From Novosphingobium resinovorum (GTDB lineage Bacteria > Pseudomonadota > Alphaproteobacteria > Sphingomonadales > Sphingomonadaceae), in assembly GCF_001742225.1 (NCBI RefSeq), contig NZ_CP017075.1, forward strand, positions 2,852,001 to 2,916,000: a stretch of DNA of 64,000 nt, in the 5' to 3' direction. A program made the translations under genes and the position numbers. The notes beneath the pieces are model-generated. The model saw only the letters and a list, made by a program, of their open reading frames with translations, was not told the DNA's origin and did no database searches. Position 1 is the first letter of the stretch; each line of letters opens with the position of its first letter. Positions 1 to 64,000 of the stretch are shown here, piece after piece.

Positions 1-350
1 CCAAGACCCGCCCTGCCCGCCCCGCCGCCGTCATCCTGACGCCGAACGCGGAAACCCGCATCGCCAAGCTGATGGGCGAGGCCCCTGAAGGCGCGATCGG
101 CGTGAAGCTGTCCACCCCGCGCCGGGGCTGCTCGGGCCTCGCCTACTCGGTCGACTACGTGACCGAGGAAGCCAAGTTCGACGAGAAGATCGAGACCCCC
201 GGCGGCCTGTTCTACATCGACGGCGCTTCGGTGCTGTACCTCGTCGGCAGCACAATGGACTGGGTAGAGGACGATTTCACCGCCGGTTTCGTGTTCAACA
301 ACCCCAACGCCAAGGGCGCGTGCGGCTGCGGCGAAAGCTTCACGGTCTAG
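1..350 (+). CDS. sufA: A-type iron-sulfur carrier (SufA/IscA family), 5' truncated
   Basis: The coding frame is open from the left edge (in frame from base 3) to a TAG at 348-350, so only the last 115 residues are seen. The family carries or delivers nascent Fe-S clusters to apoproteins in the cytosol. All three ligand cysteines are visible: one in the RRGCSGLAY motif and two in the C-terminal CGCGESF motif. In alphaproteobacteria a gene of this kind usually closes the SUF operon, so the missing upstream sequence may hold suf genes; that is inference. A second A-type carrier (erpA) lies at the opposite end of the window. SufA rather than IscA is a guess from the family pattern. Confidence 0.88.
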   Translation, partial: KTRPARPAAVILTPNAETRIAKLMGEAPEGAIGVKLSTPRRGCSGLAYSVDYVTEEAKFDEKIETPGGLFYIDGASVLYLVGSTMDWVEDDFTAGFVFNNPNAKGACGCGESFTV

Positions 351-360
351 GGCCTTCAGG

Positions 361-469
361 CCCCACCCCGTCCGGCTAGTTCGCTTCGCTCTCAAGCCTC
401 CCGGCCCTCCCGCAAGCGGGAGGGCCAGCGAGACTTAGGCCGCAGGCCTTAGTCGCAGCGGGGTGGGCA
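361..469. repeat. Intergenic repeat, CCCACCCCG...GCGGGGTGGG family (copy 1)
   Basis: This fills the gap between two convergent genes. Outer arms CCCACCCCG and GCGGGGTGGG face each other. Inside is a perfect hairpin at 403-426 (11-bp arms, AA loop), which could also serve as a bidirectional terminator. The right part (cgagacttaggccgcaggcc, then agtcgcagcggggtgggc) recurs at 53871-53952. Confidence 0.7.
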
Positions 470-482
470 CCCCGCCCGCACC

Positions 483-1625
483 TCAATTCTTCGGAAACAG
501 TGCCAGCAACGCGCCCAGCCGGTCATGCACCTCGCGCGCTTGCGCCGGGTCGCTGTGGCCGATGCGCACGACCGTCAGCAGTTGCCCGGGCGAGCCGATC
601 ACGAACTGCCCGTAATCCCCAAGGCACGCGAAGACGTCCTTCTCCGCCGCACCGGGCCAAAGGCGGGCGCCGTCGCTCGCCTCCCCGCGATTGAGCCAGA
701 CGCCCGCACCGTAGCCGGGCTCGCGCGGGCTTGGTTCCAGCATGAACTGCATCCAGCGGCGCGGCAGGATCTGCGCGCCGCCGACCGAGCCGGTGTGGCG
801 GATGAACTCGCCCAGATTGCCCCAGTCGCGCGCGGTCATGGCGATCATGCCCGAGCCGATCATCGTACCCGCCCGGTCGTACCCGACGATCGCCGAGCCC
901 AGCCCGATCGGCTGCAGCACGCGGTTGCGTAAGTAGTCGCTCACCGCCGCCCGCCGCCGCAGCGCATCGTGATCGGGCGAGAGTACGCGTGCGGCGAGGT
1001 CCGAAAGGATCACCGCGCTGGCCGAGGAATGCACGAAAATCTTGCCCGCCGGGGCCTCGAGCGGCTGCGCCTCGGCGTAGGAGGCCATGTCGTCGCGGCC
1101 ATCGAGGAACAGCATGCGCATGCGGTCCGATTCGTCCTCGATTCGGCCGGTTCCGGCGCTGGTCGTCTCGACGTGGCGCAGGCCCGAGCGCATCTGCAGG
1201 AGCTGGCGTAAGGTGATGACGCCGCGCGGGTCGCCGGGTCGCTGCCATTCAGGCACAGGCGCCGATTCGTTGAGGCGCAGGCGGCCGTCGCTGACCAGTT
1301 GGCCGATCATCAGCGCGGTCACGCACTGGCCAGCCGACCAGCCGGGAAGGCGCGAATCGGGCTTAACGCCCTCGCCGTAGCGCTCGACCACGACCGAGCC
1401 GCGCTTGAGAATGACGAGGGCGTCGGTTTTGCCCACCGCCTCGTCGTCGAACAGGCGGTCGATGGTCCGCCCCAGCGATTCGCGCGGGGCGCCGCCAGCA
1501 TCCTTGATCGCGGCGAGCGATTCGGTGCTCGGCGGCGGCGGTCCTTCGGGCGCGCCGGAGCCGCAGCCCCACAGGGCTGGCAGCATCAGCATCGCGGCGA
1601 TAAGGGGGGGACGGCGCACCGACAT
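483..1625 (-). CDS. Serine-hydrolase-fold lipoprotein (class C beta-lactamase/6-aminohexanoate-dimer hydrolase family) lacking catalytic residues
   Basis: A 380-residue protein of the beta-lactamase-related serine hydrolase family. The start at 1625 gives a clean lipoprotein signal (MSVRRPPLIAAMLMLPALWGC, lipobox Cys21); an upstream in-frame start at 1691 would bury this signal. Family landmarks are present: the nucleophile region GWSAGQCVTALMIGQLVSDG, the APVPEW segment and an LLQMRSGL helix. The SxxK motif, however, reads S97-A-G-Q100, so the general-base lysine is a glutamine. The second-motif tyrosine (usually YSS) reads H199-S-S. The protein is probably exported and lipid-anchored, and may be a binding or structural relative rather than an active hydrolase. 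Convergent with the upstream Fe-S carrier gene; divergent from the next gene. Confidence 0.8.
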   Translation of the reverse strand: MSVRRPPLIAAMLMLPALWGCGSGAPEGPPPPSTESLAAIKDAGGAPRESLGRTIDRLFDDEAVGKTDALVILKRGSVVVERYGEGVKPDSRLPGWSAGQCVTALMIGQLVSDGRLRLNESAPVPEWQRPGDPRGVITLRQLLQMRSGLRHVETTSAGTGRIEDESDRMRMLFLDGRDDMASYAEAQPLEAPAGKIFVHSSASAVILSDLAARVLSPDHDALRRRAAVSDYLRNRVLQPIGLGSAIVGYDRAGTMIGSGMIAMTARDWGNLGEFIRHTGSVGGAQILPRRWMQFMLEPSPREPGYGAGVWLNRGEASDGARLWPGAAEKDVFACLGDYGQFVIGSPGQLLTVVRIGHSDPAQAREVHDRLGALLALFPKN

Positions 1626-1656
1626 GGCGCGCCGGTCATGTGCGAGGCGTTTGAGA

Positions 1657-2055
1657 ATGGCAACATCCGGGCAACCCGGACCGGGGGACAAGGCCGCAGG
1701 CGGGGCCTACCCGACGCGGCAGCCCTCGCGGTGGAAGCGCAACGTGATCCTGCTCGTGCTGCTGGCCGCCGTACTGGGGCTCGGCTGGATGTGGCGCGGC
1801 TTGCGTGAGGAAGCGCTGGTCGGCGCCGCCTATGGCGCACGGATCGGCTGCGTCTGCCGGTTCGTATCGCAGCGCCCGATGGACTTGTGCGAGGGCGATC
1901 TCAAGGTGGCGGGACTCGCGGGCGCCGGGCGCTGGGTGTCGCTGTCGGAGGATGCCGATACGCGCACGGTCAGGGCCTCGGTGCCGCTGCTGGCGAAGCA
2001 GAGCGCGGATTTCGATCCCGCGCGCGGGTGCCGGCTGGAGCCGTGGCAGGATTGA
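1657..2055 (+). CDS. Small single-pass membrane protein, function unknown
   Basis: A 132-residue protein I do not recognise by name. A hydrophilic N-terminal 25 residues precede one strong membrane span at about residues 29-46 (VILLVLLAAVLGLGWMW). A probably periplasmic domain follows, with a CxC pair (Cys65, Cys67), Cys78 and another Cys near the C-terminus. This would suit disulfide formation outside the cytoplasm. An in-frame ATG at 1624 would add 11 residues and overlap the start of the divergent lipoprotein gene; ATG 1657 was chosen to avoid that overlap. The starts of the two genes are only about 30 bp apart, so they share a divergent promoter region. Confidence 0.6.
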   Translation: MATSGQPGPGDKAAGGAYPTRQPSRWKRNVILLVLLAAVLGLGWMWRGLREEALVGAAYGARIGCVCRFVSQRPMDLCEGDLKVAGLAGAGRWVSLSEDADTRTVRASVPLLAKQSADFDPARGCRLEPWQD

Positions 2056-2064
2056 CCACCCTTT

Positions 2065-2141
2065 CGTCATTGCGAGCGCAGCGAAGCAATCCAGGGCAGT
2101 TTCACACCGCGCTGGATTGCTTCGCTATGCTCGCAATGACG
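2065..2141. repeat. Long inverted repeat, CGTCATTGCGAGC family (copy 1)
   Basis: Two 30-bp arms (2065-2094 and 2112-2141) pair at 28 of 30 positions around a 17-base spacer. It sits between the convergent ends of the membrane-protein gene and mnmA. The same arm sequence forms a perfect 30-bp inverted repeat at 43892-43968 and a collapsed single copy at 20113-20142. Confidence 0.85.
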
Positions 2142-2145
2142 AGGG

Positions 2146-3300
2146 TTAAGCCGCGCTTTCGGTCGAATCGATCCAGCCGCCGCCGATCACCCGCTCCCCG
2201 GCGTAGATAACCGCCGCCTGCCCCGGCGCAACGCCGTATTCGGGCACAGCGAAGCGGATCGTCGTGTCCGCGCCCTCGCCCAGCGGGCCGTCGAGCACGA
2301 TCGGCACCGGCTTGGCCAGCGAGCGGACCTTGGCGGTCAGCGGTGCATCGGGAATCGGGCCGATGCGATTGGTCTCCACCAGCCGTGCCGAGGCGGTCGC
2401 CAGCAGGCGGCGCGGGCCGACGCGGACCTGCCGGGTTTCCGCCTCTATGCCGGTGACGTAGAGCGGCTCGGGCTGGCCGCCGATCTCGAGGCCCCGGCGC
2501 TGGCCCACGGTGTAGTGGATGACGCCGCGATGGCTGCCGAGCACCGCGCCGGTCTCGGCATGGACGATCTCGCCCGGTGCCTCGCCCTCGGGACGGACCG
2601 CGCGGACGATCTTGGCGTAGTCGCCATCGGGCACGAAGCAGATGTCCTGGCTGTCGGGCTTGGCCGCGACGCGCAGGCCCGCCGCTTCGGCCAGACGGCG
2701 CGTCTCGGTCTTGGGCAGGCCGCCGAGGGGAAAGCGCAGGAAATCCAGCTGCTTCTCGGTGGTGCCGTAAAGGAAGTAGCTCTGGTCGCGCGCTGGATCG
2801 AGGGCGCGGTGCAGTTCCGAACCCGCCGCGCCCATCACCCGGCGCACGTAGTGGCCGGTGGCGAGGCAGTCCGCCCCCAGTTCGCGCGCCATCGTCAGCA
2901 GGTCGGTGAACTTCGGCCCCATGTTGCAGCGGATGCAGGGGATCGGCGTGCGCCCGGCGAGGTAGTCGTCGGCGAATCGCTCGACCACTTCCTCGCGGAA
3001 GGCGCTCTCGTGGTCGAAGACGTAGTGGGCGATGCCGAGGCGGTCGGCGACGGCGCGCGCGTCGCGAATGTCGTCGCCCGCGCAGCACGCACCCTTGCGG
3101 CCGGTCGCGGCACCGTAGTCGTAGAGCTGCAGCGTCACGCCGATGACTTCCGCCCCGCTCGCGGCGGCAAGAGCGGCGACGACCGAACTGTCCACGCCCC
3201 CTGACATGGCCACGACGATGCGGCGGGCGGACAGAGGCTCGGCAAGTTGGAACAGTTCGGCGGGGTCGAGCCCGGAAAGAAGATCGGAAAACGCGGTCAT
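2146..3300 (-). CDS. mnmA: tRNA-specific 2-thiouridylase MnmA
   Basis: MnmA thiolates U34 of tRNA-Lys, -Glu and -Gln in the cytosol, adenylating the base and receiving sulfur from the cysteine-desulfurase relay. The PP-loop motif SGGVDSS lies near the N-terminus. The catalytic pair is visible: the nucleophile in the IPCIRCN segment and the second cysteine in [23 protein letters not shown] block and a C-terminal beta-barrel complete the usual domain order. Length (384 residues) is normal. ATG 3300 was chosen; an in-frame ATG at 3315 would add five residues, and neither start has a strong Shine-Dalgarno sequence. Its stop lies 4 bp from the palindromic repeat. MnmE and MnmG, which modify the same wobble base, are encoded at 46.3-49.5 kb. 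Confidence 0.95.
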
Positions 3301-3434
3301 GGTGGGGGCGCACATACAGCCAAGCGCGCCGGATTCCTATCCTCCGCCTTTTTCGCTCCCTTTCCCATCGTGAAGAAAGGGTAAAAAGGGCTTTTACGAT
3401 CCCTTGACCACCTGCGGGTTATAGGGCCTGCATC

Positions 3435-3806
3435 ATGAACGTCGCACCACATCACATGACCCCCGAGACAGGGGACGCTCCGGGTCGCACCGCAGGGATA
3501 CCTGCGGTTCCGGGCTGCGACGGGCTTTCCGAAGGGCACCTCCCCGCCGATCCCGCAATGATCGACTGGCAGGCGCTGCGCTCCCGCCTCTTCGCCACGC
3601 ACGACCGGCTCGGTGTGCTGGGAGAGGACGCGGCAGCCACGCGGCTTCGGCTGCGCGGCAGCTTCGACGGGTGCGCCGCCTCGGCCCTTAATGCTTACGA
3701 AGAATGCTCAAGAAACGTTAACCTTGATGCTTCAAGCAATGGCAAGCCCGTTGGACGCAAGGATTCTCCAGTCGCCGATGTGAACGATAGCGGCGAACGA
3801 GGGTAA
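3435..3806 (+). CDS. Hypothetical protein directly upstream of sciP
   Basis: A 123-residue protein with no recognised domain. The central part (residues about 42-65, beginning MIDWQALRSRLFATHDRL) looks helical; the rest is low in hydrophobics with many Gly, Asp and Asn, and there is no signal peptide. Its stop is only 2 bp before the sciP start, so the two genes are almost certainly co-transcribed, and the ribosome site for sciP lies inside this gene's end. The upstream gap (3301-3434) holds a small inverted repeat (gtaaaa/ttttac at about 3381-3397) and probably the promoter. The function is unknown; it may link to cell-cycle control only by position. Confidence 0.6.
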   Translation: MNVAPHHMTPETGDAPGRTAGIPAVPGCDGLSEGHLPADPAMIDWQALRSRLFATHDRLGVLGEDAAATRLRLRGSFDGCAASALNAYEECSRNVNLDASSNGKPVGRKDSPVADVNDSGERG

Positions 3807-3808
3807 AG

Positions 3809-4108
3809 ATGATCGAGAACCAGAAAATCCGTCCGGCACAGGTGATCGGCCCGCTCGGCGAGCCGCTGACGGTTGCCGACCTCCCCCCCCCAAACACCAC
3901 GCGCTGGGTCGTGCGCCGCAAGGCCGAAGTCGTCGCCGCCGTCAACGGCGGCCTGCTGACGATCGACGAAGTCTGCGAGCGCTATTGCCTCACGCTCGAG
4001 GAATTCGCCTCGTGGCAGCGCGCCGTCGATCGTTCGGGCATGCAGGGCCTGCGTGTGACACGAATCCAACACTATCGCGATCTCTACGAGCGCCAGCAGA
4101 AGTTCTGA
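3809..4108 (+). CDS. sciP: CtrA inhibitor SciP (DUF1153, helix-turn-helix)
   Basis: A 99-residue protein with the highly conserved SciP core: ARxIGPLGE-like start, LPPPNTTRWVVRRKAEVV, a helix-turn-helix around ITIDEVCERYCLTLEEFASW, and the C-terminal TRIQHYRDLYERQQ block. In Caulobacter SciP binds CtrA-activated promoters and blocks transcription in G1; the same role is assumed here from near-identity of the core. It is the second gene of a two-gene unit and is followed by an intrinsic terminator. The codons for the LPPP motif form a run of nine C residues (about 3883-3891), an unusual slippage-prone tract inside an essential-type regulator gene. Confidence 0.93.
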   Translation: MIENQKIRPAQVIGPLGEPLTVADLPPPNTTRWVVRRKAEVVAAVNGGLLTIDEVCERYCLTLEEFASWQRAVDRSGMQGLRVTRIQHYRDLYERQQKF

Positions 4109-4136
4109 GCACCCTCTAACTTCGTCAACCAAGTCC

Positions 4137-4172
4137 AAAGGCGGCCGTGGAGCATCTTCACGGTCGCCTTTT
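4137..4172 (+). terminator. Intrinsic terminator after sciP
   Basis: AAAGGCGGCCGTG and CACGGTCGCCTTT pair with one mismatch around a 9-base loop and end in TTTT. The remaining gap to the next gene (4173-4402) shows no further gene or clear repeat. Confidence 0.8.
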
Positions 4173-4402
4173 CACGTTCCGACGCAATAAAACGCATTTA
4201 CCTGGCCAGACTGGCGCAATGAAGTCGTTCGTCGATGCCTGTCGACGTGAAACCCGGTTCGCGTTGCCACCCTGTTCCCGCGAGTATATGAATCCAGCGG
4301 TTTAAGCCATATCGGCAGCCCCGCCTGAATACAGGCACAAGGGCGGACGATGCGGCGGGAGAGCACGCCGCCCGGGGGCGCGTGCATGCGTGCGGTGAAC
4401 AG

Positions 4403-5629
4403 ATGAACTACGATGGCAAGATTGAAGCCGGCCCCTCTCAGGTCGGCGGGCAGGCAGACGAACCTCACGTCTTCGACGCGACGGGAACGTCGCTCGACAG
4501 GGACGATGCCCTGGACCGTCGCTCGCGCCGGGTGATCGTACTCGTCATCGTCACCGTCGTGCTGCTGGCGGCCGCGCTGTGGTTCGTGCTCCACAAGGGC
4601 GACGCGGCCGATGCCGCCGGAGCCGATACCACCCAGGTTCCCGTCGTCTCGGTCGTCGTGCCGGGCCGCTCCAGCGTTGCCGGCGAAATCACCGGCACCG
4701 GATCGCTCGCTGCACGCCGCGCGATGCCGGTGGGCTCGGTCGGCGAAGGCGGCGAAGTGCGCGAAGTTCGCGTGGACGCGGGCGACTGGGTCGAAAAGGG
4801 CCAGGTCCTCGCTGTGATCGACCGTTCGGTGCAGGTCCAGTCCGCGGCCAGCCAGTCCGCGCAAATCCGCGTGGCAGATGCCGATGCCCGGCTCGCACAA
4901 GCCAACCTCGATCGCGGCCTCAAGCTCGTCGATCGCGGCTTCATCTCCAAGGCGGACATCGACCAGCTGACCGCGACCCGCGATGCCGCAGTCGCCCGCG
5001 TCGGCGTGGCGCGCGCCACGCTCGGCCAGTTGCAGGCGCAGAATGCGCGGCTCAACATCGTCGCCCCCGCATCCGGCCTCGTGCTCGCACGCAACGTCGA
5101 GGTCGGCCAGGTGGTGAGCGGCGGCAGCGGCGTGCTGTTCAACCTTGCCCGCGACGGCGAGATGGAACTGCTGGCGCTTCTTTCGGAGGACGACCTTGCC
5201 AAGCTGCACGTCGGCGTCGCCGCCAACGTCACGCCGGTCGGCTCGGGCAGGAGCTTTGCCGGGCAGGTCTGGCAGCTCGCGCCCACCATCGACAACACCA
5301 CCCGCCAGGGCACCGCGCGCATCGCGCTCAAGTACGACCCGGCGCTGCGTCCAGGCGGCTTCGCCACCGCCGTGATCGAAAGCGGCACGGTCGTCGCTCC
5401 GATGCTGCCCGAATCCGCGATCCAGAACGATGCCAAGGGCGCGTTCGTCTACGTCGTCGGCAAGGACGACCGCGTCCACCGGCAGGCGGTGAAGACCGGC
5501 CTCGTCACCGCGACGGGCATCACCGTCACCTCGGGTCTCAATGGCAACGAGAAGATCGTGATGCGCGCGGGCGGCTTCCTCAACGACGGGGACAAGGTCA
5601 AGCCGCGCCCCTCGACTGCAGCCAAGTAA
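4403..5629 (+). CDS. RND efflux periplasmic adaptor (membrane fusion protein)
   Basis: A 408-residue adaptor of the HlyD/AcrA type, linking an RND inner-membrane pump to an outer-membrane channel. A cytoplasmic stretch of about 40 residues precedes one membrane span (VIVLVIVTVVLLAAALWFVL, about residues 44-63). Then come the lipoyl half-motifs (VREVRVDAGDWVEKGQVLA and NIVAPASGLVLARNVEVGQ), a short alpha-hairpin between them, a beta-barrel and a membrane-proximal domain. It is anchored by the N-terminal helix, not lipidated. ATG 4403 is preferred over an in-frame GTG at 4382. It sits 16 bp before the permease gene, so the two form an operon. No outer-membrane channel gene is nearby. Confidence 0.9.
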   Translation: MNYDGKIEAGPSQVGGQADEPHVFDATGTSLDRDDALDRRSRRVIVLVIVTVVLLAAALWFVLHKGDAADAAGADTTQVPVVSVVVPGRSSVAGEITGTGSLAARRAMPVGSVGEGGEVREVRVDAGDWVEKGQVLAVIDRSVQVQSAASQSAQIRVADADARLAQANLDRGLKLVDRGFISKADIDQLTATRDAAVARVGVARATLGQLQAQNARLNIVAPASGLVLARNVEVGQVVSGGSGVLFNLARDGEMELLALLSEDDLAKLHVGVAANVTPVGSGRSFAGQVWQLAPTIDNTTRQGTARIALKYDPALRPGGFATAVIESGTVVAPMLPESAIQNDAKGAFVYVVGKDDRVHRQAVKTGLVTATGITVTSGLNGNEKIVMRAGGFLNDGDKVKPRPSTAAK

Positions 5630-5645
5630 CGGGCGAGCCGAACCC

Positions 5646-8600
5646 ATGCGCAACATCTCGGCCTGGTCGATCCGCAACCCGATCATCCCGATCGTCTTCT
5701 TCATCGGCCTGATGATCGCCGGCATCGTCTCGTTCAACCGAATGGACGTGAACAACATGCCGGACGTCGAGTTTCCGGGAGTCCACATCGGCGTCTCGCA
5801 GCCCGGCGCCGCCCCGACCGAGATCGAGACACAGATCACCCAGATCGTCGAAGGCTCGGTCCGCTCGATCCCCGGCGTCGAGGAAATCCAGTCGACCGCC
5901 TCGGAAGGCCGCTCGACCACGCTGGTGTTCTTCTCCGTCGGCACCAACGTCGACGTCGCGACCCAGCAGGTGAAGAACGCGGTCGACCAGGTGCGCGGCC
6001 AGTTGCCCGACGGCATCCTCGAACCGCAGGTCCAGAAGATCGAAGCGGGCGGTGGCGGCTCGCTCGCCTACTTCGCTGTGCGCGCCGACGACATGACGAT
6101 CGAGCAGCTCAGCTGGTTCGTCGACGACACCATCGCCAAGACCCTGCTCGGGGTCGAGGGGATGGCGACCGTCAGCCGCGACGGCGGCGTCAACCGCGAG
6201 ATCCGCGTCGTCGTCGATCCCCAGCGCATGCAGGCGCTGGGCGTCAGCGCCGAGGCGCTCAACAACGTGCTGCGCCAGGTCAACGTCGATGCCGCGGGCG
6301 GTCAGGCGGAGATCGCCGGATCGCGCCAGTCCGTGCGCGTGCTGGGCAATGCCCAGACCGCCTACGACCTCTCGCAGAAGCGCATCAACCTCGGCAACGG
6401 TCGTTCGGTGAAGCTCACCGACGTCGCCAGCGTCCATGACGGCTTCTCCGAGCAGACCGACATCGCCCGCGTCAACGGCCGCGAGGTCGTCACTTTCGGG
6501 TTCGAGCGCGCGCGCGGCGCCTCCGACGTCGCCGTCTACGACGCGGCGATGGAGAAGCTGAAGGAAATCCAGAAGTCCCACCCCGACATCCACCTGACCC
6601 GCCTGTTCTCGCAGGTGGACTACACGCGCGGCCAGTACACCTCCTCGATGGAGGCGCTGGTCGAAGGCGCGGTGCTGGCCATCGTCATCGTCTTCCTGTT
6701 CCTCCGCGACTGGCGCGCGACGATGATCTCGGCGCTGGCGATCCCGCTTTCGGCGATCCCGACCTTCTGGTTCATGGACCTGCTGGGCTTCACGCTGAAC
6801 TTCCTCTCGCTCCTCGCGCTCAGCCTTGTCGCGGGTGTGCTGGTCGACGACGCCATCGTCGAGATCGAGAACATCGTGCGCCACATGCGCATGGGCAAGA
6901 GCGCCTACCAGGCCTCGATCGACGCCGCCGACGAGATCGGCCTCGCGGTCGTCGCGACCACCTTCTCGATCGTCGCGGTGTTCCTGCCGGTAGGCCTGAT
7001 GCCGGGCATTCCGGGGCAGTTCTTCAAGGCGTTCGGCCTGACCGTCGTGGTCGCGGTGCTGATGAGCCTTGCGGTTGCGCGCGTGATCACGCCGATGGTC
7101 GCGGCCTACTTCCTCAAGGCGCACGGCCATGCCGAGCACGGCGGCGGCAAGGCGATGGACGTCTACATGAAGATCCTCGCGTGGACGCTCGACAGCACCG
7201 AGGCGCATCGCCGCAAGGCCGCGCTGGTGCGCCAGCCCTTCCACCCCGCCTACGCCGTAGTTGCCACGATCGCGTTCATCCTGCTGATCGCCGCCGGGCT
7301 CGCCGCATCCGGACTGCTGTTCACGACCCTGCAGACCGGCATCACCAAGATCGGCCTCAAGGGCGCCGCCTTCGTGATCGCCGCAATCCTCTCCCCGCTC
7401 GCCATTCCCGTGGCGATCTGGCTGCTCGGCAAGCTATTCCGCTTGCTCGCCGGCGCGATGGGCGCACTCGGCCGCTGGTATCGCTATTACACCGACCGTG
7501 TGATCGCGCGGATGCACGACCACCGCTTCTACGCCTTCTGCGCCTCGGTCTACGCGCTCGTCGTCACGTTCGCGCTGCTCGCCGGCCTGCCGCAGCAGTT
7601 CCAGCCCAGCACCAACAATGACACCAGCGAGGTCAAGATCGAACTGGTGCCCGGCACTACGCTCGAACAGTCCGAGTTAATCGGCGGCCGCGTCTCGCGC
7701 CTGCTTGAAAAGCAGCCCGAGGTCGAGCGCGTGCTGCAGTTCGCGGGCGAAGGTTCCGGCACGCTCTACATCGCCCTCAAGCCCGCCAAGGAGCGCGAGG
7801 CGACCAGCATCGAATTCGAGCGCCGCATGGCCCCGCAACTGCAGGACGTCGCCGATGCGCGCGTCAGCTTCGCCTCGCAGTCGGGCGGGTTCGGTTCGGG
7901 CCGCGACTTGTCGATCATGCTGTCGGGCAGCGATTCCGAACTGCTCAACAAGACCGCGCAGACCCTCGTGGAGCAGATGCGCGCGATCCCCGGCGTCGTT
8001 GCCCCGCGCATCGCCGCCGACCTGCAGCGCCCCGAACTGCTGATCGTGCCGCGCCCCGACCTTGCCGCGCAGCTTGGCGTTACGACGTCCGCTCTCAGCC
8101 AGACGATCCGCATCGCAACGCTGGGCGAGATCGACCAGAATGCCGCCAAGTTCTCGCTGAGCGACCGCCAGGTGCCGATCCGCGTGATCCTCGACCGCAC
8201 CTCGCGCCGCGATTTCTCGACGATCGAGAACCTGCCGGTCTCCACCGTCAGCGGCGGCACCGTGCCCCTGAAGCGCGTCGCGGAAATCCGCTTCGGCGCC
8301 GGCCCCACGCAGATCCAGCGCTACAACCAGTCGCGCCGTATCTTCGTCGGCGCCGACCTCGGCGAAGGGCAGGTCAAGGGGCCGATCATGACGCAGATCC
8401 AGAACCTGCCGATCATGAAGAACCTGCCGATGGGCGTCTCCAACGCCCCCGTCGGCGAGGACAAGTGGCAGGCGGAGATGATCACCAACTTCGTCACCGC
8501 CGTCATCTCGGGCATCTTCCTGGTCTTCGCGGTGCTGGTGCTGCTCTACAAGCGCTTCGTCTCGCCGCTGGTGAACATGGCCTCGCTACTGCTGGCGCCG

Positions 8601-9065
8601 CTGGGCGGCATGCTGGCGCTGACCGTCGCCGGGCAGCCGATCTCGATGCCGGTCTACATCGGCATCCTGATGCTGCTGGGCATCGTCGCCAAGAACTCCA
8701 TCCTGCTGATCGACTTCGCGATCGAGGAGATGAGCAAGGGCGTCGACAAGCTCACCGCCATCATGGACGCCGGGCACAAGCGCGCCCAGCCGATCGTCAT
8801 GACCACCGTGGCGATGACCGCGGGCATGGTGCCGACCGCGCTGTCGATCTCGGGCGACGGCGCGTTCCGTGCGCCGATGGGCGTGACGGTGATCGGCGGA
8901 CTTCTGCTCTCCACCCTGCTCACGCTGGTGATCGTGCCTGCAGCCTTCAGCCTCGCCGATGGTTTCGAGAAGCGGGTCGGGCCGAAGCTGCGCAAGTCGC
9001 TGCTGACCTATGACCCCGATCAGCACCACGCCGGGACGCCCACTCACGCGCACCCGGCCGAGTAA
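5646..9065 (+). CDS. RND efflux permease with an inserted membrane segment
   Basis: A 1139-residue proton-driven pump of the AcrB/MexB-like superfamily; usual length is about 1030-1050. The proton-relay aspartates are present (D401-D402 in GVLVDDAIVEIEN), as is the TM10 lysine in GIVAKNSILLIDFA. The extra length lies between the first and second halves, at about residues 510-610. Two strongly hydrophobic stretches there (AVVATIAFILLIAAGLAASG and FVIAAILSPLAIPVAIWLL) look like two additional membrane spans where a standard pump has only a short linker. Both porter halves are intact. Co-transcribed with the adaptor upstream. The substrate cannot be told from sequence alone. Confidence 0.92.
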   Translation: MRNISAWSIRNPIIPIVFFIGLMIAGIVSFNRMDVNNMPDVEFPGVHIGVSQPGAAPTEIETQITQIVEGSVRSIPGVEEIQSTASEGRSTTLVFFSVGTNVDVATQQVKNAVDQVRGQLPDGILEPQVQKIEAGGGGSLAYFAVRADDMTIEQLSWFVDDTIAKTLLGVEGMATVSRDGGVNREIRVVVDPQRMQALGVSAEALNNVLRQVNVDAAGGQAEIAGSRQSVRVLGNAQTAYDLSQKRINLGNGRSVKLTDVASVHDGFSEQTDIARVNGREVVTFGFERARGASDVAVYDAAMEKLKEIQKSHPDIHLTRLFSQVDYTRGQYTSSMEALVEGAVLAIVIVFLFLRDWRATMISALAIPLSAIPTFWFMDLLGFTLNFLSLLALSLVAGVLVDDAIVEIENIVRHMRMGKSAYQASIDAADEIGLAVVATTFSIVAVFLPVGLMPGIPGQFFKAFGLTVVVAVLMSLAVARVITPMVAAYFLKAHGHAEHGGGKAMDVYMKILAWTLDSTEAHRRKAALVRQPFHPAYAVVATIAFILLIAAGLAASGLLFTTLQTGITKIGLKGAAFVIAAILSPLAIPVAIWLLGKLFRLLAGAMGALGRWYRYYTDRVIARMHDHRFYAFCASVYALVVTFALLAGLPQQFQPSTNNDTSEVKIELVPGTTLEQSELIGGRVSRLLEKQPEVERVLQFAGEGSGTLYIALKPAKEREATSIEFERRMAPQLQDVADARVSFASQSGGFGSGRDLSIMLSGSDSELLNKTAQTLVEQMRAIPGVVAPRIAADLQRPELLIVPRPDLAAQLGVTTSALSQTIRIATLGEIDQNAAKFSLSDRQVPIRVILDRTSRRDFSTIENLPVSTVSGGTVPLKRVAEIRFGAGPTQIQRYNQSRRIFVGADLGEGQVKGPIMTQIQNLPIMKNLPMGVSNAPVGEDKWQAEMITNFVTAVISGIFLVFAVLVLLYKRFVSPLVNMASLLLAPLGGMLALTVAGQPISMPVYIGILMLLGIVAKNSILLIDFAIEEMSKGVDKLTAIMDAGHKRAQPIVMTTVAMTAGMVPTALSISGDGAFRAPMGVTVIGGLLLSTLLTLVIVPAAFSLADGFEKRVGPKLRKSLLTYDPDQHHAGTPTHAHPAE

Positions 9066-9078
9066 GGAAGGGGCCAGC

Positions 9079-10356
9079 TTGCTGCCATTGGGCCGCCGGA
9101 ATGCAGGTATACCGCTGACGGGCATCGCCATCGATCGAGGCCGCCGGATGCGCCTGTTCGCGACCGGGCTGCTGCTGGCGATGGGTGTCGCCTTCGTCGT
9201 GCTCCACAAGGTTGCAGGCACGCACCCGGCATGGGGGTACGCCATCGCTTTCACCGAGGCCGCGATGGTCGGCGGCCTCGCGGACTGGTTCGCGGTAACC
9301 GCGCTGTTCCGCCGCCCGCTCGGCCTGCCGATCCCGCACACGGCGATCATTCCGGAGAACAAGGACCGCATCGCCGATTCGATGGCGACGTTCCTGCGCG
9401 AGAACTTCCTCACCCCGCAAGTCGTCGCGCGGCGCGTGAACGCCTTCAACTTCGCGGCCGCCGCCGGCACTTTCCTTGCTGACCCGGGACGCGGCGGCCA
9501 ATCGCGCATCCGCGCGGGCGCGGCGAACCTGATCGCCGACGTGCTCGAATCACTCGATCCCGAACGGCTCGGCAACCAGGTCCGGTCGGGCCTCGCACGC
9601 CAGCTGGAGCGGGTGGAAGTCGGCCCCCTGCTCGGCCAGATGCTCAGCGCGATGATCGCCGACCGTCGCCACCTGCCGCTCGTCGAAGGTGCAGTGCGCT
9701 GGGTGGGCGAGGCTCTGGAGGCGAACGAGGAGATGGTACGCGCCATGATCCGCGAGCGCGCCCACAGCCTGCTGCGCCTGACCGGCCTCGACACCCGCAT
9801 CGCCAATTCGGTGCTCGACGGCCTTTACAAGCTGCTCGCCGAGATGATCGTCCAGCCCGACCATCCGCTGAAGCTCAAGGTCGAGCAGATGCTGGAAAGC
9901 CTCGCCGACCGCCTCGTCAACGATCCGGAAACACGCGAGCGGGTGGAAAACGCCAAGCGCGAACTGATCGCCAATCCCGCCGTCGGCCAGTGGTGGCAGT
10001 CGGTCTGGGAACGCCTGCGCCGCAAGCTGATCGACGCCGCCCGCAATCCCGACGCGGCGCTGGCGGGGCAACTGACGACCATGCTCGGCGAACTGGGCAC
10101 CGCACTGCAGGGCGATCCGCGCCTGCAGGCCCAGATCAACCGCTTCGCGCGCCGCACGCTGGTGGGCGTCACCGCGCGCTATGGCGAGGAGATCGTCGGC
10201 CTCGTCTCGGGCACCGTGAAGCGCTGGGACGCCCGCACGATCAGCAACCGCCTCGAAGGCGCAGTCGGCCGCGACCTGCAGTTCATCCGCATCAACGGCA
10301 CGCTGGTGGGTGGCTTGTTCGGCCTATGCATCCATGCGATCGATCGGCTGCTATGA
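9079..10356 (+). CDS. DUF445 family membrane-associated protein
   Basis: A DUF445 (YjiN-like) protein of about 425 residues, biochemical function unknown. An N-terminal hydrophobic helix (LFATGLLLAMGVAFVVL) is followed by the family signature around GGLADWFAVTALFRRPLGLP and IPHTAIIPENKDRI. A long helical domain of amphipathic repeats comes next, and the C-terminus ends in a second hydrophobic hairpin (INGTLVGGLFGLCIHAID). TTG 9079 was chosen because a good Shine-Dalgarno (AAGGAAGGGG) lies about 5 bp upstream. An in-frame ATG at 9010 would overlap the permease by 56 bp, and ATG 9148 is also possible. Likely co-transcribed with the pump genes and with the acetyltransferase that follows. Confidence 0.82.
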   Translation: MLPLGRRNAGIPLTGIAIDRGRRMRLFATGLLLAMGVAFVVLHKVAGTHPAWGYAIAFTEAAMVGGLADWFAVTALFRRPLGLPIPHTAIIPENKDRIADSMATFLRENFLTPQVVARRVNAFNFAAAAGTFLADPGRGGQSRIRAGAANLIADVLESLDPERLGNQVRSGLARQLERVEVGPLLGQMLSAMIADRRHLPLVEGAVRWVGEALEANEEMVRAMIRERAHSLLRLTGLDTRIANSVLDGLYKLLAEMIVQPDHPLKLKVEQMLESLADRLVNDPETRERVENAKRELIANPAVGQWWQSVWERLRRKLIDAARNPDAALAGQLTTMLGELGTALQGDPRLQAQINRFARRTLVGVTARYGEEIVGLVSGTVKRWDARTISNRLEGAVGRDLQFIRINGTLVGGLFGLCIHAIDRLL

Positions 10357-10892
10357 CCGATGGACCACTGCTGACAACCGACCGTTTCGACTTGTGGCGC
10401 CCGGTGGCGAGCGACCTGCCCCAGCTCTGTGCCCTGATCGACGACGAGGAAACCCGCCGCTACCTCGGCCCTGCTTCAGCCGAACGGCAGCCGCAGTTCG
10501 ACCGCCTGATGCGGAATGCGGGGTCGTGGATGCTCTATGGCTACGGCACCTTCATGGTGCGTCCGCATGGCGCAGACAGCATCATCGCTGCATGCGGTGT
10601 CTTCCATTCGTGGCGTGGCTTCGGCCACGATGTCGGCATGGACGACGTTCCCGAGGCGGGCTGGATCGTCCGCCGCGACTGGTGGGGCAAGCGCGTGGCG
10701 GGTGAAGTGATGGAGGCCGTGCTCGGCTGGTTCGATCCAGCACATGGTCCAAAACGCATCGCCTGCATGATCGAGGAGGGCAATGCGGCGTCGGAACGCG
10801 TCGCGGCAGCCCTCGGCTTCGCGCGCTACGGCGCGCATGTCAGCGACGATACGATGCTCATGCTGTTCGAGCGCTTGCCTGGCGGCCGCTGA
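10353..10892 (+). CDS. GNAT family N-acetyltransferase (RimJ/RimL type)
   Basis: A 179-residue acetyltransferase whose start overlaps the DUF445 stop (ATGA, 4 bp), showing translational coupling. The N-terminal LTTDRFDLWRPVASDLPQL is typical of RimJ/RimL-like enzymes. The acetyl-CoA region is weak but recognisable around WIVRRDWWGKRVAGEVMEAV, and the IEEGNAASERVAAALGFARYG block is the usual C-terminal signature (residue swap after the N-x-x-S-x-x-V-x-x-x-L-G-F pattern). The substrate is unknown; these enzymes acetylate ribosomal-protein N-termini, amino acids or small amines using acetyl-CoA in the cytosol. Confidence 0.85.
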   Translation: MTDGPLLTTDRFDLWRPVASDLPQLCALIDDEETRRYLGPASAERQPQFDRLMRNAGSWMLYGYGTFMVRPHGADSIIAACGVFHSWRGFGHDVGMDDVPEAGWIVRRDWWGKRVAGEVMEAVLGWFDPAHGPKRIACMIEEGNAASERVAAALGFARYGAHVSDDTMLMLFERLPGGR

Positions 10893-10900
10893 GTGCGGCG

Positions 10901-11773
10901 TCAGTTAACGTATACGATACTGCCTGAAAAGAACGAGGCGACAGGCTGGCTGTTGCTATCAAGCGCAGGCTCGAATCTGGCCATGCCGATTACTATTTCG
11001 CAAACTTTAGTATTGAAGTTGGCATTCCTGAAGGCGTTTACCGTTTCGCACTGCGTCGGTTGTCCGGCCTTGTCCACCATGACGCGCAAGTTCAGGCGCC
11101 CATCCTTGCCCTGATATTCGAGTTCAGACGGGAAACCCTTGAGTATCTCGGAGATCCATTTTTTGTCTGCCACTTTAGGGCGACGCGTAAGCTCGGCCTG
11201 CTCGGCTGGGTCAAGGCCCCAATTCCGCACCAGCGCGTCGGTGCAAGTCCGCAGCGCGGAAAGCACCGGAAGAACACTGCCGGTGTCGAGAACGAATGTC
11301 TGATGCGACGTCGCCAGACTGATCCGATCGACCGTGGCCTCGAAATCAGAATCCGGCATCGGCTCGGCTGCGAAGCCCCCCACCTGCCGGTGCTTCCTGG
11401 TAGCCAATGCACTCGAAAACAGAACCGCGGGACCGTATGCGCCCGCGCGTGCGTTGTGATGCAGACTGGGAAACGAAAGCTCGTGGAGGCCATAGGCGAT
11501 TCCGAATTGCGGCGCCTGCTGCAGCCGTGCAGCGATCTCGCCTGCAACGGTAACTTCGAAATCGCGACCGGGGCCGTATGTCCTCATGCTCAGCAAAACC
11601 GGTCTTTTACTGGTACCGAAGCGTCGAACCATGACGCAACTCGTCTTTTGGTAATCTACCAACCATTGCGAAATCGCGGGCAACGTCGTGATTTTGGGTT
11701 TGGCGTGGCAGCAGGTTCCGACGGTCAACCCGCAGAGCATCGCAAGAAGAGCCCAAAAATTCCGATGCCTCAT
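10901..11773 (-). CDS. Exported protein with a TonB C-terminal-like domain
   Basis: A 290-residue protein with an N-terminal signal peptide (NFWALLAMLCGLTVGTCCHA, cleavage about residue 24) chosen by starting at ATG 11773. A frame start at 11836 would hide it. The middle is unlike anything I can name. The last about 75 residues (from LEYQGKDGRLNLRVMVDKAG, then CETVN, C-E-I-V-I-G-MARFEPA) resemble the TonB C-terminal fold found in energy transducers and in free periplasmic proteins. There is no proline-rich spacer or N-terminal TonB anchor, so it is not a classical TonB. Codon use and GC look a little lower than in the neighbours. The stop is 8 bp from that of the convergent acetyltransferase gene. 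Confidence 0.6.
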   Translation of the reverse strand: MRHRNFWALLAMLCGLTVGTCCHAKPKITTLPAISQWLVDYQKTSCVMVRRFGTSKRPVLLSMRTYGPGRDFEVTVAGEIAARLQQAPQFGIAYGLHELSFPSLHHNARAGAYGPAVLFSSALATRKHRQVGGFAAEPMPDSDFEATVDRISLATSHQTFVLDTGSVLPVLSALRTCTDALVRNWGLDPAEQAELTRRPKVADKKWISEILKGFPSELEYQGKDGRLNLRVMVDKAGQPTQCETVNAFRNANFNTKVCEIVIGMARFEPALDSNSQPVASFFSGSIVYVN

Positions 11774-11838
11774 GATTGCAACGTCCCCCGACCATGCACA
11801 TCGTGCAGGCACTGACATCCACACGATACCCAGCAAAT

Positions 11839-11864
11839 AACCCCCGGATTTGCATCCGAGGGTT
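11839..11864 (-). terminator. Intrinsic terminator after etfA
   Basis: AACCCCCGGAT and ATCCGAGGGTT pair with one mismatch around TTGC; on the minus strand the stem is followed by a short T-rich stretch (ATTTG). Confidence 0.6.
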
Positions 11865-11896
11865 AAGCATTTGTGACAGACGGGGATTCTCAGATT

Positions 11897-12826
11897 TCAA
11901 AGCTTGCCGGTAAGCTCCGGCACGGCAGTGAAGAGATCCGCCACGAGGCCCACGTCGGCCACCTGGAAGATCGGGGCATCCTCGTCCTTGTTGATGGCGA
12001 TGATGGTCTTGGAGTCCTTCATGCCCGCAAGGTGCTGGATCGCGCCCGAGATACCGACCGCGATGTAGACTTCCGGTGCCACGATCTTGCCAGTCTGGCC
12101 GACCTGGTAGTCGTTGGGCACGTAGCCCGCATCGACCGCAGCGCGCGAAGCGCCGACGGCGGCGCCCAGCTTGTCGGCGAGCGGCATGATGGTGGCCTCG
12201 AAGGTTTCCGAGTCCTTCAGCGCGCGGCCGCCCGAGACGATGATCTTGGCGCTGGTCAGCTCCGGACGCTCCGACTTGGCGATTTCCGCGCCCACGAAGC
12301 TGGAGAGGCCCGCATCACCGGCGCCCGTCACGTCCTCGACCACGCCCGAGCCGCCAGTGGCCTCGGCCTTGGCGAAGGCAGTGCCGCGCACGGTGATGAC
12401 GAGCTTCGGATCGCTCGATTCGACGGTGGCGATGGCGTTGCCCGCGTAGATCGGACGGGTGAAGGTCTTCTCGCCCTCGACCGAGAGGATGTCCGAGATC
12501 TGCGCGACGTCGAGCAGCGCGGCAACGCGCGGGGCGACGTTCTTGCCGGTGGTGGTGGCCGGCGCGACGAAGGCGTCGTGGTGACCCATCAGGTCCACGA
12601 TCAGCGGCGCGATGTTCTCGGCCAGCGCGTGCTCGTAGGCCGCGTCGTCGGCGAAGTGAACCTTGCCCACGCCAGCGATCTGCGCAGCGGCGTCAGCCAC
12701 GGCGCGCGCGCCGGAACCGGCGACGAGGAGATGGACTTCACCCAGCTTGGCAGCAGCGGTGACGGCGGAGAGGGTAGCGTCCTTGACGGAGGCGTTGTCG
12801 TGTTCGACCCAAACGAGCGTCTTCAT
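11897..12826 (-). CDS. etfA: Electron transfer flavoprotein alpha subunit
   Basis: A 309-residue FAD-binding subunit of the ETF heterodimer. ETF collects electrons from acyl-CoA and other dehydrogenases and passes them to ETF-ubiquinone oxidoreductase. The N-terminal domain begins [19 protein letters not shown]. The C-terminal FAD domain shows the conserved [18 protein letters not shown] and [21 protein letters not shown] blocks, then [19 protein letters not shown]. Its ATG overlaps the etfB stop by one base (TAATG), so the two subunits are translationally coupled in the order etfB-etfA. Length is normal. Confidence 0.97.
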
Positions 12827-13572
12827 TATGCGACTCCCAGTTCCTTGAGCTTGGCGACGAGGCCGTCGACGTCGGCAACCTTGATACCGGCCGAACGGAC
12901 GGGCGGCTCGGAGACCTTGAGGGTCTTGAGACGCGGCGCAATGTCCACGCCGTAGTCGGCGGGCGACTTCACATCGAGCTGCTTCTTCTTCGCCTTCATG
13001 ATGTTGGGCAGCGAAGCGTAGCGCGGCTCGTTGAGGCGCAGGTCGGTGGTGACGATGGCGGGGAGCGACAGCTTCACCGTCTCGAGGCCGCCATCGACTT
13101 CGCGGGTCACGGAGACCGAGTCGCCGGCAACATCGACCTTCGAGGCGAAGGTGCCCTGCGGACGGCCGGTCAGCGCGGCGAGCATCTGGCCGGTCTGGTT
13201 CGAATCGTCGTCGATCGCCTGCTTGCCGAGGATCACGAGGCCGGGGTTCTCTTCGGCCACGATGGCCTTGAGGATCTTGGCCACGGCCAGCGGTTCGACT
13301 TCAGCGTCGGTCTCGATCAGGATCGCGCGGTCGGCGCCCATGGCGAGCGCGGTACGCAGGGTTTCCTGCGCCTTTGCCGGCCCGACCGAGACGGCGATGA
13401 TCTCTTCGGCCTTGCCCGCTTCCTTGAGGCGGATGGCTTCCTCGACGGCGATCTCGTCGAAGGGGTTCATGCTCATCTTGACGTTGGCAAGGTCAACGCC
13501 CGTGCCGTCGGCCTTGACCCGCGGCTTCACGTTGTAATCGATGACCCGCTTAACGGGCACGATGATCTTCAT
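12826..13572 (-). CDS. etfB: Electron transfer flavoprotein beta subunit
   Basis: A 248-residue subunit, normal for the family (about 250). It begins [20 protein letters not shown] and carries the AMP-binding landmarks: [21 protein letters not shown] and [24 protein letters not shown]. It also has the [18 protein letters not shown] loop and the ETF-beta signature near the adenine pocket. It starts at ATG 13572; an upstream in-frame start at 13590 would add six residues. First gene of the etfBA pair. The 235-bp gap to sucC contains the sucC terminator. Confidence 0.97.
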
Positions 13573-13730
13573 TGCGATCTGTCCTCTCACTGCTGGGACG
13601 GCAAATTTAACCGCACGATTAAATTCTGGTGCGAGCTATCGCGTTCCTCTGCCTCGACGTCAAGCCTCGCTAAAGCGCTAAGAGCTTGCGACGGGAAAAG
13701 AGAAACTTCGCGCAACGCATACATGCAGAA

Positions 13731-13758
13731 ACGGCGGGGGTCGCGAAACCCCCGCCGT
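13731..13758 (-). terminator. Intrinsic terminator after sucC
   Basis: Perfect 11-bp arms (ACGGCGGGGGT and ACCCCCGCCGT) around CGCGAA; on the minus strand the stem is followed by TTTCT. Confidence 0.75.
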
Positions 13759-13807
13759 CTCAATATTCGCTATATGATCGTGCGCATGATGCGCATCACC
13801 GAAAGGA

Positions 13808-15007
<1,200 letters not shown>

Positions 15008-15193
15008 CGCTCAAATCGCTTTCTGCTGGAGGTTCCCGGGGAAGGCGCCGTAGCCATATGTTCGGCGTCCGCCTAAGCACATCCCGGCGCCCTTGAAAAG
15101 GCCCGGCGCCTGCGCAAATGCATAGCCACGTCGAATTTCATCGACCTTATTTGATATCAGTTCTCAATAGCAATTGATGCGGGAGCGCGCCCG

Positions 15194-15988
15194 ATGATCG
15201 ACAGAAAGCGACTCGAAGCCATCGTCCGGGAGGCCGGACGCATCGCCCTTGCCGGATGGCCAGGCGATGGGCACGCGCTCGAATCGTGGGAAAAGACGCC
15301 GGGAAGCCCGGTCTGCACCGCCGATCTCGCGGTCGATGCCTACCTCAAGCGCGAACTGCGCGCATTGCTGCCTGCGGCAGGATGGCTTTCGGAAGAGACG
15401 GCCGACACGCAGGATCGGCAGGACCATGAACTGGTCTGGCTGGTCGATCCGATCGACGGCACCCGAGACTACATTCATGGTCGCAAGGGCTGGGCGATCT
15501 CGGTGGCGCTGGTGAACACCCGCCGCCCGCTGCTGGGCTACCTCTTCGCCCCCGTGCGCAACCGTGAGGATGGCGGCGAGTTCTGGTCGGCCGAGGCGGG
15601 TAAAGGGGCATGGCTGAACGGCGTCCGGCTCTCCGCAAGCAGCCGCGAAGTACTGGCCGGATCGCGCGTCCCGGCGCACAAGCTGGCGCTCGAAGATGCC
15701 GACCTCACTCTCGTCGAGCAGCCCAATTCGATCGCCCTGCGCATGGCGATGATCGCATCCGGCGAGGCCGATCTTCTGGCGACGCTGCGCTGGGGCTACG
15801 AGTGGGACATTGCCGCCGCCGGACTGATCGCGCGCGAAGCAGGGGCGGCCGTAACCGATGCCTTCGGCCAGCCGCTCAATTACAACAAGCGCGATCCGCG
15901 CGCGTTCGGCGTGCTGGTTTCGTCCAACGGTATCCATGCTGCCGCTGTCGAGCGACTTGCCGACCGCGCACGTCGCTATTCGGCCTGA
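15194..15988 (+). CDS. cysQ: 3'(2'),5'-bisphosphate nucleotidase / inositol monophosphatase family protein (CysQ type)
   Basis: A 264-residue lithium-sensitive phosphatase of the CysQ/IMPase family. CysQ removes the 3'-phosphate from PAP, the by-product of sulfate reduction. Metal-site motifs are clear: LSEET (residues about 72-76), the signature WLVDPIDGTRDY (about 95-106) and the late WDIAAAGLIAREAGA with its aspartate. I favour CysQ over inositol monophosphatase because of the length and the GRKGWAISVALV block, but the substrate is not certain. It stands alone, divergent from sucC and convergent with the next gene. The 186-bp upstream gap should hold its promoter; no clear regulatory site is visible there. 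Confidence 0.8.
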   Translation: MIDRKRLEAIVREAGRIALAGWPGDGHALESWEKTPGSPVCTADLAVDAYLKRELRALLPAAGWLSEETADTQDRQDHELVWLVDPIDGTRDYIHGRKGWAISVALVNTRRPLLGYLFAPVRNREDGGEFWSAEAGKGAWLNGVRLSASSREVLAGSRVPAHKLALEDADLTLVEQPNSIALRMAMIASGEADLLATLRWGYEWDIAAAGLIAREAGAAVTDAFGQPLNYNKRDPRAFGVLVSSNGIHAAAVERLADRARRYSA

Positions 15989-16009
15989 TCGGACGGTAGC
16001 GGCCCCGCC

Positions 16010-17569
16010 TCAATTCCCTTCCGCCCCCTCACCCTCGGCGTCGCTGGGCATTTCCGTGCCCATGTCCTCACCTTTCCAGGACGGCTCCTTTTCCATCCGC
16101 TCGATCAGATTGTGAGCGAAGGCGCTCATGCCGCCGCCGTGGGGATTGTTCGCTACAGGCCCCAGCACGATCCGGGCTTCCGGGGAACGGCCTAGACGCA
16201 GCAGCGTGGTCCCGAGCGTCATGCGCAGGCCAAGGTCGAAGGGTGCCAGTTCCACCGCCCGGATCAATCCGTCAACCGCCAGCTGCGGCGGCTGCATGCC
16301 CTGCTCAACGAAGCTGCGGTAGAAGTAGATCAGCGGTAGCGGGTGGTCGTTCTCCAGCCGGTTGAGCGCGATGAAAGGCGCCCGCGCGGTCTTGTAGGCC
16401 GCCGCGCGCTCCTTGTCGTCGCCCTTGCTATCCTCGGCCTCGCGGAACAGCGCATAGCCCTTCTGTACATAGGCATTGACCTGCGAGGGATCACGCCTGA
16501 TCGCGGTATCGGCGGCGGCGACGGCCTCCTTGTCGTGCCCGGCGTCATATTCGCACTCAGCCAGCGCGGCGAGCACCGCTGCATCATCGGGATACTTCGC
16601 CGCGATCGCCCGCGCCTCGACCAGCAGCGTCGCTGCCTCCTCGCTCGACACGCCGCGCCGCGAGCGGATGCGCACCGGCATGATCTCCGCCTCCCCCGCC
16701 GAGAGCGTGCGCAGCGACACAGGGCCGATCGTCAGCAGTTCCGGCTTGAGCGTCAGCGCCGTCATCCTCCGCTGCTTCAGATAGTGGTCGAGATCCTTTT
16801 CCAGCTTGTCGAAGTCTCCGAACGCCTCCAGCGCCGCCGCCCGCTGCCCTCGGCCCTTCGCGAGCAGGTCCGTATAGCGGGTGAACTGCCCTTTGCGGTC
16901 CGCCCCGAAGGTCAGGTAGTGATAGAGTAGCCAGCTCTTGCCGTAGAAGGCGTCGTAGCTGGTGTGCTTGCGCTTGTCGTAATCGGTGGGATCGAGCAGG
17001 TCTGCCGCCTTGACGTCCTGCGCATAAAGCAGTTCCCCCGCGCGATGATTGGCGGGACGGCCCAGCCAGAGCCCGCCGTCCGCCTCGAACTTGGCCGAAG
17101 CGAAGAACTCCGCCGACCCTTCGCTCAGCCAGCGCGGCATGGCCGAGACGTTGCTGGAAATCAGGAAATGGTGCGCATATTCGTGAAGCAGCACGATCAT
17201 CGACCAGGTCACCGGCCCGCTGCCGCTCTGCACCGCAGGCACGATCGCCAGCGAGCCCCCCGCCCTCGGCACGTAGAAGCCGCCGACGAACTTGTTGTCG
17301 CCGCCATGAAGTTCACGCACCTCGCGAGTGTTCTTCACGACATAGACCGTGACGCGGTTCGACGGACTGGGCTTGGCGACCTTGGTGGCGAGAACGAAGG
17401 CCATCCCCGCGTGATACCGCTCGAGCTGCTGCGCAAAGCGGGTGATGTCCTTGTCGGAATCGTTGGCGTAGATGACGAAGTGTTCGCTCGACGCCTCGGT
17501 CCAGGCCGCCTGGGCTGGCGCTGCCGAGAGCCACGCAGCCAGCGCCGCCATCACAATCCTGAAACGCAT
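16010..17569 (-). CDS. Exported HEXXH-type putative metallopeptidase with TPR repeats
   Basis: A 519-residue protein with a signal peptide ending APAQA (about residue 22). The N-terminal half holds a gluzincin-like zinc site: H129-E130-Y-A-H133 in LLHEYAHHFL, followed 16-17 residues later by WLSEGSAEFF, whose glutamate should be the third ligand. This is the arrangement of DUF1570-like/peptidase-MA-type proteins. The C-terminal half (about 290-500) is built of tetratricopeptide-like helices (VLAALAECEYDAGHDKEAVA; AYVQKGYALFREAED; LRMTLGTTLLRLGRSPEA). The end is acidic. TTG 17572 lies directly before the chosen ATG. It is probably periplasmic; the target is unknown. It stands alone, with no operon partner. 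Confidence 0.7.
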   Translation of the reverse strand: MRFRIVMAALAAWLSAAPAQAAWTEASSEHFVIYANDSDKDITRFAQQLERYHAGMAFVLATKVAKPSPSNRVTVYVVKNTREVRELHGGDNKFVGGFYVPRAGGSLAIVPAVQSGSGPVTWSMIVLLHEYAHHFLISSNVSAMPRWLSEGSAEFFASAKFEADGGLWLGRPANHRAGELLYAQDVKAADLLDPTDYDKRKHTSYDAFYGKSWLLYHYLTFGADRKGQFTRYTDLLAKGRGQRAAALEAFGDFDKLEKDLDHYLKQRRMTALTLKPELLTIGPVSLRTLSAGEAEIMPVRIRSRRGVSSEEAATLLVEARAIAAKYPDDAAVLAALAECEYDAGHDKEAVAAADTAIRRDPSQVNAYVQKGYALFREAEDSKGDDKERAAAYKTARAPFIALNRLENDHPLPLIYFYRSFVEQGMQPPQLAVDGLIRAVELAPFDLGLRMTLGTTLLRLGRSPEARIVLGPVANNPHGGGMSAFAHNLIERMEKEPSWKGEDMGTEMPSDAEGEGAEGN

Positions 17570-17656
17570 CAAGTCCCCCCGAACCCAGTTCGCGGGCAGA
17601 CTACGCCGATATTGCGGCGTTTCAAGTTACTCTATGGAAATCACGTGGTTACGAAG

Positions 17657-17690
17657 AAGGGGCCGGTGCGGTTTCCCGCACCGGCCCCTT
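17657..17690 (-). terminator. Intrinsic terminator after the OmpA-like gene (possibly bidirectional)
   Basis: A 15-bp perfect stem (AAGGGGCCGGTGCGG with its complement) around a short TTTC loop. On the minus strand it ends CCCCTTCTTC. Confidence 0.75.
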
Positions 17691-17717
17691 CCCCGATCCC
17701 GCTTCCTGCGGAAGCTC

Positions 17718-18392
17718 TTACTTCGCCGAGTTGGCGTCGTCGGTGGTGACCGGCGTGATCTTGATCTCGACACGGCGGTTGAGGGCACGGCCCTCGGGCG
17801 TGTTGTTGTCCGCGACCGGGTAGTTCATGCCCATGCCCTGCGTCTGGATGCGCGAGGACGAGACGCCCCGGCTGATCAGGTAGCGCGCAACCGAATCGGC
17901 ACGGCGCTTCGACAGGTCCATGTTGTAGGCGGCCGAGCCGGTCGAATCGGTGTGGCCGTAGACGTCGACGAGGCTGTTCGGATACTGCACCATCGACTGC
18001 GCGACCTTGTCGAGCGAGGTCTGGAACGAAGGGCTGACGACGGTGGAATTCACCGCGAACGTCACGTCCGGCAGGTTCACCAGAATGCCGTCGCCCTGCT
18101 GGGTGACGTCGATGCCCGAACCGGCGGTCTGTTCCTTCAGCTCCTTGATCTGCTTGTCCATCTGGTAGCCAACGACGCCGCCCGCGACGCCGCCGATACC
18201 GGCACCAACGATGCGCGCGGTCTTGCCGCCAATGACGCTGCCCAGCAGATAGCCAAGGCCCGCGCCGCCGGCACCGCCGATCGCCGTGCGCGAAACCTTG
18301 CGCTCACCGGTGTTCGGGTCGGTGACGCAGGCGGAAACCGAAACCAGCGCGAAGACCGCGGCGGCCGAAGTGATCAGGCGCGACTTTTTCAT
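17718..18392 (-). CDS. OmpA family lipoprotein with glycine zipper (YiaD-like)
   Basis: A 224-residue envelope protein. A lipoprotein signal (lipobox SVSAC, Cys22) is followed by a glycine-zipper segment (about residues 38-78: AIGGAGGAGLGYLLGSVIGG and AGIGGVAGGVVGYQMD). An OmpA-like peptidoglycan-binding domain comes next (about 105-214). That domain has the DVYGHTDSTGSAAYNMDLSK and RRADSVARYLISRGV motifs and the NRRVEIKI end. It should sit in the outer membrane and tether it to peptidoglycan. The gene is monocistronic with its own strong terminator. The 198-bp region to the divergent CorC-type gene holds both promoters, with no clear operator seen. Confidence 0.9.
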   Translation of the reverse strand: MKKSRLITSAAAVFALVSVSACVTDPNTGERKVSRTAIGGAGGAGLGYLLGSVIGGKTARIVGAGIGGVAGGVVGYQMDKQIKELKEQTAGSGIDVTQQGDGILVNLPDVTFAVNSTVVSPSFQTSLDKVAQSMVQYPNSLVDVYGHTDSTGSAAYNMDLSKRRADSVARYLISRGVSSSRIQTQGMGMNYPVADNNTPEGRALNRRVEIKITPVTTDDANSAK

Positions 18393-18590
18393 CTCTTGGG
18401 TGTCCCTTCCTCTTGATGTGCCCTTATACCGGACATCTGTGCGGTAGTGAACATGAACGGCGAATGGCTTGTGCGCCCTTCAACACACAGCATTGCATGC
18501 GGTTCCCACCCACAAGGCAGATTGCAAAGCGTTGCGGCGCAACACAGGTTCTTCGCGCGGCGCACAATCTCTGCTAGCGGTGGAAGCACT

Positions 18591-19922
18591 GTGACACCCT
18601 TTCCCTGGACCGACGTCCTCATCATCATCGGGCTGATTCTGCTGAACGGCCTGTTCTCGATGTCCGAACTGGCCATCGTCTCCGCGCGCACGCCGCGCCT
18701 CAAGATGTCCGCCGACAAGGGCAGCCGGGCCGCCCTGACCGCGATGGAACTGGCAGCCGACCCGGGCCGCTTCCTCTCCACCGTGCAGATCGGCATCACC
18801 CTGATCGGCATCATCGCGGGCGCTTATTCGGGCGCGAGTCTCGGCCAGCCGGTCGGCGATCGCCTCGCCACGCTCGGCGTGCCGGTCCGTTTCGCAGGCG
18901 AGCTGGGTTTCGCGCTGGTGATCATTGCCACGACATACGCCAGCGTCGTCGTCGGCGAACTGGTGCCCAAGCAACTGGCCCTGCGCATGGCCGAGCCGGT
19001 CGCGCTGGTCATGGCCCGCCCGATGAGCATCCTGGCGACGGCGATGGGTCCGTTCGTCTGGCTGCTCGACAAGTCCTCGGGCCTGATCCTGCGCCTGTTC
19101 TCGATCCGCAGCGGCGATACCGAGCGTCTCACCGCCGAGGAACTCCACATGATCTTCGCCGAGGCCACCCGCACCGGCGTTATCGAGGAGGAGGAGCGCG
19201 CGATGATGACCGGCGTGATGCGTCTCGCCGAGCGTCCCGTCCGCGAACTGATGACCCCGCGCAACCAGATCGACTGGATCGACGCCGACGCCGACGAGAC
19301 CCAGCTGCGCGCCAAGATCGCCGCCTCGCCGCACTCGCTGCTGCCGGTGGTGGCGGGCGAAGGCGCACCAGACAACGTGGTCGGCATCCTCAAGGTCAAG
19401 GAAGTGCTCGCCGCGCTGGTCGAGGGCCGGACGGTCGAGGTCCGCGCGATGATGCGCAAGGCCGAGGTCATCCCCGACCAGCTCGACGCCATGGATGCCC
19501 TGCGCAAGCTGCAGACCGCCGAAGTGTCGATGGCTGTGGTCCACGACGAATACGGCCACCTCGAAGGCGTGGTGACCCCCTCCGACGTTCTCGCGGCGCT
19601 GGCGGGCAACTTCGTCTCGCACCAGGACGAGGGCGACGAGCCCATGGTGACCGAGCGCGAGGACGGATCGCTGCTGGTTTCCGGCGCCATGCCTGCCGAT
19701 TCGCTGGCCGATCGCCTCGGCATCACGCTGCCCGAGGACCGTGATTTCGCGACCCTCGCAGGGCTGGTGCTCCACGTACTGCGCAAGGTCCCACGCGAGG
19801 GCGAGCACTTCACCGATCAGGGCTGGCGTTTCGAAGTCATCGACATGGACGGGCTCAAGATCGACAAGCTCCTCGTCAGCAGCGTCGAGGATGAGGACGA
19901 CGGCGTCACCGGCGACGGCTGA
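18591..19922 (+). CDS. CorC/TlyC (hemolysin) family membrane protein, DUF21-CBS-CorC_HlyC
   Basis: A 443-residue protein with the standard three-part layout. A DUF21 (CNNM) membrane domain comes first, with VLIIIGLILLNGLFSMSELA and a VQIGITLIGIIAGAYSGAS helix. It is followed by a CBS pair (about 205-330, MTPRNQIDWID to VHDEYGHLEGVVT) and a C-terminal CorC_HlyC domain (about 350-430). Members bind Mg/ATP and act in divalent-cation transport or tolerance; the hemolysin name is historical. GTG 18591 was chosen because GGTGGAAG lies 6-7 bp upstream; an upstream frame start at 18447 adds 48 low-complexity residues without domain support. Followed by an intrinsic terminator. Confidence 0.88.
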   Translation: MTPFPWTDVLIIIGLILLNGLFSMSELAIVSARTPRLKMSADKGSRAALTAMELAADPGRFLSTVQIGITLIGIIAGAYSGASLGQPVGDRLATLGVPVRFAGELGFALVIIATTYASVVVGELVPKQLALRMAEPVALVMARPMSILATAMGPFVWLLDKSSGLILRLFSIRSGDTERLTAEELHMIFAEATRTGVIEEEERAMMTGVMRLAERPVRELMTPRNQIDWIDADADETQLRAKIAASPHSLLPVVAGEGAPDNVVGILKVKEVLAALVEGRTVEVRAMMRKAEVIPDQLDAMDALRKLQTAEVSMAVVHDEYGHLEGVVTPSDVLAALAGNFVSHQDEGDEPMVTEREDGSLLVSGAMPADSLADRLGITLPEDRDFATLAGLVLHVLRKVPREGEHFTDQGWRFEVIDMDGLKIDKLLVSSVEDEDDGVTGDG

Positions 19923-19954
19923 CAAGCCTGCTGGCGGGCTAGGCCATGATTGAG

Positions 19955-19986
19955 AGGGCACGCGGGGCGACCCGCGTGCCCCTTTT
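19955..19986 (+). terminator. Intrinsic terminator after the CorC-type gene
   Basis: GGGCACGCGGG and CCCGCGTGCCC form a perfect stem around GCGA-type loop bases and are followed by CTTTT. Confidence 0.85.
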
Positions 19987-20025
19987 CATGCGCAGAAAGA
20001 ATTAGGGCGGGCATCGCAAAACAAA

Positions 20026-20207
20026 CCCCGTCATCCCAGCGAAGGCTGGGGCCGCTGGCCGCGCAAAGCCCGACCCTCGACCGGACGCTTTGACGATAGC
20101 TAAACCTTGAAGCGTCATTGCGAGCGCAGCGAAGCAATGACGAAGGGTGGGGCAATCGCTCTGGCAGTAACAGGCCAGCGGTCCCAGCCTTCGCTGGGAT
20201 GACGGGG
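20026..20207. repeat. Paired repeat, CCCCGTCATCCCAGCGAAGGC family
   Basis: Inverted copies at 20026-20053 and 20180-20207, each itself a small hairpin (CCCAGC gaag GCTGGG), flank about 125 bp that contain a fragment of another repeat family (20113-20142). The whole 354-bp gap 19923-20276 between convergent genes therefore holds two terminators and nested repeats; I see no gene in it. Confidence 0.8.
20113..20142. repeat. Collapsed CGTCATTGCGAGC repeat (copy 2)
   Basis: One arm of the family at 2065 and 43892, ending GAAGCAATGACG, so the two outer ends have been joined and the centre lost. Confidence 0.75.
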
Positions 20208-20225
20208 TTGCGCCTTGCCGATACG

Positions 20226-20254
20226 AAAAAGGCCGGACTTTCGCCCGGCCCTTC
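20226..20254 (-). terminator. Intrinsic terminator after the DUF3035 gene
   Basis: On the minus strand AAGGGCCGG and CCGGCCTTTTT pair around GCGAAAGT and end in a run of five T. Confidence 0.8.
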
Positions 20255-20276
20255 TCGTTACGTTCCAGCGCAAAGA

Positions 20277-20687
20277 TCAACCGCCCACGGCAGTCTGCGC
20301 GTCACGCCCGTCGCCTTCCGGCGCGGCGAGGATCGCGCGGGTCAGCTGACCCTTGGCGACCGTGTAGGTCTGCGGATCCCCCACCGTCGAGCGGATGGAC
20401 GGCTCGGCGGTGCCGGCCAGGCTGAGCGCCGACTTCTCGATGTCGCTGCGGGCCTGCGGGCCGCCGAACAGCGCATCGAGCGTCTGCTGCTGCACCGAAT
20501 CGTCGGTCGGGCGAGGCTGGCCCTGCTTCGGCGGGCTCAGCGAGAAGTCGGGCGGCACCACCAGCGGGGTCTGGCGCTGCACGGCGAACTCGTCGGGGCG
20601 AGCACGGTTGAACAGGCCGGTGCTGCCGCAAGCGGACAGCATGACCGCGCCCGTCGCGACGAGGAGGAGGGCAGCGGTTTTCTTCAT
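20277..20687 (-). CDS. DUF3035 family lipoprotein
   Basis: A 136-residue lipoprotein with signal MKKTAALLLVATGAVMLSAC (Cys20). The mature part begins GSTGLFNRARPDEFAV and carries the family's proline-rich LVVPPDFSLSPP motif, followed by a helical region (DDSVQQQTLDALFGG and RSDIEKSALSLAG). The function of the family is not established; it is common in alphaproteobacteria beside lspA, as here. ATG 20687 is used; ATG 20693 two codons earlier is equally possible. The start is 22 bp after the lspA stop, so the order ileS-lspA-DUF3035 is an operon ended by the terminator at 20226-20254. Confidence 0.8.
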   Translation of the reverse strand: MKKTAALLLVATGAVMLSACGSTGLFNRARPDEFAVQRQTPLVVPPDFSLSPPKQGQPRPTDDSVQQQTLDALFGGPQARSDIEKSALSLAGTAEPSIRSTVGDPQTYTVAKGQLTRAILAAPEGDGRDAQTAVGG

Positions 20688-20709
20688 GCGCATCAAATTC
20701 AACTCGCGT

Positions 20710-21228
20710 TTAATCTGCAATCGGGGCGGGTTGCGCCTCTGTCTCGGGCTTGTCGCGCGAAAACAGGGAACGGGCAAGGATAATCAGGACGCCGATGGTG
20801 ATGGCGGCGTCCGCAAGATTGAAGATCAGGAAGGGCCGCCATGCTCCGAAATGCAGGTCGGCATAGTCGATGACATAGCCGACGCCGAAACGGTCGCGGA
20901 TGTTTCCGGCCGCCCCGCCCAGCACCATGCCGAGCGCCGCGATCTCCGGCAGCTTGCGCTCGCGCAGCAGCCAGACGAACACGAAGGCCGCGATCGCGCC
21001 GGTCATGGCGACCAGCGCCCAGCGGCCCTCGGGCGAACCCGCAGTGAACAGGCCCAGCGAGACACCGAAGTTCTGCGTCCACGTCAGGTTGAAGAACGGC
21101 AGGACATAGACCTGCCCGATCCGGTCGAGATCGATGCCTTCGGTGATCCAGCCCTTGATGCCCTGGTCGATCGCATAGACGACCACGGCGACCAGCAGGC
21201 CGATCGCGCGCTTCATCCAGGGGTTCAT
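20710..21228 (-). CDS. lspA: Lipoprotein signal peptidase (signal peptidase II)
   Basis: A 172-residue inner-membrane aspartyl protease that cleaves prolipoprotein signal peptides after diacylglyceryl transfer. Four membrane spans are visible. The catalytic aspartates lie in GAAGNIRDRFG and FNLADAAITIG, and the NLTWTQNFGVSLGLF segment matches the family's N-x-G-x-x-F/L-G loop. ATG 21228 overlaps the ileS stop by 4 bp (ATGA), so lspA is translationally coupled to ileS, an arrangement also found in other proteobacteria. The window encodes several substrates (lipoproteins at 0.5, 17.7, 20.3 and 31.6 kb). Confidence 0.95.
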   Translation of the reverse strand: MNPWMKRAIGLLVAVVVYAIDQGIKGWITEGIDLDRIGQVYVLPFFNLTWTQNFGVSLGLFTAGSPEGRWALVAMTGAIAAFVFVWLLRERKLPEIAALGMVLGGAAGNIRDRFGVGYVIDYADLHFGAWRPFLIFNLADAAITIGVLIILARSLFSRDKPETEAQPAPIAD

Positions 21229-24206
21229 TCCACCGGCTCCACGACGTCGTCGCAGCGGTCGCACAGCGCGCCGTCCTCGGTCACTTCCGGGAGATGCCGC
21301 CAGCAGCGGCCGCACTTGTGGTCGGTGGAGGGGGTGACGGTCACCTCCTCGCCCTGCCCGCGCGTGACTGTCCCGGTGATGAACAGCTCGGCGAGATCAG
21401 CTTCCGAGAAGTCCCCGACGGGTAGCACGGCATCACCCAACTCGACCTTCGCTTGAAGGCCAGAGCCAATTACCTTTTCACGACGTAGCGGTTCAATCTG
21501 CTCTGTCACCTTGGCTCGAGCAACTCGCAAGCGATCCCACTTCCGCTCAAGATCGTGAGCACCGTCAAGATCAGGATTGTCCCCGGGTTCGTGATCCACT
21601 GCCGGAACTTCCGGCCATTCGAGCAGGTGAACGCTGTCGCCGTCCGGATAGCGCGATCCCCAGGTCTCCTCGGCGGTGAACACGATCACCGGCGCGGCGT
21701 AGCGGATCAGCGCGTGGAACAGCGTGTCCAGCACCGTGCGGTAGGCGCGGCGCTTGGGGTCCGTCGGCGCGTCGCAGTAGAGGCAGTCCTTGCGGATATC
21801 GAAGAAGAACGCCGAGAGGTCCTCGTTGCAGAAATCGAGCAGCGAGCGGACGTAGGTGTTGAAGTCGAAGGCATCGATCGCCCCGCGCAGCGTCGCGTCG
21901 AGTTTGCCCAGCAGCGCAAGCACGTAGCGCTCCAGTTCGGGCATCTCCGACACGGGAAGGCGCTCCGCCTCGTCGAAGCCGTCCAGTGCGCCCAGCAGGT
22001 AGCGCAGGGTGTTGCGCAGCTTGCGGTACTGGTCGGCGACGCCCTTGAGGATTTCGTCGCCGATGCGGTGGTCCTCGGTGAAGTCCACCGAGAGCGCCCA
22101 GAGACGGATGATGTCGGCGCCGTTGGTCTCCATGACCTTGAGCGGGCTGATCGTGTTGCCCAGCGACTTGGACATCTTCATGCCCTTGGCGTCCATCGTG
22201 AAGCCGTGGGTCAGCACCGCCTTGTACGGCGCATGGCCGCGCGTGGCGCAGCTTTCCAGCAGCGAGGACTGGAACCAGCCGCGATGCTGGTCGGAGCCTT
22301 CGAGATAGAGATCCGCCTTCGGGCCGGTATAGCCTTCGGGGCGCAGCAGATCGGGCCAACGGCCTGATTCCAGAACGAAAGCGTGCGTGGAGCCGGAATC
22401 GAACCAGACGTCGAGAATGTCGGCGACACGCTCGTAATCGTCGGCGTTGTAGCCGTTGCCGAGCAGGTCCTGCGCGGCTTCGTCCGACCAGCCATCGACT
22501 CCCTTCGCCAGGATCGCGGCGCGGATACGCTCGTTGACGGCGGGATCGACGAGGTATTCGCCGGTCTTGCGATGCACGAACAGCGTGATCGGCACGCCCC
22601 ATGCGCGCTGGCGCGAGAGCACCCAGTCGGGGCGCCCCTCGACCATCGCGCCGATGCGGTTGCGGCCCTTGTCGGGAACGAAGCGGGTTTCGGCGATGGC
22701 CTGCAGCGCCGCCTGACGAAGCGTCGGCGCGTCCATCAGGTTTTCCTCGGCGGGATCGATCGCCCCGCCCTCGTTCTCCCAGCGCTTGTCGGCCGGGGTC
22801 TTGGGCGAGATATGCGTCATCGCCTTGTCCATCGGCACGAACCACTGCGGGGTGCAGCGGTAGATCACCTTGGCCTTGGAACGCCACGAGTGCGGGTAGG
22901 AATGCTTGTAATCCGCCGAAGCCGCCAGCAGGCCGCCCGCTTCGCGCAGGTCAGAGCAGATCGGGCCGTCGGGGGCGTTGAACTTCGGATTGATGACCGA
23001 GCCCTGCCCGGCCAGCCACAGCCAGTCCTCGCGGTACTTGCCGTCGGCCTCGACCACGAACTTGGGGTTGATGCCGTTGGCCTTGCACAGATCGAAGTCG
23101 TCCTCGCCATGGTCGGGCGCCATGTGGACGAGGCCGGTGCCGCTCTCGGTGGTGACGAAATCACCCGCCAGTAGCGGACGCGGTTCGACGAAGAACCCGC
23201 CGAGCGCGTGCATCGGGTGACGGGCGATGGTGCCGGCGAGGTCGGAGCCTTTGATGGTTGCCAAGAACTCCGGCAGTTCCGCAACTGGATTGCCATCAAC
23301 GCCAATACGGTTGCCATCTTCGTCGAGACCAGCGCCGATAGGACGCTGACCTAGCTGCCAGCGGACCATCGCCGATGCAAACAAATCAGCTGCAATTAGA
23401 AATTTGCGCCCCGACAGTGCGAATAGCCGATACTCAACCTCCGGCCCGTAAGCCAAAGCCTGGTTCACCGGGATCGTCCACGGCGTCGTCGTCCAGATCA
23501 CGGCATGGGCGCCGACCAGTTCGGGCACCTTGGATTCGACGATCTCGAACGCCACGTCGATCTGGGTCGAGGTGATGTCCTCGTACTCCACCTCGGCTTC
23601 GGCAAGGGCGGTCTTCTCCACCGGCGACCACATCACCGGCTTGGCGCCGCGATAGAGCATGCCGTTCTCGGCGAACTTGAGCAGTTCGCCGACGATGGTC
23701 GCCTCGGCCTGGAAGTCCATCGTCAGGTACGGGTTGTCCCAGTCGCCGTTGATGCCGAGGCGCTTGAGCTGCTCGCGCTGCACGTTCACCCAGTTCTGGG
23801 CATAGGCGCGGCATTCGGCGCGGAATTCCTCCGCCGGAACCTCGTCCTTGTTCTTCTTTTTCTTGCGGTACTCTTCCTCGACCTTCCACTCGATCGGCAG
23901 GCCGTGGCAGTCCCAGCCGGGAACGTAAGGCGCGTCCTTGCCCAGCAGGGTCTGGGTGCGGACGACCATGTCCTTGAGGATGTGGTTCAGCGCGTGGCCG
24001 ATGTGCATGTCGCCGTTGGCATAAGGCGGGCCGTCATGCAGCACGAACTTGTCGCGGCCGCGGCGGGCGTCACGGGTCTTCTCGTAAATCTTTTCCGACT
24101 GCCAGCGCGTAAGAATGCCTGGCTCCTTCTGGGGGAGTCCGGCCTTCATCGGGAAATCGGTCTTCGGCAGGAAGACGGTGCTACGATAGTCGCGCTGTTC
24201 GGTCAT
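21225..24206 (-). CDS. ileS: Isoleucine-tRNA ligase
   Basis: A 993-residue class I aminoacyl-tRNA synthetase. The HIGH motif is at residues 68-71 (GDMHIGHALNH), the KMSKS loop near 675 (GMKMSKSLGN), and the CP1 editing domain about 200-400 with WTTTPWTIP. The C-terminus has a four-cysteine zinc finger (CGRCWRH ... LCDRCDD), typical of the bacterial zinc-containing type. Length is normal for alphaproteobacteria. Two stretches (about 21425-21600 and 23255-23465) have visibly lower GC (roughly 55-58% by hand count) and different codon choice from the rest, in the C-terminal part and the editing domain; this may mark recombination. First gene of the ileS-lspA-DUF3035 operon. Confidence 0.97.
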   Translation of the reverse strand: MTEQRDYRSTVFLPKTDFPMKAGLPQKEPGILTRWQSEKIYEKTRDARRGRDKFVLHDGPPYANGDMHIGHALNHILKDMVVRTQTLLGKDAPYVPGWDCHGLPIEWKVEEEYRKKKKNKDEVPAEEFRAECRAYAQNWVNVQREQLKRLGINGDWDNPYLTMDFQAEATIVGELLKFAENGMLYRGAKPVMWSPVEKTALAEAEVEYEDITSTQIDVAFEIVESKVPELVGAHAVIWTTTPWTIPVNQALAYGPEVEYRLFALSGRKFLIAADLFASAMVRWQLGQRPIGAGLDEDGNRIGVDGNPVAELPEFLATIKGSDLAGTIARHPMHALGGFFVEPRPLLAGDFVTTESGTGLVHMAPDHGEDDFDLCKANGINPKFVVEADGKYREDWLWLAGQGSVINPKFNAPDGPICSDLREAGGLLAASADYKHSYPHSWRSKAKVIYRCTPQWFVPMDKAMTHISPKTPADKRWENEGGAIDPAEENLMDAPTLRQAALQAIAETRFVPDKGRNRIGAMVEGRPDWVLSRQRAWGVPITLFVHRKTGEYLVDPAVNERIRAAILAKGVDGWSDEAAQDLLGNGYNADDYERVADILDVWFDSGSTHAFVLESGRWPDLLRPEGYTGPKADLYLEGSDQHRGWFQSSLLESCATRGHAPYKAVLTHGFTMDAKGMKMSKSLGNTISPLKVMETNGADIIRLWALSVDFTEDHRIGDEILKGVADQYRKLRNTLRYLLGALDGFDEAERLPVSEMPELERYVLALLGKLDATLRGAIDAFDFNTYVRSLLDFCNEDLSAFFFDIRKDCLYCDAPTDPKRRAYRTVLDTLFHALIRYAAPVIVFTAEETWGSRYPDGDSVHLLEWPEVPAVDHEPGDNPDLDGAHDLERKWDRLRVARAKVTEQIEPLRREKVIGSGLQAKVELGDAVLPVGDFSEADLAELFITGTVTRGQGEEVTVTPSTDHKCGRCWRHLPEVTEDGALCDRCDDVVEPVE

Positions 24207-24249
24207 GATCGCGGGGCACTAGAACAAATGCGCGATCGTTGGAAGTAGG

Positions 24250-24371
24250 CGTCGTCCCGGACTTGATCCGGGACCTCTGGCCATGAACAGCCGACCTCAC
24301 GGGCGCGGCACCCTGCGCGACAACGCTCGCCTAAAGACCGCCAGCGGTCCCGGATCAAGTCCGGGACGACG
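24250..24371. repeat. Paired repeat, CGTCGTCCCGGACTTGATCC family
   Basis: Two 26-bp arms in opposite orientation (24250-24275 and 24346-24371), each also a short internal palindrome (GGTCCCGGA/TCCGGGACG), enclose 70 bp. The right arm abuts the ribF stop codon. It fills the gap between ribF and ileS, both on the minus strand. Confidence 0.85.
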
Positions 24372-25304
24372 TCAGGATAGCCCCGCCAGCAATTCGCGCG
24401 CCTTCACGCAGTCCCGGTCCATCTGCTCGATCAGCGCGTCGAGCGAATCGAACTTCGCCTCGGGCCGCAGGAAATGGTGGAACGCCACCTCGATCTCCTG
24501 TCCGTAGAGGTCACCTGCGAAGTCGAAGAAGTGCGGCTCCAGCAGTTCCTTGGGCGGGTCGAACGTCGGGCGGATGCCGATGTTCGCCGCACCGTGGACC
24601 ACGCGGCCGTCCGGCATGCGCCCGGTCACCGCATAGATGCCGTAAAGCGGGCGCAGGTAGTTCGCCATGTCGAGGTTGGCGGTGGGAAAGCCGATGGTGC
24701 GGCCCAGCTTGTCGCCATGCTGCACCCGGCCCCGGATCGAGAACGGCCGCGTCAGCAGGCGTGCGGCCAGTTGGCAGTCGCCGGACTTGAGCGCCTCGCG
24801 GATGCGGCTCGACGAGACGGTGCCGCCCGCGTCGCTGACCGGGCCGACGGTACGGCCTTCAAGCCCGTGCGCCGCGCCGACCTCTCGCAGCAATTGCGGA
24901 TTGCCACCCTTGGCGCGGCCGAACGTGAAATCCTCGCCGGTGACGACGCCGACCGCGCCCATGTGACGCACCAGCATCTCCTCGATCCACTGCACGGCGG
25001 GCATCGCCGCCATCGCCGAATCGAAGTGCAGCACCAGCATCGCATCCGCGCCGGCGGCCGCGAACAGTTCCTGCCGCTGCTCCAGAGTCGTCAGACGGAA
25101 GGGCTCGGCATCAGGCTTGAAGTGGCGGACGGGGTGCGGGTCGAAGGTGGCGACGATGGCCGGGCGGCCCTGCGCCTTCGCCCAGCCGATCGCCTCTCCC
25201 ACCACCGCCTGGTGGCCCTGGTGGAACCCGTCGAAGTTACCCAGCGCCAGCACGGCACCGCGCAGGGATTCGGGAACGGGTTGGCGGTTGTCGAGGCGAA
25301 TCAT
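24372..25304 (-). CDS. ribF: Bifunctional riboflavin kinase / FAD synthetase
   Basis: A 310-residue enzyme making FMN and then FAD from riboflavin and ATP. The N-terminal adenylyltransferase domain (about 1-185) shows ALGNFDGFHQGH and a VATFDPHPVRHFKP block, with the SSSRIREALKSGD segment (ISSTxIR-like) near 165-180. The C-terminal riboflavin kinase domain (about 190-305) carries HGDKLGRTIGFPTANLDM and the GAANIGIRPTFD loop. It lies 12 bp upstream of, and on the same strand as, ileS's block, and directly downstream of folA. No FMN riboswitch is visible upstream, as expected for a kinase gene inside a housekeeping cluster. Confidence 0.96.
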   Translation of the reverse strand: MIRLDNRQPVPESLRGAVLALGNFDGFHQGHQAVVGEAIGWAKAQGRPAIVATFDPHPVRHFKPDAEPFRLTTLEQRQELFAAAGADAMLVLHFDSAMAAMPAVQWIEEMLVRHMGAVGVVTGEDFTFGRAKGGNPQLLREVGAAHGLEGRTVGPVSDAGGTVSSSRIREALKSGDCQLAARLLTRPFSIRGRVQHGDKLGRTIGFPTANLDMANYLRPLYGIYAVTGRMPDGRVVHGAANIGIRPTFDPPKELLEPHFFDFAGDLYGQEIEVAFHHFLRPEAKFDSLDALIEQMDRDCVKARELLAGLS

Positions 25305-25315
25305 GGGCGTCTCGG

Positions 25316-25801
25316 CTATAGGGCGCGTGTGAGAGTCACGAAAGCATGTGCCGGTCGGGCACCGTCCGCCGCATGGGCGTCGCGCGCAATTTCAACCCAC
25401 TCGGGGCCGACTTCGGGCATTACGGTATCGCCCTCGTAATCGCCCGCGATCTCGGTCAGCTCGATCCGGGCGGCGAGCGGGAGGAAGAGAGCATTGATCT
25501 CGGCCCCGCCGATCACCGCGACTTCGCCTTCTCCGGCAAGCGCCAACGCCTCGTCCACCGAATGCGCGACTTCGGCGCCTTCCGCGCTCCAGCCGGTGTC
25601 GCGGGTCAGCACGATGTGACGGCGACCGGGCAGTGGCGCGGGAAAGCTGTCGAAGGTCTTGCGGCCCATCACCATCGGCTTGCCCATGGTCAGCGCCTTG
25701 AACCGCTTGAGGTCCGCCGGGAGCCGCCAGGGCAGCGCGCCGTCGCGGCCGATCACGCCGTTTTCGGCGCGGGCGTAGATGAGGAAGACCTCCTGCGCCA
25801 T
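25316..25801 (-). CDS. folA: Dihydrofolate reductase
   Basis: A 161-residue chromosomal DHFR, NADPH-dependent, regenerating tetrahydrofolate. Conserved features: ARAENGVIGRDGALPWRLPAD (substrate loop, with Asp in the PADLKRFK helix), MGRKTFDSFPAPLPGR, VIGGAEINALFLP (cofactor glycines) and the strand LTEIAGDYEGDTVMPEV. Its start overlaps the purK stop by one base and its stop is 11 bp before ribF. The unit purE-purK-folA-ribF is likely co-transcribed, which groups purine and folate/flavin cofactor synthesis. Confidence 0.96.
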   Translation of the reverse strand: MAQEVFLIYARAENGVIGRDGALPWRLPADLKRFKALTMGKPMVMGRKTFDSFPAPLPGRRHIVLTRDTGWSAEGAEVAHSVDEALALAGEGEVAVIGGAEINALFLPLAARIELTEIAGDYEGDTVMPEVGPEWVEIARDAHAADGARPAHAFVTLTRAL

Positions 25802-26859
25802 CAGCTCAGGATCAGCCGCGTCACATGGCCCATCTTGCGCCCCGGACGGGCGGCGGCCTTGCCGTAGAGGTGCAGGTGGTTGGCCGGGTCGGCGAGGATG
25901 GTCGGCCAGTCGTGCGCCTCGTCGCCGATGAGGTTGCGCATTTCCACGCCCTTGGCGGCAAGGCCGGTGTCGCCCAGCGGCAGCCCGCAGATCGCGCGGA
26001 CGTGGTTCTCGAACTGGCTGGTGACCGAGCCCTCGATAGTCCAGTGGCCCGAGTTGTGGACGCGCGGGGCCATCTCGTTGAAGACGGGGCCGTCCTTCGT
26101 GGCGAAGAATTCCAGCGTCAGCACGCCGACATAGTCCAGCGCATCGGCAACCTTCGTCGCGAGTTCGCGCGCGGCGGGCACCTGCTCCAGCAGGTCGGCG
26201 GGCGCGGGCACGGTGCTGAGCGCCAGGATGCCGCCTTCATGGACGTTGTGGGCGCTGTCGAAGAAGCGCACCTCGCCGTCCGCGCCGCGGCACAGGATCA
26301 CCGAGAATTCGGCAAAGAAGGTGACGAAGCCCTCGTAGATCAGCGGCGTCGCAGGCAGGTCCAGCGCGGCAGCGTCCGCGGGCGTCATGATCCGCCACTG
26401 GCCCTTGCCGTCGTAGCCGTCGCGGCGGGTCTTCAGGATGCCCGGCGCGCCGATCGCGGCGATGGCCTGCGCAAGATCCTCCGCGCTATCCACCGGGGCG
26501 AAGGGGGCGGGGGTGCCGCCGAGGTCAGTGACGAAGCGCTTTTCGTTCAGGCGGTCCTGCGCGGTTTCGAGAGCGCGGGCGTGGGCGAGCAGCGGCGTGT
26601 CGCCCAGCGCCGCGAGCGGGCCAACGGGGACGTTCTCGAACTCGTACGTCACCACCGCGCAGTCGGCGGCAAACTTCGCCATGGCCTCGGCATCGTCCCA
26701 TGCGGCGCAAGTGAAGGCGGCGCAAACGTCGGCGGCGATCGAGTCCGCCTCGGGCGCGTAGACGTGGCAGCGATAGCCCAGCTGCGCCGCCGCCATGGCG
26801 ATCATCCGCCCGAGCTGGCCGCCGCCAAGAATGCCGATGGTTTCGCCGGGAGAGATCAT
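25801..26859 (-). CDS. purK: N5-carboxyaminoimidazole ribonucleotide synthase
   Basis: A 352-residue ATP-grasp enzyme that carboxylates AIR to N5-CAIR with bicarbonate, the step before PurE. The N-terminal fold has GILGGGQLGRMIAMAAAQLG. The ATP-grasp core shows LKTRRDGYDGKGQWRI, and the active-site block EMAPRVHNSGHWTIEGSVTSQ(FE)NH is clear. Length is normal. It starts at ATG 26859, 130 bp downstream of purE; that gap is unusually long for this pair and is filled by a palindromic repeat. Confidence 0.97.
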   Translation of the reverse strand: MISPGETIGILGGGQLGRMIAMAAAQLGYRCHVYAPEADSIAADVCAAFTCAAWDDAEAMAKFAADCAVVTYEFENVPVGPLAALGDTPLLAHARALETAQDRLNEKRFVTDLGGTPAPFAPVDSAEDLAQAIAAIGAPGILKTRRDGYDGKGQWRIMTPADAAALDLPATPLIYEGFVTFFAEFSVILCRGADGEVRFFDSAHNVHEGGILALSTVPAPADLLEQVPAARELATKVADALDYVGVLTLEFFATKDGPVFNEMAPRVHNSGHWTIEGSVTSQFENHVRAICGLPLGDTGLAAKGVEMRNLIGDEAHDWPTILADPANHLHLYGKAAARPGRKMGHVTRLILS

Positions 26860-26888
26860 TACGCCTTTACGCCTGCCTTGTGCCGGTG

Positions 26889-26967
26889 CCCTTCGACAAG
26901 CTCAGGGTGAGCGGACTTAGTGCTGAAATTCTAAAACCCAACCCCGCTCGTGCTGAGCGTGTCGAAG
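26889..26967. repeat. Paired repeat, CTTCGACAAGCTCAG family (copy 1)
   Basis: Left arm CCCTTCGACAAGCTCAGGGT... (26889-26915) and a diverged right arm (26943-26967, ending GTGTCGAAG) face each other between purE and purK. The motif is a widely seen bacterial intergenic palindrome; further copies are at 33510-33580 and 63838-63935. Confidence 0.8.
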
Positions 26968-26989
26968 CACCTCAGCCGAGCGGGAAACA

Positions 26990-27469
26990 TCAGACCGGCT
27001 TTTCCGCCACACTCGCGGTCTGCGCCGCACGGAAGTCCTTGAGGCGTCCCGCCAGCGCCTCGTCCGAGGTGGCCAGGATCGCCGCCGCCAGCAAACCGGC
27101 ATTGGCCGCGCCCGCCTCGCCGATCGCCAGCGTGCCGACGGGGATACCCGCAGGCATCTGCACGATCGAGAGCAGGCTGTCCTGTCCCGACAGCGCCTTG
27201 CTCTGCACCGGCACGCCGAGCACCGGAAGATGCGTCATCGCGGCAATCATGCCGGGCAGGTGGGCAGCGCCCCCTGCCCCGGCGACGATCACCTTGAAGC
27301 CTTCGCCGTCCGCGCCATGCGCGAAGTCCACCAGCCGCTCGGGCGTGCGGTGCGCCGAGACGATGCGGGCGTCATAAGCGACGCCCAGCTTGTCGAGCAT
27401 CTCGGCGGCCTTGATCATGGTCGGCCAGTCGGACTGGCTGCCCATGACGATTGCAACTGGTGCAGTCAC
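26990..27469 (-). CDS. purE: N5-carboxyaminoimidazole ribonucleotide mutase
   Basis: A 159-residue class I PurE that converts N5-CAIR to CAIR in purine synthesis. Diagnostic features: [11 protein letters not shown] near the start, the [14 protein letters not shown] block with the catalytic histidine, [46 protein letters not shown] and the [18 protein letters not shown] helix. The start codon is GTG at 27469, 3 bp after the gpmA stop, so gpmA and purE are likely co-transcribed. The last residues run to the edge of the repeat at 26889-26967. Confidence 0.97.
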
Positions 27470-27472
27470 GGA

Positions 27473-28159
27473 TCAGCGCTCCGAGAGGTAGTAGCGGTCG
27501 AGCACCTTGAGATCGTTGTCCAACTCGTAGACGATCGGCTGGCCGGTCGGGATCTCCAGACCGGTGATCTCTTCGTCGGAGATGCCCGAGAGGTGCTTTT
27601 CCAGCGCGCGCAGCGAATTGCCGTGCGCGGCGACCAGCACGGTCGAACCGGCATGGAGGTGCGGCACGATCGAGCCTTCGTAATAGGGCAGGACGCGGGC
27701 GATGGTGTCCTTAAGGCTCTCGGTCATCGGCGTGTCGATGCCCGCGTAGCGCGGTTCGGCCGAGAGGTCGAACTCGCTGCCCTTGTCCATGACGGGGGGC
27801 GGAATGTCGAAGCTGCGGCGCCAGATCTTGACCTGATCCTCGCCGTGCTTGGCGGCGGTCTCAGCCTTGTCGAGGCCGGTGAGGCCGCCGTAGTGACGCT
27901 CGTTCAGGCGCCAGTCCTTGGTTTCGGGGATCCACAGGATACCGGCGGCTTCGAGCGCGAAATGCAGCGTCTTGATCGCGCGGGTCTGCAGCGAGGTGAA
28001 GGCGACGTCGGGCAGCAGGCCCTTGTCCTTGAGCAGCGCACCGGCAGCGCGGGCCTCGGCCTCGCCCTTTTCGGTGACGTCGACGTCCCACCAGCCGGTG
28101 AAGCGGTTTTCAAGGTTCCACTGGCTCTGGCCGTGGCGAAGCAGGATCAGGCGAGGCAA
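27473..28159 (-). CDS. gpmA: 2,3-bisphosphoglycerate-dependent phosphoglycerate mutase
   Basis: A 228-residue glycolytic/gluconeogenic enzyme that interconverts 3- and 2-phosphoglycerate through a phosphohistidine. The catalytic histidine is in [12 protein letters not shown] (His9 region), followed by [17 protein letters not shown], the [16 protein letters not shown] segment, and the second histidine in [15 protein letters not shown]. The start codon is TTG at 28159, preceded by a good Shine-Dalgarno (AGGGAG, 6 bp spacing); no ATG is available near it. A weak start codon on a central enzyme is mildly unusual. It heads the gpmA-purE-purK-folA-ribF run. Confidence 0.96.
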
Positions 28160-28207
28160 TGTAGGCTCCCTATACTGTCAAGGACCGACGCGGTCTTGCC
28201 GCAGCCC

Positions 28208-28384
28208 CTAGCTTTCCGGTGGCGATTTGGCCAGTGGCGGTTTGCTGTCGGGCGATTCGCCAAGCGCCGATACGGCACGAGCCTGCGCCTTGCGGCGACG
28301 CAGGTTCTCGCGCAGCTTGGCGGCGAGACGCTCTTCCTTCGTGGGTTTTCGAGGCGATTGCGGCGCGTTCATCGCCCGCTGCAT
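28208..28384 (-). CDS. Small basic helical protein, function unknown
   Basis: A 58-residue protein with a strongly charged helix KPTKEERLAAKLRENLRRRK in its middle and a proline/serine-rich tail. Similar short proteins occur in other sphingomonads, but I know no function. ATG 28384 is preferred because GGAG lies 6 bp upstream; ATG 28372 is also possible. It ends 48 bp before gpmA on the same strand. The high positive charge could suit nucleic-acid contact, which is only a guess. Confidence 0.5.
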   Translation of the reverse strand: MQRAMNAPQSPRKPTKEERLAAKLRENLRRRKAQARAVSALGESPDSKPPLAKSPPES

Positions 28385-28513
28385 TGCCGCTCCGAAAAAG
28401 AAAGCACAAGAGGCGCTTGACAATCGAACGCCGCGCGGACAATAGCGCCCCCCTGTCTCGGGGGCTTCTGGCCCGGCAGACAGACGCCCCGGTTACCCGG
28501 GCCTGGAATATGT

Positions 28514-28588
28514 GCTGCTGTAGCTCAGTGGTAGAGCGCGTCATTGGTAATGACGAGGTCGGGAGTTCAATCCTCCCTAGCAGCACCA
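28514..28588 (+). tRNA. tRNA-Thr (anticodon GGT)
   Basis: A complete cloverleaf: acceptor arm GCTGCTG with TAGCAGC (one G-T pair), D arm with AGCTCAGTGGTAGAGC, anticodon stem CGTCA/TGACG with loop TTGGTAA (anticodon GGT), and a T arm with GGGAGTTCAATCCTCCC. The discriminator A and CCA end are encoded. It reads Thr ACC/ACT codons. It sits alone between a small minus-strand gene and the phytase operon. Confidence 0.97.
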
Positions 28589-28687
28589 TTCCCCCTCTCT
28601 TTTTCCCCTGACATGATCCGATGACCTGACGCCGCGTTTTCGCGTTGCGCCGCGCGCCGACTGTTACGTTTTGTTGCGGTACAGCAA

Positions 28688-28727
28688 CTGTCATCGTTGT
28701 GTCTTTCCAATCTCACGCAACTGTCAT
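28688..28727 (+). promoter_or_regulatory. Pho-box-like array (four 7-bp repeats every 11 bp)
   Basis: Four heptamers lie at exact 11-bp spacing: CTGTCAT (28688), GTGTCTT (28699), ATCTCAC (28710) and CTGTCAT (28721), separated by 4-bp spacers. The PhoB site consensus is CTGTCAT-N4-CTGTCAC. The outer two match it perfectly and the inner two at 4-5 of 7. The array is 62 bp upstream of the TonB receptor start, and the next gene encodes a phytase, so phosphate-starvation control is the natural reading. No clear -10 box could be placed. Confidence 0.65.
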
Positions 28728-28789
28728 GAAGCAACCCTAGGTGCACGTCCCCAGGACACTAGACTCCGTAACAGGGAATATTCCGCACC

Positions 28790-31597
28790 ATGAATCGTTC
28801 GCTTCAGCTCGTTGCCGGGCTGCTTGCCTCGGCATCGTTCGCCACCATCGCTCACGCGGGTGAAGTCGCCGGCCACGTCAACGACGCCACCGGCACCCGC
28901 GCGCTGCAGTCGGCCACCGTTCGCATCGTGGAACTCAACCGCCAGGTCGAGACCGATCGCGCCGGTTCTTATGTCTTCGGTGACGTGCCCGCAGGCACCT
29001 ACACGCTCGAAGCACGCTACGTCGGCGCGGAAGTGATCACCAAGAGCGTCTCGGTGCCCGCCACGGGCCGGATCGACGGCAGCTTCGACCTCCCCGCGAT
29101 CGGCGGTGGCGACATTCTCGTCACCGGGCAGACCGCGAACCTCACCAGCGCCCTGTCACGCCAGAAGGCCGCTGACGGTGTTGAATCAGTCCTGACGCGC
29201 GACGCGGTCGGCCAGTTTCCCGACCAGAACGTGGCGGAATCGCTGCGTCGCTTGCCGGGCGTCAACATCCTCAACGACCAGGGCGAAGGGCGCTTTGTGG
29301 CCGTGCGCGGCCTCGACCCTAACCTCAACTCGACCTCGCTCAACGGCGTGCGCGTCCCCGCACCCGAATCCGACGTGCGCCAGGTCGCGCTCGACGTGAT
29401 CTCGGCCGACACGATCGAATCGATCGAGGTCAAGAAGAGCTTCACGCCCGACATGGACGGCGACTTCGTCGGTGCCTCGATCCAGATCAACACGACCAGC
29501 GCCTTCGATTCGAAGAAGAACCGCTACAACGTCAGTGCCGAGGGCAGCTGGAACGACTACTCGGGCAAGGTGACCCCGAAGGGTTCGTTCGACTTCACCC
29601 AGAAGCTGGGCGAGGACTTCGGCGTCGCCGGATCGGTCAGCTACTACAAGCGCAAGTTCGAGACCGACAACGTCGAGATGGCCGACTGGACCGAGAACGA
29701 CGACGGCGCGGTCTACGGCGAAACCCTCGAATACCGCGACTACGACGTGGAGCGCACCCGCATCAACGCGGCACTTTCGTTCGACTGGCGCGTCTCGGAC
29801 ACGACCAAGGCCTACGTGCGCGGCAACTGGTCGCAATTCGACGACCATGAATACCGCCGCCGCACGACCTTCGATTTCGGCGACTTCGGCGATCTTGCAA
29901 CGGCCTCGGGCTCGACGGTCAGCTTCGACACCGCGGACCTCGACGACGGCGACAAACTGACCGTCGAACGCGACCTCAAGGACCGCTTCGAGCGCCAGCG
30001 TATCCGTACCGTATCGATCGGCAGCGATACAGACACCGGAACCTGGAAGTTCAACTGGCAGGCCAGCTACGCCAAATCGACGGAGAAGGAGACCTTCTCG
30101 CTCGACCCGATGCGCTTCACCGGCGAGTTCGAGAACAATTCGGGCGCCGCCGTCTCCGTCGACAACTCTGGCCGGTACTTCCCGACCTACACCTCAAGCG
30201 GCATCGACACCGCGAGCGACTACAAGTTCGACCGCCTCGAACTGACCACCCTCTCGGACAGCCAGGACGAGGAATGGGCCGCCAAGGCCGACCTCGCACG
30301 CACGTTCGCGGGCGACAACGGCGACTTCACCATCCAGGGCGGCGCCAAGGCACGCTGGCGCACGAAGTCCTACAACTTCAACATGAGCCGTTTCGACGAC
30401 TACGACGGCGACTTCACCCTCGCCGACGTGCTGGGCAAGCAGACCTACCGGCTGCTGAACATGGGTCCAGTCGCCAACAAGAGCGGTTCGGCCGACTTCT
30501 ACCTCGCCAACAGCGCCGGCTTCGAACTGAACGAAGACGACAGCCTGATCGACAGCTCGACCAGCGACTACAAGGTCAAGGAAGACGTCACCGCCGCCTA
30601 CCTGCTCGGCCGGTGGGACTCTGCGACGCTGCGCGTGATCGGTGGCGTGCGCGTGGAGCGTACCCACAATGACATGAGCGGCAACCTCGTCGCGGTTTCG
30701 GAGAACGACGACGGCGACGCCGTCATCGCCGTCTCGCCGGTTACCTACAAGCGCAACTACACCAACTGGCTGCCCAGCCTGACGGTGCGCTACAGCCCGC
30801 AGCAGAACCTTGTCGCGCGCTTCGCCGGCTACAAGACGGTCGTGCGCCCGAACCTTGGCGACATGGCGCCGAGCTATACCATCAACGAGGACGGCGAGGG
30901 CACATTCGGCAACCCCGCGCTCAAGCCTTACCAGTCCTGGAACTTCGACGCGGGCTTCGAATACTACTTCGCCAACAACGGTGCGCTGACGTTCGGGGCC
31001 TTCTACAAGTCGGTCAAGGACTACATCTACGACCAGACCTCGACCGCCAGCGGCACCTTCAACGGCGTCGAGTACACCGAAGTCCAGCAGGCGGTGAACG
31101 GCGACAAGGCCGAGATCGCCGGGATCGAGCTTGGCTACAGTCAGGTCTTCTCGATGCTGCCGGCGCCGTTCGACGGTCTGCTCACGCAGGTGAACTACAC
31201 CTATACCTATGCCCGCGGCTCGGTGTTCTACGAGAACGACGAGGGTGACCAGATCGCGCGCCGAATCAACCTGCCCAAGTCGTCGAAGAACACCTTCAAC
31301 GTCGTTCTGGGCTACGAGAAGGGTCCGATCAGTCTGCGTGCCGCCGGGACCTTCCGCGACAAGTACCTCGACGAGGTGGGCGACGCCGTGGATCAGGACC
31401 GCATCGTCAACCAGCACTTCCAGTTGGACCTCTCGGCCAAGTACAAGGTCACCGAGAACATCCGCCTCTTCGCCGACTGGGTCAACGTGAACAACGCCAA
31501 GTACTACGCCTACCAGAATTACGCGGGCGCGCAGCGTCTCCTCCAGTACGAGGAGTACGGCTCGACCGTGAAGTTCGGCGCAAGGATGTCGTTCTGA
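28790..31597 (+). CDS. TonB-dependent outer-membrane receptor (phytate/phosphate-ester uptake candidate)
   Basis: A 935-residue receptor. A signal peptide ends near ATIAHA (about residue 23). A carboxypeptidase-regulatory-like beta domain follows (about 25-95), then a TonB-box-like GGGDILVTGQ (about 101-110), the plug with FPDQNVAESLRRLPGV and VAVRGLDPNLNSTSLNGV, and a 22-strand-type barrel ending KFGARMSF with the required terminal Phe. This is the large TonB receptor class abundant in sphingomonads. The stop overlaps the start of the phytase gene by one base (TGATG), and a Pho-box-like array lies upstream. It therefore probably imports phytate or its breakdown products when phosphate is scarce; substrate identity is inference from context. 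Confidence 0.92.
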   Translation: MNRSLQLVAGLLASASFATIAHAGEVAGHVNDATGTRALQSATVRIVELNRQVETDRAGSYVFGDVPAGTYTLEARYVGAEVITKSVSVPATGRIDGSFDLPAIGGGDILVTGQTANLTSALSRQKAADGVESVLTRDAVGQFPDQNVAESLRRLPGVNILNDQGEGRFVAVRGLDPNLNSTSLNGVRVPAPESDVRQVALDVISADTIESIEVKKSFTPDMDGDFVGASIQINTTSAFDSKKNRYNVSAEGSWNDYSGKVTPKGSFDFTQKLGEDFGVAGSVSYYKRKFETDNVEMADWTENDDGAVYGETLEYRDYDVERTRINAALSFDWRVSDTTKAYVRGNWSQFDDHEYRRRTTFDFGDFGDLATASGSTVSFDTADLDDGDKLTVERDLKDRFERQRIRTVSIGSDTDTGTWKFNWQASYAKSTEKETFSLDPMRFTGEFENNSGAAVSVDNSGRYFPTYTSSGIDTASDYKFDRLELTTLSDSQDEEWAAKADLARTFAGDNGDFTIQGGAKARWRTKSYNFNMSRFDDYDGDFTLADVLGKQTYRLLNMGPVANKSGSADFYLANSAGFELNEDDSLIDSSTSDYKVKEDVTAAYLLGRWDSATLRVIGGVRVERTHNDMSGNLVAVSENDDGDAVIAVSPVTYKRNYTNWLPSLTVRYSPQQNLVARFAGYKTVVRPNLGDMAPSYTINEDGEGTFGNPALKPYQSWNFDAGFEYYFANNGALTFGAFYKSVKDYIYDQTSTASGTFNGVEYTEVQQAVNGDKAEIAGIELGYSQVFSMLPAPFDGLLTQVNYTYTYARGSVFYENDEGDQIARRINLPKSSKNTFNVVLGYEKGPISLRAAGTFRDKYLDEVGDAVDQDRIVNQHFQLDLSAKYKVTENIRLFADWVNVNNAKYYAYQNYAGAQRLLQYEEYGSTVKFGARMSF

Positions 31598-32727
31598 TGA
31601 AGCGCAACCTCACGAGCATCGCCGATGTCGTGAAGCTGGGGTCGGGAGCTTTGCTCCCGGCCCTCCTGCTTTCCGCCTGCGCGACGACGACCATCGCCCC
31701 CGGCACCGCTGCCCCCGAGGCCCCACGTCCCCACTATCCCGCCACCGATATCCCGGCAGAAGGCGAGACCGCGCCCGTAGGCACCGGCAATGCCGATGCG
31801 GCGGACGACCCGGCGATCTGGCGCAATGCGGCGAATCCCGCCGCCAGCCTGATCCTGGGCACCGACAAGAAGGCCGGGCTCTACGTCTACGCCCTCGACG
31901 GCACGGTGAAGGACTTCTCGCCCGCCGGTGCGCTCAACAACGCGGACCTGCGCGAAGTGCGCATGGCGGACGGCTCCACCCGCATCCTCGTCGGCGCCAG
32001 CGATCGTACCGACCGCGCCGAACCGCGCATCGCCCTGTTCGGCCTCGACGGCGCGACCGGCAAGCTCTCGGTGCTCGGCTCCGGGACGTTCCTGCCCGCC
32101 GGCCATGCCCCGGCGGAGGCCTACGGCTTCTGCATGGGTGCTCCGCTCGCGGCGGGCGAACTCGCCCGCGCCTACGTCGTGCTCAAGGACGGTACGGTCG
32201 CCGAGAGCCGCCTCGTCGAGAAGGCCGGCAAGATCGCGGCCGAGCACTTGCGCGACGTCAAGTTCGCGACCCAGTCCGAGGGCTGCGTCGTCGATGACGT
32301 GACGAAGACGCTCTACGTAGCCGAGGAGGACGTGGCGATCTGGAAGGTGCCGCTTGGCACCCCCACCCTGACCGCCAGTTCCTACGCCCGCGTGGGTGAG
32401 ACGGACGGTCTGGTCGACGACATCGAGGGCCTTGCCATCGCCCGCAACGCCGAAGGCCGCGCCTGGCTCGTCGCCTCCAGCCAGGGCGACAACGCCTATG
32501 CGCTGTTCGACCTCGCCTCCGGCAAGCCCGCAGGCCGCTTCCGCATCAATGGCGGCACGCTGGGCGGAACCAGCGATACCGACGGCATCGAAGTCGTGCT
32601 CGGCGACTTCGGACCGCAGTATCCCGAAGGGCTGTTCATGGCGCAGGACGGCGACAACGCCCCCGAGGCGCAGAACTTCAAGCTGTTGTCGTGGCGCTCG
32701 ATCCGCACCGCGCTGGGCATCCGGTAA
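31597..32727 (+). CDS. Beta-propeller 3-phytase, lipoprotein
   Basis: A 376-residue phytase of the calcium-dependent beta-propeller family, which removes phosphates from myo-inositol hexakisphosphate. The lipoprotein signal ends in LLLSAC (Cys28), so the enzyme is membrane-anchored, likely at the outer membrane. Family motifs: DAADDPAIWRN (calcium/phosphate site), LGTDKKAGLYVYALDG, NNADLREV, DDIEGLAIARN, VASSQGDNAYALF and SDTDGIEVVLGDFGPQYPEG. Length is normal. It is translationally coupled to the TonB receptor gene, forming a bind-hydrolyse-import unit for organic phosphate. A GC-rich hairpin (32745-32779) follows. Confidence 0.93.
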   Translation: MKRNLTSIADVVKLGSGALLPALLLSACATTTIAPGTAAPEAPRPHYPATDIPAEGETAPVGTGNADAADDPAIWRNAANPAASLILGTDKKAGLYVYALDGTVKDFSPAGALNNADLREVRMADGSTRILVGASDRTDRAEPRIALFGLDGATGKLSVLGSGTFLPAGHAPAEAYGFCMGAPLAAGELARAYVVLKDGTVAESRLVEKAGKIAAEHLRDVKFATQSEGCVVDDVTKTLYVAEEDVAIWKVPLGTPTLTASSYARVGETDGLVDDIEGLAIARNAEGRAWLVASSQGDNAYALFDLASGKPAGRFRINGGTLGGTSDTDGIEVVLGDFGPQYPEGLFMAQDGDNAPEAQNFKLLSWRSIRTALGIR

Positions 32728-32744
32728 CCTGCTCTACCGCGGCG

Positions 32745-32779
32745 CCGCATCCGCGTGTGACTCAATCTCGCGGATGCGG
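32745..32779 (+). terminator. GC-rich hairpin after the phytase gene
   Basis: CCGCATCCGCG and CGCGGATGCGG pair perfectly over 11 bp around a 13-base loop, 18 bp after the phytase stop. There is no T-run, so it may stabilise the 3' end rather than terminate. Confidence 0.5.
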
Positions 32780-32812
32780 TAGGACGGCGGCGATGGTGAG
32801 GGATACGAATCG

Positions 32813-33490
32813 ATGAAGCGGATCGAGGCATTCGGCGTGCTCGTCGCCGTTTCCTGTGCATTACTGCCCGGCATGGCCTGCGCGGACGTCTTGCAGATCG
32901 GCAATGCGGGGGCCGAATGGGTCGCCGGAGGCCCGGCTACCCTCCCCGCCGCATCCGACCTCGCGCAAGTCGATCCCTCGTCCGGCGTGGGCTTCATCGG
33001 CAGCACCGTCGCTCGCGCCCCCGAGCAGGTGGAATCGGCCCCAATGGAGGTCGATTCCCGCCTGCACCCGCAATCGATCACCGAAGCACTCGACGCGGCA
33101 GGCCCGACCCGCTGGCGTGAGCGCGTCGCCCAGCTAGCCGCCAAGTACGACATCAGCCCGACTCTGCTGGAAGCGGTGGTCTGGCAGGAAAGCCGCTGGA
33201 ACGAACTGGCGCTCTCACCCGTCGGTGCGCGTGGGCTGGCCCAGCTGATGCCCGGCACCGCCGCGCAGATGGGCGTCGATCCCGCCGATCCCATGGCCAA
33301 CCTAGAGGGCGGCGCGCGCTACTTGCGCATGCAGCTCGATGCCTTCGGCGGCGATCTGGAAAAGGCGCTGGCGGCCTACAACGCCGGTCCCGCCCGCGTG
33401 CTCAAGGCCGGGGGCATTCCCAATATCCGCGAGACCCGGGCCTACGTAGCCTCGATCATGGCGCGGCTGACGGATCCAGTCCGGCAGTAA
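32813..33490 (+). CDS. Lytic transglycosylase domain protein (SLT family)
   Basis: A 225-residue exported protein. A signal peptide (about 1-24, ending GMACA) precedes about 75 residues of low conservation and a goose-lysozyme-like SLT domain (about 105-215). The catalytic glutamate is E126 in VVWQESRWNELALS. The SPVGARGLAQLMPGTAAQMG and AAYNAGPARVLKAGG motifs are canonical. It cleaves peptidoglycan glycan strands with formation of 1,6-anhydro-muropeptides, in the periplasm. It is on the same strand as the phytase operon but separated from it by a hairpin, so co-transcription is uncertain. Confidence 0.9.
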   Translation: MKRIEAFGVLVAVSCALLPGMACADVLQIGNAGAEWVAGGPATLPAASDLAQVDPSSGVGFIGSTVARAPEQVESAPMEVDSRLHPQSITEALDAAGPTRWRERVAQLAAKYDISPTLLEAVVWQESRWNELALSPVGARGLAQLMPGTAAQMGVDPADPMANLEGGARYLRMQLDAFGGDLEKALAAYNAGPARVLKAGGIPNIRETRAYVASIMARLTDPVRQ

Positions 33491-33509
33491 AGTTCTGTGC
33501 CCCGGAGGG

Positions 33510-33580
33510 CTTCGACAAGCTCAGCCTGAGCGGGATTGGGAGGTTTACCCCATACCCCGCTCAGGCTGAGCTTGTCGAAG
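33510..33580. repeat. Perfect inverted repeat, CTTCGACAAGCTCAG family (copy 2)
   Basis: Two perfect 25-bp arms (33510-33534 and 33556-33580) separated by 21 bp, between the convergent lytic transglycosylase and galU genes. Confidence 0.85.
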
Positions 33581-33609
33581 GGTCCAGCACGCCCTGCCGA
33601 TTGCGCACG

Positions 33610-33644
33610 AAAAAGCGCGCCGCCTTACAGCAGCGCGCTTTTTT
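33610..33644. terminator. Bidirectional intrinsic terminator
   Basis: AAAAAGCGCGC and GCGCGCTTTTTT pair around a 12-base loop; A- and T-runs on both sides allow termination of both the transglycosylase and galU transcripts. Confidence 0.85.
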
Positions 33645-33666
33645 CATCACCATTCGGCTTGTCTGA

Positions 33667-34548
33667 TCAGCCCAGCAGCTTCTTCGCGATCGCGCGCACA
33701 TCGTCGCGCATGTCGGGACGATCGAGCGCGATCGCCAGCGTCGCTTCCACGAAGCCGACCTTCGAACCGCAGTCGAAACGGCGGCCGTTGAAGGTCACCG
33801 CATGAAACGGCTGCTGGCCGATCAGCTTGGCCATCGAATCGGTCAGCTGAATCTCGCCACCCGCGCCCTTCCCCTGCGTTTCAAGCAGACCCATCACTTC
33901 AGGCTGGAGGATATAGCGGCCCGAGACGATCTTGTTCGAAGGCGCCTCGTCCACCTTGGGCTTCTCGACCAGACCCTTGACCTCGGTGAGGTTGCCCCGG
34001 CTCTCGCCGGGCGCGATCACGCCGTAGCTCGACACTTCCTCATGCGGCACTTCGAGCACCGAGACGAGGTTGCCGCCCACTTCGTTATAGGCCTCGATCA
34101 TCTGCGCCATGCAGCCGGGCGTGCCGTACATCAGTTCGTCGGGCAGGAAGATCGCGAAAGGCTCATCCCCCACGACGGCGCGGGCGCACCATACCGCGTG
34201 ACCGAGGCCCAGCGGCACCTGCTGACGCACAGTGACGAGGTTGCCGGGCTGGATGCGGGTCGGCTCAAGCGGGTCGAGCGACTTGCCGCGCCCGGTCATC
34301 GTCGCTTCGAGTTCGTAAGCAGTATCGAAATGTTCGACGATCGCGGTCTTGCCACGGCCCGTCACGAAGACGAATTCCTCGATTCCGGCTTCGCGCGCCT
34401 CATCGACGGCGTATTGGATCAGAGGCCGATCGACGACCGGAAGAAGTTCCTTGGGGATCGCCTTGGTGGCGGGCAGGAAACGGGTGCCGAGACCGGCGAC
34501 GGGAAAGACGGCTTTTCGGACCGGCTTGCGGAAGTTCGAGTCACTCAT
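33667..34548 (-). CDS. galU: UTP-glucose-1-phosphate uridylyltransferase
   Basis: A 293-residue enzyme making UDP-glucose from glucose-1-phosphate and UTP for polysaccharide and lipopolysaccharide synthesis. The nucleotidyl-transferase signature VAGLGTRFLPATKAIPKELLP is near the N-terminus. FVTGRGKTAIVEHFD, the KGLVEKPK block and the C-terminal RRFDCGSKVGFVEATLA complete the family pattern. ATG 34548 is used; ATG 34572 would add eight residues. The gene is divergent from murA; the 157 bp between them (34549-34705) hold both promoters. No obvious regulatory palindrome is visible there. Confidence 0.96.
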   Translation of the reverse strand: MSDSNFRKPVRKAVFPVAGLGTRFLPATKAIPKELLPVVDRPLIQYAVDEAREAGIEEFVFVTGRGKTAIVEHFDTAYELEATMTGRGKSLDPLEPTRIQPGNLVTVRQQVPLGLGHAVWCARAVVGDEPFAIFLPDELMYGTPGCMAQMIEAYNEVGGNLVSVLEVPHEEVSSYGVIAPGESRGNLTEVKGLVEKPKVDEAPSNKIVSGRYILQPEVMGLLETQGKGAGGEIQLTDSMAKLIGQQPFHAVTFNGRRFDCGSKVGFVEATLAIALDRPDMRDDVRAIAKKLLG

Positions 34549-34705
34549 GGGTCTGGATAATGCCTCGCTCATGTTGCGGTTGCGTTTAAAGCCCGGAAAT
34601 AGTCTTAGCGCAACAACCCCATGTTAATCTTACCGAACCCTTAATCCGCCGCGAAATTGCATCCGATCCCGTTGAAGCACGCGCGTTTGGCGCTAAAGGA
34701 CGGTG

Positions 34706-35989
34706 ATGGACAAGATCATCATCGAGGGCGGCAAGCGCCTTTCCGGCACCATTCCCGTTTCCGGCGCCAAGAACGCCGCGCTCACGCTGCTGCCCTGCGC
34801 GCTGCTGACCGAAGAACCGCTGACGCTGCGCAACCTGCCGCGTCTGGCGGATATCGACGGTTTCCAGCACCTGATGAACCAGTTCGGCGTCTCCACCGCG
34901 ATCGCGGGCAGCCGTCCGGAAGACTTCGGCCGCGTGATGACCCTTCAGGGCACGCGTATCACCAGTTCGGTCGCGCCTTACGACCTCGTGCGCAAGATGC
35001 GCGCCTCGATCCTCGTCCTTGGACCGATGCTGGCGCGCATGGGCGAGGCGACCGTGTCGCTGCCCGGGGGCTGCGCCATCGGCAACCGCCCGATCGACCT
35101 GCACCTCAAGGTCATGGAAGCGCTGGGCGCGACGATCGAACTGGCCGCCGGTTACGTGCGCGCCATCGCCCCTGACGGCGGCCTGCCGGGCGGGCGCTAC
35201 TCGTTCCCTGTCGTTTCCGTCGGCGCCACCGAGAACGCGCTGATGACCGCCGTGCTGTGCAAGGGCAAGTCCACCCTGCACAATGCCGCGCGCGAGCCCG
35301 AGATCGTCGATCTGTGCAACCTGCTCGTCGCGATGGGCGCGCAGATCGAGGGTATCGGCACGAGCGACCTCACCATCCACGGCGTCGACCGCCTCCACGG
35401 CGCGACCTACATGGTCATGCCCGACCGCATCGAGGCCGGCTCCTACGCCTGCGCCGCCGCCATCACCGGCGGTGAAGTGCTGCTCAAAGGCGCGAAGATC
35501 GAGGACATGGAAGCCACCGTGCAGGCGCTGCGCGATGCAGGCGTCCACGTCGAGCCCAAGGCCGACGGCCTCCATGTCGCCTCGGACGGCAAGCTGAGGC
35601 CCGTCACGATCTCCACCGCCCCCTACCCCGGTTTCGCCACCGACATGCAGGCCCAGCTGATGGCCCTGCTGTGCATGGCCGAAGGCTCCAGCGTGCTCAC
35701 CGAGACCATCTTCGAGAACCGCTACATGCACGTTCCCGAACTCAACCGCATGGGCGCGCGGATCGAGACCAAGGGTCGCACCGCGATCGTCCACGGCGTA
35801 CAGGGCCTCACCGGTGCCGACGTCATGGCGACCGACCTGCGCGCCTCGATGAGCCTCGTGATCGCCGGTCTCGCCGCAAAGGGCCAGACGCAGGTGCACC
35901 GCCTCTACCACCTCGACCGCGGCTACGAGCGCCTTGAGGAGAAGCTGGCACTGGTCGGCGCGCAGATCGAACGCGTCGGCGGCGACTGA
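34706..35989 (+). CDS. murA: UDP-N-acetylglucosamine 1-carboxyvinyltransferase
   Basis: A 427-residue EPSP-synthase-fold enzyme that transfers enolpyruvate from PEP to UDP-GlcNAc, the first committed step of peptidoglycan synthesis. The catalytic, fosfomycin-targeted cysteine is present as C123 in [15 protein letters not shown]. Also seen are [16 protein letters not shown] near the start, a [15 protein letters not shown] block, [16 protein letters not shown] and the C-terminal [20 protein letters not shown] 34706 has AAGGA 6-7 bp upstream; the GTG directly before it is less likely. Length is normal. It stands as a single-gene unit next to a small conserved protein gene. Confidence 0.97.
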
Positions 35990-36048
35990 GGAAACTCCGA
36001 AGGCCCATGGCGCGTTTGCCTCTCGAACTGCCGAGAGGAGAGACGAAC

Positions 36049-36255
36049 ATGGGCCTCATCAAGTTGGCGGCCGCCGGAGCGGTCGGCTACGCCCTCTACA
36101 AATACGCGACCGAGAAGAAGCAGGAAGCCGAGTTCGCAGGCGGCGTGCGCGATTCCGGTCCGGAGCACATGAACACCCCGCCCAAGAGCTGGGACAAGAC
36201 CGACGAAGCGATCGACGAGAGCTTCCCGGCGAGCGATCCTCCATCGACATACTGA
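36049..36255 (+). CDS. Small conserved protein with C-terminal DESFPASDPPS motif
   Basis: A 68-residue protein. A glycine/alanine-rich hydrophobic N-terminus (LIKLAAAGAVGYALYKYA) may be a membrane or packing helix. The C-terminus (WDKTDEAIDESFPASDPPS) is a widely shared motif in small bacterial proteins of unknown function. ATG 36049 has GAGAGGAGAG upstream; a start at 36007 is less well supported. It is followed directly by a strong terminator. In other bacteria such proteins are often stress-induced, which here is only a guess. Confidence 0.7.
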   Translation: MGLIKLAAAGAVGYALYKYATEKKQEAEFAGGVRDSGPEHMNTPPKSWDKTDEAIDESFPASDPPSTY

Positions 36256-36275
36256 TCTCCAGTCGCGGTCGCTAG

Positions 36276-36312
36276 AAAGGGCGGGAGAAGCAAAGGCTTC
36301 CCCGCCCTTTTG
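36276..36312 (+). terminator. Intrinsic terminator
   Basis: AAAGGGCGGG-GAAGC stem pairs with GCTTC-CCCGCCCTTT (one bulged base), AAAG loop, and TTTT on the plus strand. Confidence 0.85.
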
Positions 36313-36436
36313 CCATCCGTCGCAAATTCCCGCGGCCTGGCTGATTCCCCGCATCCTGGCTGGAACGAATTGTTTACCTAACCCGTTGAAACCCTTGTCG
36401 GAGCGCCGGGATGGCCGCCTCCGGGACGGGAAGAAG

Positions 36437-36934
36437 ATGATGGCGATCCACTTTGTCGCGGACCTGAACTTCAACGGCGAGAGCGCCCTTCACGCGATTC
36501 CCTACGGCTTTCCCGATAGCGCCGAGATGACCCGCCGCATCTGCGAGGTCTGGCGCGCCCGCGTGGCCGACGACGACACCGTCTGGATTCTCGGCAATGT
36601 CGGAAACCCCGTCCATCTCGGCAGCCTTCCCGGCATCAAGCACCTTGTGCGTGGACCGAATGACCCGCAAGCGTGGAATTGTCTCGCAACGGGCCGCTAC
36701 GCCAGCGTCTGCGACATGCAGCGCCTCGATACGGCCCATGGAACTCTGACCCTCATCAACGACCCTGCGAAGGCGCTGGAAGACGATGCGCTCGTACTCC
36801 ACGGCCATACCCGGTACGCGTGGAGCCGCCCCGGTCACAACTGCGTGGCCGCGCACGGACTTGGATGGGGGCCGGTCAGCCTCGACATGCTGATGCGCAA
36901 GCCCGCCGAACCGAGGCTCAGCCGCGCCGCCTGA
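36437..36934 (+). CDS. Calcineurin-like phosphoesterase-related protein with altered metal site
   Basis: A 165-residue protein whose layout follows the short metallophosphoesterase family: a start like IHFVADLNFNGESAL, then RRICEVWRARVADDDTVWILGN, IKHLVRGPND and LHGHTRYAW. In active relatives these positions read D-x-H, GD, GNHD and GHTH. Here the first histidine is Asn, the GD aspartate is Asn, the GNHD becomes G-P-N-D, and GHTH becomes GHTR. Most metal ligands are thus changed, and phosphatase activity is doubtful. ATG 36437 follows GGGAAG; the next codon is also ATG. It is convergent with a ribbon-helix-helix gene, with only 3 bp between their stops. Confidence 0.65.
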   Translation: MMAIHFVADLNFNGESALHAIPYGFPDSAEMTRRICEVWRARVADDDTVWILGNVGNPVHLGSLPGIKHLVRGPNDPQAWNCLATGRYASVCDMQRLDTAHGTLTLINDPAKALEDDALVLHGHTRYAWSRPGHNCVAAHGLGWGPVSLDMLMRKPAEPRLSRAA

Positions 36935-36937
36935 AGG

Positions 36938-37171
36938 CTAGCCCAGAACCGAAGTCGCCAGCCAGACCCTGACCGCCCCGGCCAGCCCCGGCGGCGTCTC
37001 GGCCTCCAGTCGCTCCGCATCGATCCGCGCGACGAGCGCGTTCACCGGCAACCCCTCCTGCGCGGCGGCGCGCTTGAGCAGGTCCCAGAACACCGGCTCG
37101 AGGCTGATCGAGGTCTTGTGCCCGGCGATCTCCACCGAACGTTTGACCGGAGGATGGTAAGGCGTGGTCAT
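36938..37171 (-). CDS. Ribbon-helix-helix domain protein (PF13467-like)
   Basis: A 77-residue protein. Residues about 9-60 fit the RHH_4 pattern: KRSVEIAGHKTSISLEPVFW forms the DNA-binding strand and first helix, and LLKRAAAQEGLPVNALVARID the second. RHH proteins bind DNA as dimers; this subfamily often stands alone and its targets are unknown. ATG 37171 was chosen because the upstream frame has no conserved residues. It is divergent from padR; the 178-bp gap between them carries the padR operators and promoter, so shared control is possible. Confidence 0.75.
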   Translation of the reverse strand: MTTPYHPPVKRSVEIAGHKTSISLEPVFWDLLKRAAAQEGLPVNALVARIDAERLEAETPPGLAGAVRVWLATSVLG

Positions 37172-37251
37172 CGCGCCGCAACCTAGCTGCCCTCCTCCTC
37201 GCCGAAAACCCCGGAAATCAGCCGAAGTCCATTGATCGATACCTATTGATA

Positions 37252-37299
37252 GCAAGGTATCTTGCCTAGACCTGTACTTTTCTAAGCAAGGTATCTTGC
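37252..37299. promoter_or_regulatory. Twin PadR-type operators (GCAAGGTATCTTGC)
   Basis: The same 14-bp palindrome-like element GCAAGGTATCTTGC (5-bp arms) occurs at 37252-37265 and 37286-37299, spaced 34 bp start to start. The second copy overlaps the -35 box of the padR promoter. These are the likely autoregulatory sites of the PadR protein encoded downstream. Confidence 0.65.
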
Positions 37300-37324
37300 A
37301 ATACACAGTAGCTGGTTATATACG
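37296..37324 (+). promoter_or_regulatory. Promoter of the padR operon
   Basis: -35 TTGCAA (37296-37301), 17-bp spacer, -10 TATACG (37319-37324). The predicted transcript start near 37331 leaves a short leader with AGGAGA before ATG 37350. Confidence 0.55.
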
Positions 37325-37349
37325 ATGGGCATCCGCAGGAGATGATTCG

Positions 37350-37730
37350 ATGTCCGAAATCGAAATCCAATTGAAGAAAGGGGTGCTGGGGCTCTGTGTC
37401 CTGGCGCTGCTCTCGCGGGGGGACAGCTACGCCTACGAGATCGCGAGCCGCATGGCCGACGCGGTCGATATGGGCGAAGGCACGATCTACCCGCTGATGC
37501 GCCGCATGCAGTCCGAAGGCCTGGTGAAGACCTACCTTGAGGAATCGCCGTCCGGCCCGCCCCGCAAGTACTACAGCCTCACCGAAACCGGCCGCTCGCG
37601 CCTTGCCGAGCAGATCGCCGAATGGCGCGGCTTCACCAAGGCCGTCGACACGTTGCTCGACGATGCCGCCGAGCCGACTGCCGTACAAGAAGGCCCGATT
37701 CAGGAAGGAGAGCCCAGCCATGATGCGTAA
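37350..37730 (+). CDS. PadR family transcriptional regulator
   Basis: A 126-residue repressor with a winged helix (about 8-85): KKGVLGLCVLALLSRGDSYA, the wing around MGEGTIYPLMRRMQSEGLVK, and the PPRKYYSLTETGRSRLAEQ block typical of PadR/PF03551. It binds DNA as a dimer and is often released by membrane or cell-wall stress signals in this genetic setting. The Shine-Dalgarno AGGAGA is 7 bp upstream of ATG 37350. Its stop lies 11 bp inside the next gene, so translation is coupled. The order padR-DUF1700-GIN is a cassette seen in many bacteria. Two matching operators upstream point to autoregulation. Confidence 0.92.
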   Translation: MSEIEIQLKKGVLGLCVLALLSRGDSYAYEIASRMADAVDMGEGTIYPLMRRMQSEGLVKTYLEESPSGPPRKYYSLTETGRSRLAEQIAEWRGFTKAVDTLLDDAAEPTAVQEGPIQEGEPSHDA

Positions 37731-38286
37731 CGAATTCATCAAGCGCCTGAAGGCGGGCCTCAAGGGCATGCCGCAGGACGCCATCGACGACATCGTCGCC
37801 GACTACGAAGAGCACTTCGAAGCCGGCCTTGCCGAGGGCCGCAGCGAAGAGGAGGTTGCGACGGCCCTCGGCAACCCGAGCCGCCTTGCCCGCGAACTGC
37901 GCTTCGAAACCGGCTTCCGCAACTGGAAGAGTGATCGCACGCCGTCGTCCGCCTGGGGCGCGATCCTTGCCTTCATGGGCCTCGCCACGATCGACATCCT
38001 GATCCTGCTGCCGATCGTGCTGCCGGTTCTGGGCGTGGTCTTCGGCCTGTTCGTGGCGGTGCTGGCGGCCTTCGTCGGCGGCGGCTTCATGCTGATTGCC
38101 GGGCCTTTCTCCGGCTTCCCCGGCGGCCCGCTGATCGCGATCCTGCTGGGCCTCGGCACCATGAGTGCTGCGGTCGGCATCGGCGCCCTGCTCACCATCG
38201 TGGGCATCGGCGTGGTCAACGCCCTCATGTGGTTCGGCCGCCTGCACTACCGCGTTCTCGAACCCGCCATCCATCCCGAAGACTGA
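37720..38286 (+). CDS. DUF1700 (HAAS domain) membrane protein
   Basis: A 188-residue protein. Residues 1-65 form the HAAS/DUF1700 helical module (MPQDAIDDIVADYEEHFEAG and SEEEVATALGNPSRLARELR). Then come two or three membrane stretches (IDILILLPIVLPVLGVVFGL, a glycine-rich segment, and AVGIGALLTIVGIGVVNALM). In characterised cassettes this protein works with the adjacent PadR repressor, perhaps as a membrane sensor or tether; here that is inference. The start is ATG 37720 (a second ATG follows directly), overlapping padR by 11 bp with AGGAAGGAGAG upstream. Confidence 0.88.
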   Translation: MMRNEFIKRLKAGLKGMPQDAIDDIVADYEEHFEAGLAEGRSEEEVATALGNPSRLARELRFETGFRNWKSDRTPSSAWGAILAFMGLATIDILILLPIVLPVLGVVFGLFVAVLAAFVGGGFMLIAGPFSGFPGGPLIAILLGLGTMSAAVGIGALLTIVGIGVVNALMWFGRLHYRVLEPAIHPED

Positions 38287-38308
38287 CGACGACAAGGAGG
38301 ACCAAGTG

Positions 38309-39019
38309 ATGCTCAGGAAACTGCTCATCGTATTCGCCAGCGGCCTGATCCTGTCGATCGCCGCCTTCGCCCTCGCCTGGACTTTCGGCGGCGAGAAAAT
38401 GAAACAGGAATTCGAGACGAAGGGTTGGTACTTCGACGGCGGCGACGATCACCACGACCAGGGACCGCGCAAGTCCCGCGTGTTCGCCATCCAGTCGGGT
38501 AGCCAGCTCGCCATGGAAGTGCCGGTGGACCTTGAGTTCACGCGTGGTGACAAGGCCGAGATGACCGTCGAAGGCCCCGCCAGCGTGGTCGACCGGCTGG
38601 TCTGGGCAAACGGCCGCCTCTCGCTTAACGGCAGTGCCCGGATCCATCGTGGCCTCAAGGTGCGGATCACCGCTCCCGAGATCGCCGGGCTGGACCTCGA
38701 CGCACCGGGCGACGTAGACCTCCACGGTCTCGACCAGGAGAGCCTGCGCATCAACGCTCGCGGCGCCATCGACCTCGATGCATCGGGCAAGGTCGCCCGG
38801 ACGTTCGTGACCTCCGACGGTGCGGGCAACATCGACCTCGGCAAGGTGCAGGGCCGCGACGCCACGATCCGGATCAACGGCGTGGGCGACGTAACGATTG
38901 GCGCCACCGGCGTGGTGGATGTGGAGATCAACGGCGCGGGCAACGTCACCCTCGTCCGCAAGCCCGAGACGCTGCGCAGCCGGATGAACGGCATCGGCGA
39001 TATCGACCACGATTACTGA
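38309..39019 (+). CDS. GIN domain (DUF2807) exported protein
   Basis: A 236-residue protein with an uncleaved or cleaved N-terminal hydrophobic segment (LIVFASGLILSIAAFALAW) and a right-handed beta-helix-like GIN domain (about 85-236). Its short repeats read like DLDAPGDVDLHG, DGAGNIDLGKV and NGVGDVTIGATG, ending NGIGDIDHD. A His/Asp-rich patch (GGDDHHDQG) follows the signal. ATG 38309 has AAGGAGGA about 8 bp upstream. It is the third gene of the padR cassette. DUF2807 proteins are annotated as putative adhesins without proof; an envelope role is likely. Immediately after the stop lies a parS-like site, then a terminator. Confidence 0.85.
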   Translation: MLRKLLIVFASGLILSIAAFALAWTFGGEKMKQEFETKGWYFDGGDDHHDQGPRKSRVFAIQSGSQLAMEVPVDLEFTRGDKAEMTVEGPASVVDRLVWANGRLSLNGSARIHRGLKVRITAPEIAGLDLDAPGDVDLHGLDQESLRINARGAIDLDASGKVARTFVTSDGAGNIDLGKVQGRDATIRINGVGDVTIGATGVVDVEINGAGNVTLVRKPETLRSRMNGIGDIDHDY

Positions 39020-39023
39020 GAAA

Positions 39024-39039
39024 CGTTCCACGTGGAACA
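39024..39039. other. parS-like site 1 (15 of 16)
   Basis: CGTTCCACGTGGAACA matches the ParB-binding consensus TGTTCCACGTGGAACA except at the first base. Intergenic, 5 bp after the GIN gene stop and about 5 kb from parB. Confidence 0.8.
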
Positions 39040-39043
39040 TACG

Positions 39044-39075
39044 AGGCCCGCATCGTCAGTGACGGTGCGGGCCTT
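39044..39075 (+). terminator. Intrinsic terminator after the padR cassette
   Basis: AGGCCCGCA and TGCGGGCCT pair, extended inward by CGTCA/TGACG, with a short TT tail; it could serve both the cassette and the convergent threonylcarbamoyl-AMP synthase gene. Confidence 0.7.
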
Positions 39076-39081
39076 GTCGTA

Positions 39082-40029
39082 TCAGGCTGCAGCCCGGCGC
39101 AGGCGGTCGTTTATGGCAGCGCCTATGTCGCCCTCCGGGATCGGGGCTACGGCGATGCGCGGCTGCGCTGCGGCCGCTCCGGCATGGAGCAGCGCATAGA
39201 GCCGCGAGGCCGCCTCGATCAGATCTCCGCTCGCCGACAGGGTTACCTCCCCCGCCACTGCGCCGAAACCGATGTGAAATTCGTCAGCCTCTGCCTCGAT
39301 CGCATCGAGCCGCACCGGCTTGCCCGGCGCGTAATGGCTGGCGAGTTGCCCCGGCGCCTCGATGGCCTGCGAGGTCACCGGCTCGCTCGCGCCGCCGAGT
39401 ACAGCGGCAATGCGATCCTCGGCGATGGGGCCGGGACGCAGGACCTGCCAGCGCCCCCCGTCCCGCAATGCGACGATCGTGGATTCCAGCCCTGCCTCAC
39501 AGGCGCCGCCATCGACCACCGCATCGACATTCGCCCCGAGCGAGGCGACGACATGCCCTGCCTCGGTCGGGCTGACCCCGCCGCTGCGATTGGCCGAGGG
39601 CGCCGCGATCGGCAGGCCCGTCGCCGCAATGACCGCCCGCATCACCGGGTGCGCCGGACAGCGCAGCGCGATCGTGGGGAGCCCGGCGGTGACCGCAGCG
39701 GCAATCGGCGCGCCCTTTCGCAATGGCAGAACTATGGTCAAGGCACCCGGCCAGAACGCCTCAGCCAATGACAGCGCGCGATCGTCGAACTCGGCCAGCA
39801 CCTGCGCCGAAACGAGATGTTCCACGTGGACGATCAGCGGATTGAAACTCGGCCGCCCCTTGGCTCGGTAGATCGCCGCTACGGACTCGTCCCGGTCCGC
39901 TCTTGCCGAAAGGCCATAGACCGTCTCCGTCGGCACCGCGACAAGGCGCCCTTCCCGTAACAGACGCGCGGCGGCTTCGATCCCGGCGGGACAGGCTTCA
40001 AGCATCTCGGGCTGGCTGGCGTGCTCCAT
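39082..40029 (-). CDS. tsaC: L-threonylcarbamoyladenylate synthase (Sua5 type)
   Basis: A 315-residue enzyme that makes threonylcarbamoyl-AMP from threonine, bicarbonate and ATP for the t6A37 modification of ANN-reading tRNAs. The YrdC domain (about 10-205) shows VPTETVYGLSARAD, KGRPSFNPLIVHV, PGALTIVLPL, IALRCPAHPVMRAV and PSANRSGGVSPT. The extra C-terminal Sua5 domain (about 225-315, starting PGQLASHYAPGKPVRLD) makes it the long type rather than short TsaC. Length is normal. A parS-like sequence (39819-39834) lies inside the coding region. It is divergent from the DUF815 ATPase gene with a 40-bp gap. Confidence 0.94.
   Translation of the reverse strand: MEHASQPEMLEACPAGIEAAARLLREGRLVAVPTETVYGLSARADRDESVAAIYRAKGRPSFNPLIVHVEHLVSAQVLAEFDDRALSLAEAFWPGALTIVLPLRKGAPIAAAVTAGLPTIALRCPAHPVMRAVIAATGLPIAAPSANRSGGVSPTEAGHVVASLGANVDAVVDGGACEAGLESTIVALRDGGRWQVLRPGPIAEDRIAAVLGGASEPVTSQAIEAPGQLASHYAPGKPVRLDAIEAEADEFHIGFGAVAGEVTLSASGDLIEAASRLYALLHAGAAAAQPRIAVAPIPEGDIGAAINDRLRRAAA
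39819..39834. other. parS-like site 2, degenerate (14 of 16)
   Basis: TGTTCCACGTGGACGA inside the threonylcarbamoyl-AMP synthase gene keeps the full central GTTCCACGTGGA core but loses two bases at one end. Confidence 0.5.
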
Positions 40030-40069
40030 ACCCCGTCGCTATAGCCCCACGGCGACGAATGCCAAGGAC

Positions 40070-40918
40070 ATGCAAAAGATGACGACCCAGCCCGCGGAGC
40101 ATACCCAGGTTCTCACCCGCATCGCCGAAGCGCTGGAACGCCTCGTGCCACCCGCCCCGACCGCGACCGACTGGCTCGCGCATCCCGCCTACGTATGGAC
40201 GGGCAGCGCCGCGCGATCGGTCACGCAACTCGACGCCCCTGCCCTGCCCCTGCTGCGCGGTATCGACACGCAGAAGGACCGTGTGGTCACCAACGTCGAG
40301 CGCCTTGCCGCCGGACACGCCGCGCATGACATGCTGCTCTGGGGCTCGCGCGGGATGGGCAAGTCGGCCCTGCTGCGCGCGGCCGTCCGCTCCGCCGACA
40401 CGGCGCATCCGGGGCGCATCGCGCTGGTGCAGGTGGCGCAAGAAGCGCTCTCCGGCGTGACCGACCTCTTCGCCGCACTCGGCAAGGTCGACCGCAGCTT
40501 CCTCGTCTTCATCGACGATCTCGGTTTCGAGGAAGGCGACGGCGCCGGGCCGCGCATCCTGCGCTCGTGGCTGGAAGGCGGCGTCGAGGCACGGCCCGCG
40601 AACGTGCGCCTCGCCGTCACGTCGAACCGCCGCGCCATCGTCGGCCGCTCGATGTCGGAGCAGGACGATCCCATCAACGCCCGTGACGCGGTGGACGAAA
40701 AGCTGGCTCTGGCCGATCGCTTCGGCCTCTCGATCGGCTTCCACAACTGCGACCAAGATTCCTACCTCGCCATCATCGGTGGCTATGCAGGCGAGTTTGG
40801 ACTGGAGTGGGAGCCGTCGGACGCGCTGGAATGGTCGCGGCGGCGTGGGGCGCGGTCTGGACGCGTGGCCTGGCAGTACGTCAATGAATTGGCAGGACGA
40901 GCAGGGAAGACAATATAA
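40070..40918 (+). CDS. DUF815 family ATPase
   Basis: A 282-residue P-loop protein of the DUF815 (AAA-related) family. Walker A is LWGSRGMGKSALLRA (about residues 88-102), Walker B is FLVFIDDLGFEEGD (about 142-155), and a sensor-like asparagine occurs in LAVTSNRRAIVGRSMSE. The N-terminal region (TQVLTRIAEALERLVPP) is helical. The family is widespread in proteobacteria but its partner or substrate is not known to me. ATG 40070 follows AAGGAC. It is a single gene, divergent from tsaC and convergent with the PQQ-type dehydrogenase gene. Confidence 0.85.
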   Translation: MQKMTTQPAEHTQVLTRIAEALERLVPPAPTATDWLAHPAYVWTGSAARSVTQLDAPALPLLRGIDTQKDRVVTNVERLAAGHAAHDMLLWGSRGMGKSALLRAAVRSADTAHPGRIALVQVAQEALSGVTDLFAALGKVDRSFLVFIDDLGFEEGDGAGPRILRSWLEGGVEARPANVRLAVTSNRRAIVGRSMSEQDDPINARDAVDEKLALADRFGLSIGFHNCDQDSYLAIIGGYAGEFGLEWEPSDALEWSRRRGARSGRVAWQYVNELAGRAGKTI

Positions 40919-40920
40919 AA

Positions 40921-41026
40921 GCAGGGGTTAATACCCCTGCACCCCATTACCGTCGTCGCTGTGCGCGCATCACCGTAGCTGCACGCACGACGACGACGGT
41001 ATGGGGGTCTGGGGCGATGGCCCCAG
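40921..41026. repeat. Three consecutive hairpins between convergent genes
   Basis: The 123-bp gap holds (a) a perfect hairpin GCAGGGG-TTAATA-CCCCTGC at 40921-40940; (b) an inverted repeat with a perfect 11-bp base (TACCGTCGTCG at 40948-40958 with its complement at 40991-41001), extendable inward to about 21 bp with three mismatches; (c) TCTGGGG-CGATGG-CCCCAG at 41008-41026. Element (c) resembles the terminator at 51627-51654. At least one probably terminates transcription from each side. Confidence 0.7.
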
Positions 41027-41041
41027 AACTTCCTCTTCTAA

Positions 41042-42532
41042 TTACTGCGGCAACAGCCGATCGTCTTCCTTCCGGAATCCACCCATCAACTTCGCCGCCT
41101 CTTCCGGAGAAGTCGGGTCCTTGATGTCCTCACGCGGCTTCATATGCTCGGTGACGACGGGCTTGATCGCCGGTGAGGGCTGCGCCCCCGGCGACACCAC
41201 GCGCCAGACGATCCCCGCCGTGTCATCGCTGACGAGCAGCGCGCCGCCCTTGTCCCACGTGACCCAGGTGGGACGGCCGTCGGTATCGCCGTTGTCCTTG
41301 AGGAACCCGGTCAGCACCGGCTGCGGCTTCACGTCCTTCGGGTTGCCGTTGGCATCGAAGGGAATGAACACCACGTCGTAGCCCGCCGAGGGACGGCGAT
41401 TCCAAGACCCATGGCGGGCGATGAAGACGCCGTTCTCATAGCCCTTGCCCATGCGATTGCCGCCATTAGCGAACGTCAGCCCCAGCGCCGAGACATGAGC
41501 GCCGAGCGCATATTCGGGCTTGCGGGTATATTCGATCATGTAAGTCTGCATCGGCCACTGGACGCGTTCGTCGAAAGTGTCCTTCCAGTAGACCCACGGC
41601 CAACCGTACTGCGCGCCGACCGGCACATTGGTGAGGTAGTCCGGCACGAGATCCGGGCCAAGCATGTCGCGCTCCTGCACCGTCGCCCACATCTCGCCGG
41701 TCGAGGGGTTCCAGCCCAGACCATTGGGATTGCGCATGCCGACCGCGAACTGGCGGCGGCGGGCGGTTTGAACGTCGACCTCCCAGATCATCGCGCGCCC
41801 GGTCTCTTCCTCCATGCCGTTTTCGGCAACGTTGCTGGCAGAGCCGACCGCGACGTAGAGATGCTTGCCGTCCTCGCTCAGGAGCAGGTTGCGCATCCAG
41901 TGGTTACCGGCGGGCGGCAGGTCGATCATCGTGCGCAGCGGCCGGCCCTCCAGCTTGGTCTGGCCGGGCGTGAAGGCGAATTCCAGCACCTTGTCGTGGT
42001 TCGCCACGTAGAGCTTGCCGTCGCGGTAGGCGAGGCCCGAGGGCGAGTGCATGTCCTCGCTGCGCAGCGTCGTCTTCAGTTCGGCCTTGCCGTCGCCGTC
42101 GGCGTCACGCAGCAGCACGATGCGATCGGGCGAAGCCTCCCCGGCGCCGACGCGGTTGAACATCAGGCCCATGACGAAGCCGGTGATCCCACCCGGCTTG
42201 TTCCCGGCCGGAGCATTCGTCTCCGACACCAGCACGTCGCCGTTGGGCAGCGTGAGCATGGTGCGCGGATGATCGAGCCCTTCCGCGAAGCGAGCAACCG
42301 TCAGTCCCTGAGCCGCCTTGGGTGCCTCGCCCGCAGCCCAGCCCACCGGCTTGGCGAGCTTGATGCTGGGTATCCACTGCGCCTTGGGTTCGACCAGCTG
42401 CGGGTTCTTGCCTGCCGTCGCATCGCTCGGCAGCTCCGAGGTGTTGGAGTTCAGGCCCCAGTACACGAACCCGGCGGCAGCCAGGACGATCACGGCGGAG
42501 GCGATGGCGGTCTTCTTGACGATCGGATTCAT
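41042..42532 (-). CDS. PQQ-dependent sugar dehydrogenase family protein (sorbosone-dehydrogenase-like)
   Basis: A 496-residue six-bladed beta-propeller of the soluble glucose/sorbosone dehydrogenase family. An N-terminal hydrophobic segment (TAIASAVIVLAAAGFVYWGL) exports or anchors it in the periplasm. Family blocks include LDHPRTMLTLPNGDVLVSET, GLAYRDGKLYVANHDKVLEF, AVGMRNPNGLGWNPSTGEMW and FIARHGSWNRRPSAGYDVVF. Active-site His and Arg residues of the propeller core (HPRT, RNPNG, HGSWNR) are kept. Such enzymes oxidise aldoses or aldehydes with PQQ; no PQQ synthesis genes are in the window, so the cofactor and substrate remain open. ATG 42532 is preferred to a start at 42571. Confidence 0.88.
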   Translation of the reverse strand: MNPIVKKTAIASAVIVLAAAGFVYWGLNSNTSELPSDATAGKNPQLVEPKAQWIPSIKLAKPVGWAAGEAPKAAQGLTVARFAEGLDHPRTMLTLPNGDVLVSETNAPAGNKPGGITGFVMGLMFNRVGAGEASPDRIVLLRDADGDGKAELKTTLRSEDMHSPSGLAYRDGKLYVANHDKVLEFAFTPGQTKLEGRPLRTMIDLPPAGNHWMRNLLLSEDGKHLYVAVGSASNVAENGMEEETGRAMIWEVDVQTARRRQFAVGMRNPNGLGWNPSTGEMWATVQERDMLGPDLVPDYLTNVPVGAQYGWPWVYWKDTFDERVQWPMQTYMIEYTRKPEYALGAHVSALGLTFANGGNRMGKGYENGVFIARHGSWNRRPSAGYDVVFIPFDANGNPKDVKPQPVLTGFLKDNGDTDGRPTWVTWDKGGALLVSDDTAGIVWRVVSPGAQPSPAIKPVVTEHMKPREDIKDPTSPEEAAKLMGGFRKEDDRLLPQ

Positions 42533-42584
42533 GCGCAAAGAGATAGAGCCGCACCGGCTGGCCGACAACAAAGACTTGCGCTAA

Positions 42585-43076
42585 ATGCGCAGCATGTACG
42601 ACTTTGCCGCAGACGCCGATCTCCCCAAGCCCGAACTCTACAGCGCCCTCGCCCGCGCCGCCGATGCGCTGGTGCAGGGAGAGCCCGATCCCATCGCCAA
42701 CATGGCCAATCTGGCGGCGGTGATCTGGCAGTTCTTGCCCGACCTCAACTGGGCCGGTTTCTATCGCACGGTGGAGGACGAGCTGGTGCTCGGCCCGTTC
42801 ATGGGCAAGCCCGCCTGCATCCGCATCCCCTTCGGCCGCGGTGTATGCGGTACGGCGGCAGCGCTCGGCACCACGCAGGTCGTGCCCGACGTCCATGCCT
42901 TCCCCGGCCACATCGCCTGCGACGCCGACAGCCGCTCCGAACTCGTGGTGCCGGTTCTGCGCGACGGCAAGGTCATTGCGGTGATCGATCTCGACAGCCC
43001 CACCCCCGGCCGCTTCGATGACGAGGACGCTGCCGGGATGCAGCTTCTCGCACAGGTCGCCTCGCTGGCCATCTGA
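42585..43076 (+). CDS. msrC: Free methionine-(R)-sulfoxide reductase (GAF domain)
   Basis: A 163-residue GAF-fold enzyme reducing free Met-R-sulfoxide with thioredoxin. The three functional cysteines are present: C78 (KPACIRIPFG), C88 (RGVCGTAA) and C112 (HIACDADSRSE). Their spacing (10 and 24 residues) equals that of the E. coli enzyme (Cys84, 94, 118). SELVVPVLRDGKVIAVIDLDS is the usual C-terminal block. ATG 42585 lies 52 bp from the divergent dehydrogenase gene; a second ATG at 42594 is possible. The Shine-Dalgarno is weak. A single-gene unit protecting against oxidative damage. Confidence 0.92.
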   Translation: MRSMYDFAADADLPKPELYSALARAADALVQGEPDPIANMANLAAVIWQFLPDLNWAGFYRTVEDELVLGPFMGKPACIRIPFGRGVCGTAAALGTTQVVPDVHAFPGHIACDADSRSELVVPVLRDGKVIAVIDLDSPTPGRFDDEDAAGMQLLAQVASLAI

Positions 43077-43160
43077 TCTCTGGCCATCTGAGCCCGCACC
43101 AAAACGGGACACCGGCAGCACATCCGCGCAAGACGCTTGGTTTTGCGCGGATCACGATGC

Positions 43161-43176
43161 TAAATTTCGCGTTAAC
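43161..43176 (+). promoter_or_regulatory. Possible CtrA-like box upstream of the glycine-zipper gene
   Basis: TAAA-N7-TTAAC, one mismatch from the CtrA consensus TTAA-N7-TTAAC, 51 bp before ATG 43228. A short degenerate motif, so weak on its own; noted because the SciP regulator of CtrA targets is encoded in this window. Confidence 0.3.
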
Positions 43177-43227
43177 TGACGGGGCTGACTTTCATCGCCC
43201 CGCGTTTCTCGCGAAAGGGTGCCCTCG

Positions 43228-43884
43228 ATGCGTCTTCCCCTGCATGCCGTCGTCATCGCGACGCTGTCCTTAGCCGCATCACCGGCGCTCGCCCATGATG
43301 GCCCGCACCGCGAATCCGAAGCCGGTCCCTACGGTTATGATCGGGACTATGACGGGCGCGGCTACGATCCGCGCGAAGCCTGGCTCGCGGATTGCCGTCA
43401 GCGCCTGTCCTCGCGCGATTCCGGCGTCGGTGGCGCGGTCATCGGCGGCCTGGTCGGAGGCGTTGCGGGCAACCGCATCGCGGGGCGCGGCAATCGTACC
43501 GTCGGCACGGTAGCAGGCGCGGCCGTAGGCGCCGTCGCCGGAGCGGCCATCGACAAGGCCGAGGATCGCGGCCGCAACCGCGACGAATGCGAAGCCTATC
43601 TCGACGACTATTATGCCCGCTACGAGCGTGGCGGCGCTTACCCCGGTTACGCGCCGCAGGGCTACTACCCCGCCTACGGCTACCCGGCGCAGGGTTGCTG
43701 CATGACCCAGCCCATGATGATGGTCCCGGTCGCCCAGCCCAAGCCGAACTGCACCGAGACCGTCGAATACGTCTACGAGGACGTGCCGGTCCGCCCCGCC
43801 CGCCGCGTCATTCCCCGCCGCAGCAAGGTGGTCCCGGACAAGCGCGTGAAGATCGTCCCCGACAAGCGGGTGCCGATCAAGTAA
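43228..43884 (+). CDS. Exported glycine-zipper 2TM domain protein
   Basis: A 218-residue protein with a signal peptide (VVIATLSLAASPALAHD). A Tyr/Asp/Gly-rich linker comes next, then a glycine-zipper segment (VGGAVIGGLVGGVAGNRIAG and VAGAAVGAVAGAAIDKAEDR). The tail is rich in Tyr, Pro and Gly (YPGYAPQGYYPAYGYPAQG). A CC pair and a basic end with repeated PDKRVKIVPDKRV follow. Such proteins are usually envelope-associated with unknown function. ATG 43228 is used; a GTG at 43219 is possible. The stop is followed within 8 bp by a perfect 30-bp inverted repeat separating it from parB. Confidence 0.75.
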   Translation: MRLPLHAVVIATLSLAASPALAHDGPHRESEAGPYGYDRDYDGRGYDPREAWLADCRQRLSSRDSGVGGAVIGGLVGGVAGNRIAGRGNRTVGTVAGAAVGAVAGAAIDKAEDRGRNRDECEAYLDDYYARYERGGAYPGYAPQGYYPAYGYPAQGCCMTQPMMMVPVAQPKPNCTETVEYVYEDVPVRPARRVIPRRSKVVPDKRVKIVPDKRVPIK

Positions 43885-43891
43885 ATCACTT

Positions 43892-43968
43892 CGTCATTGC
43901 GAGCGAAGCGAAGCAACCCAGAGCGGCCTATTGCTGCCCTGGGTTGCTTCGCTTCGCTCGCAATGACG
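43892..43968. repeat. Perfect 30-bp inverted repeat, CGTCATTGCGAGC family (copy 3)
   Basis: Arms 43892-43921 and 43939-43968 are exact complements around a 17-bp spacer, the same geometry as the copy at 2065-2141. It separates the convergent glycine-zipper and parB genes. Confidence 0.9.
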
Positions 43969-43973
43969 AAAGT

Positions 43974-44936
43974 TCAGATCGCGCCGCCGGTCAGCCGCTG
44001 GCAGATCAGGTCGAGCTGATCGAGCGTGGCATAGCGGATCGTCACGGTGCCGGTCGAAGGATCGGCATCGGCGCTGATCTTCACCGGCAAGCCGAGGAAT
44101 TCCTCGAGGTGGTTCTGCACCGCCGCGATGTCCGCATCCTCCGAACCACTCCGCGCCGCGCGTGCGGAACGGCGGGGTGCCACGTCGCCGCGCTGCTTCT
44201 TGCGCACCAGCTTTTCCACGTCGCGCACCGACATCTGCTTGGAGACGGCAGCCACCGCTATGTCCTCGGCGTCGTCGCAGCCGATCAGGGCGCGGGCATG
44301 GCCCATCGACAAATCGCCCTTCTCGACCAGCAGGATCACGCCGTCGGGCAGAGCGAGCAGGCGCTGGAAGTTGGCGACATGGCTGCGGCTCTTGTCGACC
44401 ATGCGGGCGATCTCCGCCTGAGTCATGCCCTCCAGTTCGGCAAGGCGGTTGTAGGCCCGCGCCTCTTCGATCGGATTGAGGTCCTCGCGCTGGAGGTTCT
44501 CGATCAGCGCCAGCGCCATGACCTCTCGGTCGGACAGTTCACGGACCAGCGCCGGAATCTCGTGAAGCTGCGCCTTCTGCGCCGCACGCCAGCGCCGCTC
44601 ACCGGCGACCAGCTGGTAACGGCCATTATCGAGCGGGCGCACGATGATGGGCTGGATCACCCCGCGCTGCGCGATCGACGCGGCGAGTTCCTCCAGCGCC
44701 GATTCCTCGAAATAGCGACGCGGCTGATGCGGATCGGGCTTGATGTCGGAGATCGACAGCACCGCCAGGCCACCGCGCGTAGGCGCGACCGTACCGCCCT
44801 CGCCCGTCGCCGGGACCGGCTCCTCGCGTCGGCTTTCGCCCAGCAGCGCGCCGAGGCCACGGCCAAGACCCTTGGGCTTCTGCCCGCCCGCCTTGGGCTG
44901 GGGTACGCTGAAGCGCACGATGGAGTCGTCGTTCAT
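43974..44936 (-). CDS. parB: Chromosome partitioning protein ParB
   Basis: A 320-residue CTP-dependent DNA clamp that loads at parS and spreads to organise the origin. The N-terminus has the KGLGRGLGALLGES motif of chromosomal ParB. The CTPase/ParB-N domain shows SDIKPDPHQPRRYF, PIIVRPLDNGRYQLVAGERR (the ERRWRAAQKA box) and ALALIENLQREDLNPIEEA. The parS-reading helix-turn-helix is MTQAEIARMVDKSRSHVANF, and a C-terminal dimerisation region (about 265-315) follows. Its start overlaps the parA stop by 4 bp. Seven parS-like sites lie within about 13 kb of the gene. Length is normal. Confidence 0.97.
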   Translation of the reverse strand: MNDDSIVRFSVPQPKAGGQKPKGLGRGLGALLGESRREEPVPATGEGGTVAPTRGGLAVLSISDIKPDPHQPRRYFEESALEELAASIAQRGVIQPIIVRPLDNGRYQLVAGERRWRAAQKAQLHEIPALVRELSDREVMALALIENLQREDLNPIEEARAYNRLAELEGMTQAEIARMVDKSRSHVANFQRLLALPDGVILLVEKGDLSMGHARALIGCDDAEDIAVAAVSKQMSVRDVEKLVRKKQRGDVAPRRSARAARSGSEDADIAAVQNHLEEFLGLPVKISADADPSTGTVTIRYATLDQLDLICQRLTGGAI

Positions 44937-45709
44937 GCCGCTTTCCTCTTTTCGGGCAATCGGGTGATCAGCTCGCGCGCGAGCGCCATGTAGGCGCGGC
45001 TGCCGGCGCAGGCGTGATCGTAGATGAGCGCCGGAACCCCATGGCTCGGCGCTTCGGAGAGGCGCACGTTGCGCGGAATGACGGTCTCGAACACCAGCTT
45101 GCCCAGCACGGAGCGCACGTCGTCTGAGACCTGTTCAGTCAGACGATTGCGGCGGTCGTACATGGTCAGCGCGATGCCGATAATGCCGAGATCGGGGTTG
45201 AAGCGCTGTTGCACCCGCTCCACCGTCTGCAGCAGCTGGCTGAGCCCCTCGAGCGCGAAGAACTCGCACTGCAGCGGCACCAGCAGGGTATCGGCGGCAT
45301 TGAGCGCGTTGAGCGTCAGCAGGCCCAGCGAGGGCGGGCAGTCGATCAGGCAGACGTCGTAGCCGAGGTCCGGGGTCAGCGTGCGCTGCAGGCGATGCGC
45401 GCGGTCGTCGGCGCTGACCAGTTCGACCTCGGCCCCGGACAAGTCCACCGTCGCGGGCAGCAGATCGAGATTCGGAATCCGCGTCGGCATGACGCACTGC
45501 GACACCGGCACCTTGTCGACGAGCACGTCGTAGGACGACGCTCCGCGTTCCGAGGCCCCGACCCCGATTCCCGTGGATGCGTTGCCCTGCGGGTCGATGT
45601 CGATCAGGAGTGTCTTCCACCCGGTAGCGGCAAGCGCGGTCGCGACATTGATTGCCGTCGTCGTCTTTCCGACGCCGCCTTTCTGGTTGGCGATGGCAAT
45701 GCGAATCAC
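44933..45709 (-). CDS. parA: Chromosome partitioning ATPase ParA
   Basis: A 258-residue deviant-Walker ATPase that moves ParB-parS complexes by a diffusion-ratchet on the nucleoid. The deviant Walker A is NQKGGVGKTTTAINVA with both lysines (K10 and K15). LLIDIDPQGNASTGIG gives the switch I aspartate, and VCLIDCPPSLGLLTLNAL is Walker B. VIPRNVRLSEAPSHGVP is the usual C-terminal signature. The start codon is GTG at 45709, overlapping the rsmG stop by 4 bp, and the stop overlaps parB by 4 bp. Thus rsmG-parA-parB are translationally coupled. Confidence 0.97.
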   Translation of the reverse strand: MIRIAIANQKGGVGKTTTAINVATALAATGWKTLLIDIDPQGNASTGIGVGASERGASSYDVLVDKVPVSQCVMPTRIPNLDLLPATVDLSGAEVELVSADDRAHRLQRTLTPDLGYDVCLIDCPPSLGLLTLNALNAADTLLVPLQCEFFALEGLSQLLQTVERVQQRFNPDLGIIGIALTMYDRRNRLTEQVSDDVRSVLGKLVFETVIPRNVRLSEAPSHGVPALIYDHACAGSRAYMALARELITRLPEKRKAA

Positions 45710-46347
45710 CCGATCTTACCCTTCCCGTCGGCAAGGGTGCCGACAATGATGCCCGCCTGCGGGTCCGTCAGGGACTGTTCCACGTGGAACACATGCCGCC
45801 ACTTGCGAAGGTCCTGCAATTCTTGACCGGCAGACCGCCCTTTGGGCAACAGGAACACGGTGTCACTTGTGGAAAATCGCGCGGATAACGTCAGCAATTT
45901 GTCGAGAGGCGCAAAAGCACGCGCGGAGATGACGGCTGCCTGACGACTTTCGACCAGTTCGAGGCGTTGTCCGGCAATCGAGGCGCGATCGAGTCCCATC
46001 GCGATTCGCGCGCGGTCGAGCCATTCGATTCGCCGCGCGCGCGATTCGACCATCACCACTTCGCATTCGGGCCGAAGCGCCGCGATCACCAGCCCTGGAA
46101 ATCCCGCGCCGGTTCCAAGGTCCATCCAGGGCGTCGATGTTTCACGTGGAACATGCGGCAGCAACTGCGCGCTATCGACAATATGCCTCAGCCAGACCTG
46201 ATCTAGACTGGCGGCCGATACGAGGTTCTGGCGCTGGTTCTCTTCCGCCAGCATGGCGACGAGCAGTTCCAGTCGCTCCATTGCCATCGCATCGCATTCG
46301 GGCAGCGCACGCAGCCATTCGCGCGCCTCATCTTCGGTCGTGATCAC
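45706..46347 (-). CDS. rsmG: 16S rRNA (guanine527-N7)-methyltransferase RsmG
   Basis: A 213-residue SAM-dependent methyltransferase (GidB) acting on G527 of 16S rRNA; loss causes low-level streptomycin resistance in other bacteria. The SAM site is [18 protein letters not shown], followed by [16 protein letters not shown] and [17 protein letters not shown]. The start is GTG 46347, overlapping the mnmG stop by 4 bp; the stop overlaps parA by 4 bp. Two parS sites (45776-45791 and 46138-46153) lie within the gene, one of them encoding part of the C-terminal HVFHVEQ segment. Confidence 0.95.
45776..45791. other. parS site 3 (perfect)
   Basis: TGTTCCACGTGGAACA, the full ParB consensus palindrome, inside rsmG near its 3' end and about 0.8 kb upstream of the parB start. 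Confidence 0.93.
46138..46153. other. parS site 4 (hybrid arm)
   Basis: TGTTTCACGTGGAACA inside rsmG: one arm of the TTTCAC type and one of the GTGGAA type, both accepted by ParB. Confidence 0.88.
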
Positions 46348-48191
46348 GCGGCCTCCCTGCGGGCATGGACAAGCAACGCCGCCAGCGCCGCCGGAGTGAT
46401 TCCCGGAATCCGTCCTGCTGCCGCTAGGGTCGCGGGACGCGCCCTCGTCAGCCGCTCAACCATCTCGCGGGAGAGGCCGGCGATCCGGTCGTAAGGAAAA
46501 TCGTCGCCGAGGCTCAGCGCTTCGCTGGCGCGCAAGTCCCGCAGTTCGCGCTCCTGCCTTTCAAGGTAAGGCGCATAAGCCGCGTCCTCGGCCATCTCCT
46601 CGACGAGATCGGCGTCGGCGCGAAGGGTGGGATCGATCCACGGCGACAGCCCGGCCATATCGACACCGCCGAAGCGCAACCATTCGCGCAGCGGCAGACG
46701 CCCGGCATCGGAGCGAACCGGCAGTCCCGCCGCCGCCAGTTCAGTCGAGGCCAAGGGCGCATCGAACGCCTGGCCCAGAGCCGCCCTCGCCTCCTCGCGG
46801 CGAGCGAACCAGTCCCGGCGCGCAGCGGTCACGGCCCCGGCCTCGATTGCCAGAGGCGTCAGGCGAGTCGTCGTATTGTTGGCGCGTAGACGCAGACGAT
46901 ACTCCGCGCGCGCGGTCAGCATGCGGTAAGGCTCGCTGACGCCGTGCAGCGTAAGGTCGTCGACCATCACCGCCATGTAGCTGTTCGCCCGGTCGAGCGC
47001 AGGCGCATCGCGGCCGAGCACGGAAGCCGCAGCATGAAGCCCGGCGACCAGACCCTGCGCGGACGCTTCCTCGTATCCGGTCGTGCCGTTGATCTGGCCC
47101 GCGCAATAGAGCCCGGGAATCTCGCGCAGTTCCAGACTGGTCCGCAAGGCGCGCGGATCGATGTGGTCGTACTCGACGGCATAGCCCGGCACGACCATTT
47201 CCACCGTCTCCAGCCCGTCCATTGTGCGCAGCATTTCCAGCTGTACGTCGGCAGGAAGAGAGGTGCTGATGCCATTGGGATAGACGAGGTGCGTCGTCAG
47301 CCCCTCGGGCTCCAGAAAGATCTGATGCCCGTCCCGGTCGGCGAAGCGGTGGATCTTGTCTTCGATCGAGGGACAGTAGCGCGGCCCCTGCGCCCCGATC
47401 GCGCCGGAGAACAGAGGGGACCGATGGAGGTTCGCGCGGATCACGTCATGGCTGCGCGGGTTGGTCCGGGTGATCGCGCAGAACACCTGCGGCACCGCGC
47501 GCCGCTGCTCCATCGGCGACATGGTCCAGGCCTCGCCGTCCGAAGGCTGCTCGCCCAGACGTGACCAGTCGATGGTGCGCCCGTCGAGCCGGGGCGGCGT
47601 GCCGGTCTTGAGCCGCGCCATCGGCAGCGCCGCATCGCGCATCTGCGCGGCGAGCCGCTGCGCCGATGCCTCGCCGATGCGACCCCCGACCAGACGCTCC
47701 TCACCCCGGAACAGCGTGCCGCCGAGGAACGTGCCGGTGCACAGGATCGTCGCGGGCGCGCTCAGCCGGGTGCCGTCGGCAAGATCGACACCGACCGTGC
47801 GGCCGCCTTCGAGCACCAGCGCAGACGCTTCACCAGCGACGAGCGTGAGATCGCCCTGCTCCTTGAGCAGCCGCTGGATCGCCGCCTTGAACAGTACGCG
47901 ATCCGCCTGCACGCGCGGGCCCTGAACCGCACTGCCCTTCGACCGGTTGAGCATGCGATAGTGAATCGCCGCTGCGTCCGCCGCTCGCGCGATCAGTCCG
48001 TCGAAGGCATCGACCTCGCGCACGAGATGGCCCTTGCCCAGTCCGCCGATCGCCGGGTTGCAGCTCATCGCCCCGACCGCGTCGAGGTCGAAGCTGACGA
48101 GCCCCACGCGCGCGCCCATGCGGGCGGCCACTGCCGCCGCCTCACAGCCGGCATGGCCGCCGCCGATCACGATCACATCGAAGGAGTGCAT
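46344..48191 (-). CDS. mnmG: tRNA uridine-5-carboxymethylaminomethyl modification enzyme MnmG
   Basis: A 615-residue FAD protein (GidA) that with MnmE installs cmnm5 or nm5 groups on U34 of several tRNAs. The FAD-binding [18 protein letters not shown] lies at the N-terminus. The family signatures [33 protein letters not shown] and [20 protein letters not shown] follow, with the helical MnmE-binding C-terminal domain at about 540-612. Length is normal. It is upstream of rsmG (4-bp overlap) in the classical origin cluster mnmE-mnmG-rsmG-parA-parB. The 67-bp gap before it carries a perfect parS site. Confidence 0.97.
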
Positions 48192-48238
48192 GACGTCGCC
48201 TTACCGCGTCGCGGATTTCACGTCAAAGCACCTCGGCA

Positions 48239-48254
48239 TGTTCCACGTGGAACA
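48239..48254. other. parS site 5 (perfect)
   Basis: TGTTCCACGTGGAACA in the 67-bp gap between mnmE and mnmG; the only intergenic copy in the core cluster. Confidence 0.93.
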
Positions 48255-48258
48255 TCGC

Positions 48259-49536
48259 TCATTTTCCAATGCAGAAGCGGGCGAACAGAGCGTCGAGCAT
48301 GTCCTCGGTCGTCGCCCGGCCGACGAAACCATCGAACGCCACGCGCGCGCGGCGCAGGCACTCCGCGACCAGCAACGGGTCGGTCTCATGCCGTGTCGCG
48401 CGCAAGGCCAGTTCGGCATCGGTCAGCAACGCATGCTGCCGCGCATTGAGGGCCGCATCACCGGGTCGCGGCATCGCGTGCCGCGCAGTCTCGATAAGGT
48501 CATCGCGCAGGGCATCGAGGCCCTCGCCGGTCACCGCTGAAATCGCATGGCGCGCAGCCGGGTTCGGCCGAGCTGAGGGTGTGTCGATCTGCGGGGTCAC
48601 TTCCCACGCCGCGTCAGGCCCCTCCCCCGCCGCTCCAAGCCACAGCACGAGGTCGGCACGGTCCAACGCCGCACGGGCGCGATCGATACCGATCGCCTCG
48701 ATCACATCGTCCGTGTCGTCGCGCAGACCGGCAGTGTCGGCGAAGACGAACGGCACGCCGCCGATCGCGACGGCGCGCGTCAGGACGTCACGGGTGGTTC
48801 CGGCCAGTGGCGCGGTGATCGCCGCCTCGTCGTCTACCAGCGCATTGAACAAGGTGCTCTTGCCTGCGTTTGGCGGACCGGCCAGCACCACGCGAAAGCC
48901 CTCGCGCAGAGTCTCCGCGCGGGGACGCGAGAGCCAGTCGGACACTTCGGTCGCCAGGGCGTCGATGCGAGCGATGAAGTCGGCAGGGAGGTCCGCGACA
49001 TCGTCTTCATCCCCGAAATCGAGAACCGCCTCCACCGACGCCGATGCGGTGAGCACTCGCATGCGCCAGTCATCCACCTGCCGGGACAAGGCCCCGCCCG
49101 CCATGGCGATGGCGCTGCGCCGCTGCAGTTCGGTCTCGGCCGAGAGCAGGTCGGCCAGCCCCTCGGCCTCGGCAAGATCGATGCGGCCATTGGCGAATGC
49201 ACGGCGGGTGAACTCCCCCGGGACGGCGCGGCGCAAACCGGGAAGATCGGCCAGTGCCCCCTCGACCGCAGCGACGACGGCCTTGCCACCATGCAGATGC
49301 AGTTCGGCCAGGTCCTCGCCGGTTGCCGTGTTCGGCCCGGGAAACCAGAGAACAAGCGCATGGTCGAGCACTGTTCCACGTGAAACACTCAGGCGCTTAT
49401 AGCTGGCGCGACGCGGTGTGGGGATGGCCCCGGCAAGGCTCGACAGCGCCTCGCCGGCTCTCGGTCCGCTTATCCGGATTACGGCGATGGCGGCAGGCGG
49501 AGAGCCGCTGGAAAGCGCGAAGATCGTATCGTCCAT
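48259..49536 (-). CDS. mnmE: tRNA modification GTPase MnmE
   Basis: A 425-residue GTPase (TrmE), partner of MnmG in wobble-uridine modification, using a folate one-carbon unit. The N-terminal folate-binding domain begins DDTIFALSSGSPPAAIAVIR. The G domain (about 215-350) shows VLAGPPNAGKSTLFNALV (G1), PLAGTTRDVL (G2) and FADTAGLRD (G3). The C-terminal tail ends FCIGK, with the conserved cysteine of the CxGK motif. It is slightly short relative to the usual 440-450 residues. A parS site (49372-49387) lies in the N-terminal coding region. First gene of the minus-strand origin cluster; DUF6489 is next upstream. Confidence 0.97.
   Translation of the reverse strand: MDDTIFALSSGSPPAAIAVIRISGPRAGEALSSLAGAIPTPRRASYKRLSVSRGTVLDHALVLWFPGPNTATGEDLAELHLHGGKAVVAAVEGALADLPGLRRAVPGEFTRRAFANGRIDLAEAEGLADLLSAETELQRRSAIAMAGGALSRQVDDWRMRVLTASASVEAVLDFGDEDDVADLPADFIARIDALATEVSDWLSRPRAETLREGFRVVLAGPPNAGKSTLFNALVDDEAAITAPLAGTTRDVLTRAVAIGGVPFVFADTAGLRDDTDDVIEAIGIDRARAALDRADLVLWLGAAGEGPDAAWEVTPQIDTPSARPNPAARHAISAVTGEGLDALRDDLIETARHAMPRPGDAALNARQHALLTDAELALRATRHETDPLLVAECLRRARVAFDGFVGRATTEDMLDALFARFCIGK
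49372..49387. other. parS site 6
   Basis: TGTTCCACGTGAAACA within mnmE, one TTCCAC arm and one GTGAAA arm; full core CACGTG with conserved ends. Confidence 0.88.
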
Positions 49537-49573
49537 ATGCCCGCCCTCCCCTAGCAGGGAGGCGAAGCGGACG

Positions 49574-49834
49574 CTACTCGCCCTTCTTTGGCTTGGCGCC
49601 GCTCATCGCCATGGCCACGCCGTTTTCGAGGAACTGCTGAAACAGCTTCAGCCCCATCTGCCCCATCGGCGCGACCTGCTTGGCCAGCTCGTTCATCTGG
49701 TCGAAGTTGGTGGTGCCTTGCATCGCGTTGGTCAGCGCATCGACGTAAGCCTCGTTCGCACGGGTGACGTCGGGCAGGCCGAGGAAACGGCGCGCCTCTT
49801 CAGGGGAGCATTCGACCTCGACATTGACCTTCAT
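49574..49834 (-). CDS. DUF6489 family protein
   Basis: An 86-residue protein of a family found mainly in sphingomonads. It begins MKVNVEVECSPEEARRFLGLPDV, a pattern resembling the regulatory subunit of phasin/PHB-related small proteins, and ends with a helix rich in Met and Gln (APMGQMGLKLFQQFLENGVA) and a lysine tail. There is no signal peptide, so it is cytosolic. The function is unknown. It lies 37 bp upstream of mnmE on the same strand and could be the first gene of the origin-cluster transcript. Confidence 0.8.
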   Translation of the reverse strand: MKVNVEVECSPEEARRFLGLPDVTRANEAYVDALTNAMQGTTNFDQMNELAKQVAPMGQMGLKLFQQFLENGVAMAMSGAKPKKGE

Positions 49835-49935
49835 CGCTCGGCTCCCGCTGAATTATCGCAGCATGACTGACACATGCGCTTGGCAAAGTCCAATCCAAGT
49901 GCCTTACTCGCCGCAAAGCGAACAGGAGAACAGAC

Positions 49936-50634
49936 ATGGCCACGAACACCGAGATTCCCACCCTCGACGGTGACGGCACCTTCCCTGCTTACGTCGCCGC
50001 TCCCGAAGGCACGCCGCGCGGCGCGATCATCGTGCAGCAGGAAATCTTCGGCGTGGACGAAGGCATCCGCCGCAAGGCCGACCAGTGGGCCGCGAAAGGG
50101 TATCTCGCAGTCGCCCCTGACACGTTCTGGCGGCAGAAGCCGGGCATCGAGCTGAGCCCTTACGTAGAGGCGGAAATGCAGGCCGCGCTGGGCCATATGA
50201 TGAGCCACGACTTCGACCTCGGCATGCGGGATATCGAAGCCGCGATCCACTGGATCCGCCGCGAGAAGCAGGTCGAGAAAGTCGGCTTCGTCGGCTTCTG
50301 CATGGGCGGCAAGATCGCTTACATGGCCGCCGCGCGGACCGACATCGACGCCTCGGTCGGCTACTACGGCGTGATGATCGACCAGATGCTGAACGAGAAG
50401 CACGCGATCGCCCGCCCCCTCATGCTGCATATCCCCACCGCCGACCACTTCGTCAGCCCCGAAGCGCAGAAGGCGATGCACGAAGGACTGGACGATCACC
50501 CGAAGGTCACGCTGCATGACTACGAAGGGCTCGACCATGGCTTCGCGGCTGAGATAGGTGCGCGCCGCGACGAGGCCGGCGCCGAACTTGCCGACGGTCG
50601 CACCGAAGCCTTCTTCGCCGCGCACATCGGCTGA
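49936..50634 (+). CDS. Dienelactone hydrolase family protein
   Basis: A 232-residue alpha/beta hydrolase of the dienelactone hydrolase family. The nucleophile elbow is GFCMGGKIAY with a cysteine, as in true DLH. The acid residue is expected near the IPTADHFVSPE segment and the histidine is in LDHGFAAEIG. QQEIFGVDEGIRRKADQWA, with its glutamate after QQ, matches the family's active-site helix. The Shine-Dalgarno AGGAGA is 7 bp before ATG. It is 11 bp upstream of a quinone oxidoreductase gene, so a two-gene unit is likely. No aromatic-degradation genes surround it, so the substrate is unknown. Confidence 0.9.
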   Translation: MATNTEIPTLDGDGTFPAYVAAPEGTPRGAIIVQQEIFGVDEGIRRKADQWAAKGYLAVAPDTFWRQKPGIELSPYVEAEMQAALGHMMSHDFDLGMRDIEAAIHWIRREKQVEKVGFVGFCMGGKIAYMAAARTDIDASVGYYGVMIDQMLNEKHAIARPLMLHIPTADHFVSPEAQKAMHEGLDDHPKVTLHDYEGLDHGFAAEIGARRDEAGAELADGRTEAFFAAHIG

Positions 50635-50645
50635 GAGGACGGGAC

Positions 50646-51614
50646 ATGACCAGCAGCTATCGCATGATCGTGCGCGCCCACGGTGGCCCGGAAGTCATCG
50701 AGCGGGAGGACTTCGCGATCCCGTCGCCTGCTCCCGGCGAAGTGGTAATCGAGACCGAAGCGGTCGGGCTCAATTTCATCGATACCTATTATCGCAAGGG
50801 CCTCTACCCCGATGCCCTGCCGATCAGCCTCGGCTCCGAGAGCGTCGGGCGGATTGTCGCAGTGGGCGAAGGCGTCGCCGACCTCGCGGTGGGTGACCGC
50901 GTCGGCACGACGCAGAACGGCGGGGCCTATGCCACGCATCGCGCGATCCCCGCCGCCAAGGCCATGCGCATCCCTGAAGGCGTCGCACCCGAAATCGCCG
51001 CCGCCGTGATGCTCAAGGGGCTGACTTCCTGCTATCTGGCCGAAGACACCTTCCCCGCGAAGGCGGGTGACGTCGCGCTCGTGCATTCCGCGGCAGGGGG
51101 CGTGGGCTCTCTGCTGGTGCCCTGGCTGCTCGACAAGGGCGTGACGGTGATTGCACACTCGGGCAGCGCCGAGAAAGCCGCGCAAGTGCCGGGAGAACAC
51201 TCGCTGCACTGCCCCTTTGCCGAACTGCCCGAGGCGGTACGGGACATCTCCGGCGGGGCCATGTGCAACGTCGTCTACGACGGCGTCGGCGCCGCAACCT
51301 GGGAGGCGTCGCTCGCCTCGCTGCGCAAGCGTGGGATGATGGTCAGCTATGGCAATGCGTCTGGCACGGTGCCGCCGATCGCATTGCTCGATTTGATGCG
51401 AGGGGGATCGCTCTACGTCACCCGGCCGACGCTGGCGGACCATGTAGCGACGCCCGAACTGCTGGCGGCGAGCGCGAAGAAGCTGTTCGATCGGATTGCT
51501 TCGGGAGTGCTGAAGCCGAAGATCGGGCAGACCTTCGCTCTGAAGGACGCAGCGGATGCGCATCGGGCTCTGGAGAGTCGGTCGACGACGGGATCTACGA
51601 TCCTGGTTCCGTAG
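50646..51614 (+). CDS. qor: Zinc-independent quinone oxidoreductase (NADPH:quinone reductase, MDR family)
   Basis: A 322-residue medium-chain dehydrogenase of the QOR type. The GroES-like N-terminal domain has VGLNFIDTYYRKGLYP and LGSESVGRIVAVGEGV, and zinc-ligand cysteines are absent. The Rossmann domain shows VHSAAGGVGSLLVPWLLDKG, where the AAGGVG pattern marks NADPH use. It ends KIGQTFALKDAADAHRALES. It probably reduces quinones by one-electron transfer. Coupled with the dienelactone hydrolase gene upstream and terminated by a bidirectional hairpin. The symbol follows family resemblance. Confidence 0.88.
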   Translation: MTSSYRMIVRAHGGPEVIEREDFAIPSPAPGEVVIETEAVGLNFIDTYYRKGLYPDALPISLGSESVGRIVAVGEGVADLAVGDRVGTTQNGGAYATHRAIPAAKAMRIPEGVAPEIAAAVMLKGLTSCYLAEDTFPAKAGDVALVHSAAGGVGSLLVPWLLDKGVTVIAHSGSAEKAAQVPGEHSLHCPFAELPEAVRDISGGAMCNVVYDGVGAATWEASLASLRKRGMMVSYGNASGTVPPIALLDLMRGGSLYVTRPTLADHVATPELLAASAKKLFDRIASGVLKPKIGQTFALKDAADAHRALESRSTTGSTILVP

Positions 51615-51626
51615 AAGCAGGCAGGA

Positions 51627-51654
51627 TAAATCTGGGGCCACTGCCCCAGATTTA
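51627..51654. terminator. Bidirectional intrinsic terminator
   Basis: TAAATCTGGGG and CCCCAGATTTA pair perfectly over 11 bp around CCACTG, between convergent qor and the TerC gene. A close relative is at 41008-41026. Confidence 0.85.
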
Positions 51655-51664
51655 TCTCTCAATC

Positions 51665-52402
51665 TCAAAAAAGCGTGATAATTCCAAGGGTTGGATCAGT
51701 CCACCCCTCATAGATCATCTTGACCGCGACATAGAGGATCACGGCAAGCCCGACCCATCCGATCCAGCGATACCGCTCGATGTACCGCGCAATGAAATTC
51801 GCGGCGAGGCCCATCATCGCCACCGCAACGATCAGGCCGACGATGAGGATACCGGGATGCTCCCGCGCGGCACCGGCCACGCCGAGCACGTTATCGATCG
51901 ACATCGACACGTCCGCCACCGCCACCGAAATGGCGGCTGAAGCGAAGCTTTTGGAAGGCGCGAGACCGGAGCGTTCGTCGCCCTCGATCTCGGGCGAGCC
52001 GACGGAATGCTCGCCCACCGGGCTATGGTGCAGTTCGCGGTACATCTTCCACGCGACCCACAGCAGCAACAGGCCGCCGGCGAAGACGAGGCCGACTATG
52101 CCCAGCAGCCAGGTCACCACCAGCGCGAAGCCGATGCGCAGGACCAGCGCGGCGAGGACACCGATGGCGATGACCTTCTTGCGCTGGTCTGCCGGGAGCC
52201 CCGCCGCCAGTGCGCCGACGACGATCGCGTTGTCGCCCGCAAGGACGACGTCGATCATCAGCACCTGGAGGAACGCGGAAAGCGCCGCCGGGGTGCCGAT
52301 GTTCGCAAAGTCGGTGACGATGTGGTGCCAGATCTCCGCCGGGCTCTGGATACCCCCTGCCGCTTGGGGTGCTGCGGCAAGGATCGTCAGGATATCCAAC
52401 AT
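51665..52402 (-). CDS. TerC family integral membrane protein
   Basis: A 245-residue multi-span membrane protein. The family signature VVLAGDNAIVVGALAAGLP and its repeat-like partner VSMSIDNVLGVAGAAREHPG, each with an acidic D-N pair inside a membrane helix, are clear. Spans are visible at VLAALVLRIGFALVVTWLLG, IVGLVFAGGLLLLWVAW, ILIVGLIVAVAMMGLAANFI and WVGLAVILYVAVKMI. Relatives export manganese or confer tellurite resistance. The C-terminus points to the YjbE/YkoY side of the family, so metal export is the likelier role. The stop faces qor; the start is 15 bp from rho on the same strand, so it may be co-transcribed with rho. Confidence 0.9.
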   Translation of the reverse strand: MLDILTILAAAPQAAGGIQSPAEIWHHIVTDFANIGTPAALSAFLQVLMIDVVLAGDNAIVVGALAAGLPADQRKKVIAIGVLAALVLRIGFALVVTWLLGIVGLVFAGGLLLLWVAWKMYRELHHSPVGEHSVGSPEIEGDERSGLAPSKSFASAAISVAVADVSMSIDNVLGVAGAAREHPGILIVGLIVAVAMMGLAANFIARYIERYRWIGWVGLAVILYVAVKMIYEGWTDPTLGIITLF

Positions 52403-52417
52403 CGTCTCCCCGGGCGC

Positions 52418-53674
<1,257 letters not shown>

Positions 53675-53870
53675 TTTCGTGAATTCCAGATGGATTTGTA
53701 GTGTCGGCCGGCGGGATCGATGGGCTTGGGGAAAGCAGATCCAGGCAGGAGACAAAGGCTCGCGCCCTGTTGCCGGAACGCCGCTCAGATACGCATTCGC
53801 GGCGGCTCGGTCAACGAGTCAATCCGCAGGGCGGCAGGCCGGTGGGGTGAATCGAAATCGAGGCGCGAAA

Positions 53871-53952
53871 GCCCACCCCCAACCCCTCCCGCAAGCAGGA
53901 TGGGAGCGAGACTTGCCGAGCCGAAGGCGAAGCTAGTCGCAGCGGGGTGGGC
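53871..53952. repeat. Intergenic repeat, CCCACCCC...GCGGGGTGGG family (copy 2)
   Basis: Same outer ends (GCCCACCCC and GCGGGGTGGGC) and the same inner GCGAGACTT...TAGTCGCAGCG segment as 361-469. The central hairpin here is diverged (CCTCCCGCAAGCAGGATGGG). It begins immediately at the stop of the next minus-strand gene. Confidence 0.75.
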
Positions 53953-54288
53953 CTAGCGAGCGCCCTCGTACTTGTCCTTCCAAGTCTCGAACTGCCCTGC
54001 GAGCGGGTCCAGCTGGGCATGACAGCGCGCCTTGTCGGCCTGATAGGTCTGTGCCCCGTACCCCGGCGCCTCGAGGATCGCGTCCAGCGCGGCAGTGATG
54101 TCCAGTTGCGGGGAACGCGCCTGAATCCGGCCGAAGTAGTACAGCGCGCCGCCGTCCACTTTCGTCCGCAAGTCCCCCTGCACCTTCCCGGCCGCAACCG
54201 AGAGATAGGCCAGACAGTGAAGATCGTCCTGATCTGCCTGCGGCAGCGCGGAGAGAGACAACGCGGCGGCAAGCAGGGAAACGATCAT
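53953..54288 (-). CDS. Small exported protein, function unknown
   Basis: A 111-residue protein with a cleavable signal (MIVSLLAAALSLSALPQA). The mature part has two cysteines (LHCLAYLSVAAG and KARCHAQLDP) that could form a disulfide. A conserved-looking VDGGALYYFGRIQARSP stretch and a helical rest follow. I do not recognise the family; similar hypothetical proteins sit beside hemJ in related genomes. ATG 54288 is used; a GTG at 54291 precedes it. It lies 13 bp downstream of hemJ, so the two are probably co-transcribed. Confidence 0.6.
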   Translation of the reverse strand: MIVSLLAAALSLSALPQADQDDLHCLAYLSVAAGKVQGDLRTKVDGGALYYFGRIQARSPQLDITAALDAILEAPGYGAQTYQADKARCHAQLDPLAGQFETWKDKYEGAR

Positions 54289-54301
54289 CACTTCACTCCG
54301 T

Positions 54302-54742
54302 TCAGAACGGCTTCACGACCACCAGAATGACGATCACCACCGCCGCCAGGCCCGGAACCTCATTCAGGAGGCGCAGCTTCTTGCCGGTCAGCGGCCGCTC
54401 GCCGCGCGCCAGCTTCTTCGCATAACCGACCAGCCAGCCGTGATAGCCCGAGAGAGCCACCACGAAGAGCAACTTGGCATGAAGCCACCCTTGATCGAAC
54501 GCACCGATCGAAAGCGCTGTAAGCACCCCCAGAACCCACGTGAGCACCATCGAGGGCGTCAGGATGATCGACCGCAGCTTCGCCTCGCGATCGACCCAGC
54601 GCGCTTCCTCCGCCGAGCCGGGATCGCTCTCCTGGTGATAGACGAAATAGCGCGGCAGCATGAACAGCCCCGCCATCCAGAAGATCACGAAGATGACGTG
54701 CCCGGCCTTGAGCCAGGGATAGAGACTTGCGAGAATTGCCAT
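54302..54742 (-). CDS. hemJ: Protoporphyrinogen IX oxidase HemJ
   Basis: A 146-residue, four-span inner-membrane protein (UPF0093) that oxidises protoporphyrinogen IX to protoporphyrin IX. It replaces HemG/HemY in most alphaproteobacteria. The conserved histidine lies in LKAGHVIFVIFWMAGLFMLP. Other conserved blocks are RYFVYHQES, SMVLTWVLGVLTAL, WLHAKLLFVVALSGYHGWL and RLLNEVPGLAAVVIVILVV. It is directly downstream of hemE (45-bp gap), so two heme-synthesis steps are encoded together next to the chromosomal origin, as in other alphaproteobacteria. Confidence 0.92.
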   Translation of the reverse strand: MAILASLYPWLKAGHVIFVIFWMAGLFMLPRYFVYHQESDPGSAEEARWVDREAKLRSIILTPSMVLTWVLGVLTALSIGAFDQGWLHAKLLFVVALSGYHGWLVGYAKKLARGERPLTGKKLRLLNEVPGLAAVVIVILVVVKPF

Positions 54743-54787
54743 GGTGGAAGCCCTTTAGCGCGTCGTCATGCCAGTCTCAACCGAGAC

Positions 54788-55813
54788 TCAACGCTCCCAG
54801 CTGCGAACGATCGCCAGCAACTGCTCGACATTCGCGATCGGGGTGAACTGGCCGATGCCGTGGCCGAGGTTGAACACGTGGGGACGGTCCGCGAATGCGT
54901 CAAGCACCGCGCGGGCCTGCCGGTCGAGGTCCTCGCCGCCCGCCAGCAGGAGCAGCGGATCGAGATTGCCCTGCACCGGCAGCCCTTGGGGAAGTTCGCG
55001 CGCGGCCCAGATCGGGTCGATGGTCTCGTCGATTCCGACCGCGTCGACTCCGGTTTCGCGGGCATAGGCGGGAAGTTTCTCGCCCGAGCCCTTCGGGAAG
55101 CCGATGATCGGAGTCTCGGGGTGACGCGCCTTCACGGCAGCGGTGATCGCGGCATTGGGGGCGATCACCCAGCGCTCGAACTGCGCGGGCGAGAGACTGC
55201 CTGCCCATGAATCGAACAGCTGCACCGCTTCGGCGCCGGCCTCGATCTGGCCGCACAGGTATTCCACGGTCACCTGAATCACCGCATCGATGATTGCTCC
55301 GAAGGCGCCCGGATCGCGATAGGCCATGGCGCGGGTGTCGTGCTGGTCGCGACTCCCCTCGCCTGCCACCATGTAGGTCGCGACGGTCCAGGGCGAACCG
55401 GCGAAACCGAGCATCGTCTTGTCGCTATCGAGCGCCACGCGAACCTTCCGCACGGTCTCGTAGATCGGCGAAAGACGCTCGGGCACCTGAGTCAGCCCCT
55501 CCAGCGCATTGTCCACAAGCCGGGGAGTCAGTTTCGGCCCCTCTCCGGCGAGGAACTGGAGGTCCTGCCCCATCGCGTAAGGCACGATGAGGATGTCGGA
55601 GAACAGAATGGCGCCATCGAAGCCGAAACGGCGGATCGGTTGCAGGGTGATCTCGGCGGCGGCGTCCGTATCGTAGACGAGCGCGAGAAAACCGCCCTTT
55701 TCGGCGCGCAACTCGCGGTATTCGGGCAAGTAGCGGCCAGCCTGGCGCATGAGCCACAGCGGCCGCCTGCGCGCGTTGTTTCCGCGCAGAGTTTCGAGGA
55801 GGATTCCGGGCAT
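54788..55813 (-). CDS. hemE: Uroporphyrinogen decarboxylase
   Basis: A 341-residue TIM-barrel enzyme that converts uroporphyrinogen III to coproporphyrinogen III. The signatures are RRPLWLMRQAGRYLPEYREL near the N-terminus and SDILIVPYAMGQDLQF. GFAGSPWTVATYMVAGEGS and VQLFDSWAGSLSPAQFERW follow, with GNLDPLLLLAGGEDL later. ATG 55813 is used; a TTG at 55831 precedes it. It is transcribed away from the adjacent AT-rich origin region. In Caulobacter hemE directly borders the replication origin and a hemE-side promoter takes part in initiation control, so this neighbour is informative. Confidence 0.97.
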   Translation of the reverse strand: MPGILLETLRGNNARRRPLWLMRQAGRYLPEYRELRAEKGGFLALVYDTDAAAEITLQPIRRFGFDGAILFSDILIVPYAMGQDLQFLAGEGPKLTPRLVDNALEGLTQVPERLSPIYETVRKVRVALDSDKTMLGFAGSPWTVATYMVAGEGSRDQHDTRAMAYRDPGAFGAIIDAVIQVTVEYLCGQIEAGAEAVQLFDSWAGSLSPAQFERWVIAPNAAITAAVKARHPETPIIGFPKGSGEKLPAYARETGVDAVGIDETIDPIWAARELPQGLPVQGNLDPLLLLAGGEDLDRQARAVLDAFADRPHVFNLGHGIGQFTPIANVEQLLAIVRSWER

Positions 55814-55825
55814 CGCGTCACGTCC

Positions 55826-55855
55826 CAACAAAAAAAATAGAAATTTTATATAAGG
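55826..55855. other. AT-rich candidate unwinding element of oriC
   Basis: A 30-bp stretch with an eight-A run and TTTTATATAA, nearly all A/T in a 66% GC genome, at the hemE edge of the gap. Confidence 0.6.
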
Positions 55856-55875
55856 ATGATGGAGTCTGTTGGCCC

Positions 55876-55884
55876 TGTGGATAT
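55876..55884 (-). promoter_or_regulatory. DnaA-box-like 9-mer 1
   Basis: TGTGGATAT, i.e. ATATCCACA on the minus strand; 8 of 9 to TTATCCACA. Confidence 0.55.
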
Positions 55885-55984
55885 CGGGGATTGGCTCGCC
55901 TTGCCCGATTTACCCCCGGATGAACAGATTGAAGAGTCAGATGCGACTCTTGGACGAGAGTGAGTCAACGAAAGGTTGTTCGCC

Positions 55985-55993
55985 TTGTCCACA
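55985..55993 (+). promoter_or_regulatory. DnaA-box-like 9-mer 2
   Basis: TTGTCCACA; 8 of 9 to TTATCCACA. Confidence 0.6.
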
Positions 55994-56120
55994 GGGTGTG
56001 GGAAGAGTCGGCCCGCCTGTCCAGAAACTGACTCGGTGAATCCCCATAGCGGGCAGGAAATGCCGCTGAGGAGTTTTCACCGAGTTGTCACCGGGCTCCT
56101 CCCATGGTTTATGCCGCCAC

Positions 56121-56129
56121 ATATCCACA
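56121..56129 (+). promoter_or_regulatory. DnaA-box-like 9-mer 3
   Basis: ATATCCACA; 8 of 9, 31 bp before the ppsR start. Confidence 0.55.
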
Positions 56130-56159
56130 CCCCTTGCCCTTCGGAGGCCCTGAGCCGGC

Positions 56160-57008
56160 ATGGCGCGTTTCCACCTGCACCTCCTGTCAGATTCCACCGG
56201 CGAAACGCTGGAGATGATCGCCAAGGCGGCCCTCGCGCAGTTCGACGACGACGGTGAAGTCCTGCGGCATTTCTGGCCGATGGTCCGCTCGCAGCAGCAC
56301 CTCGATCGGATCATGGGCGAGATTTCCGCGAACCCGGGCCTCGTCTTCTTCACCCTGGTCAACGAGGAGACGCGCGGGCGCCTCGAAGAGAGGTGCCAGC
56401 AACTCGGCCTGCCAGCGATCGCGGTGCTCGACGGGGTGACCGACGCGCTCGAGGCGCTGCTGGGGCAGGAGGCGAAGGGACGTCCGGGCCGCCAGCACCG
56501 GCTCGACGACGCCTATTTCGCGCGCGTCGATGCGATCCAGTTCACCATTGCCCACGACGATGGCGTTTTGTGGGAAGAGTGGGAGGAAGCCGACATCCTG
56601 CTCGCCGGGGTGTCGCGCACCAGCAAGACGCCGACCTCGATCTACCTCGCCAATCGCGGGTACAAGGTGGCGAACATTCCGATCGTCGTCGAAAGCCCGC
56701 CGCCGCAGATGCTGTTCGGGCTGCGCCATCCGCTGGTGGTCGGCCTGACGACCGCGCCCGATCGGCTGATCCAGATCCGCCGCAACCGCCTGCTCTCGCT
56801 CAGCCAGTCGCCCGACACCGACTATGTCGCGACCGATGCGGTGGAGAGCGAGCTGAAATATGCGCGGCGCATGTTCGCGGACAATTCCTGGCCGGTGATC
56901 GACGTCACCCGCCGCTCGATCGAGGAGACCGCCGCGGCGGTGATCAACCTCTATAACGAACGCAAGGCGGCGGGCCAGACCGGCCAGGTCGGCCCGAAGC
57001 CCATCTGA
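56160..57008 (+). CDS. ppsR: Pyruvate, water dikinase regulatory protein (kinase/pyrophosphorylase, DUF299)
   Basis: A 282-residue bifunctional enzyme that phosphorylates and dephosphorylates phosphoenolpyruvate synthase or pyruvate phosphate dikinase, using ADP and Pi. The N-terminus (ARFHLHLLSDSTGETLEMIA) is a DUF299 hallmark. The P-loop-like LAGVSRTSKTPTSIYLANRG and the NIPIVVESPPPQMLFGL block follow, and the C-terminal SWPVIDVTRRSIEETAAAV completes the pattern. It is the first gene to the right of the predicted origin, as in Caulobacter. It is 11 bp from maf and likely heads the ppsR-maf-aroE-coaE transcript. Confidence 0.93.
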   Translation: MARFHLHLLSDSTGETLEMIAKAALAQFDDDGEVLRHFWPMVRSQQHLDRIMGEISANPGLVFFTLVNEETRGRLEERCQQLGLPAIAVLDGVTDALEALLGQEAKGRPGRQHRLDDAYFARVDAIQFTIAHDDGVLWEEWEEADILLAGVSRTSKTPTSIYLANRGYKVANIPIVVESPPPQMLFGLRHPLVVGLTTAPDRLIQIRRNRLLSLSQSPDTDYVATDAVESELKYARRMFADNSWPVIDVTRRSIEETAAAVINLYNERKAAGQTGQVGPKPI

Positions 57009-57019
57009 CAGAGTTTTCC

Positions 57020-57604
57020 ATGATCGTTCTTGCATCCCAGAGCGGCTCGCGCCGCGCCATGCTCGAAGCGGCGGGCATCGCCTACCGCGCCCAGCCCGCC
57101 CATGTCGACGAACGCGGGATCGAGGCGGCGCTCGGCGATGCCTCCGCGCCCGAAGTCGCGTTGGAACTCGCGAAGGCAAAGGCCCTGAATGTTTCACGTG
57201 AAACATCGGGTGCGGTCGTGCTCGGTAGCGATTCCCTCGTGTCCTGCGGTGAGCGGCGGTTCGACAAGCCCGCCAGCCGGGAGAACGCGGCCGAGCATCT
57301 GCGCTTCTTCTCGGGTAAGGTGATGGAGCTGCACAGCGCGGCTGCCCTCGTGCGCGATGGCGAAGTGCTCTGGGCGGAGAACGCGGTGGCGCAGTTGCAT
57401 GTCGCGGATTTGTCCGATGCCTTCATCGAGAGCTACCTCGACGCGGAATGGCCCGAAGTCGGTGCCTGCGTCGGCGTCTTCCGGATCGAGGGACGCGGCG
57501 TGCAGCTGTTCGAGAAGATCGACGGCGACTATTTCACGATCCTCGGCATGCCGCTGCTCAAGGTGCAGGCGGCGCTGCGCGGATTGGGAGTCCTGACGCG
57601 ATGA
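57020..57604 (+). CDS. maf: Maf family nucleotide pyrophosphatase
   Basis: A 194-residue house-cleaning pyrophosphatase of the Maf family, which hydrolyses non-canonical or certain canonical NTPs. It begins MIVLASQSGSRRAMLEAAGI, where the usual SxSPRR motif reads SQSGSRR, so the proline is replaced. Catalytic-base aspartates are expected in GSDSLVS, and KPASRENAAEHLRFFSGKVM and EVGACVGVFRIEGRGVQLF match the family. A perfect parS site (57190-57205) lies within the coding region. It overlaps aroE by 4 bp. Confidence 0.9.
   Translation: MIVLASQSGSRRAMLEAAGIAYRAQPAHVDERGIEAALGDASAPEVALELAKAKALNVSRETSGAVVLGSDSLVSCGERRFDKPASRENAAEHLRFFSGKVMELHSAAALVRDGEVLWAENAVAQLHVADLSDAFIESYLDAEWPEVGACVGVFRIEGRGVQLFEKIDGDYFTILGMPLLKVQAALRGLGVLTR
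57190..57205. other. parS site 7 (perfect, GTTTCACGTGAAAC type)
   Basis: TGTTTCACGTGAAACA inside maf, the only parS site to the right of the predicted oriC, about 1.1 kb from its right edge. Confidence 0.93.
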
Positions 57605-58455
57605 CACGCTATGCCGAAGTGATCGGCGATCCGATCGCGCAGTCCAAGTCGCCCGCGATCCACAATTTCTGGCTTGCCGAGCTGGGGATCGAAGGCCGCT
57701 ACGACCACTGCCTCGTCAAGCTGGAGGACCTCGGCGACTATCTCGCGAAGCGCCGCGCCGATCCCGACTGGCGCGGTTGCAACGTGACGATGCCGCACAA
57801 GCTGTCGATCCTGCCGCTCATGGACCGGCTCGACCCGCTCGCCGCGCAGATCGGCGCGGTCAACACCGTCGTGCGCGAGTCCGACGGCACCCTTACCGGC
57901 TACAACACCGACGCGCCGGGATTCCTGGAGCCGGTGCGCGATGAACTGGCGAAGACGCACCTGTTCCGCATGGCGCGCATCCTCGGGACCGGCGGCGCGG
58001 CGCGGGCGATCATCGCGGCGCTGGCCAACGAGCACTTCGTCATCGTCCTCGCGGGCCGCGATCCGGCCAAGGCGCGCGCCATGCTCGACGAACTCGCGCC
58101 GGGCGGCGAGCACCACGCCATCGGCCTCGACCACTTCGCCGACGCCACCGACTTCGCCTTCGACGACCGCGAGCAGTGCTTCGACCTCGTCGTCAACGCC
58201 AGCCCGCTCGGCATGACCGGGCAGCCGCCGCTGGCCTTCGACTTCAGCCACGCGCCGCCGCGCAGCGTGGTCTACGATATCGTCACCAGTCCGCTCGACA
58301 CGCAGTTCCTGCAGGATGCACGCGGCGCCGGATTCGAGACGGTGGACGGCCTTTCCATGCTGATCGGGCAGGCGGACTCGGCATTCATGCATTTCTTCGG
58401 CGCCCGCCCTCCCCGCGACCGCGATGCCGCTCTGCGCGAGCTGATTCTGTCATGA
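57601..58455 (+). CDS. aroE: Shikimate dehydrogenase (NADP+)
   Basis: A 284-residue enzyme reducing 3-dehydroshikimate in aromatic amino acid synthesis. The substrate domain has VIGDPIAQSKSPAIHNFW and the catalytic lysine in GCNVTMPHKLSILP. The NADP domain shows RILGTGGAARAIIAALANEH, and the end has VNASPLGMTGQPPLAF and VDGLSMLIGQADSAFMHFFG. ATG 57601 overlaps the maf stop by 4 bp, and its own stop overlaps the coaE start by 4 bp, giving tight coupling across maf-aroE-coaE. Length is normal. Confidence 0.96.
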   Translation: MTRYAEVIGDPIAQSKSPAIHNFWLAELGIEGRYDHCLVKLEDLGDYLAKRRADPDWRGCNVTMPHKLSILPLMDRLDPLAAQIGAVNTVVRESDGTLTGYNTDAPGFLEPVRDELAKTHLFRMARILGTGGAARAIIAALANEHFVIVLAGRDPAKARAMLDELAPGGEHHAIGLDHFADATDFAFDDREQCFDLVVNASPLGMTGQPPLAFDFSHAPPRSVVYDIVTSPLDTQFLQDARGAGFETVDGLSMLIGQADSAFMHFFGARPPRDRDAALRELILS

Positions 58456-59039
58456 AAATTATGGGTCTGACCGGATCGATCGGCATGGGCAAGTCGACCG
58501 TCGCGCAGATGCTGCGCGACCTCGACGTGCCGGTGTTCGATGCCGATGCGGCGGTGCACGAACTGCAGGGTCCGAACGGCGCGCTGGTGCCGCTGATCGA
58601 GGCGGCCTTTCCCGGCACTACGGATGCGTCAGGTGTCGTTAGACCCCTGCTGGGTGCCGTCGTGTTCCAGGACAAGGACAAGCTCGCGACTCTGGAGCGA
58701 ATCGTCCACCCCGCCGTCGCGGCGATGCGGGGGGACTTCCTGCGGGACAATGCCGAGGCGCCGCTGGTCGTCTTCGACATTCCGCTGCTCTACGAAAAGG
58801 GCAGCGAAAAGGGCCTCGATGCGGTCGCGGTAGTGTCCGCCCCGGGCGGGGAACAGCGCCGCCGGGTGCTCGCGCGGCCGGGCATGACTGCAGAAAAATT
58901 CGAGCAGATTCTGGCACTTCAGGTGCCCGATGCCGAGAAGCGCGCGCTTGCCGACTACGTGATCGACACCGGCACTACGCTCGATGCGACCCGCGAACAG
59001 GTGGCCGGTATCGTGCAGGCGCTGAGGCGAGCCGAATAA
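58452..59039 (+). CDS. coaE: Dephospho-CoA kinase
   Basis: A 195-residue P-loop kinase, last step of coenzyme A synthesis. The Walker A is LTGSIGMGKSTVAQML; the substrate aspartate is in PVFDADAAVHELQ. LERIVHPAVAAMRG and VVFDIPLLYEKGSEKGLDAV follow, and the lid contains SAPGGEQRRRVLARPG. It ends ATREQVAGIVQALR. ATG 58452 overlaps aroE by 4 bp. The next gene, dnaQ, begins 50 bp downstream; in this lineage coaE and dnaQ are neighbours at the origin. Confidence 0.96.
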   Translation: MKIMGLTGSIGMGKSTVAQMLRDLDVPVFDADAAVHELQGPNGALVPLIEAAFPGTTDASGVVRPLLGAVVFQDKDKLATLERIVHPAVAAMRGDFLRDNAEAPLVVFDIPLLYEKGSEKGLDAVAVVSAPGGEQRRRVLARPGMTAEKFEQILALQVPDAEKRALADYVIDTGTTLDATREQVAGIVQALRRAE

Positions 59040-59089
59040 TCCGCTCCAGCCCCTTGCACATGGGGGCGCACAGGCAGATATGGAGAGGG

Positions 59090-59773
59090 ATGAGAGAGAT
59101 CATCTTCGACACCGAAACGACCGGCTTCGACCCGAAAAACGGGGACCGCATGGTGGAAATCGGCTGCATCGAGATGGTCAACCGGGTGGTGACCGGGCGC
59201 ACCTACCACGCCTATTTCAACCCAGAACGCGGCATGCCCGCGGAGGCAGAGGCGGTGCACGGCCTGTCCGACGCCTTCCTCGCCGACAAGCCCCTGTTCT
59301 CGGCCTGCGCGCAGGAATTCCTCGACTTCATCGAGGACAGCGCGATGGTGGCGCACAACGCCAACTTCGACTTCAACTTCATCAACGCCGAGCTGAAGCT
59401 ATGCGGGCTTCCCGAGGTTTCGCGTGAGCGCATGGTCGATACCGTGGCGCTCGCCAAAGTGCGCCATCCCGGCGCCAAGCTCTCGCTCGACGCGCTTTGC
59501 AGTCGCTACGGGATCGACCGCAGCCACCGCACCAAGCACGGCGCGCTGCTCGACTCCGAACTGCTTGCCCAAGTTTACGTGGAACTGCGGGGAGGCCGTC
59601 AGATCGGCCTCGAACTTTCTGCAGAAACCACTGAGATCGTGACGGAAATCAAGGTTCTCAACACGAAGAACCGTATTTTCCGTCAGCCGCGTCCCCACGC
59701 GGCTACCGAGGCGGAACTCTCTGCGCACGCAGAGTTTCTCAAGTCGGTCGATACCCCGCTCTGGGGTGCCTGA
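59090..59773 (+). CDS. dnaQ: DNA polymerase III epsilon subunit (proofreading exonuclease)
   Basis: A 227-residue 3'-5' exonuclease of the DEDDh family, proofreading partner of DnaE. Exo I is IIFDTETTGFDPKNGDRMVE, Exo II is VAHNANFDFNFIN, and Exo III with its histidine is HRTKHGALLDSELLAQVY. A short C-terminal part follows, ending PHAATEAELSAHAEFL, which probably contains the polymerase-binding segment. ATG 59090 follows GGAGAGGG; upstream TTG 59054 and ATG 59060 are less likely. It is placed beside the origin, downstream of coaE and upstream of hpf. Confidence 0.95.
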   Translation: MREIIFDTETTGFDPKNGDRMVEIGCIEMVNRVVTGRTYHAYFNPERGMPAEAEAVHGLSDAFLADKPLFSACAQEFLDFIEDSAMVAHNANFDFNFINAELKLCGLPEVSRERMVDTVALAKVRHPGAKLSLDALCSRYGIDRSHRTKHGALLDSELLAQVYVELRGGRQIGLELSAETTEIVTEIKVLNTKNRIFRQPRPHAATEAELSAHAEFLKSVDTPLWGA

Positions 59774-59798
59774 ACTCTAAGTCTAAGGAGAAACGCCC

Positions 59799-60371
59799 AT
59801 GGATATCCGCGTCTCTGGTCACCAGGTCGAAACCGGCGAGGCCCTGCAGGTCCACGCCAACGACAAGCTCACGGCGATCATCGAGAAGTATTTCAACCGG
59901 GCGCTGTCGTCTCACGTCACTTTCGGCCGAGCGCCGGCCGGGGCGTTCAAGTGCGACATCATCATGCACGTGATGCAGAACCTCGTGCTCAAGGGCAGCG
60001 GCATGGCGCAGGACGCGCATGTCGCCTGCGATCAGGCCGCCGAGAAGATCGACAAGCAGCTGCGCCGCTACAAGCGCCGCCTGAAGGACCGCTCCGAACA
60101 GACGGCCCATGCCAATGCGGCCGAGGACGCCGCCTACACGATCTTCGAGGAGAACGTCGCAGACAACGACACGGACGACCTCGAAGCCGACGCCCCGGTG
60201 GTCATTGCCGAAACCCGGGTGGACGTTCCCGAAGCCACCGTTTCGGACGCGGTAATGATGCTCGACTTGCGCAATACTACGGCTCTCTTCTTCAAAAATG
60301 CTGGCACCGGGCGGCATAATATGGTCTACCGCCGCGGTGATGGGTCGATCGGCTGGGTCGAACCGCACTGA
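59799..60371 (+). CDS. hpf: Ribosome hibernation promoting factor, long form
   Basis: A 190-residue long-type HPF that dimerises ribosomes into 100S particles in stationary phase. The S30AE N-terminal domain (about 1-105) begins MDIRVSGHQVETGEALQVHA. A variable acidic linker follows, and the C-terminal dimerisation domain (about 130-187) shows ATVSDAVMMLDLRNTTALFF and VYRRGDGSIGWVEPH. AAGGAG lies 8 bp before ATG. A terminator (60417-60442) separates it from ptsN. The hpf-ptsN neighbourhood is common in proteobacteria, where ptsN regulation and hibernation are often encoded together near rpoN; rpoN itself is not here. Confidence 0.95.
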   Translation: MDIRVSGHQVETGEALQVHANDKLTAIIEKYFNRALSSHVTFGRAPAGAFKCDIIMHVMQNLVLKGSGMAQDAHVACDQAAEKIDKQLRRYKRRLKDRSEQTAHANAAEDAAYTIFEENVADNDTDDLEADAPVVIAETRVDVPEATVSDAVMMLDLRNTTALFFKNAGTGRHNMVYRRGDGSIGWVEPH

Positions 60372-60416
60372 CGCTTTTCGCGCACAGCTTCTGATCGCAA
60401 CGAGAGGAAGAAACGA

Positions 60417-60442
60417 ACCCCCGGTTTTCCGCCGGGGGTTTC
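60417..60442 (+). terminator. Intrinsic terminator between hpf and ptsN
   Basis: AACCCCCGG and CCGGGGGTTT pair around TTTTCCG, with a short T tail. It may only partly stop transcription into ptsN. Confidence 0.75.
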
Positions 60443-60484
60443 GGAGCATGCAATGTTGGCAACCGGTCAAGTATCAGAAACGCA

Positions 60485-60946
60485 ATGAGTGGGCTTTTTT
60501 CGCTGGCGCCCGAGGCTGTCATCACCCTCGACGCGGACAGCAAGGACATCATCCTGGACCGCCTCGCGGCTCGGTTCGCTTCGGTCTATGGTCTCGACCA
60601 TCAGGCTGTGCTGGCGCGCATCACCGAGCGTGAGCAGCTTGGCAGCACCGGGTTCGGGCGACGCATCGCCATCCCCCATGCGCGCATGGCCGGGCTGACG
60701 CGTCCCGTTGCCGTGTTCATGCGCCTCGCTTCCCCGGTCGAATTCGAAGCCGCGGACGGCGTGCCGATCGACCTCGTGTTCGGCCTGCTCTCCCCCGAAG
60801 GAGCGGGCGCGACCCACCTTCATGCTCTGGCGGCGATCTCGCGCATGATGCGTGACGAGCGCATGCACGAAGCTCTGCTGGCCGCTCCGGGCACCGAAGC
60901 GCTCTACAGCCTGCTGAGCAACGTCATCGACCGCGATGCAGCCTGA
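60485..60946 (+). CDS. ptsN: Nitrogen-PTS EIIA component PtsN
   Basis: A 153-residue EIIA-Ntr protein of the regulatory phosphotransferase system that reports nitrogen status. The phosphorylated histidine is H65 in GRRIAIPHARMAGL. The rest of the PTS_EIIA type 2 fold is clear: ERTEREQLGSTGFG-like ITEREQLGSTGFG, RPVAVFMRLASPVEFEAADG and HLHALAAISRMMRDERMHEA. ATG 60485; the Shine-Dalgarno is weak. The stop overlaps the next gene by 11 bp, so the thioesterase is translationally coupled to it. Confidence 0.94.
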   Translation: MSGLFSLAPEAVITLDADSKDIILDRLAARFASVYGLDHQAVLARITEREQLGSTGFGRRIAIPHARMAGLTRPVAVFMRLASPVEFEAADGVPIDLVFGLLSPEGAGATHLHALAAISRMMRDERMHEALLAAPGTEALYSLLSNVIDRDAA

Positions 60947-61421
60947 AGACACTGCCGAAGGCCAGATTCAGGGCGGCGCCGGGCTTCACTGGCGCGCGCT
61001 GGAGGGGCTCTATGCCTCCGCCCCCATCAACCAGATGTTCCGCTCAAAGCTGGAAATCGTCGGCGATGGGCATGCGCGCATCACGTTCCTGGTCGAGCCC
61101 GACTGTTTCCATGCGGCCGGGGCGGCGCACGGGACCATCTATTTCAAGATGCTCGACGATGCGGCTTTTTACGCCGCCAACACTCACGTCACCGATCGCT
61201 TCCTGCTGACGACCTCGTTCAACCTGCACTTGTCCAAGCCCATCAAGGGCGGCCGTATCGTGTGCGAGGGCCGCTGGGTGAGCGGTCGCCGCCGCGTGCT
61301 GGTGGCCGAGTCCTGGCTGATCGACGAGGACGGCGAGGAATGCGGGCGCGGCACCGGAACGTTCATGCGATCGCGCATCGCGCTCTCCAGCCTGCCCGGC
61401 TATTCGATTCCGCAAGCCTGA
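60936..61421 (+). CDS. PaaI family acyl-CoA thioesterase (hotdog fold)
   Basis: A 161-residue hotdog-fold thioesterase. The core reads VEPDCFHAAGAAHGTIYFKM, where the glycine-rich turn and following helix carry the catalytic region, then TTSFNLHLSKPIKGGRIVCE and VLVAESWLIDEDGEECGRGT. Family members hydrolyse acyl- or hydroxyphenylacetyl-CoA in the cytosol; the substrate here is unknown. The start lies 11 bp inside ptsN, and the stop overlaps the DUF1491 gene by 1 base (TGATG). The grouping with ptsN hints at co-regulation rather than a shared pathway. Confidence 0.85.
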   Translation: MQPEDTAEGQIQGGAGLHWRALEGLYASAPINQMFRSKLEIVGDGHARITFLVEPDCFHAAGAAHGTIYFKMLDDAAFYAANTHVTDRFLLTTSFNLHLSKPIKGGRIVCEGRWVSGRRRVLVAESWLIDEDGEECGRGTGTFMRSRIALSSLPGYSIPQA

Positions 61422-61747
61422 TGGATTCCCGCCTCCCCGCTCACCTCGAGGTTTCCGCGCTGATTCGCCGCGTCAATGGCGAGGGCGGATTCGCGACGGT
61501 GCTGGCTAAAGGCGAACAGGACGCCGGGACGATTCTTGTCGTTCTTTCGCACAATGGATCGAATGTGCGCCTTCATGAACGGATGCCCGAACTCGACGGC
61601 ACCCGGCGCTGGCGCTGCTCCAAGACTCAGGATCCTGAAAACCCGTTCGAATTTCAGGAGTACCTAGACCGGCGCAAGCGTCAGGACCCCGACGTGTGGA
61701 TCGTCGAACTCGATGGCGCAGACGCCGAACGCTTCATCGGGGCCTGA
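61421..61747 (+). CDS. DUF1491 family protein
   Basis: A 108-residue protein of the DUF1491 family, frequent in alphaproteobacteria. The conserved blocks are LEVSALIRRVNGEGGFATVL, RRWRCSKTQDPENPFEFQEY and DVWIVELDGADAERFI. There is no signal peptide. The function is unknown. It is translationally coupled to the thioesterase gene (one-base overlap) and ends the ptsN unit. The 200-bp region after it (61748-61947) has no clear repeat, terminator or gene. Confidence 0.85.
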   Translation: MDSRLPAHLEVSALIRRVNGEGGFATVLAKGEQDAGTILVVLSHNGSNVRLHERMPELDGTRRWRCSKTQDPENPFEFQEYLDRRKRQDPDVWIVELDGADAERFIGA

Positions 61748-61947
61748 CCCGGTGCGGGTTGACTTGCCCGGCCCACAGCCTAAAGGCCCCCTTCACTGAC
61801 GCGAAAGCGGCTCGGACAGCACTTCGGCTTGTCCGGCTAGCACGCAGACGGGGAATCGTCGGCAGGCTCGACGGAAACAGAACGTCACTTCGTGGCATTC
61901 CGTTCCAGCCTGTGTCGGACCGGTTCACCGCCTTTGATCAAGTTTGA

Positions 61948-62574
61948 ATGCGAAAGAAAGTTGAGTGGGCGAGCGCGATTGCGCTGGCCGCGACGGTTCT
62001 CACCGCTCTTCTAGGCGCCACGGGCTCGGGCGCCGCCGCATCGGATTTCATTCCGACGCTGGTAGAAACGAAGCCCGCCCCGCAGTTCGTTTCCGAACCG
62101 GTCGTGCAGGCGCTTCCCGCCGCCGAGACCGAGACCGAGGAAGCAGACGCCCCCGATGCGGATTCCCTTCAGGAACTGGTGTCTCAGCAGGAGACGCCGG
62201 ATGACATGTCGCGCGACATGCGCTGCCTGGCCGGCGCGATCTACTTCGAAGCACGCGGTGAATCGCTGGAAGGCCAGCTCGCCGTTGGCCGTGTGATCGT
62301 CAACCGCACCAAGTCGGGCCGCTTCCCGACGAGCTATTGCGGCGTGGTCTACCAGCCCTCGCAGTTCTCGTTCATTCGCGGCCGCTCGATGCCTGCCGTG
62401 CGCGAGAATTCGCCCAGCTGGCAGGAAGCCGTCGCGATCGCCCAGATCGCCGAGGACGGCGCCTGGAAGAGCAAGGCCAAGGGTGCGCTGTTCTTCCACG
62501 CCAAGCGCGTGTCGCCGCGCTGGAGCAAGCTGACGAAGCTGGCTCAGGTGGATAACCACATCTTCTATCGCTGA
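61948..62574 (+). CDS. Cell wall hydrolase (SleB-like, Hydrolase_2 domain)
   Basis: A 208-residue exported protein. A signal-anchor (WASAIALAATVLTALLGATG) precedes an acidic linker (AAETETEEADAPDADSLQEL) and the Hydrolase_2 domain (about 85-208). That domain shows CLAGAIYFEARGESLEGQLA with the catalytic glutamate, VGRVIVNRTKSGRFPTSYCG, VVYQPSQFSFIRG and ALFFHAKRVSPRW. It is related to the spore-cortex enzyme SleB, used by non-sporing bacteria for peptidoglycan turnover. The start is ATG 61948 with no strong Shine-Dalgarno. Convergent with xthA across a repeat-bearing gap. Confidence 0.9.
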   Translation: MRKKVEWASAIALAATVLTALLGATGSGAAASDFIPTLVETKPAPQFVSEPVVQALPAAETETEEADAPDADSLQELVSQQETPDDMSRDMRCLAGAIYFEARGESLEGQLAVGRVIVNRTKSGRFPTSYCGVVYQPSQFSFIRGRSMPAVRENSPSWQEAVAIAQIAEDGAWKSKAKGALFFHAKRVSPRWSKLTKLAQVDNHIFYR

Positions 62575-62629
62575 TCGCTGACCCTCCCTGTTCCGTAGGA
62601 ATGGGGAGGTGGCAGCCCGCAGGGCTGAC

Positions 62630-62647
62630 GGAGGGGTTTTCCCCTCC
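62630..62647. repeat. Short hairpin GGAGGGG-TTTT-CCCCTCC
   Basis: A perfect 7-bp stem in the convergent gap between the cell wall hydrolase and xthA genes. It is part of a longer palindrome-rich block (about 62580-62705) of a different composition from the other repeat families here. Confidence 0.6.
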
Positions 62648-62671
62648 ACCACCGACTTCGTCGGCGGTCCC

Positions 62672-62705
62672 CCTCCCCATCACTTCGCGACGGGGAGGAT
62701 TTTTT
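62672..62705 (+). terminator. Intrinsic terminator after the cell wall hydrolase gene
   Basis: CCTCCCC and GGGGAGG pair around 13 bases and are followed by ATTTTTT on the plus strand. Confidence 0.7.
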
Positions 62706-62708
62706 GTT

Positions 62709-63485
62709 TCAGGCGGCCTTCAGTTCGACCCACACAGGCGCATGGTCGCTGGCCTTTTCCCGCCCGCGATGAACCTTGTCGACACCGCACGCCGCCAGCC
62801 GGTCCGCCAGTTCGGGCGAGAGCAGCGAGTGGTCGATGCGGAAGCCGTGGTCGCGTTGCCAGGCGCCTGCCTGATAGTCCCAGTAGGTCCACACGCCGCC
62901 GCGCGGGTTGTGCGTGGCGAGCGCGTCGGTCCAGCCGTCTCCGAGGAGGCGGAAGTAGGCGTCCCGCGATTCCGGCTGCATCAGCGCGTCGGAGGCCATT
63001 GCAGAGGACGTCCAGACGTCGCGGTCGGTCGGGATGACGTTGTAGTCGCCGGTGATGATGGCCGGCACTTCCTCGGCCTTGATCACGTCCATGCGGCGGC
63101 GCAGGCGTTCCATCCAGCGCAGCTTGTAGTCGAACTTGGGGCCGGGCAGCGGATTGCCGTTGGGCAGGTAGATGCACACGACCCGCACGCCGAAGACCTG
63201 CGCTTCGAGATAGCGCGAATGTTCGTCCTCGGGCTCGCCATCGAGGCCGCGCTGGACTTCGACGGGCATTTCCCCGTCGGCGAGGATGGCGACGCCGTTG
63301 AAGCCCTTCTGGCCGTGCCAGATGCCCTTGTAGCCCAGCTTTTCGAACTCGGCGATCGGGAAGCCTTCGTCCTGCGTCTTGATCTCCTGCAGGCAGGCGA
63401 CGGCGGGACGGGTTTCCTCGAGCCATTCGAGCAGACGGGGCAGGCGTGCCTTGACGCCGTTGATGTTGAAGGTGGAGATCCTCAT
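62709..63485 (-). CDS. xthA: Exodeoxyribonuclease III
   Basis: A 258-residue AP endonuclease/3'-5' exonuclease for base-excision repair. It begins MRISTFNINGVKARLPRLLE (Asn metal ligand) and has CLQEIKTQDEGFP with the catalytic glutamate. ITGDYNVIPTDRDVW carries the D-x-N pair, RIDHSLLSPELADR the late Asp-His region, and EKASDHAPVWVELKA ends with the catalytic histidine. Length is normal. Its ATG overlaps the erpA stop by 4 bp (ATGA), so the repair enzyme is translationally coupled to an Fe-S insertion protein gene. Confidence 0.97.
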   Translation of the reverse strand: MRISTFNINGVKARLPRLLEWLEETRPAVACLQEIKTQDEGFPIAEFEKLGYKGIWHGQKGFNGVAILADGEMPVEVQRGLDGEPEDEHSRYLEAQVFGVRVVCIYLPNGNPLPGPKFDYKLRWMERLRRRMDVIKAEEVPAIITGDYNVIPTDRDVWTSSAMASDALMQPESRDAYFRLLGDGWTDALATHNPRGGVWTYWDYQAGAWQRDHGFRIDHSLLSPELADRLAACGVDKVHRGREKASDHAPVWVELKAA

Positions 63486-63814
63486 ACCGAGAAGCTGGAC
63501 CCGCAGCCGCAGCCTGCGGCGGCATTCGGGTTTTCCACCCGGAACGCCGCGCCGCCCAGCGACTCCACGAAATCGACGACGCAGCCCTGGACGAGGTCGA
63601 GGCTGACCGAGTCGACGAGGAGCTTCACCCCGTCGGTCTCGGCCACGCTGTCGTCCGCGTCGGGGGCGTCGGCGAGGCCGAACTTGTACTGGAAGCCCGA
63701 GCAGCCCCCGCCTTCGACGGCAAGCCGCAGGATTGCGGGCTTGCCCTGCTTGCTCGCGATCGCGGCGACGCGCGCGGCGGCCGAGGGGCTGAGAGTCACG
63801 GTCTGCTGTTCCAT
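63482..63814 (-). CDS. erpA: Iron-sulfur cluster insertion protein ErpA
   Basis: A 110-residue A-type carrier delivering Fe-S clusters to apo-enzymes. The three ligand cysteines are in GGGCSGFQYKFG and the C-terminal GCGCGSSFSV. VTLSPSAAARVAAIASKQG is the usual N-terminus. ATG 63814 was chosen; the frame extends upstream to 63898, but that stretch is only read-through of the palindromic repeat (its residues include LSLSKGHPELVEG, the known translation of that repeat). It is first in the erpA-xthA unit. Compare the A-type carrier at the left end of the window. Confidence 0.94.
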   Translation of the reverse strand: MEQQTVTLSPSAAARVAAIASKQGKPAILRLAVEGGGCSGFQYKFGLADAPDADDSVAETDGVKLLVDSVSLDLVQGCVVDFVESLGGAAFRVENPNAAAGCGCGSSFSV

Positions 63815-63837
63815 GCGTCCGATGTAGGCGCGGCCTG

Positions 63838-63935
63838 ACCCTTCGACAAGCTCGGGGTGACCCTTCGACAGGCTCAGGGTGAGCGGACGTGGTGCCACAC
63901 CTTCAACTCCGCTCAGGTTGAGCCTGTCGAAGCCC
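63838..63935. repeat. CTTCGACAAGCTCAG family, tandem-plus-inverted (copy 3)
   Basis: Two same-direction units (63838-63859 and 63861-63887) face one inverted unit (63908-63935) between the last gene and erpA. The block ends 1 bp before the stop of the next gene. Confidence 0.8.
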
Positions 63936-64000
63936 TTACGCCGTCTGGATGTAATCCCGCATCGCGGCAGCCTCGTTCTCGATCTTGTCGATCCGGTATT
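63936..64000 (-). CDS. 3' end of an unidentified gene (truncated by the window)
   Basis: An open minus-strand frame enters from the right edge and stops with TAA at 63936-63938. Only the last 20 residues are seen: YRIDKIENEAAAMRDYIQTA, a charged helix. This is too short to identify. It lies upstream of erpA on the same strand. Confidence 0.45.
   Translation of the reverse strand, partial: YRIDKIENEAAAMRDYIQTA

Follow-up and report, generated by a model that had tools for sequence, protein, structure and literature searches.

Does the gap between the divergent genes hemE and ppsR hold the replication origin of this chromosome, and, if it does, which of its features look selected? The gap lies in the 64-kb stretch of DNA analyzed here (hereafter, the window; C1:2852001-2916000), which belongs to the 3,778,345-bp contig C1 of a 6.9-Mb genome in five contigs. 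An origin at this place is in itself expected; oriC on the hemE side is already known or predicted for Caulobacter and sphingomonads. The point of interest is instead the sites for the CcrM methylase, GANTC. Judged by sequence comparison, what appears new is that the CcrM sites of the origin look selected, one of them being nearly fixed among close relatives.

Anatomy and conservation of the hemE/ppsR gap

The hemE start codon begins at 55813 on the minus strand and ppsR begins at 56160 on the plus strand, leaving 346 bp of intergenic DNA (55814–56159), the predicted oriC. An earlier note on this DNA had described, in a gap of this length, an AT-rich tract, seven GANTC sites, and three DnaA-box-like 9-mers that each differ from consensus at one base, and a recount recovered every one of them in place. 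The AT-rich tract (55823–55855), a probable unwinding element, contains the most AT-rich 30-mers of the whole 64-kb window (26/30, starting at 55827, 55828, 55830, and 55831). Adjoining it is predicted DnaA box 1 (ATATCCACA, 55876–55884, minus strand); predicted box 2 (TTGTCCACA, 55985–55993, plus strand) and predicted box 3 (ATATCCACA, 56121–56129, plus strand, on the ppsR side) stand in conserved alignment columns, and all three are one mismatch away from TTATCCACA. No terminators were found in the gap, and its comparison with Rfam gave a single match, at chance level.

The left boundary is hemE (54788–55813, minus strand; TIGR01464 over cut-off) and the right boundary is ppsR (COG1806/DUF299; 56160–57008, plus strand; NF003742 over cut-off), the product of which is 100% identical to PpsR of Novosphingobium resinovorum VKM B-1172. 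Beyond these lie hemJ and rho on the minus strand and maf, aroE, coaE, and dnaQ on the plus strand. The flanks had been read as hemE-hemJ and ppsR-maf-aroE-coaE-dnaQ, and profile matches agree, with hemJ (score 130.6, cut-off 138.05) and aroE (TIGR00507, score 198.7, cut-off 200.2) both just below threshold.

To compare related gaps, we collected the 110 best-scoring close loci (30 from matches in 136 genomes plus the best 80 of 183), a set that includes the window's own locus and near-duplicates. The divergent hemE-ppsR pair surrounds the gap in 107 of these 110 best-scoring loci, in all 20 loci from other families of the order, and in 32 of 40 loci fetched from elsewhere in the class; a position between divergent hemE and COG1806/ppsR is that of hemE-type alphaproteobacterial origins. 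Three loci had no hemE and one gap was 973 bp long; omitting these left 106 close gaps, and dropping a further five that were near-identical gave an alignment of 101. Because the 106 are the best-scoring gaps, we also examined a held-out set of 20 more distant members of the same family that had not been used in finding the site described below.

The TGTGGA of DnaA box 1 is present in the left part of 100 of the 101 best-scoring close gaps examined. Two further blocks are conserved, TGCCCGA (55902–55908; exact in 82 of the 106 best-scoring close gaps) and TCCCGTGGTTTAT (here TCCCATGGTTTAT, 56100–56112, adjoining DnaA box 3; exact in 86 of the 106), and each is found in 0 of the 20 other-family gaps.

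Evidence for a chromosome origin

At least three DnaA boxes occurred in 0 of 2000 dinucleotide shuffles of the gap, and at least seven GANTC sites in 3 of 2000. We also scanned 141,252 overlapping 346-bp segments (10-bp steps in 72 stretches, ~1.44 of 3.78 Mb or about 38% of the chromosome). Within the ~1.44 Mb sampled, the hemE/ppsR gap is the sole place with at least three one-mismatch DnaA boxes, and at least seven GANTC per 346 bp are found in the gap and at C1:2913291 and nowhere else. The gap accordingly pairs an AT-rich tract with several DnaA boxes, as hemE-type alphaproteobacterial origins do, and its three-box cluster is unique in the sampled chromosome.

Beside the gap lie parB (43974–44936, minus strand; TIGR00180, PF02195, PF17762, and PF23552 over cut-off) and a gene for a parA-type ATPase (44933–45709, minus strand; PF13614 over cut-off), for which the name parA comes from its position beside parB and rsmG. 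All five mismatch-free matches in the genome to parS (TGTTYCACGTGRAACA) fall within about 11 kb, C1:2897776-2909205 (window 45776–57205), at 45776–45791, 46138–46153, 48239–48254, 49372–49387, and, inside maf, 57190–57205. When two or fewer mismatches are allowed, parS matches 15 places in the genome vs 4 for the reversed control. Such a pairing of parAB with clustered parS is again a property of hemE-type alphaproteobacterial origins.

Strand asymmetry was followed in stretches of the chromosome rather than the whole genome, with 60 evenly spaced 20-kb stretches for the octamer GGGNAGGG, which we take to be the E. coli form of KOPS. Across the 60 stretches the right arm has 116 forward and 10 reverse copies and the left arm has 16 and 138, and the cumulative counts turn in the stretch containing the gap and at ~0.9 Mb, roughly opposite, the predicted terminus. 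Cumulative GC skew is lowest at 2.71–2.92 Mb in a coarse sample and has a local minimum at 2.923 Mb in a fine one, 15 kb right of the gap; the octamers switch at 2.9326–2.9338 Mb, 25 kb right of the gap, and all ten octamers from 2.908 to 2.932 Mb are still of the left-arm type. The earlier note expected GC skew to turn at about 55.9 kb; in the stretches sampled the turn is near that position, displaced to its right.

The note had named a turn elsewhere, for example near dnaA, as an outcome that would speak against it; in the stretches sampled the skew and octamers turn 15–25 kb right of the gap and not at dnaA. A dnaA gene (570-aa frame with a DnaA C-terminal domain) lies at C1:2.193 Mb, 715 kb away from the gap and inside one arm. 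Because the octamers stay at 8:47 from dnaA to hemE, with no change of polarity at dnaA, dnaA is not the turning point, and we rejected it as the origin. A second, shorter frame (261 aa) with a DnaA C-terminal domain is present in the studied genome (G000:C1:2323830-2324021).

The octamer break was also located in five single-contig genomes of relatives, with origin midpoints set from their gap loci. In G077 and G050 (the latter with only ten octamers) the best break is no more than about 80 bp away from the gap; in G005 it brackets the gap (−0.9 to +13.0 kb), and in G110, a member of the window's own genus, it lies at +13.6 to +18.4 kb, in the same direction as in the studied genome. G143, with only two octamers to the right of the gap, is uninformative. 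The strand-asymmetry turn is thus at the gap or encloses it in three of the five relatives and is shifted in G110.

Taken at face value, the offset could mean that the gap is an ordinary divergent promoter region and that the real origin lies somewhere else, such as ~25 kb farther right or at dnaA, a reading to which the octamer switch with its ten left-arm octamers, the skew minimum, and the equally shifted break (14–18 kb) in G110 all lend something. We consider it highly improbable, however, given that the sampled DNA from 2.918 to 2.958 Mb is without any three-DnaA-box segment, that the mismatch-free parS sites are at 2.898–2.909 Mb, that in three of five relatives the octamer break lies at this same gap or encloses it, and that dnaA is inside one arm. 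Because no three-box segment was found there, we read the 15–25 kb offset as a change in the window's genus rather than as another origin. Box uniqueness in the sampled chromosome, parS clustering, the nearby strand-asymmetry turn, and the conserved gene pair support the view, first put forward in the note, that the gap is oriC: it is almost certainly the DnaA-dependent origin of the 3.78-Mb chromosome, which is that of a Novosphingobium closely related to N. resinovorum.

Comparison with known origins

CtrA boxes were sought as TTAA-N6/8-TTAA, which we take to be the form of the box, and IHF sites as a consensus pattern in what is presumably its usual form. The gap has 0 full CtrA boxes and no TTAA at all, and a full box is found in 1 of the 106 best-scoring close gaps, 1 of 20 other-family gaps, and 1 of 20 held-out family gaps. 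No match to the IHF consensus within one mismatch occurs in the gap, and an exact match in 1 of the 106 best-scoring close gaps. Exact DnaA boxes are present in 4 of the 106 best-scoring close gaps, in 8 of the 20 held-out family gaps, and in 15 of the 20 gaps from other families of the order. The sole window match to TTAA-N6/8-TTAA is at 13607–13622 (shuffle mean 0.01). A spacing of seven, TTAA-N7-TTAA, is the CtrA pattern in the excerpted text of PMC4287350.

The note had stated that the Caulobacter origin lies beside hemE in the same context, and passages of PMC1914354 bear this out: the hemE/COG1806 origin is established in Caulobacter. Like the gap studied here, Cori of Caulobacter crescentus lies between hemE and the COG1806/ppsR gene, is AT-rich, and has DnaA boxes (PMC1914354 and PMC8959179, in part), and it contains several GANTC sites (a passage of PMC3973325). 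Five CtrA boxes and an IHF site are also present in Cori (same part of PMC1914354), unlike this gap, where neither kind was found; a near-fixed GANTC is not mentioned in these portions of the Caulobacter literature. Among sphingomonads, excerpts of PMC4059872 report for Novosphingobium sp. PP1Y an oriC predicted beside hemE with three DnaA boxes, although that origin is also close to a dnaA gene, which here is far away, and excerpts of PMC4741004 report for Sphingopyxis granuli TFA an oriC predicted beside hemE with conserved boxes and an unwinding element; the string 'GANTC' is absent from the text of PMC4741004. The origin and control regions of repABC chromids are likewise rich in GANTC, and a link to methylation has been proposed for them (PMC6090056, in part), but their initiator is RepC, not DnaA. 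Among titles and abstract openings of mostly non-subscription literature, we found no report of a fixed CcrM site in sphingomonad origins or of GANTC enrichment around oriC.

GANTC density at the origin

GANTC is rarer than chance over the window (157 sites vs a mean of 329) and dense in the gap. The 106 best-scoring close gaps contain 558 sites in 35.9 kb, or 15.53/kb, vs 2.33/kb outside the gap in these loci, a gap/flank ratio of 6.65 for which the baseline is flanking DNA without gene calls. Among 15 other palindromes of the form XYNY'X', TANTA alone (63 sites) has a higher gap/flank ratio. Shuffling the close gaps 100 times gave a mean of 165.9 and a maximum of 192 GANTC sites vs the 558 observed. 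Among the 77 loci at least 10 kb long, no other same-length segment has more GANTC than the gap in 57, and the gap ranks in the top 5% in 66, with 11 outside it. The held-out family gaps also have the density: GANTC occurs in 20 of 20, with 86 sites in 6.6 kb (13.0/kb).

The excess extends beyond the gap. Within 20 kb around the origin this chromosome has 67 GANTC sites, vs a mean of 27.9 and a maximum of 55 in 51 far stretches, and in eight relatives the corresponding total is 342 vs 177.5. All eight have more sites in the origin stretch than in two far stretches on average; in G110 one of the far stretches is richer than the origin stretch (40 vs 37). In this genome and the eight relatives, the 20 kb around the origin have about double the GANTC density of distant DNA, and the near/far ratios of 15 control palindromes are 0.90–1.19 in the relatives and 0.82–1.36 here. 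Separately, eight GANTC sites fall within 500 bp of hemE coding DNA (window 55031–55529), a density that averaged related loci do not have.

Elsewhere in the class, the gaps of CcrM-positive genomes have GANTC at 6.1/kb vs 2.2/kb (n = 28). As a class-wide pattern this was rejected: 5 of the 28 CcrM-positive gaps have no GANTC and other palindromes are equally frequent. Nor does the presence of CcrM separate the gaps cleanly, because three CcrM-negative gaps (CcrM being taken as absent from the lack of a match) carry 3, 1, and 2 sites.

Alphaproteobacteria that have CcrM are known to be enriched in GANTC between genes; might the excess be merely an instance of this? A mean intergenic over-representation above 1.5-fold is given in a passage of PMC3973325, and the comparison made here is with flanking DNA, without gene calls for an intergenic baseline. 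Set against this are the 6.7-fold excess over the flanks and the near-fixation of one site among freely varying columns, and we think intergenic enrichment improbable as the whole explanation. We also rejected the idea that the cluster is part of the ppsR promoter, as it persists in five genomes of genus g13 that have no match to ppsR; there, six to nine GANTC sites lie within 300 nt upstream of hemE. In these loci (L293-L297) the next frame after the hemE-side gap is maf-like, the name maf being our own reading. One GANTC in the g13 hemE-side gap runs into TTCACAG, an end like that of a DnaA box.

A nearly fixed CcrM site

The seven GANTC sites of the gap differ in how well they are kept across the 101 aligned close gaps. 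The site at 55862–55866, with the AT tract on one side and DnaA box 1 on the other, is kept in 54; that at 55934–55938 recurs at the same column in fewer than 8; that at 55962–55966, which overlaps a conserved GTCAA, in 35; those at 56005–56009 and 56030–56034 in 8 each; and that at 56038–56042 in 18. The site at 55945–55949 is kept in 98 of the 101 aligned best-scoring close gaps, within CGA[C/A]TC at 55944–55949, and the three rows without GANTC at the aligned place have another at most about 20 nt farther right. Across the six columns the counts are C 99, G 99, A 100, C 70/A 30/G 1, T 99, and C 101 of 101, and the flanking columns show weak or no base preference.

With a tree built by FastTree from the adjoining ppsR DNA, parsimony assigns the five fixed positions of the motif 2, 1, 1, 2, and 0 changes and the N position 14, and the columns on either side (55939–55943 and 55950–55961) 23–48 each. 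Conservation as such is unremarkable, because a quarter of the gap columns have four or fewer changes; what is unusual is an isolated island in the shape of GANTC. The CGAMTC form is itself common, one orientation of it making up about 41% of the GANTC sites in the sampled chromosome, so the point is its fixation at one place.

CGANTC starts 66–68 nt from the TGTGGA of box 1 in 96 of 100 best-scoring close gaps. On its other side is the conserved GTCAA (55964–55968; TTGAC on the minus strand): both motifs were found in 93 close gaps, and in 82 of these nGTCAA begins 18–19 nt beyond the point where CGANTC begins. The orientation is CGANTC in 101 of the 106 best-scoring close gaps, with the inverted GANTCG in four and AGACTC in one.

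A strict site fixed across the whole family is not supported. CGANTC lies 67–69 nt from TGTGGA in only 5 of the 20 held-out gaps, and TGTGGA was not found in the left part of 13 of them. Some CGANTC or GANTCG is present mid-gap (offset 110–205) in 19 of the 20, which is weak evidence, because a flank of this kind accompanies 67% of the GANTC sites in the chromosome. With GANTC in all 20 held-out gaps and the strict spacing in five, the dense cluster holds in the held-out set and the strict site is a feature of the window's closer relatives. In 20 gaps of other families the fixed CGANTC site was not seen, and 5 of the 20 have no GANTC. On these comparisons the CcrM sites of the origin look selected.

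What might read the site

The genome encodes a RAMA-domain (CcrM-type) protein at C1:990336-990632, close to the predicted terminus, and a GcrA-family protein; a RAMA domain is found in 148 of 149 family genomes. The selected look of the sites makes it about an even chance that CcrM methylation is read at the origin, GcrA being one candidate for the reader.

In E. coli, oriC has Dam GATC adenine-methylation sites among its DnaA boxes, and SeqA reads them. The arrangement here is alike in having adenine-methylation sites among DnaA boxes, by analogy only, the methylase and the motif both differing from CcrM and GANTC. We know of no SeqA-like reader in Alphaproteobacteria. The role of SeqA at the E. 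coli origin is treated in the excerpted part of PMC2865523.

By the order of events in Caulobacter and E. coli, DnaA would bind the inverted box beside the AT tract and further boxes to its right, the tract would open, forks would set off in both directions, and the new origins would be segregated by ParB bound at the parS sites close by. If CcrM acts late in the cycle, as it does in Caulobacter according to a passage of PMC8116508, oriC would be hemimethylated longest after firing, until CcrM acts. A protein sensing GANTC methylation, GcrA being the first candidate, might then act at 55945, and the mark would either tune re-initiation or promote transcription that crosses the unwinding region in the direction of hemE.

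The stronger version of methylation reading is that in this group, whose origins are without CtrA boxes and mostly without consensus DnaA boxes, CcrM methylation is the cell-cycle mark that times initiation, through GcrA or an unknown hemimethylation reader at the near-fixed CGAMTC, as an alphaproteobacterial counterpart of Dam/SeqA. This we offer tentatively and hold to be rather unlikely. Excerpts of PMC3973325 report that CcrM over-expression leads to extra chromosomes in Caulobacter and that initiation control is normal without CcrM, and according to part of PMC11514494, CcrM depletion or over-expression in Agrobacterium affects ori2 and not the DnaA-dependent ori1. As far as those passages go, CcrM is dispensable for initiation control in Caulobacter, whose origin has CtrA boxes, and Agrobacterium ori1 is unresponsive. 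Origins that have no CtrA boxes and have one nearly fixed CcrM site, at a constant distance from DnaA box 1, are well suited to reopening the question of whether initiation is timed by GANTC methylation, and a single 5-bp site with a freely varying N position is its own built-in control.

Alternatively, CGAMTC might be part of a minus-strand GcrA/sigma-70 promoter from which transcription would cross DnaA box 1 and the AT tract and enter hemE, a reading that overlaps in part with methylation timing. The minus-strand core of the conserved site, GAKTCG, is the core of the GcrA motif YGAKTCK/G (PMC7987155, in part); TTGAC is kept upstream on the same strand; the orientation of CGANTC is the same in 101 of the 106 best-scoring close gaps; and the GANTC cluster outlasts the loss of ppsR in g13. 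Moreover, GANTC between −10 and −35 marks a class of Caulobacter cell-cycle promoters (excerpt of PMC4287350), and hemE transcription is important for Caulobacter replication (excerpt of PMC8959179). However, of the −35 and −10 elements that would frame GANTC in a GcrA-activated promoter, TTGAC is kept and no conserved −10 was found in the close-gap alignment, the gap has no sigma-70-type consensus promoter match, and the Y of the motif precedes GAKTCG in only 28 of 101 aligned close gaps. Nor is the module enriched genome-wide: as a recurrent promoter, TTGAC-N13/14-GAKTCG was rejected, with 7 occurrences in the genome vs 5 for the reversed control. A GcrA promoter toward hemE is possible, on balance doubtful.

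It may also be that CGAMTC is bound by a protein indifferent to methylation and that its GANTC is incidental. The preceding C is kept in 99 of 101 gaps, N is C or A in 100 of 101, which is stricter than the CcrM motif requires, and the orientation is mostly fixed, all of which would suit such a binder. Yet the other GANTC sites of the gaps are in excess, though at differing places, the N position toggles 14 times, and the enrichment of GANTC over 20 kb around the origin is inexplicable by one binding site; we judge this explanation unlikely. Apart from the GANTC sites and the boxes, the gap has a 10-bp inverted repeat, at 56031–56040 and 56076–56085.
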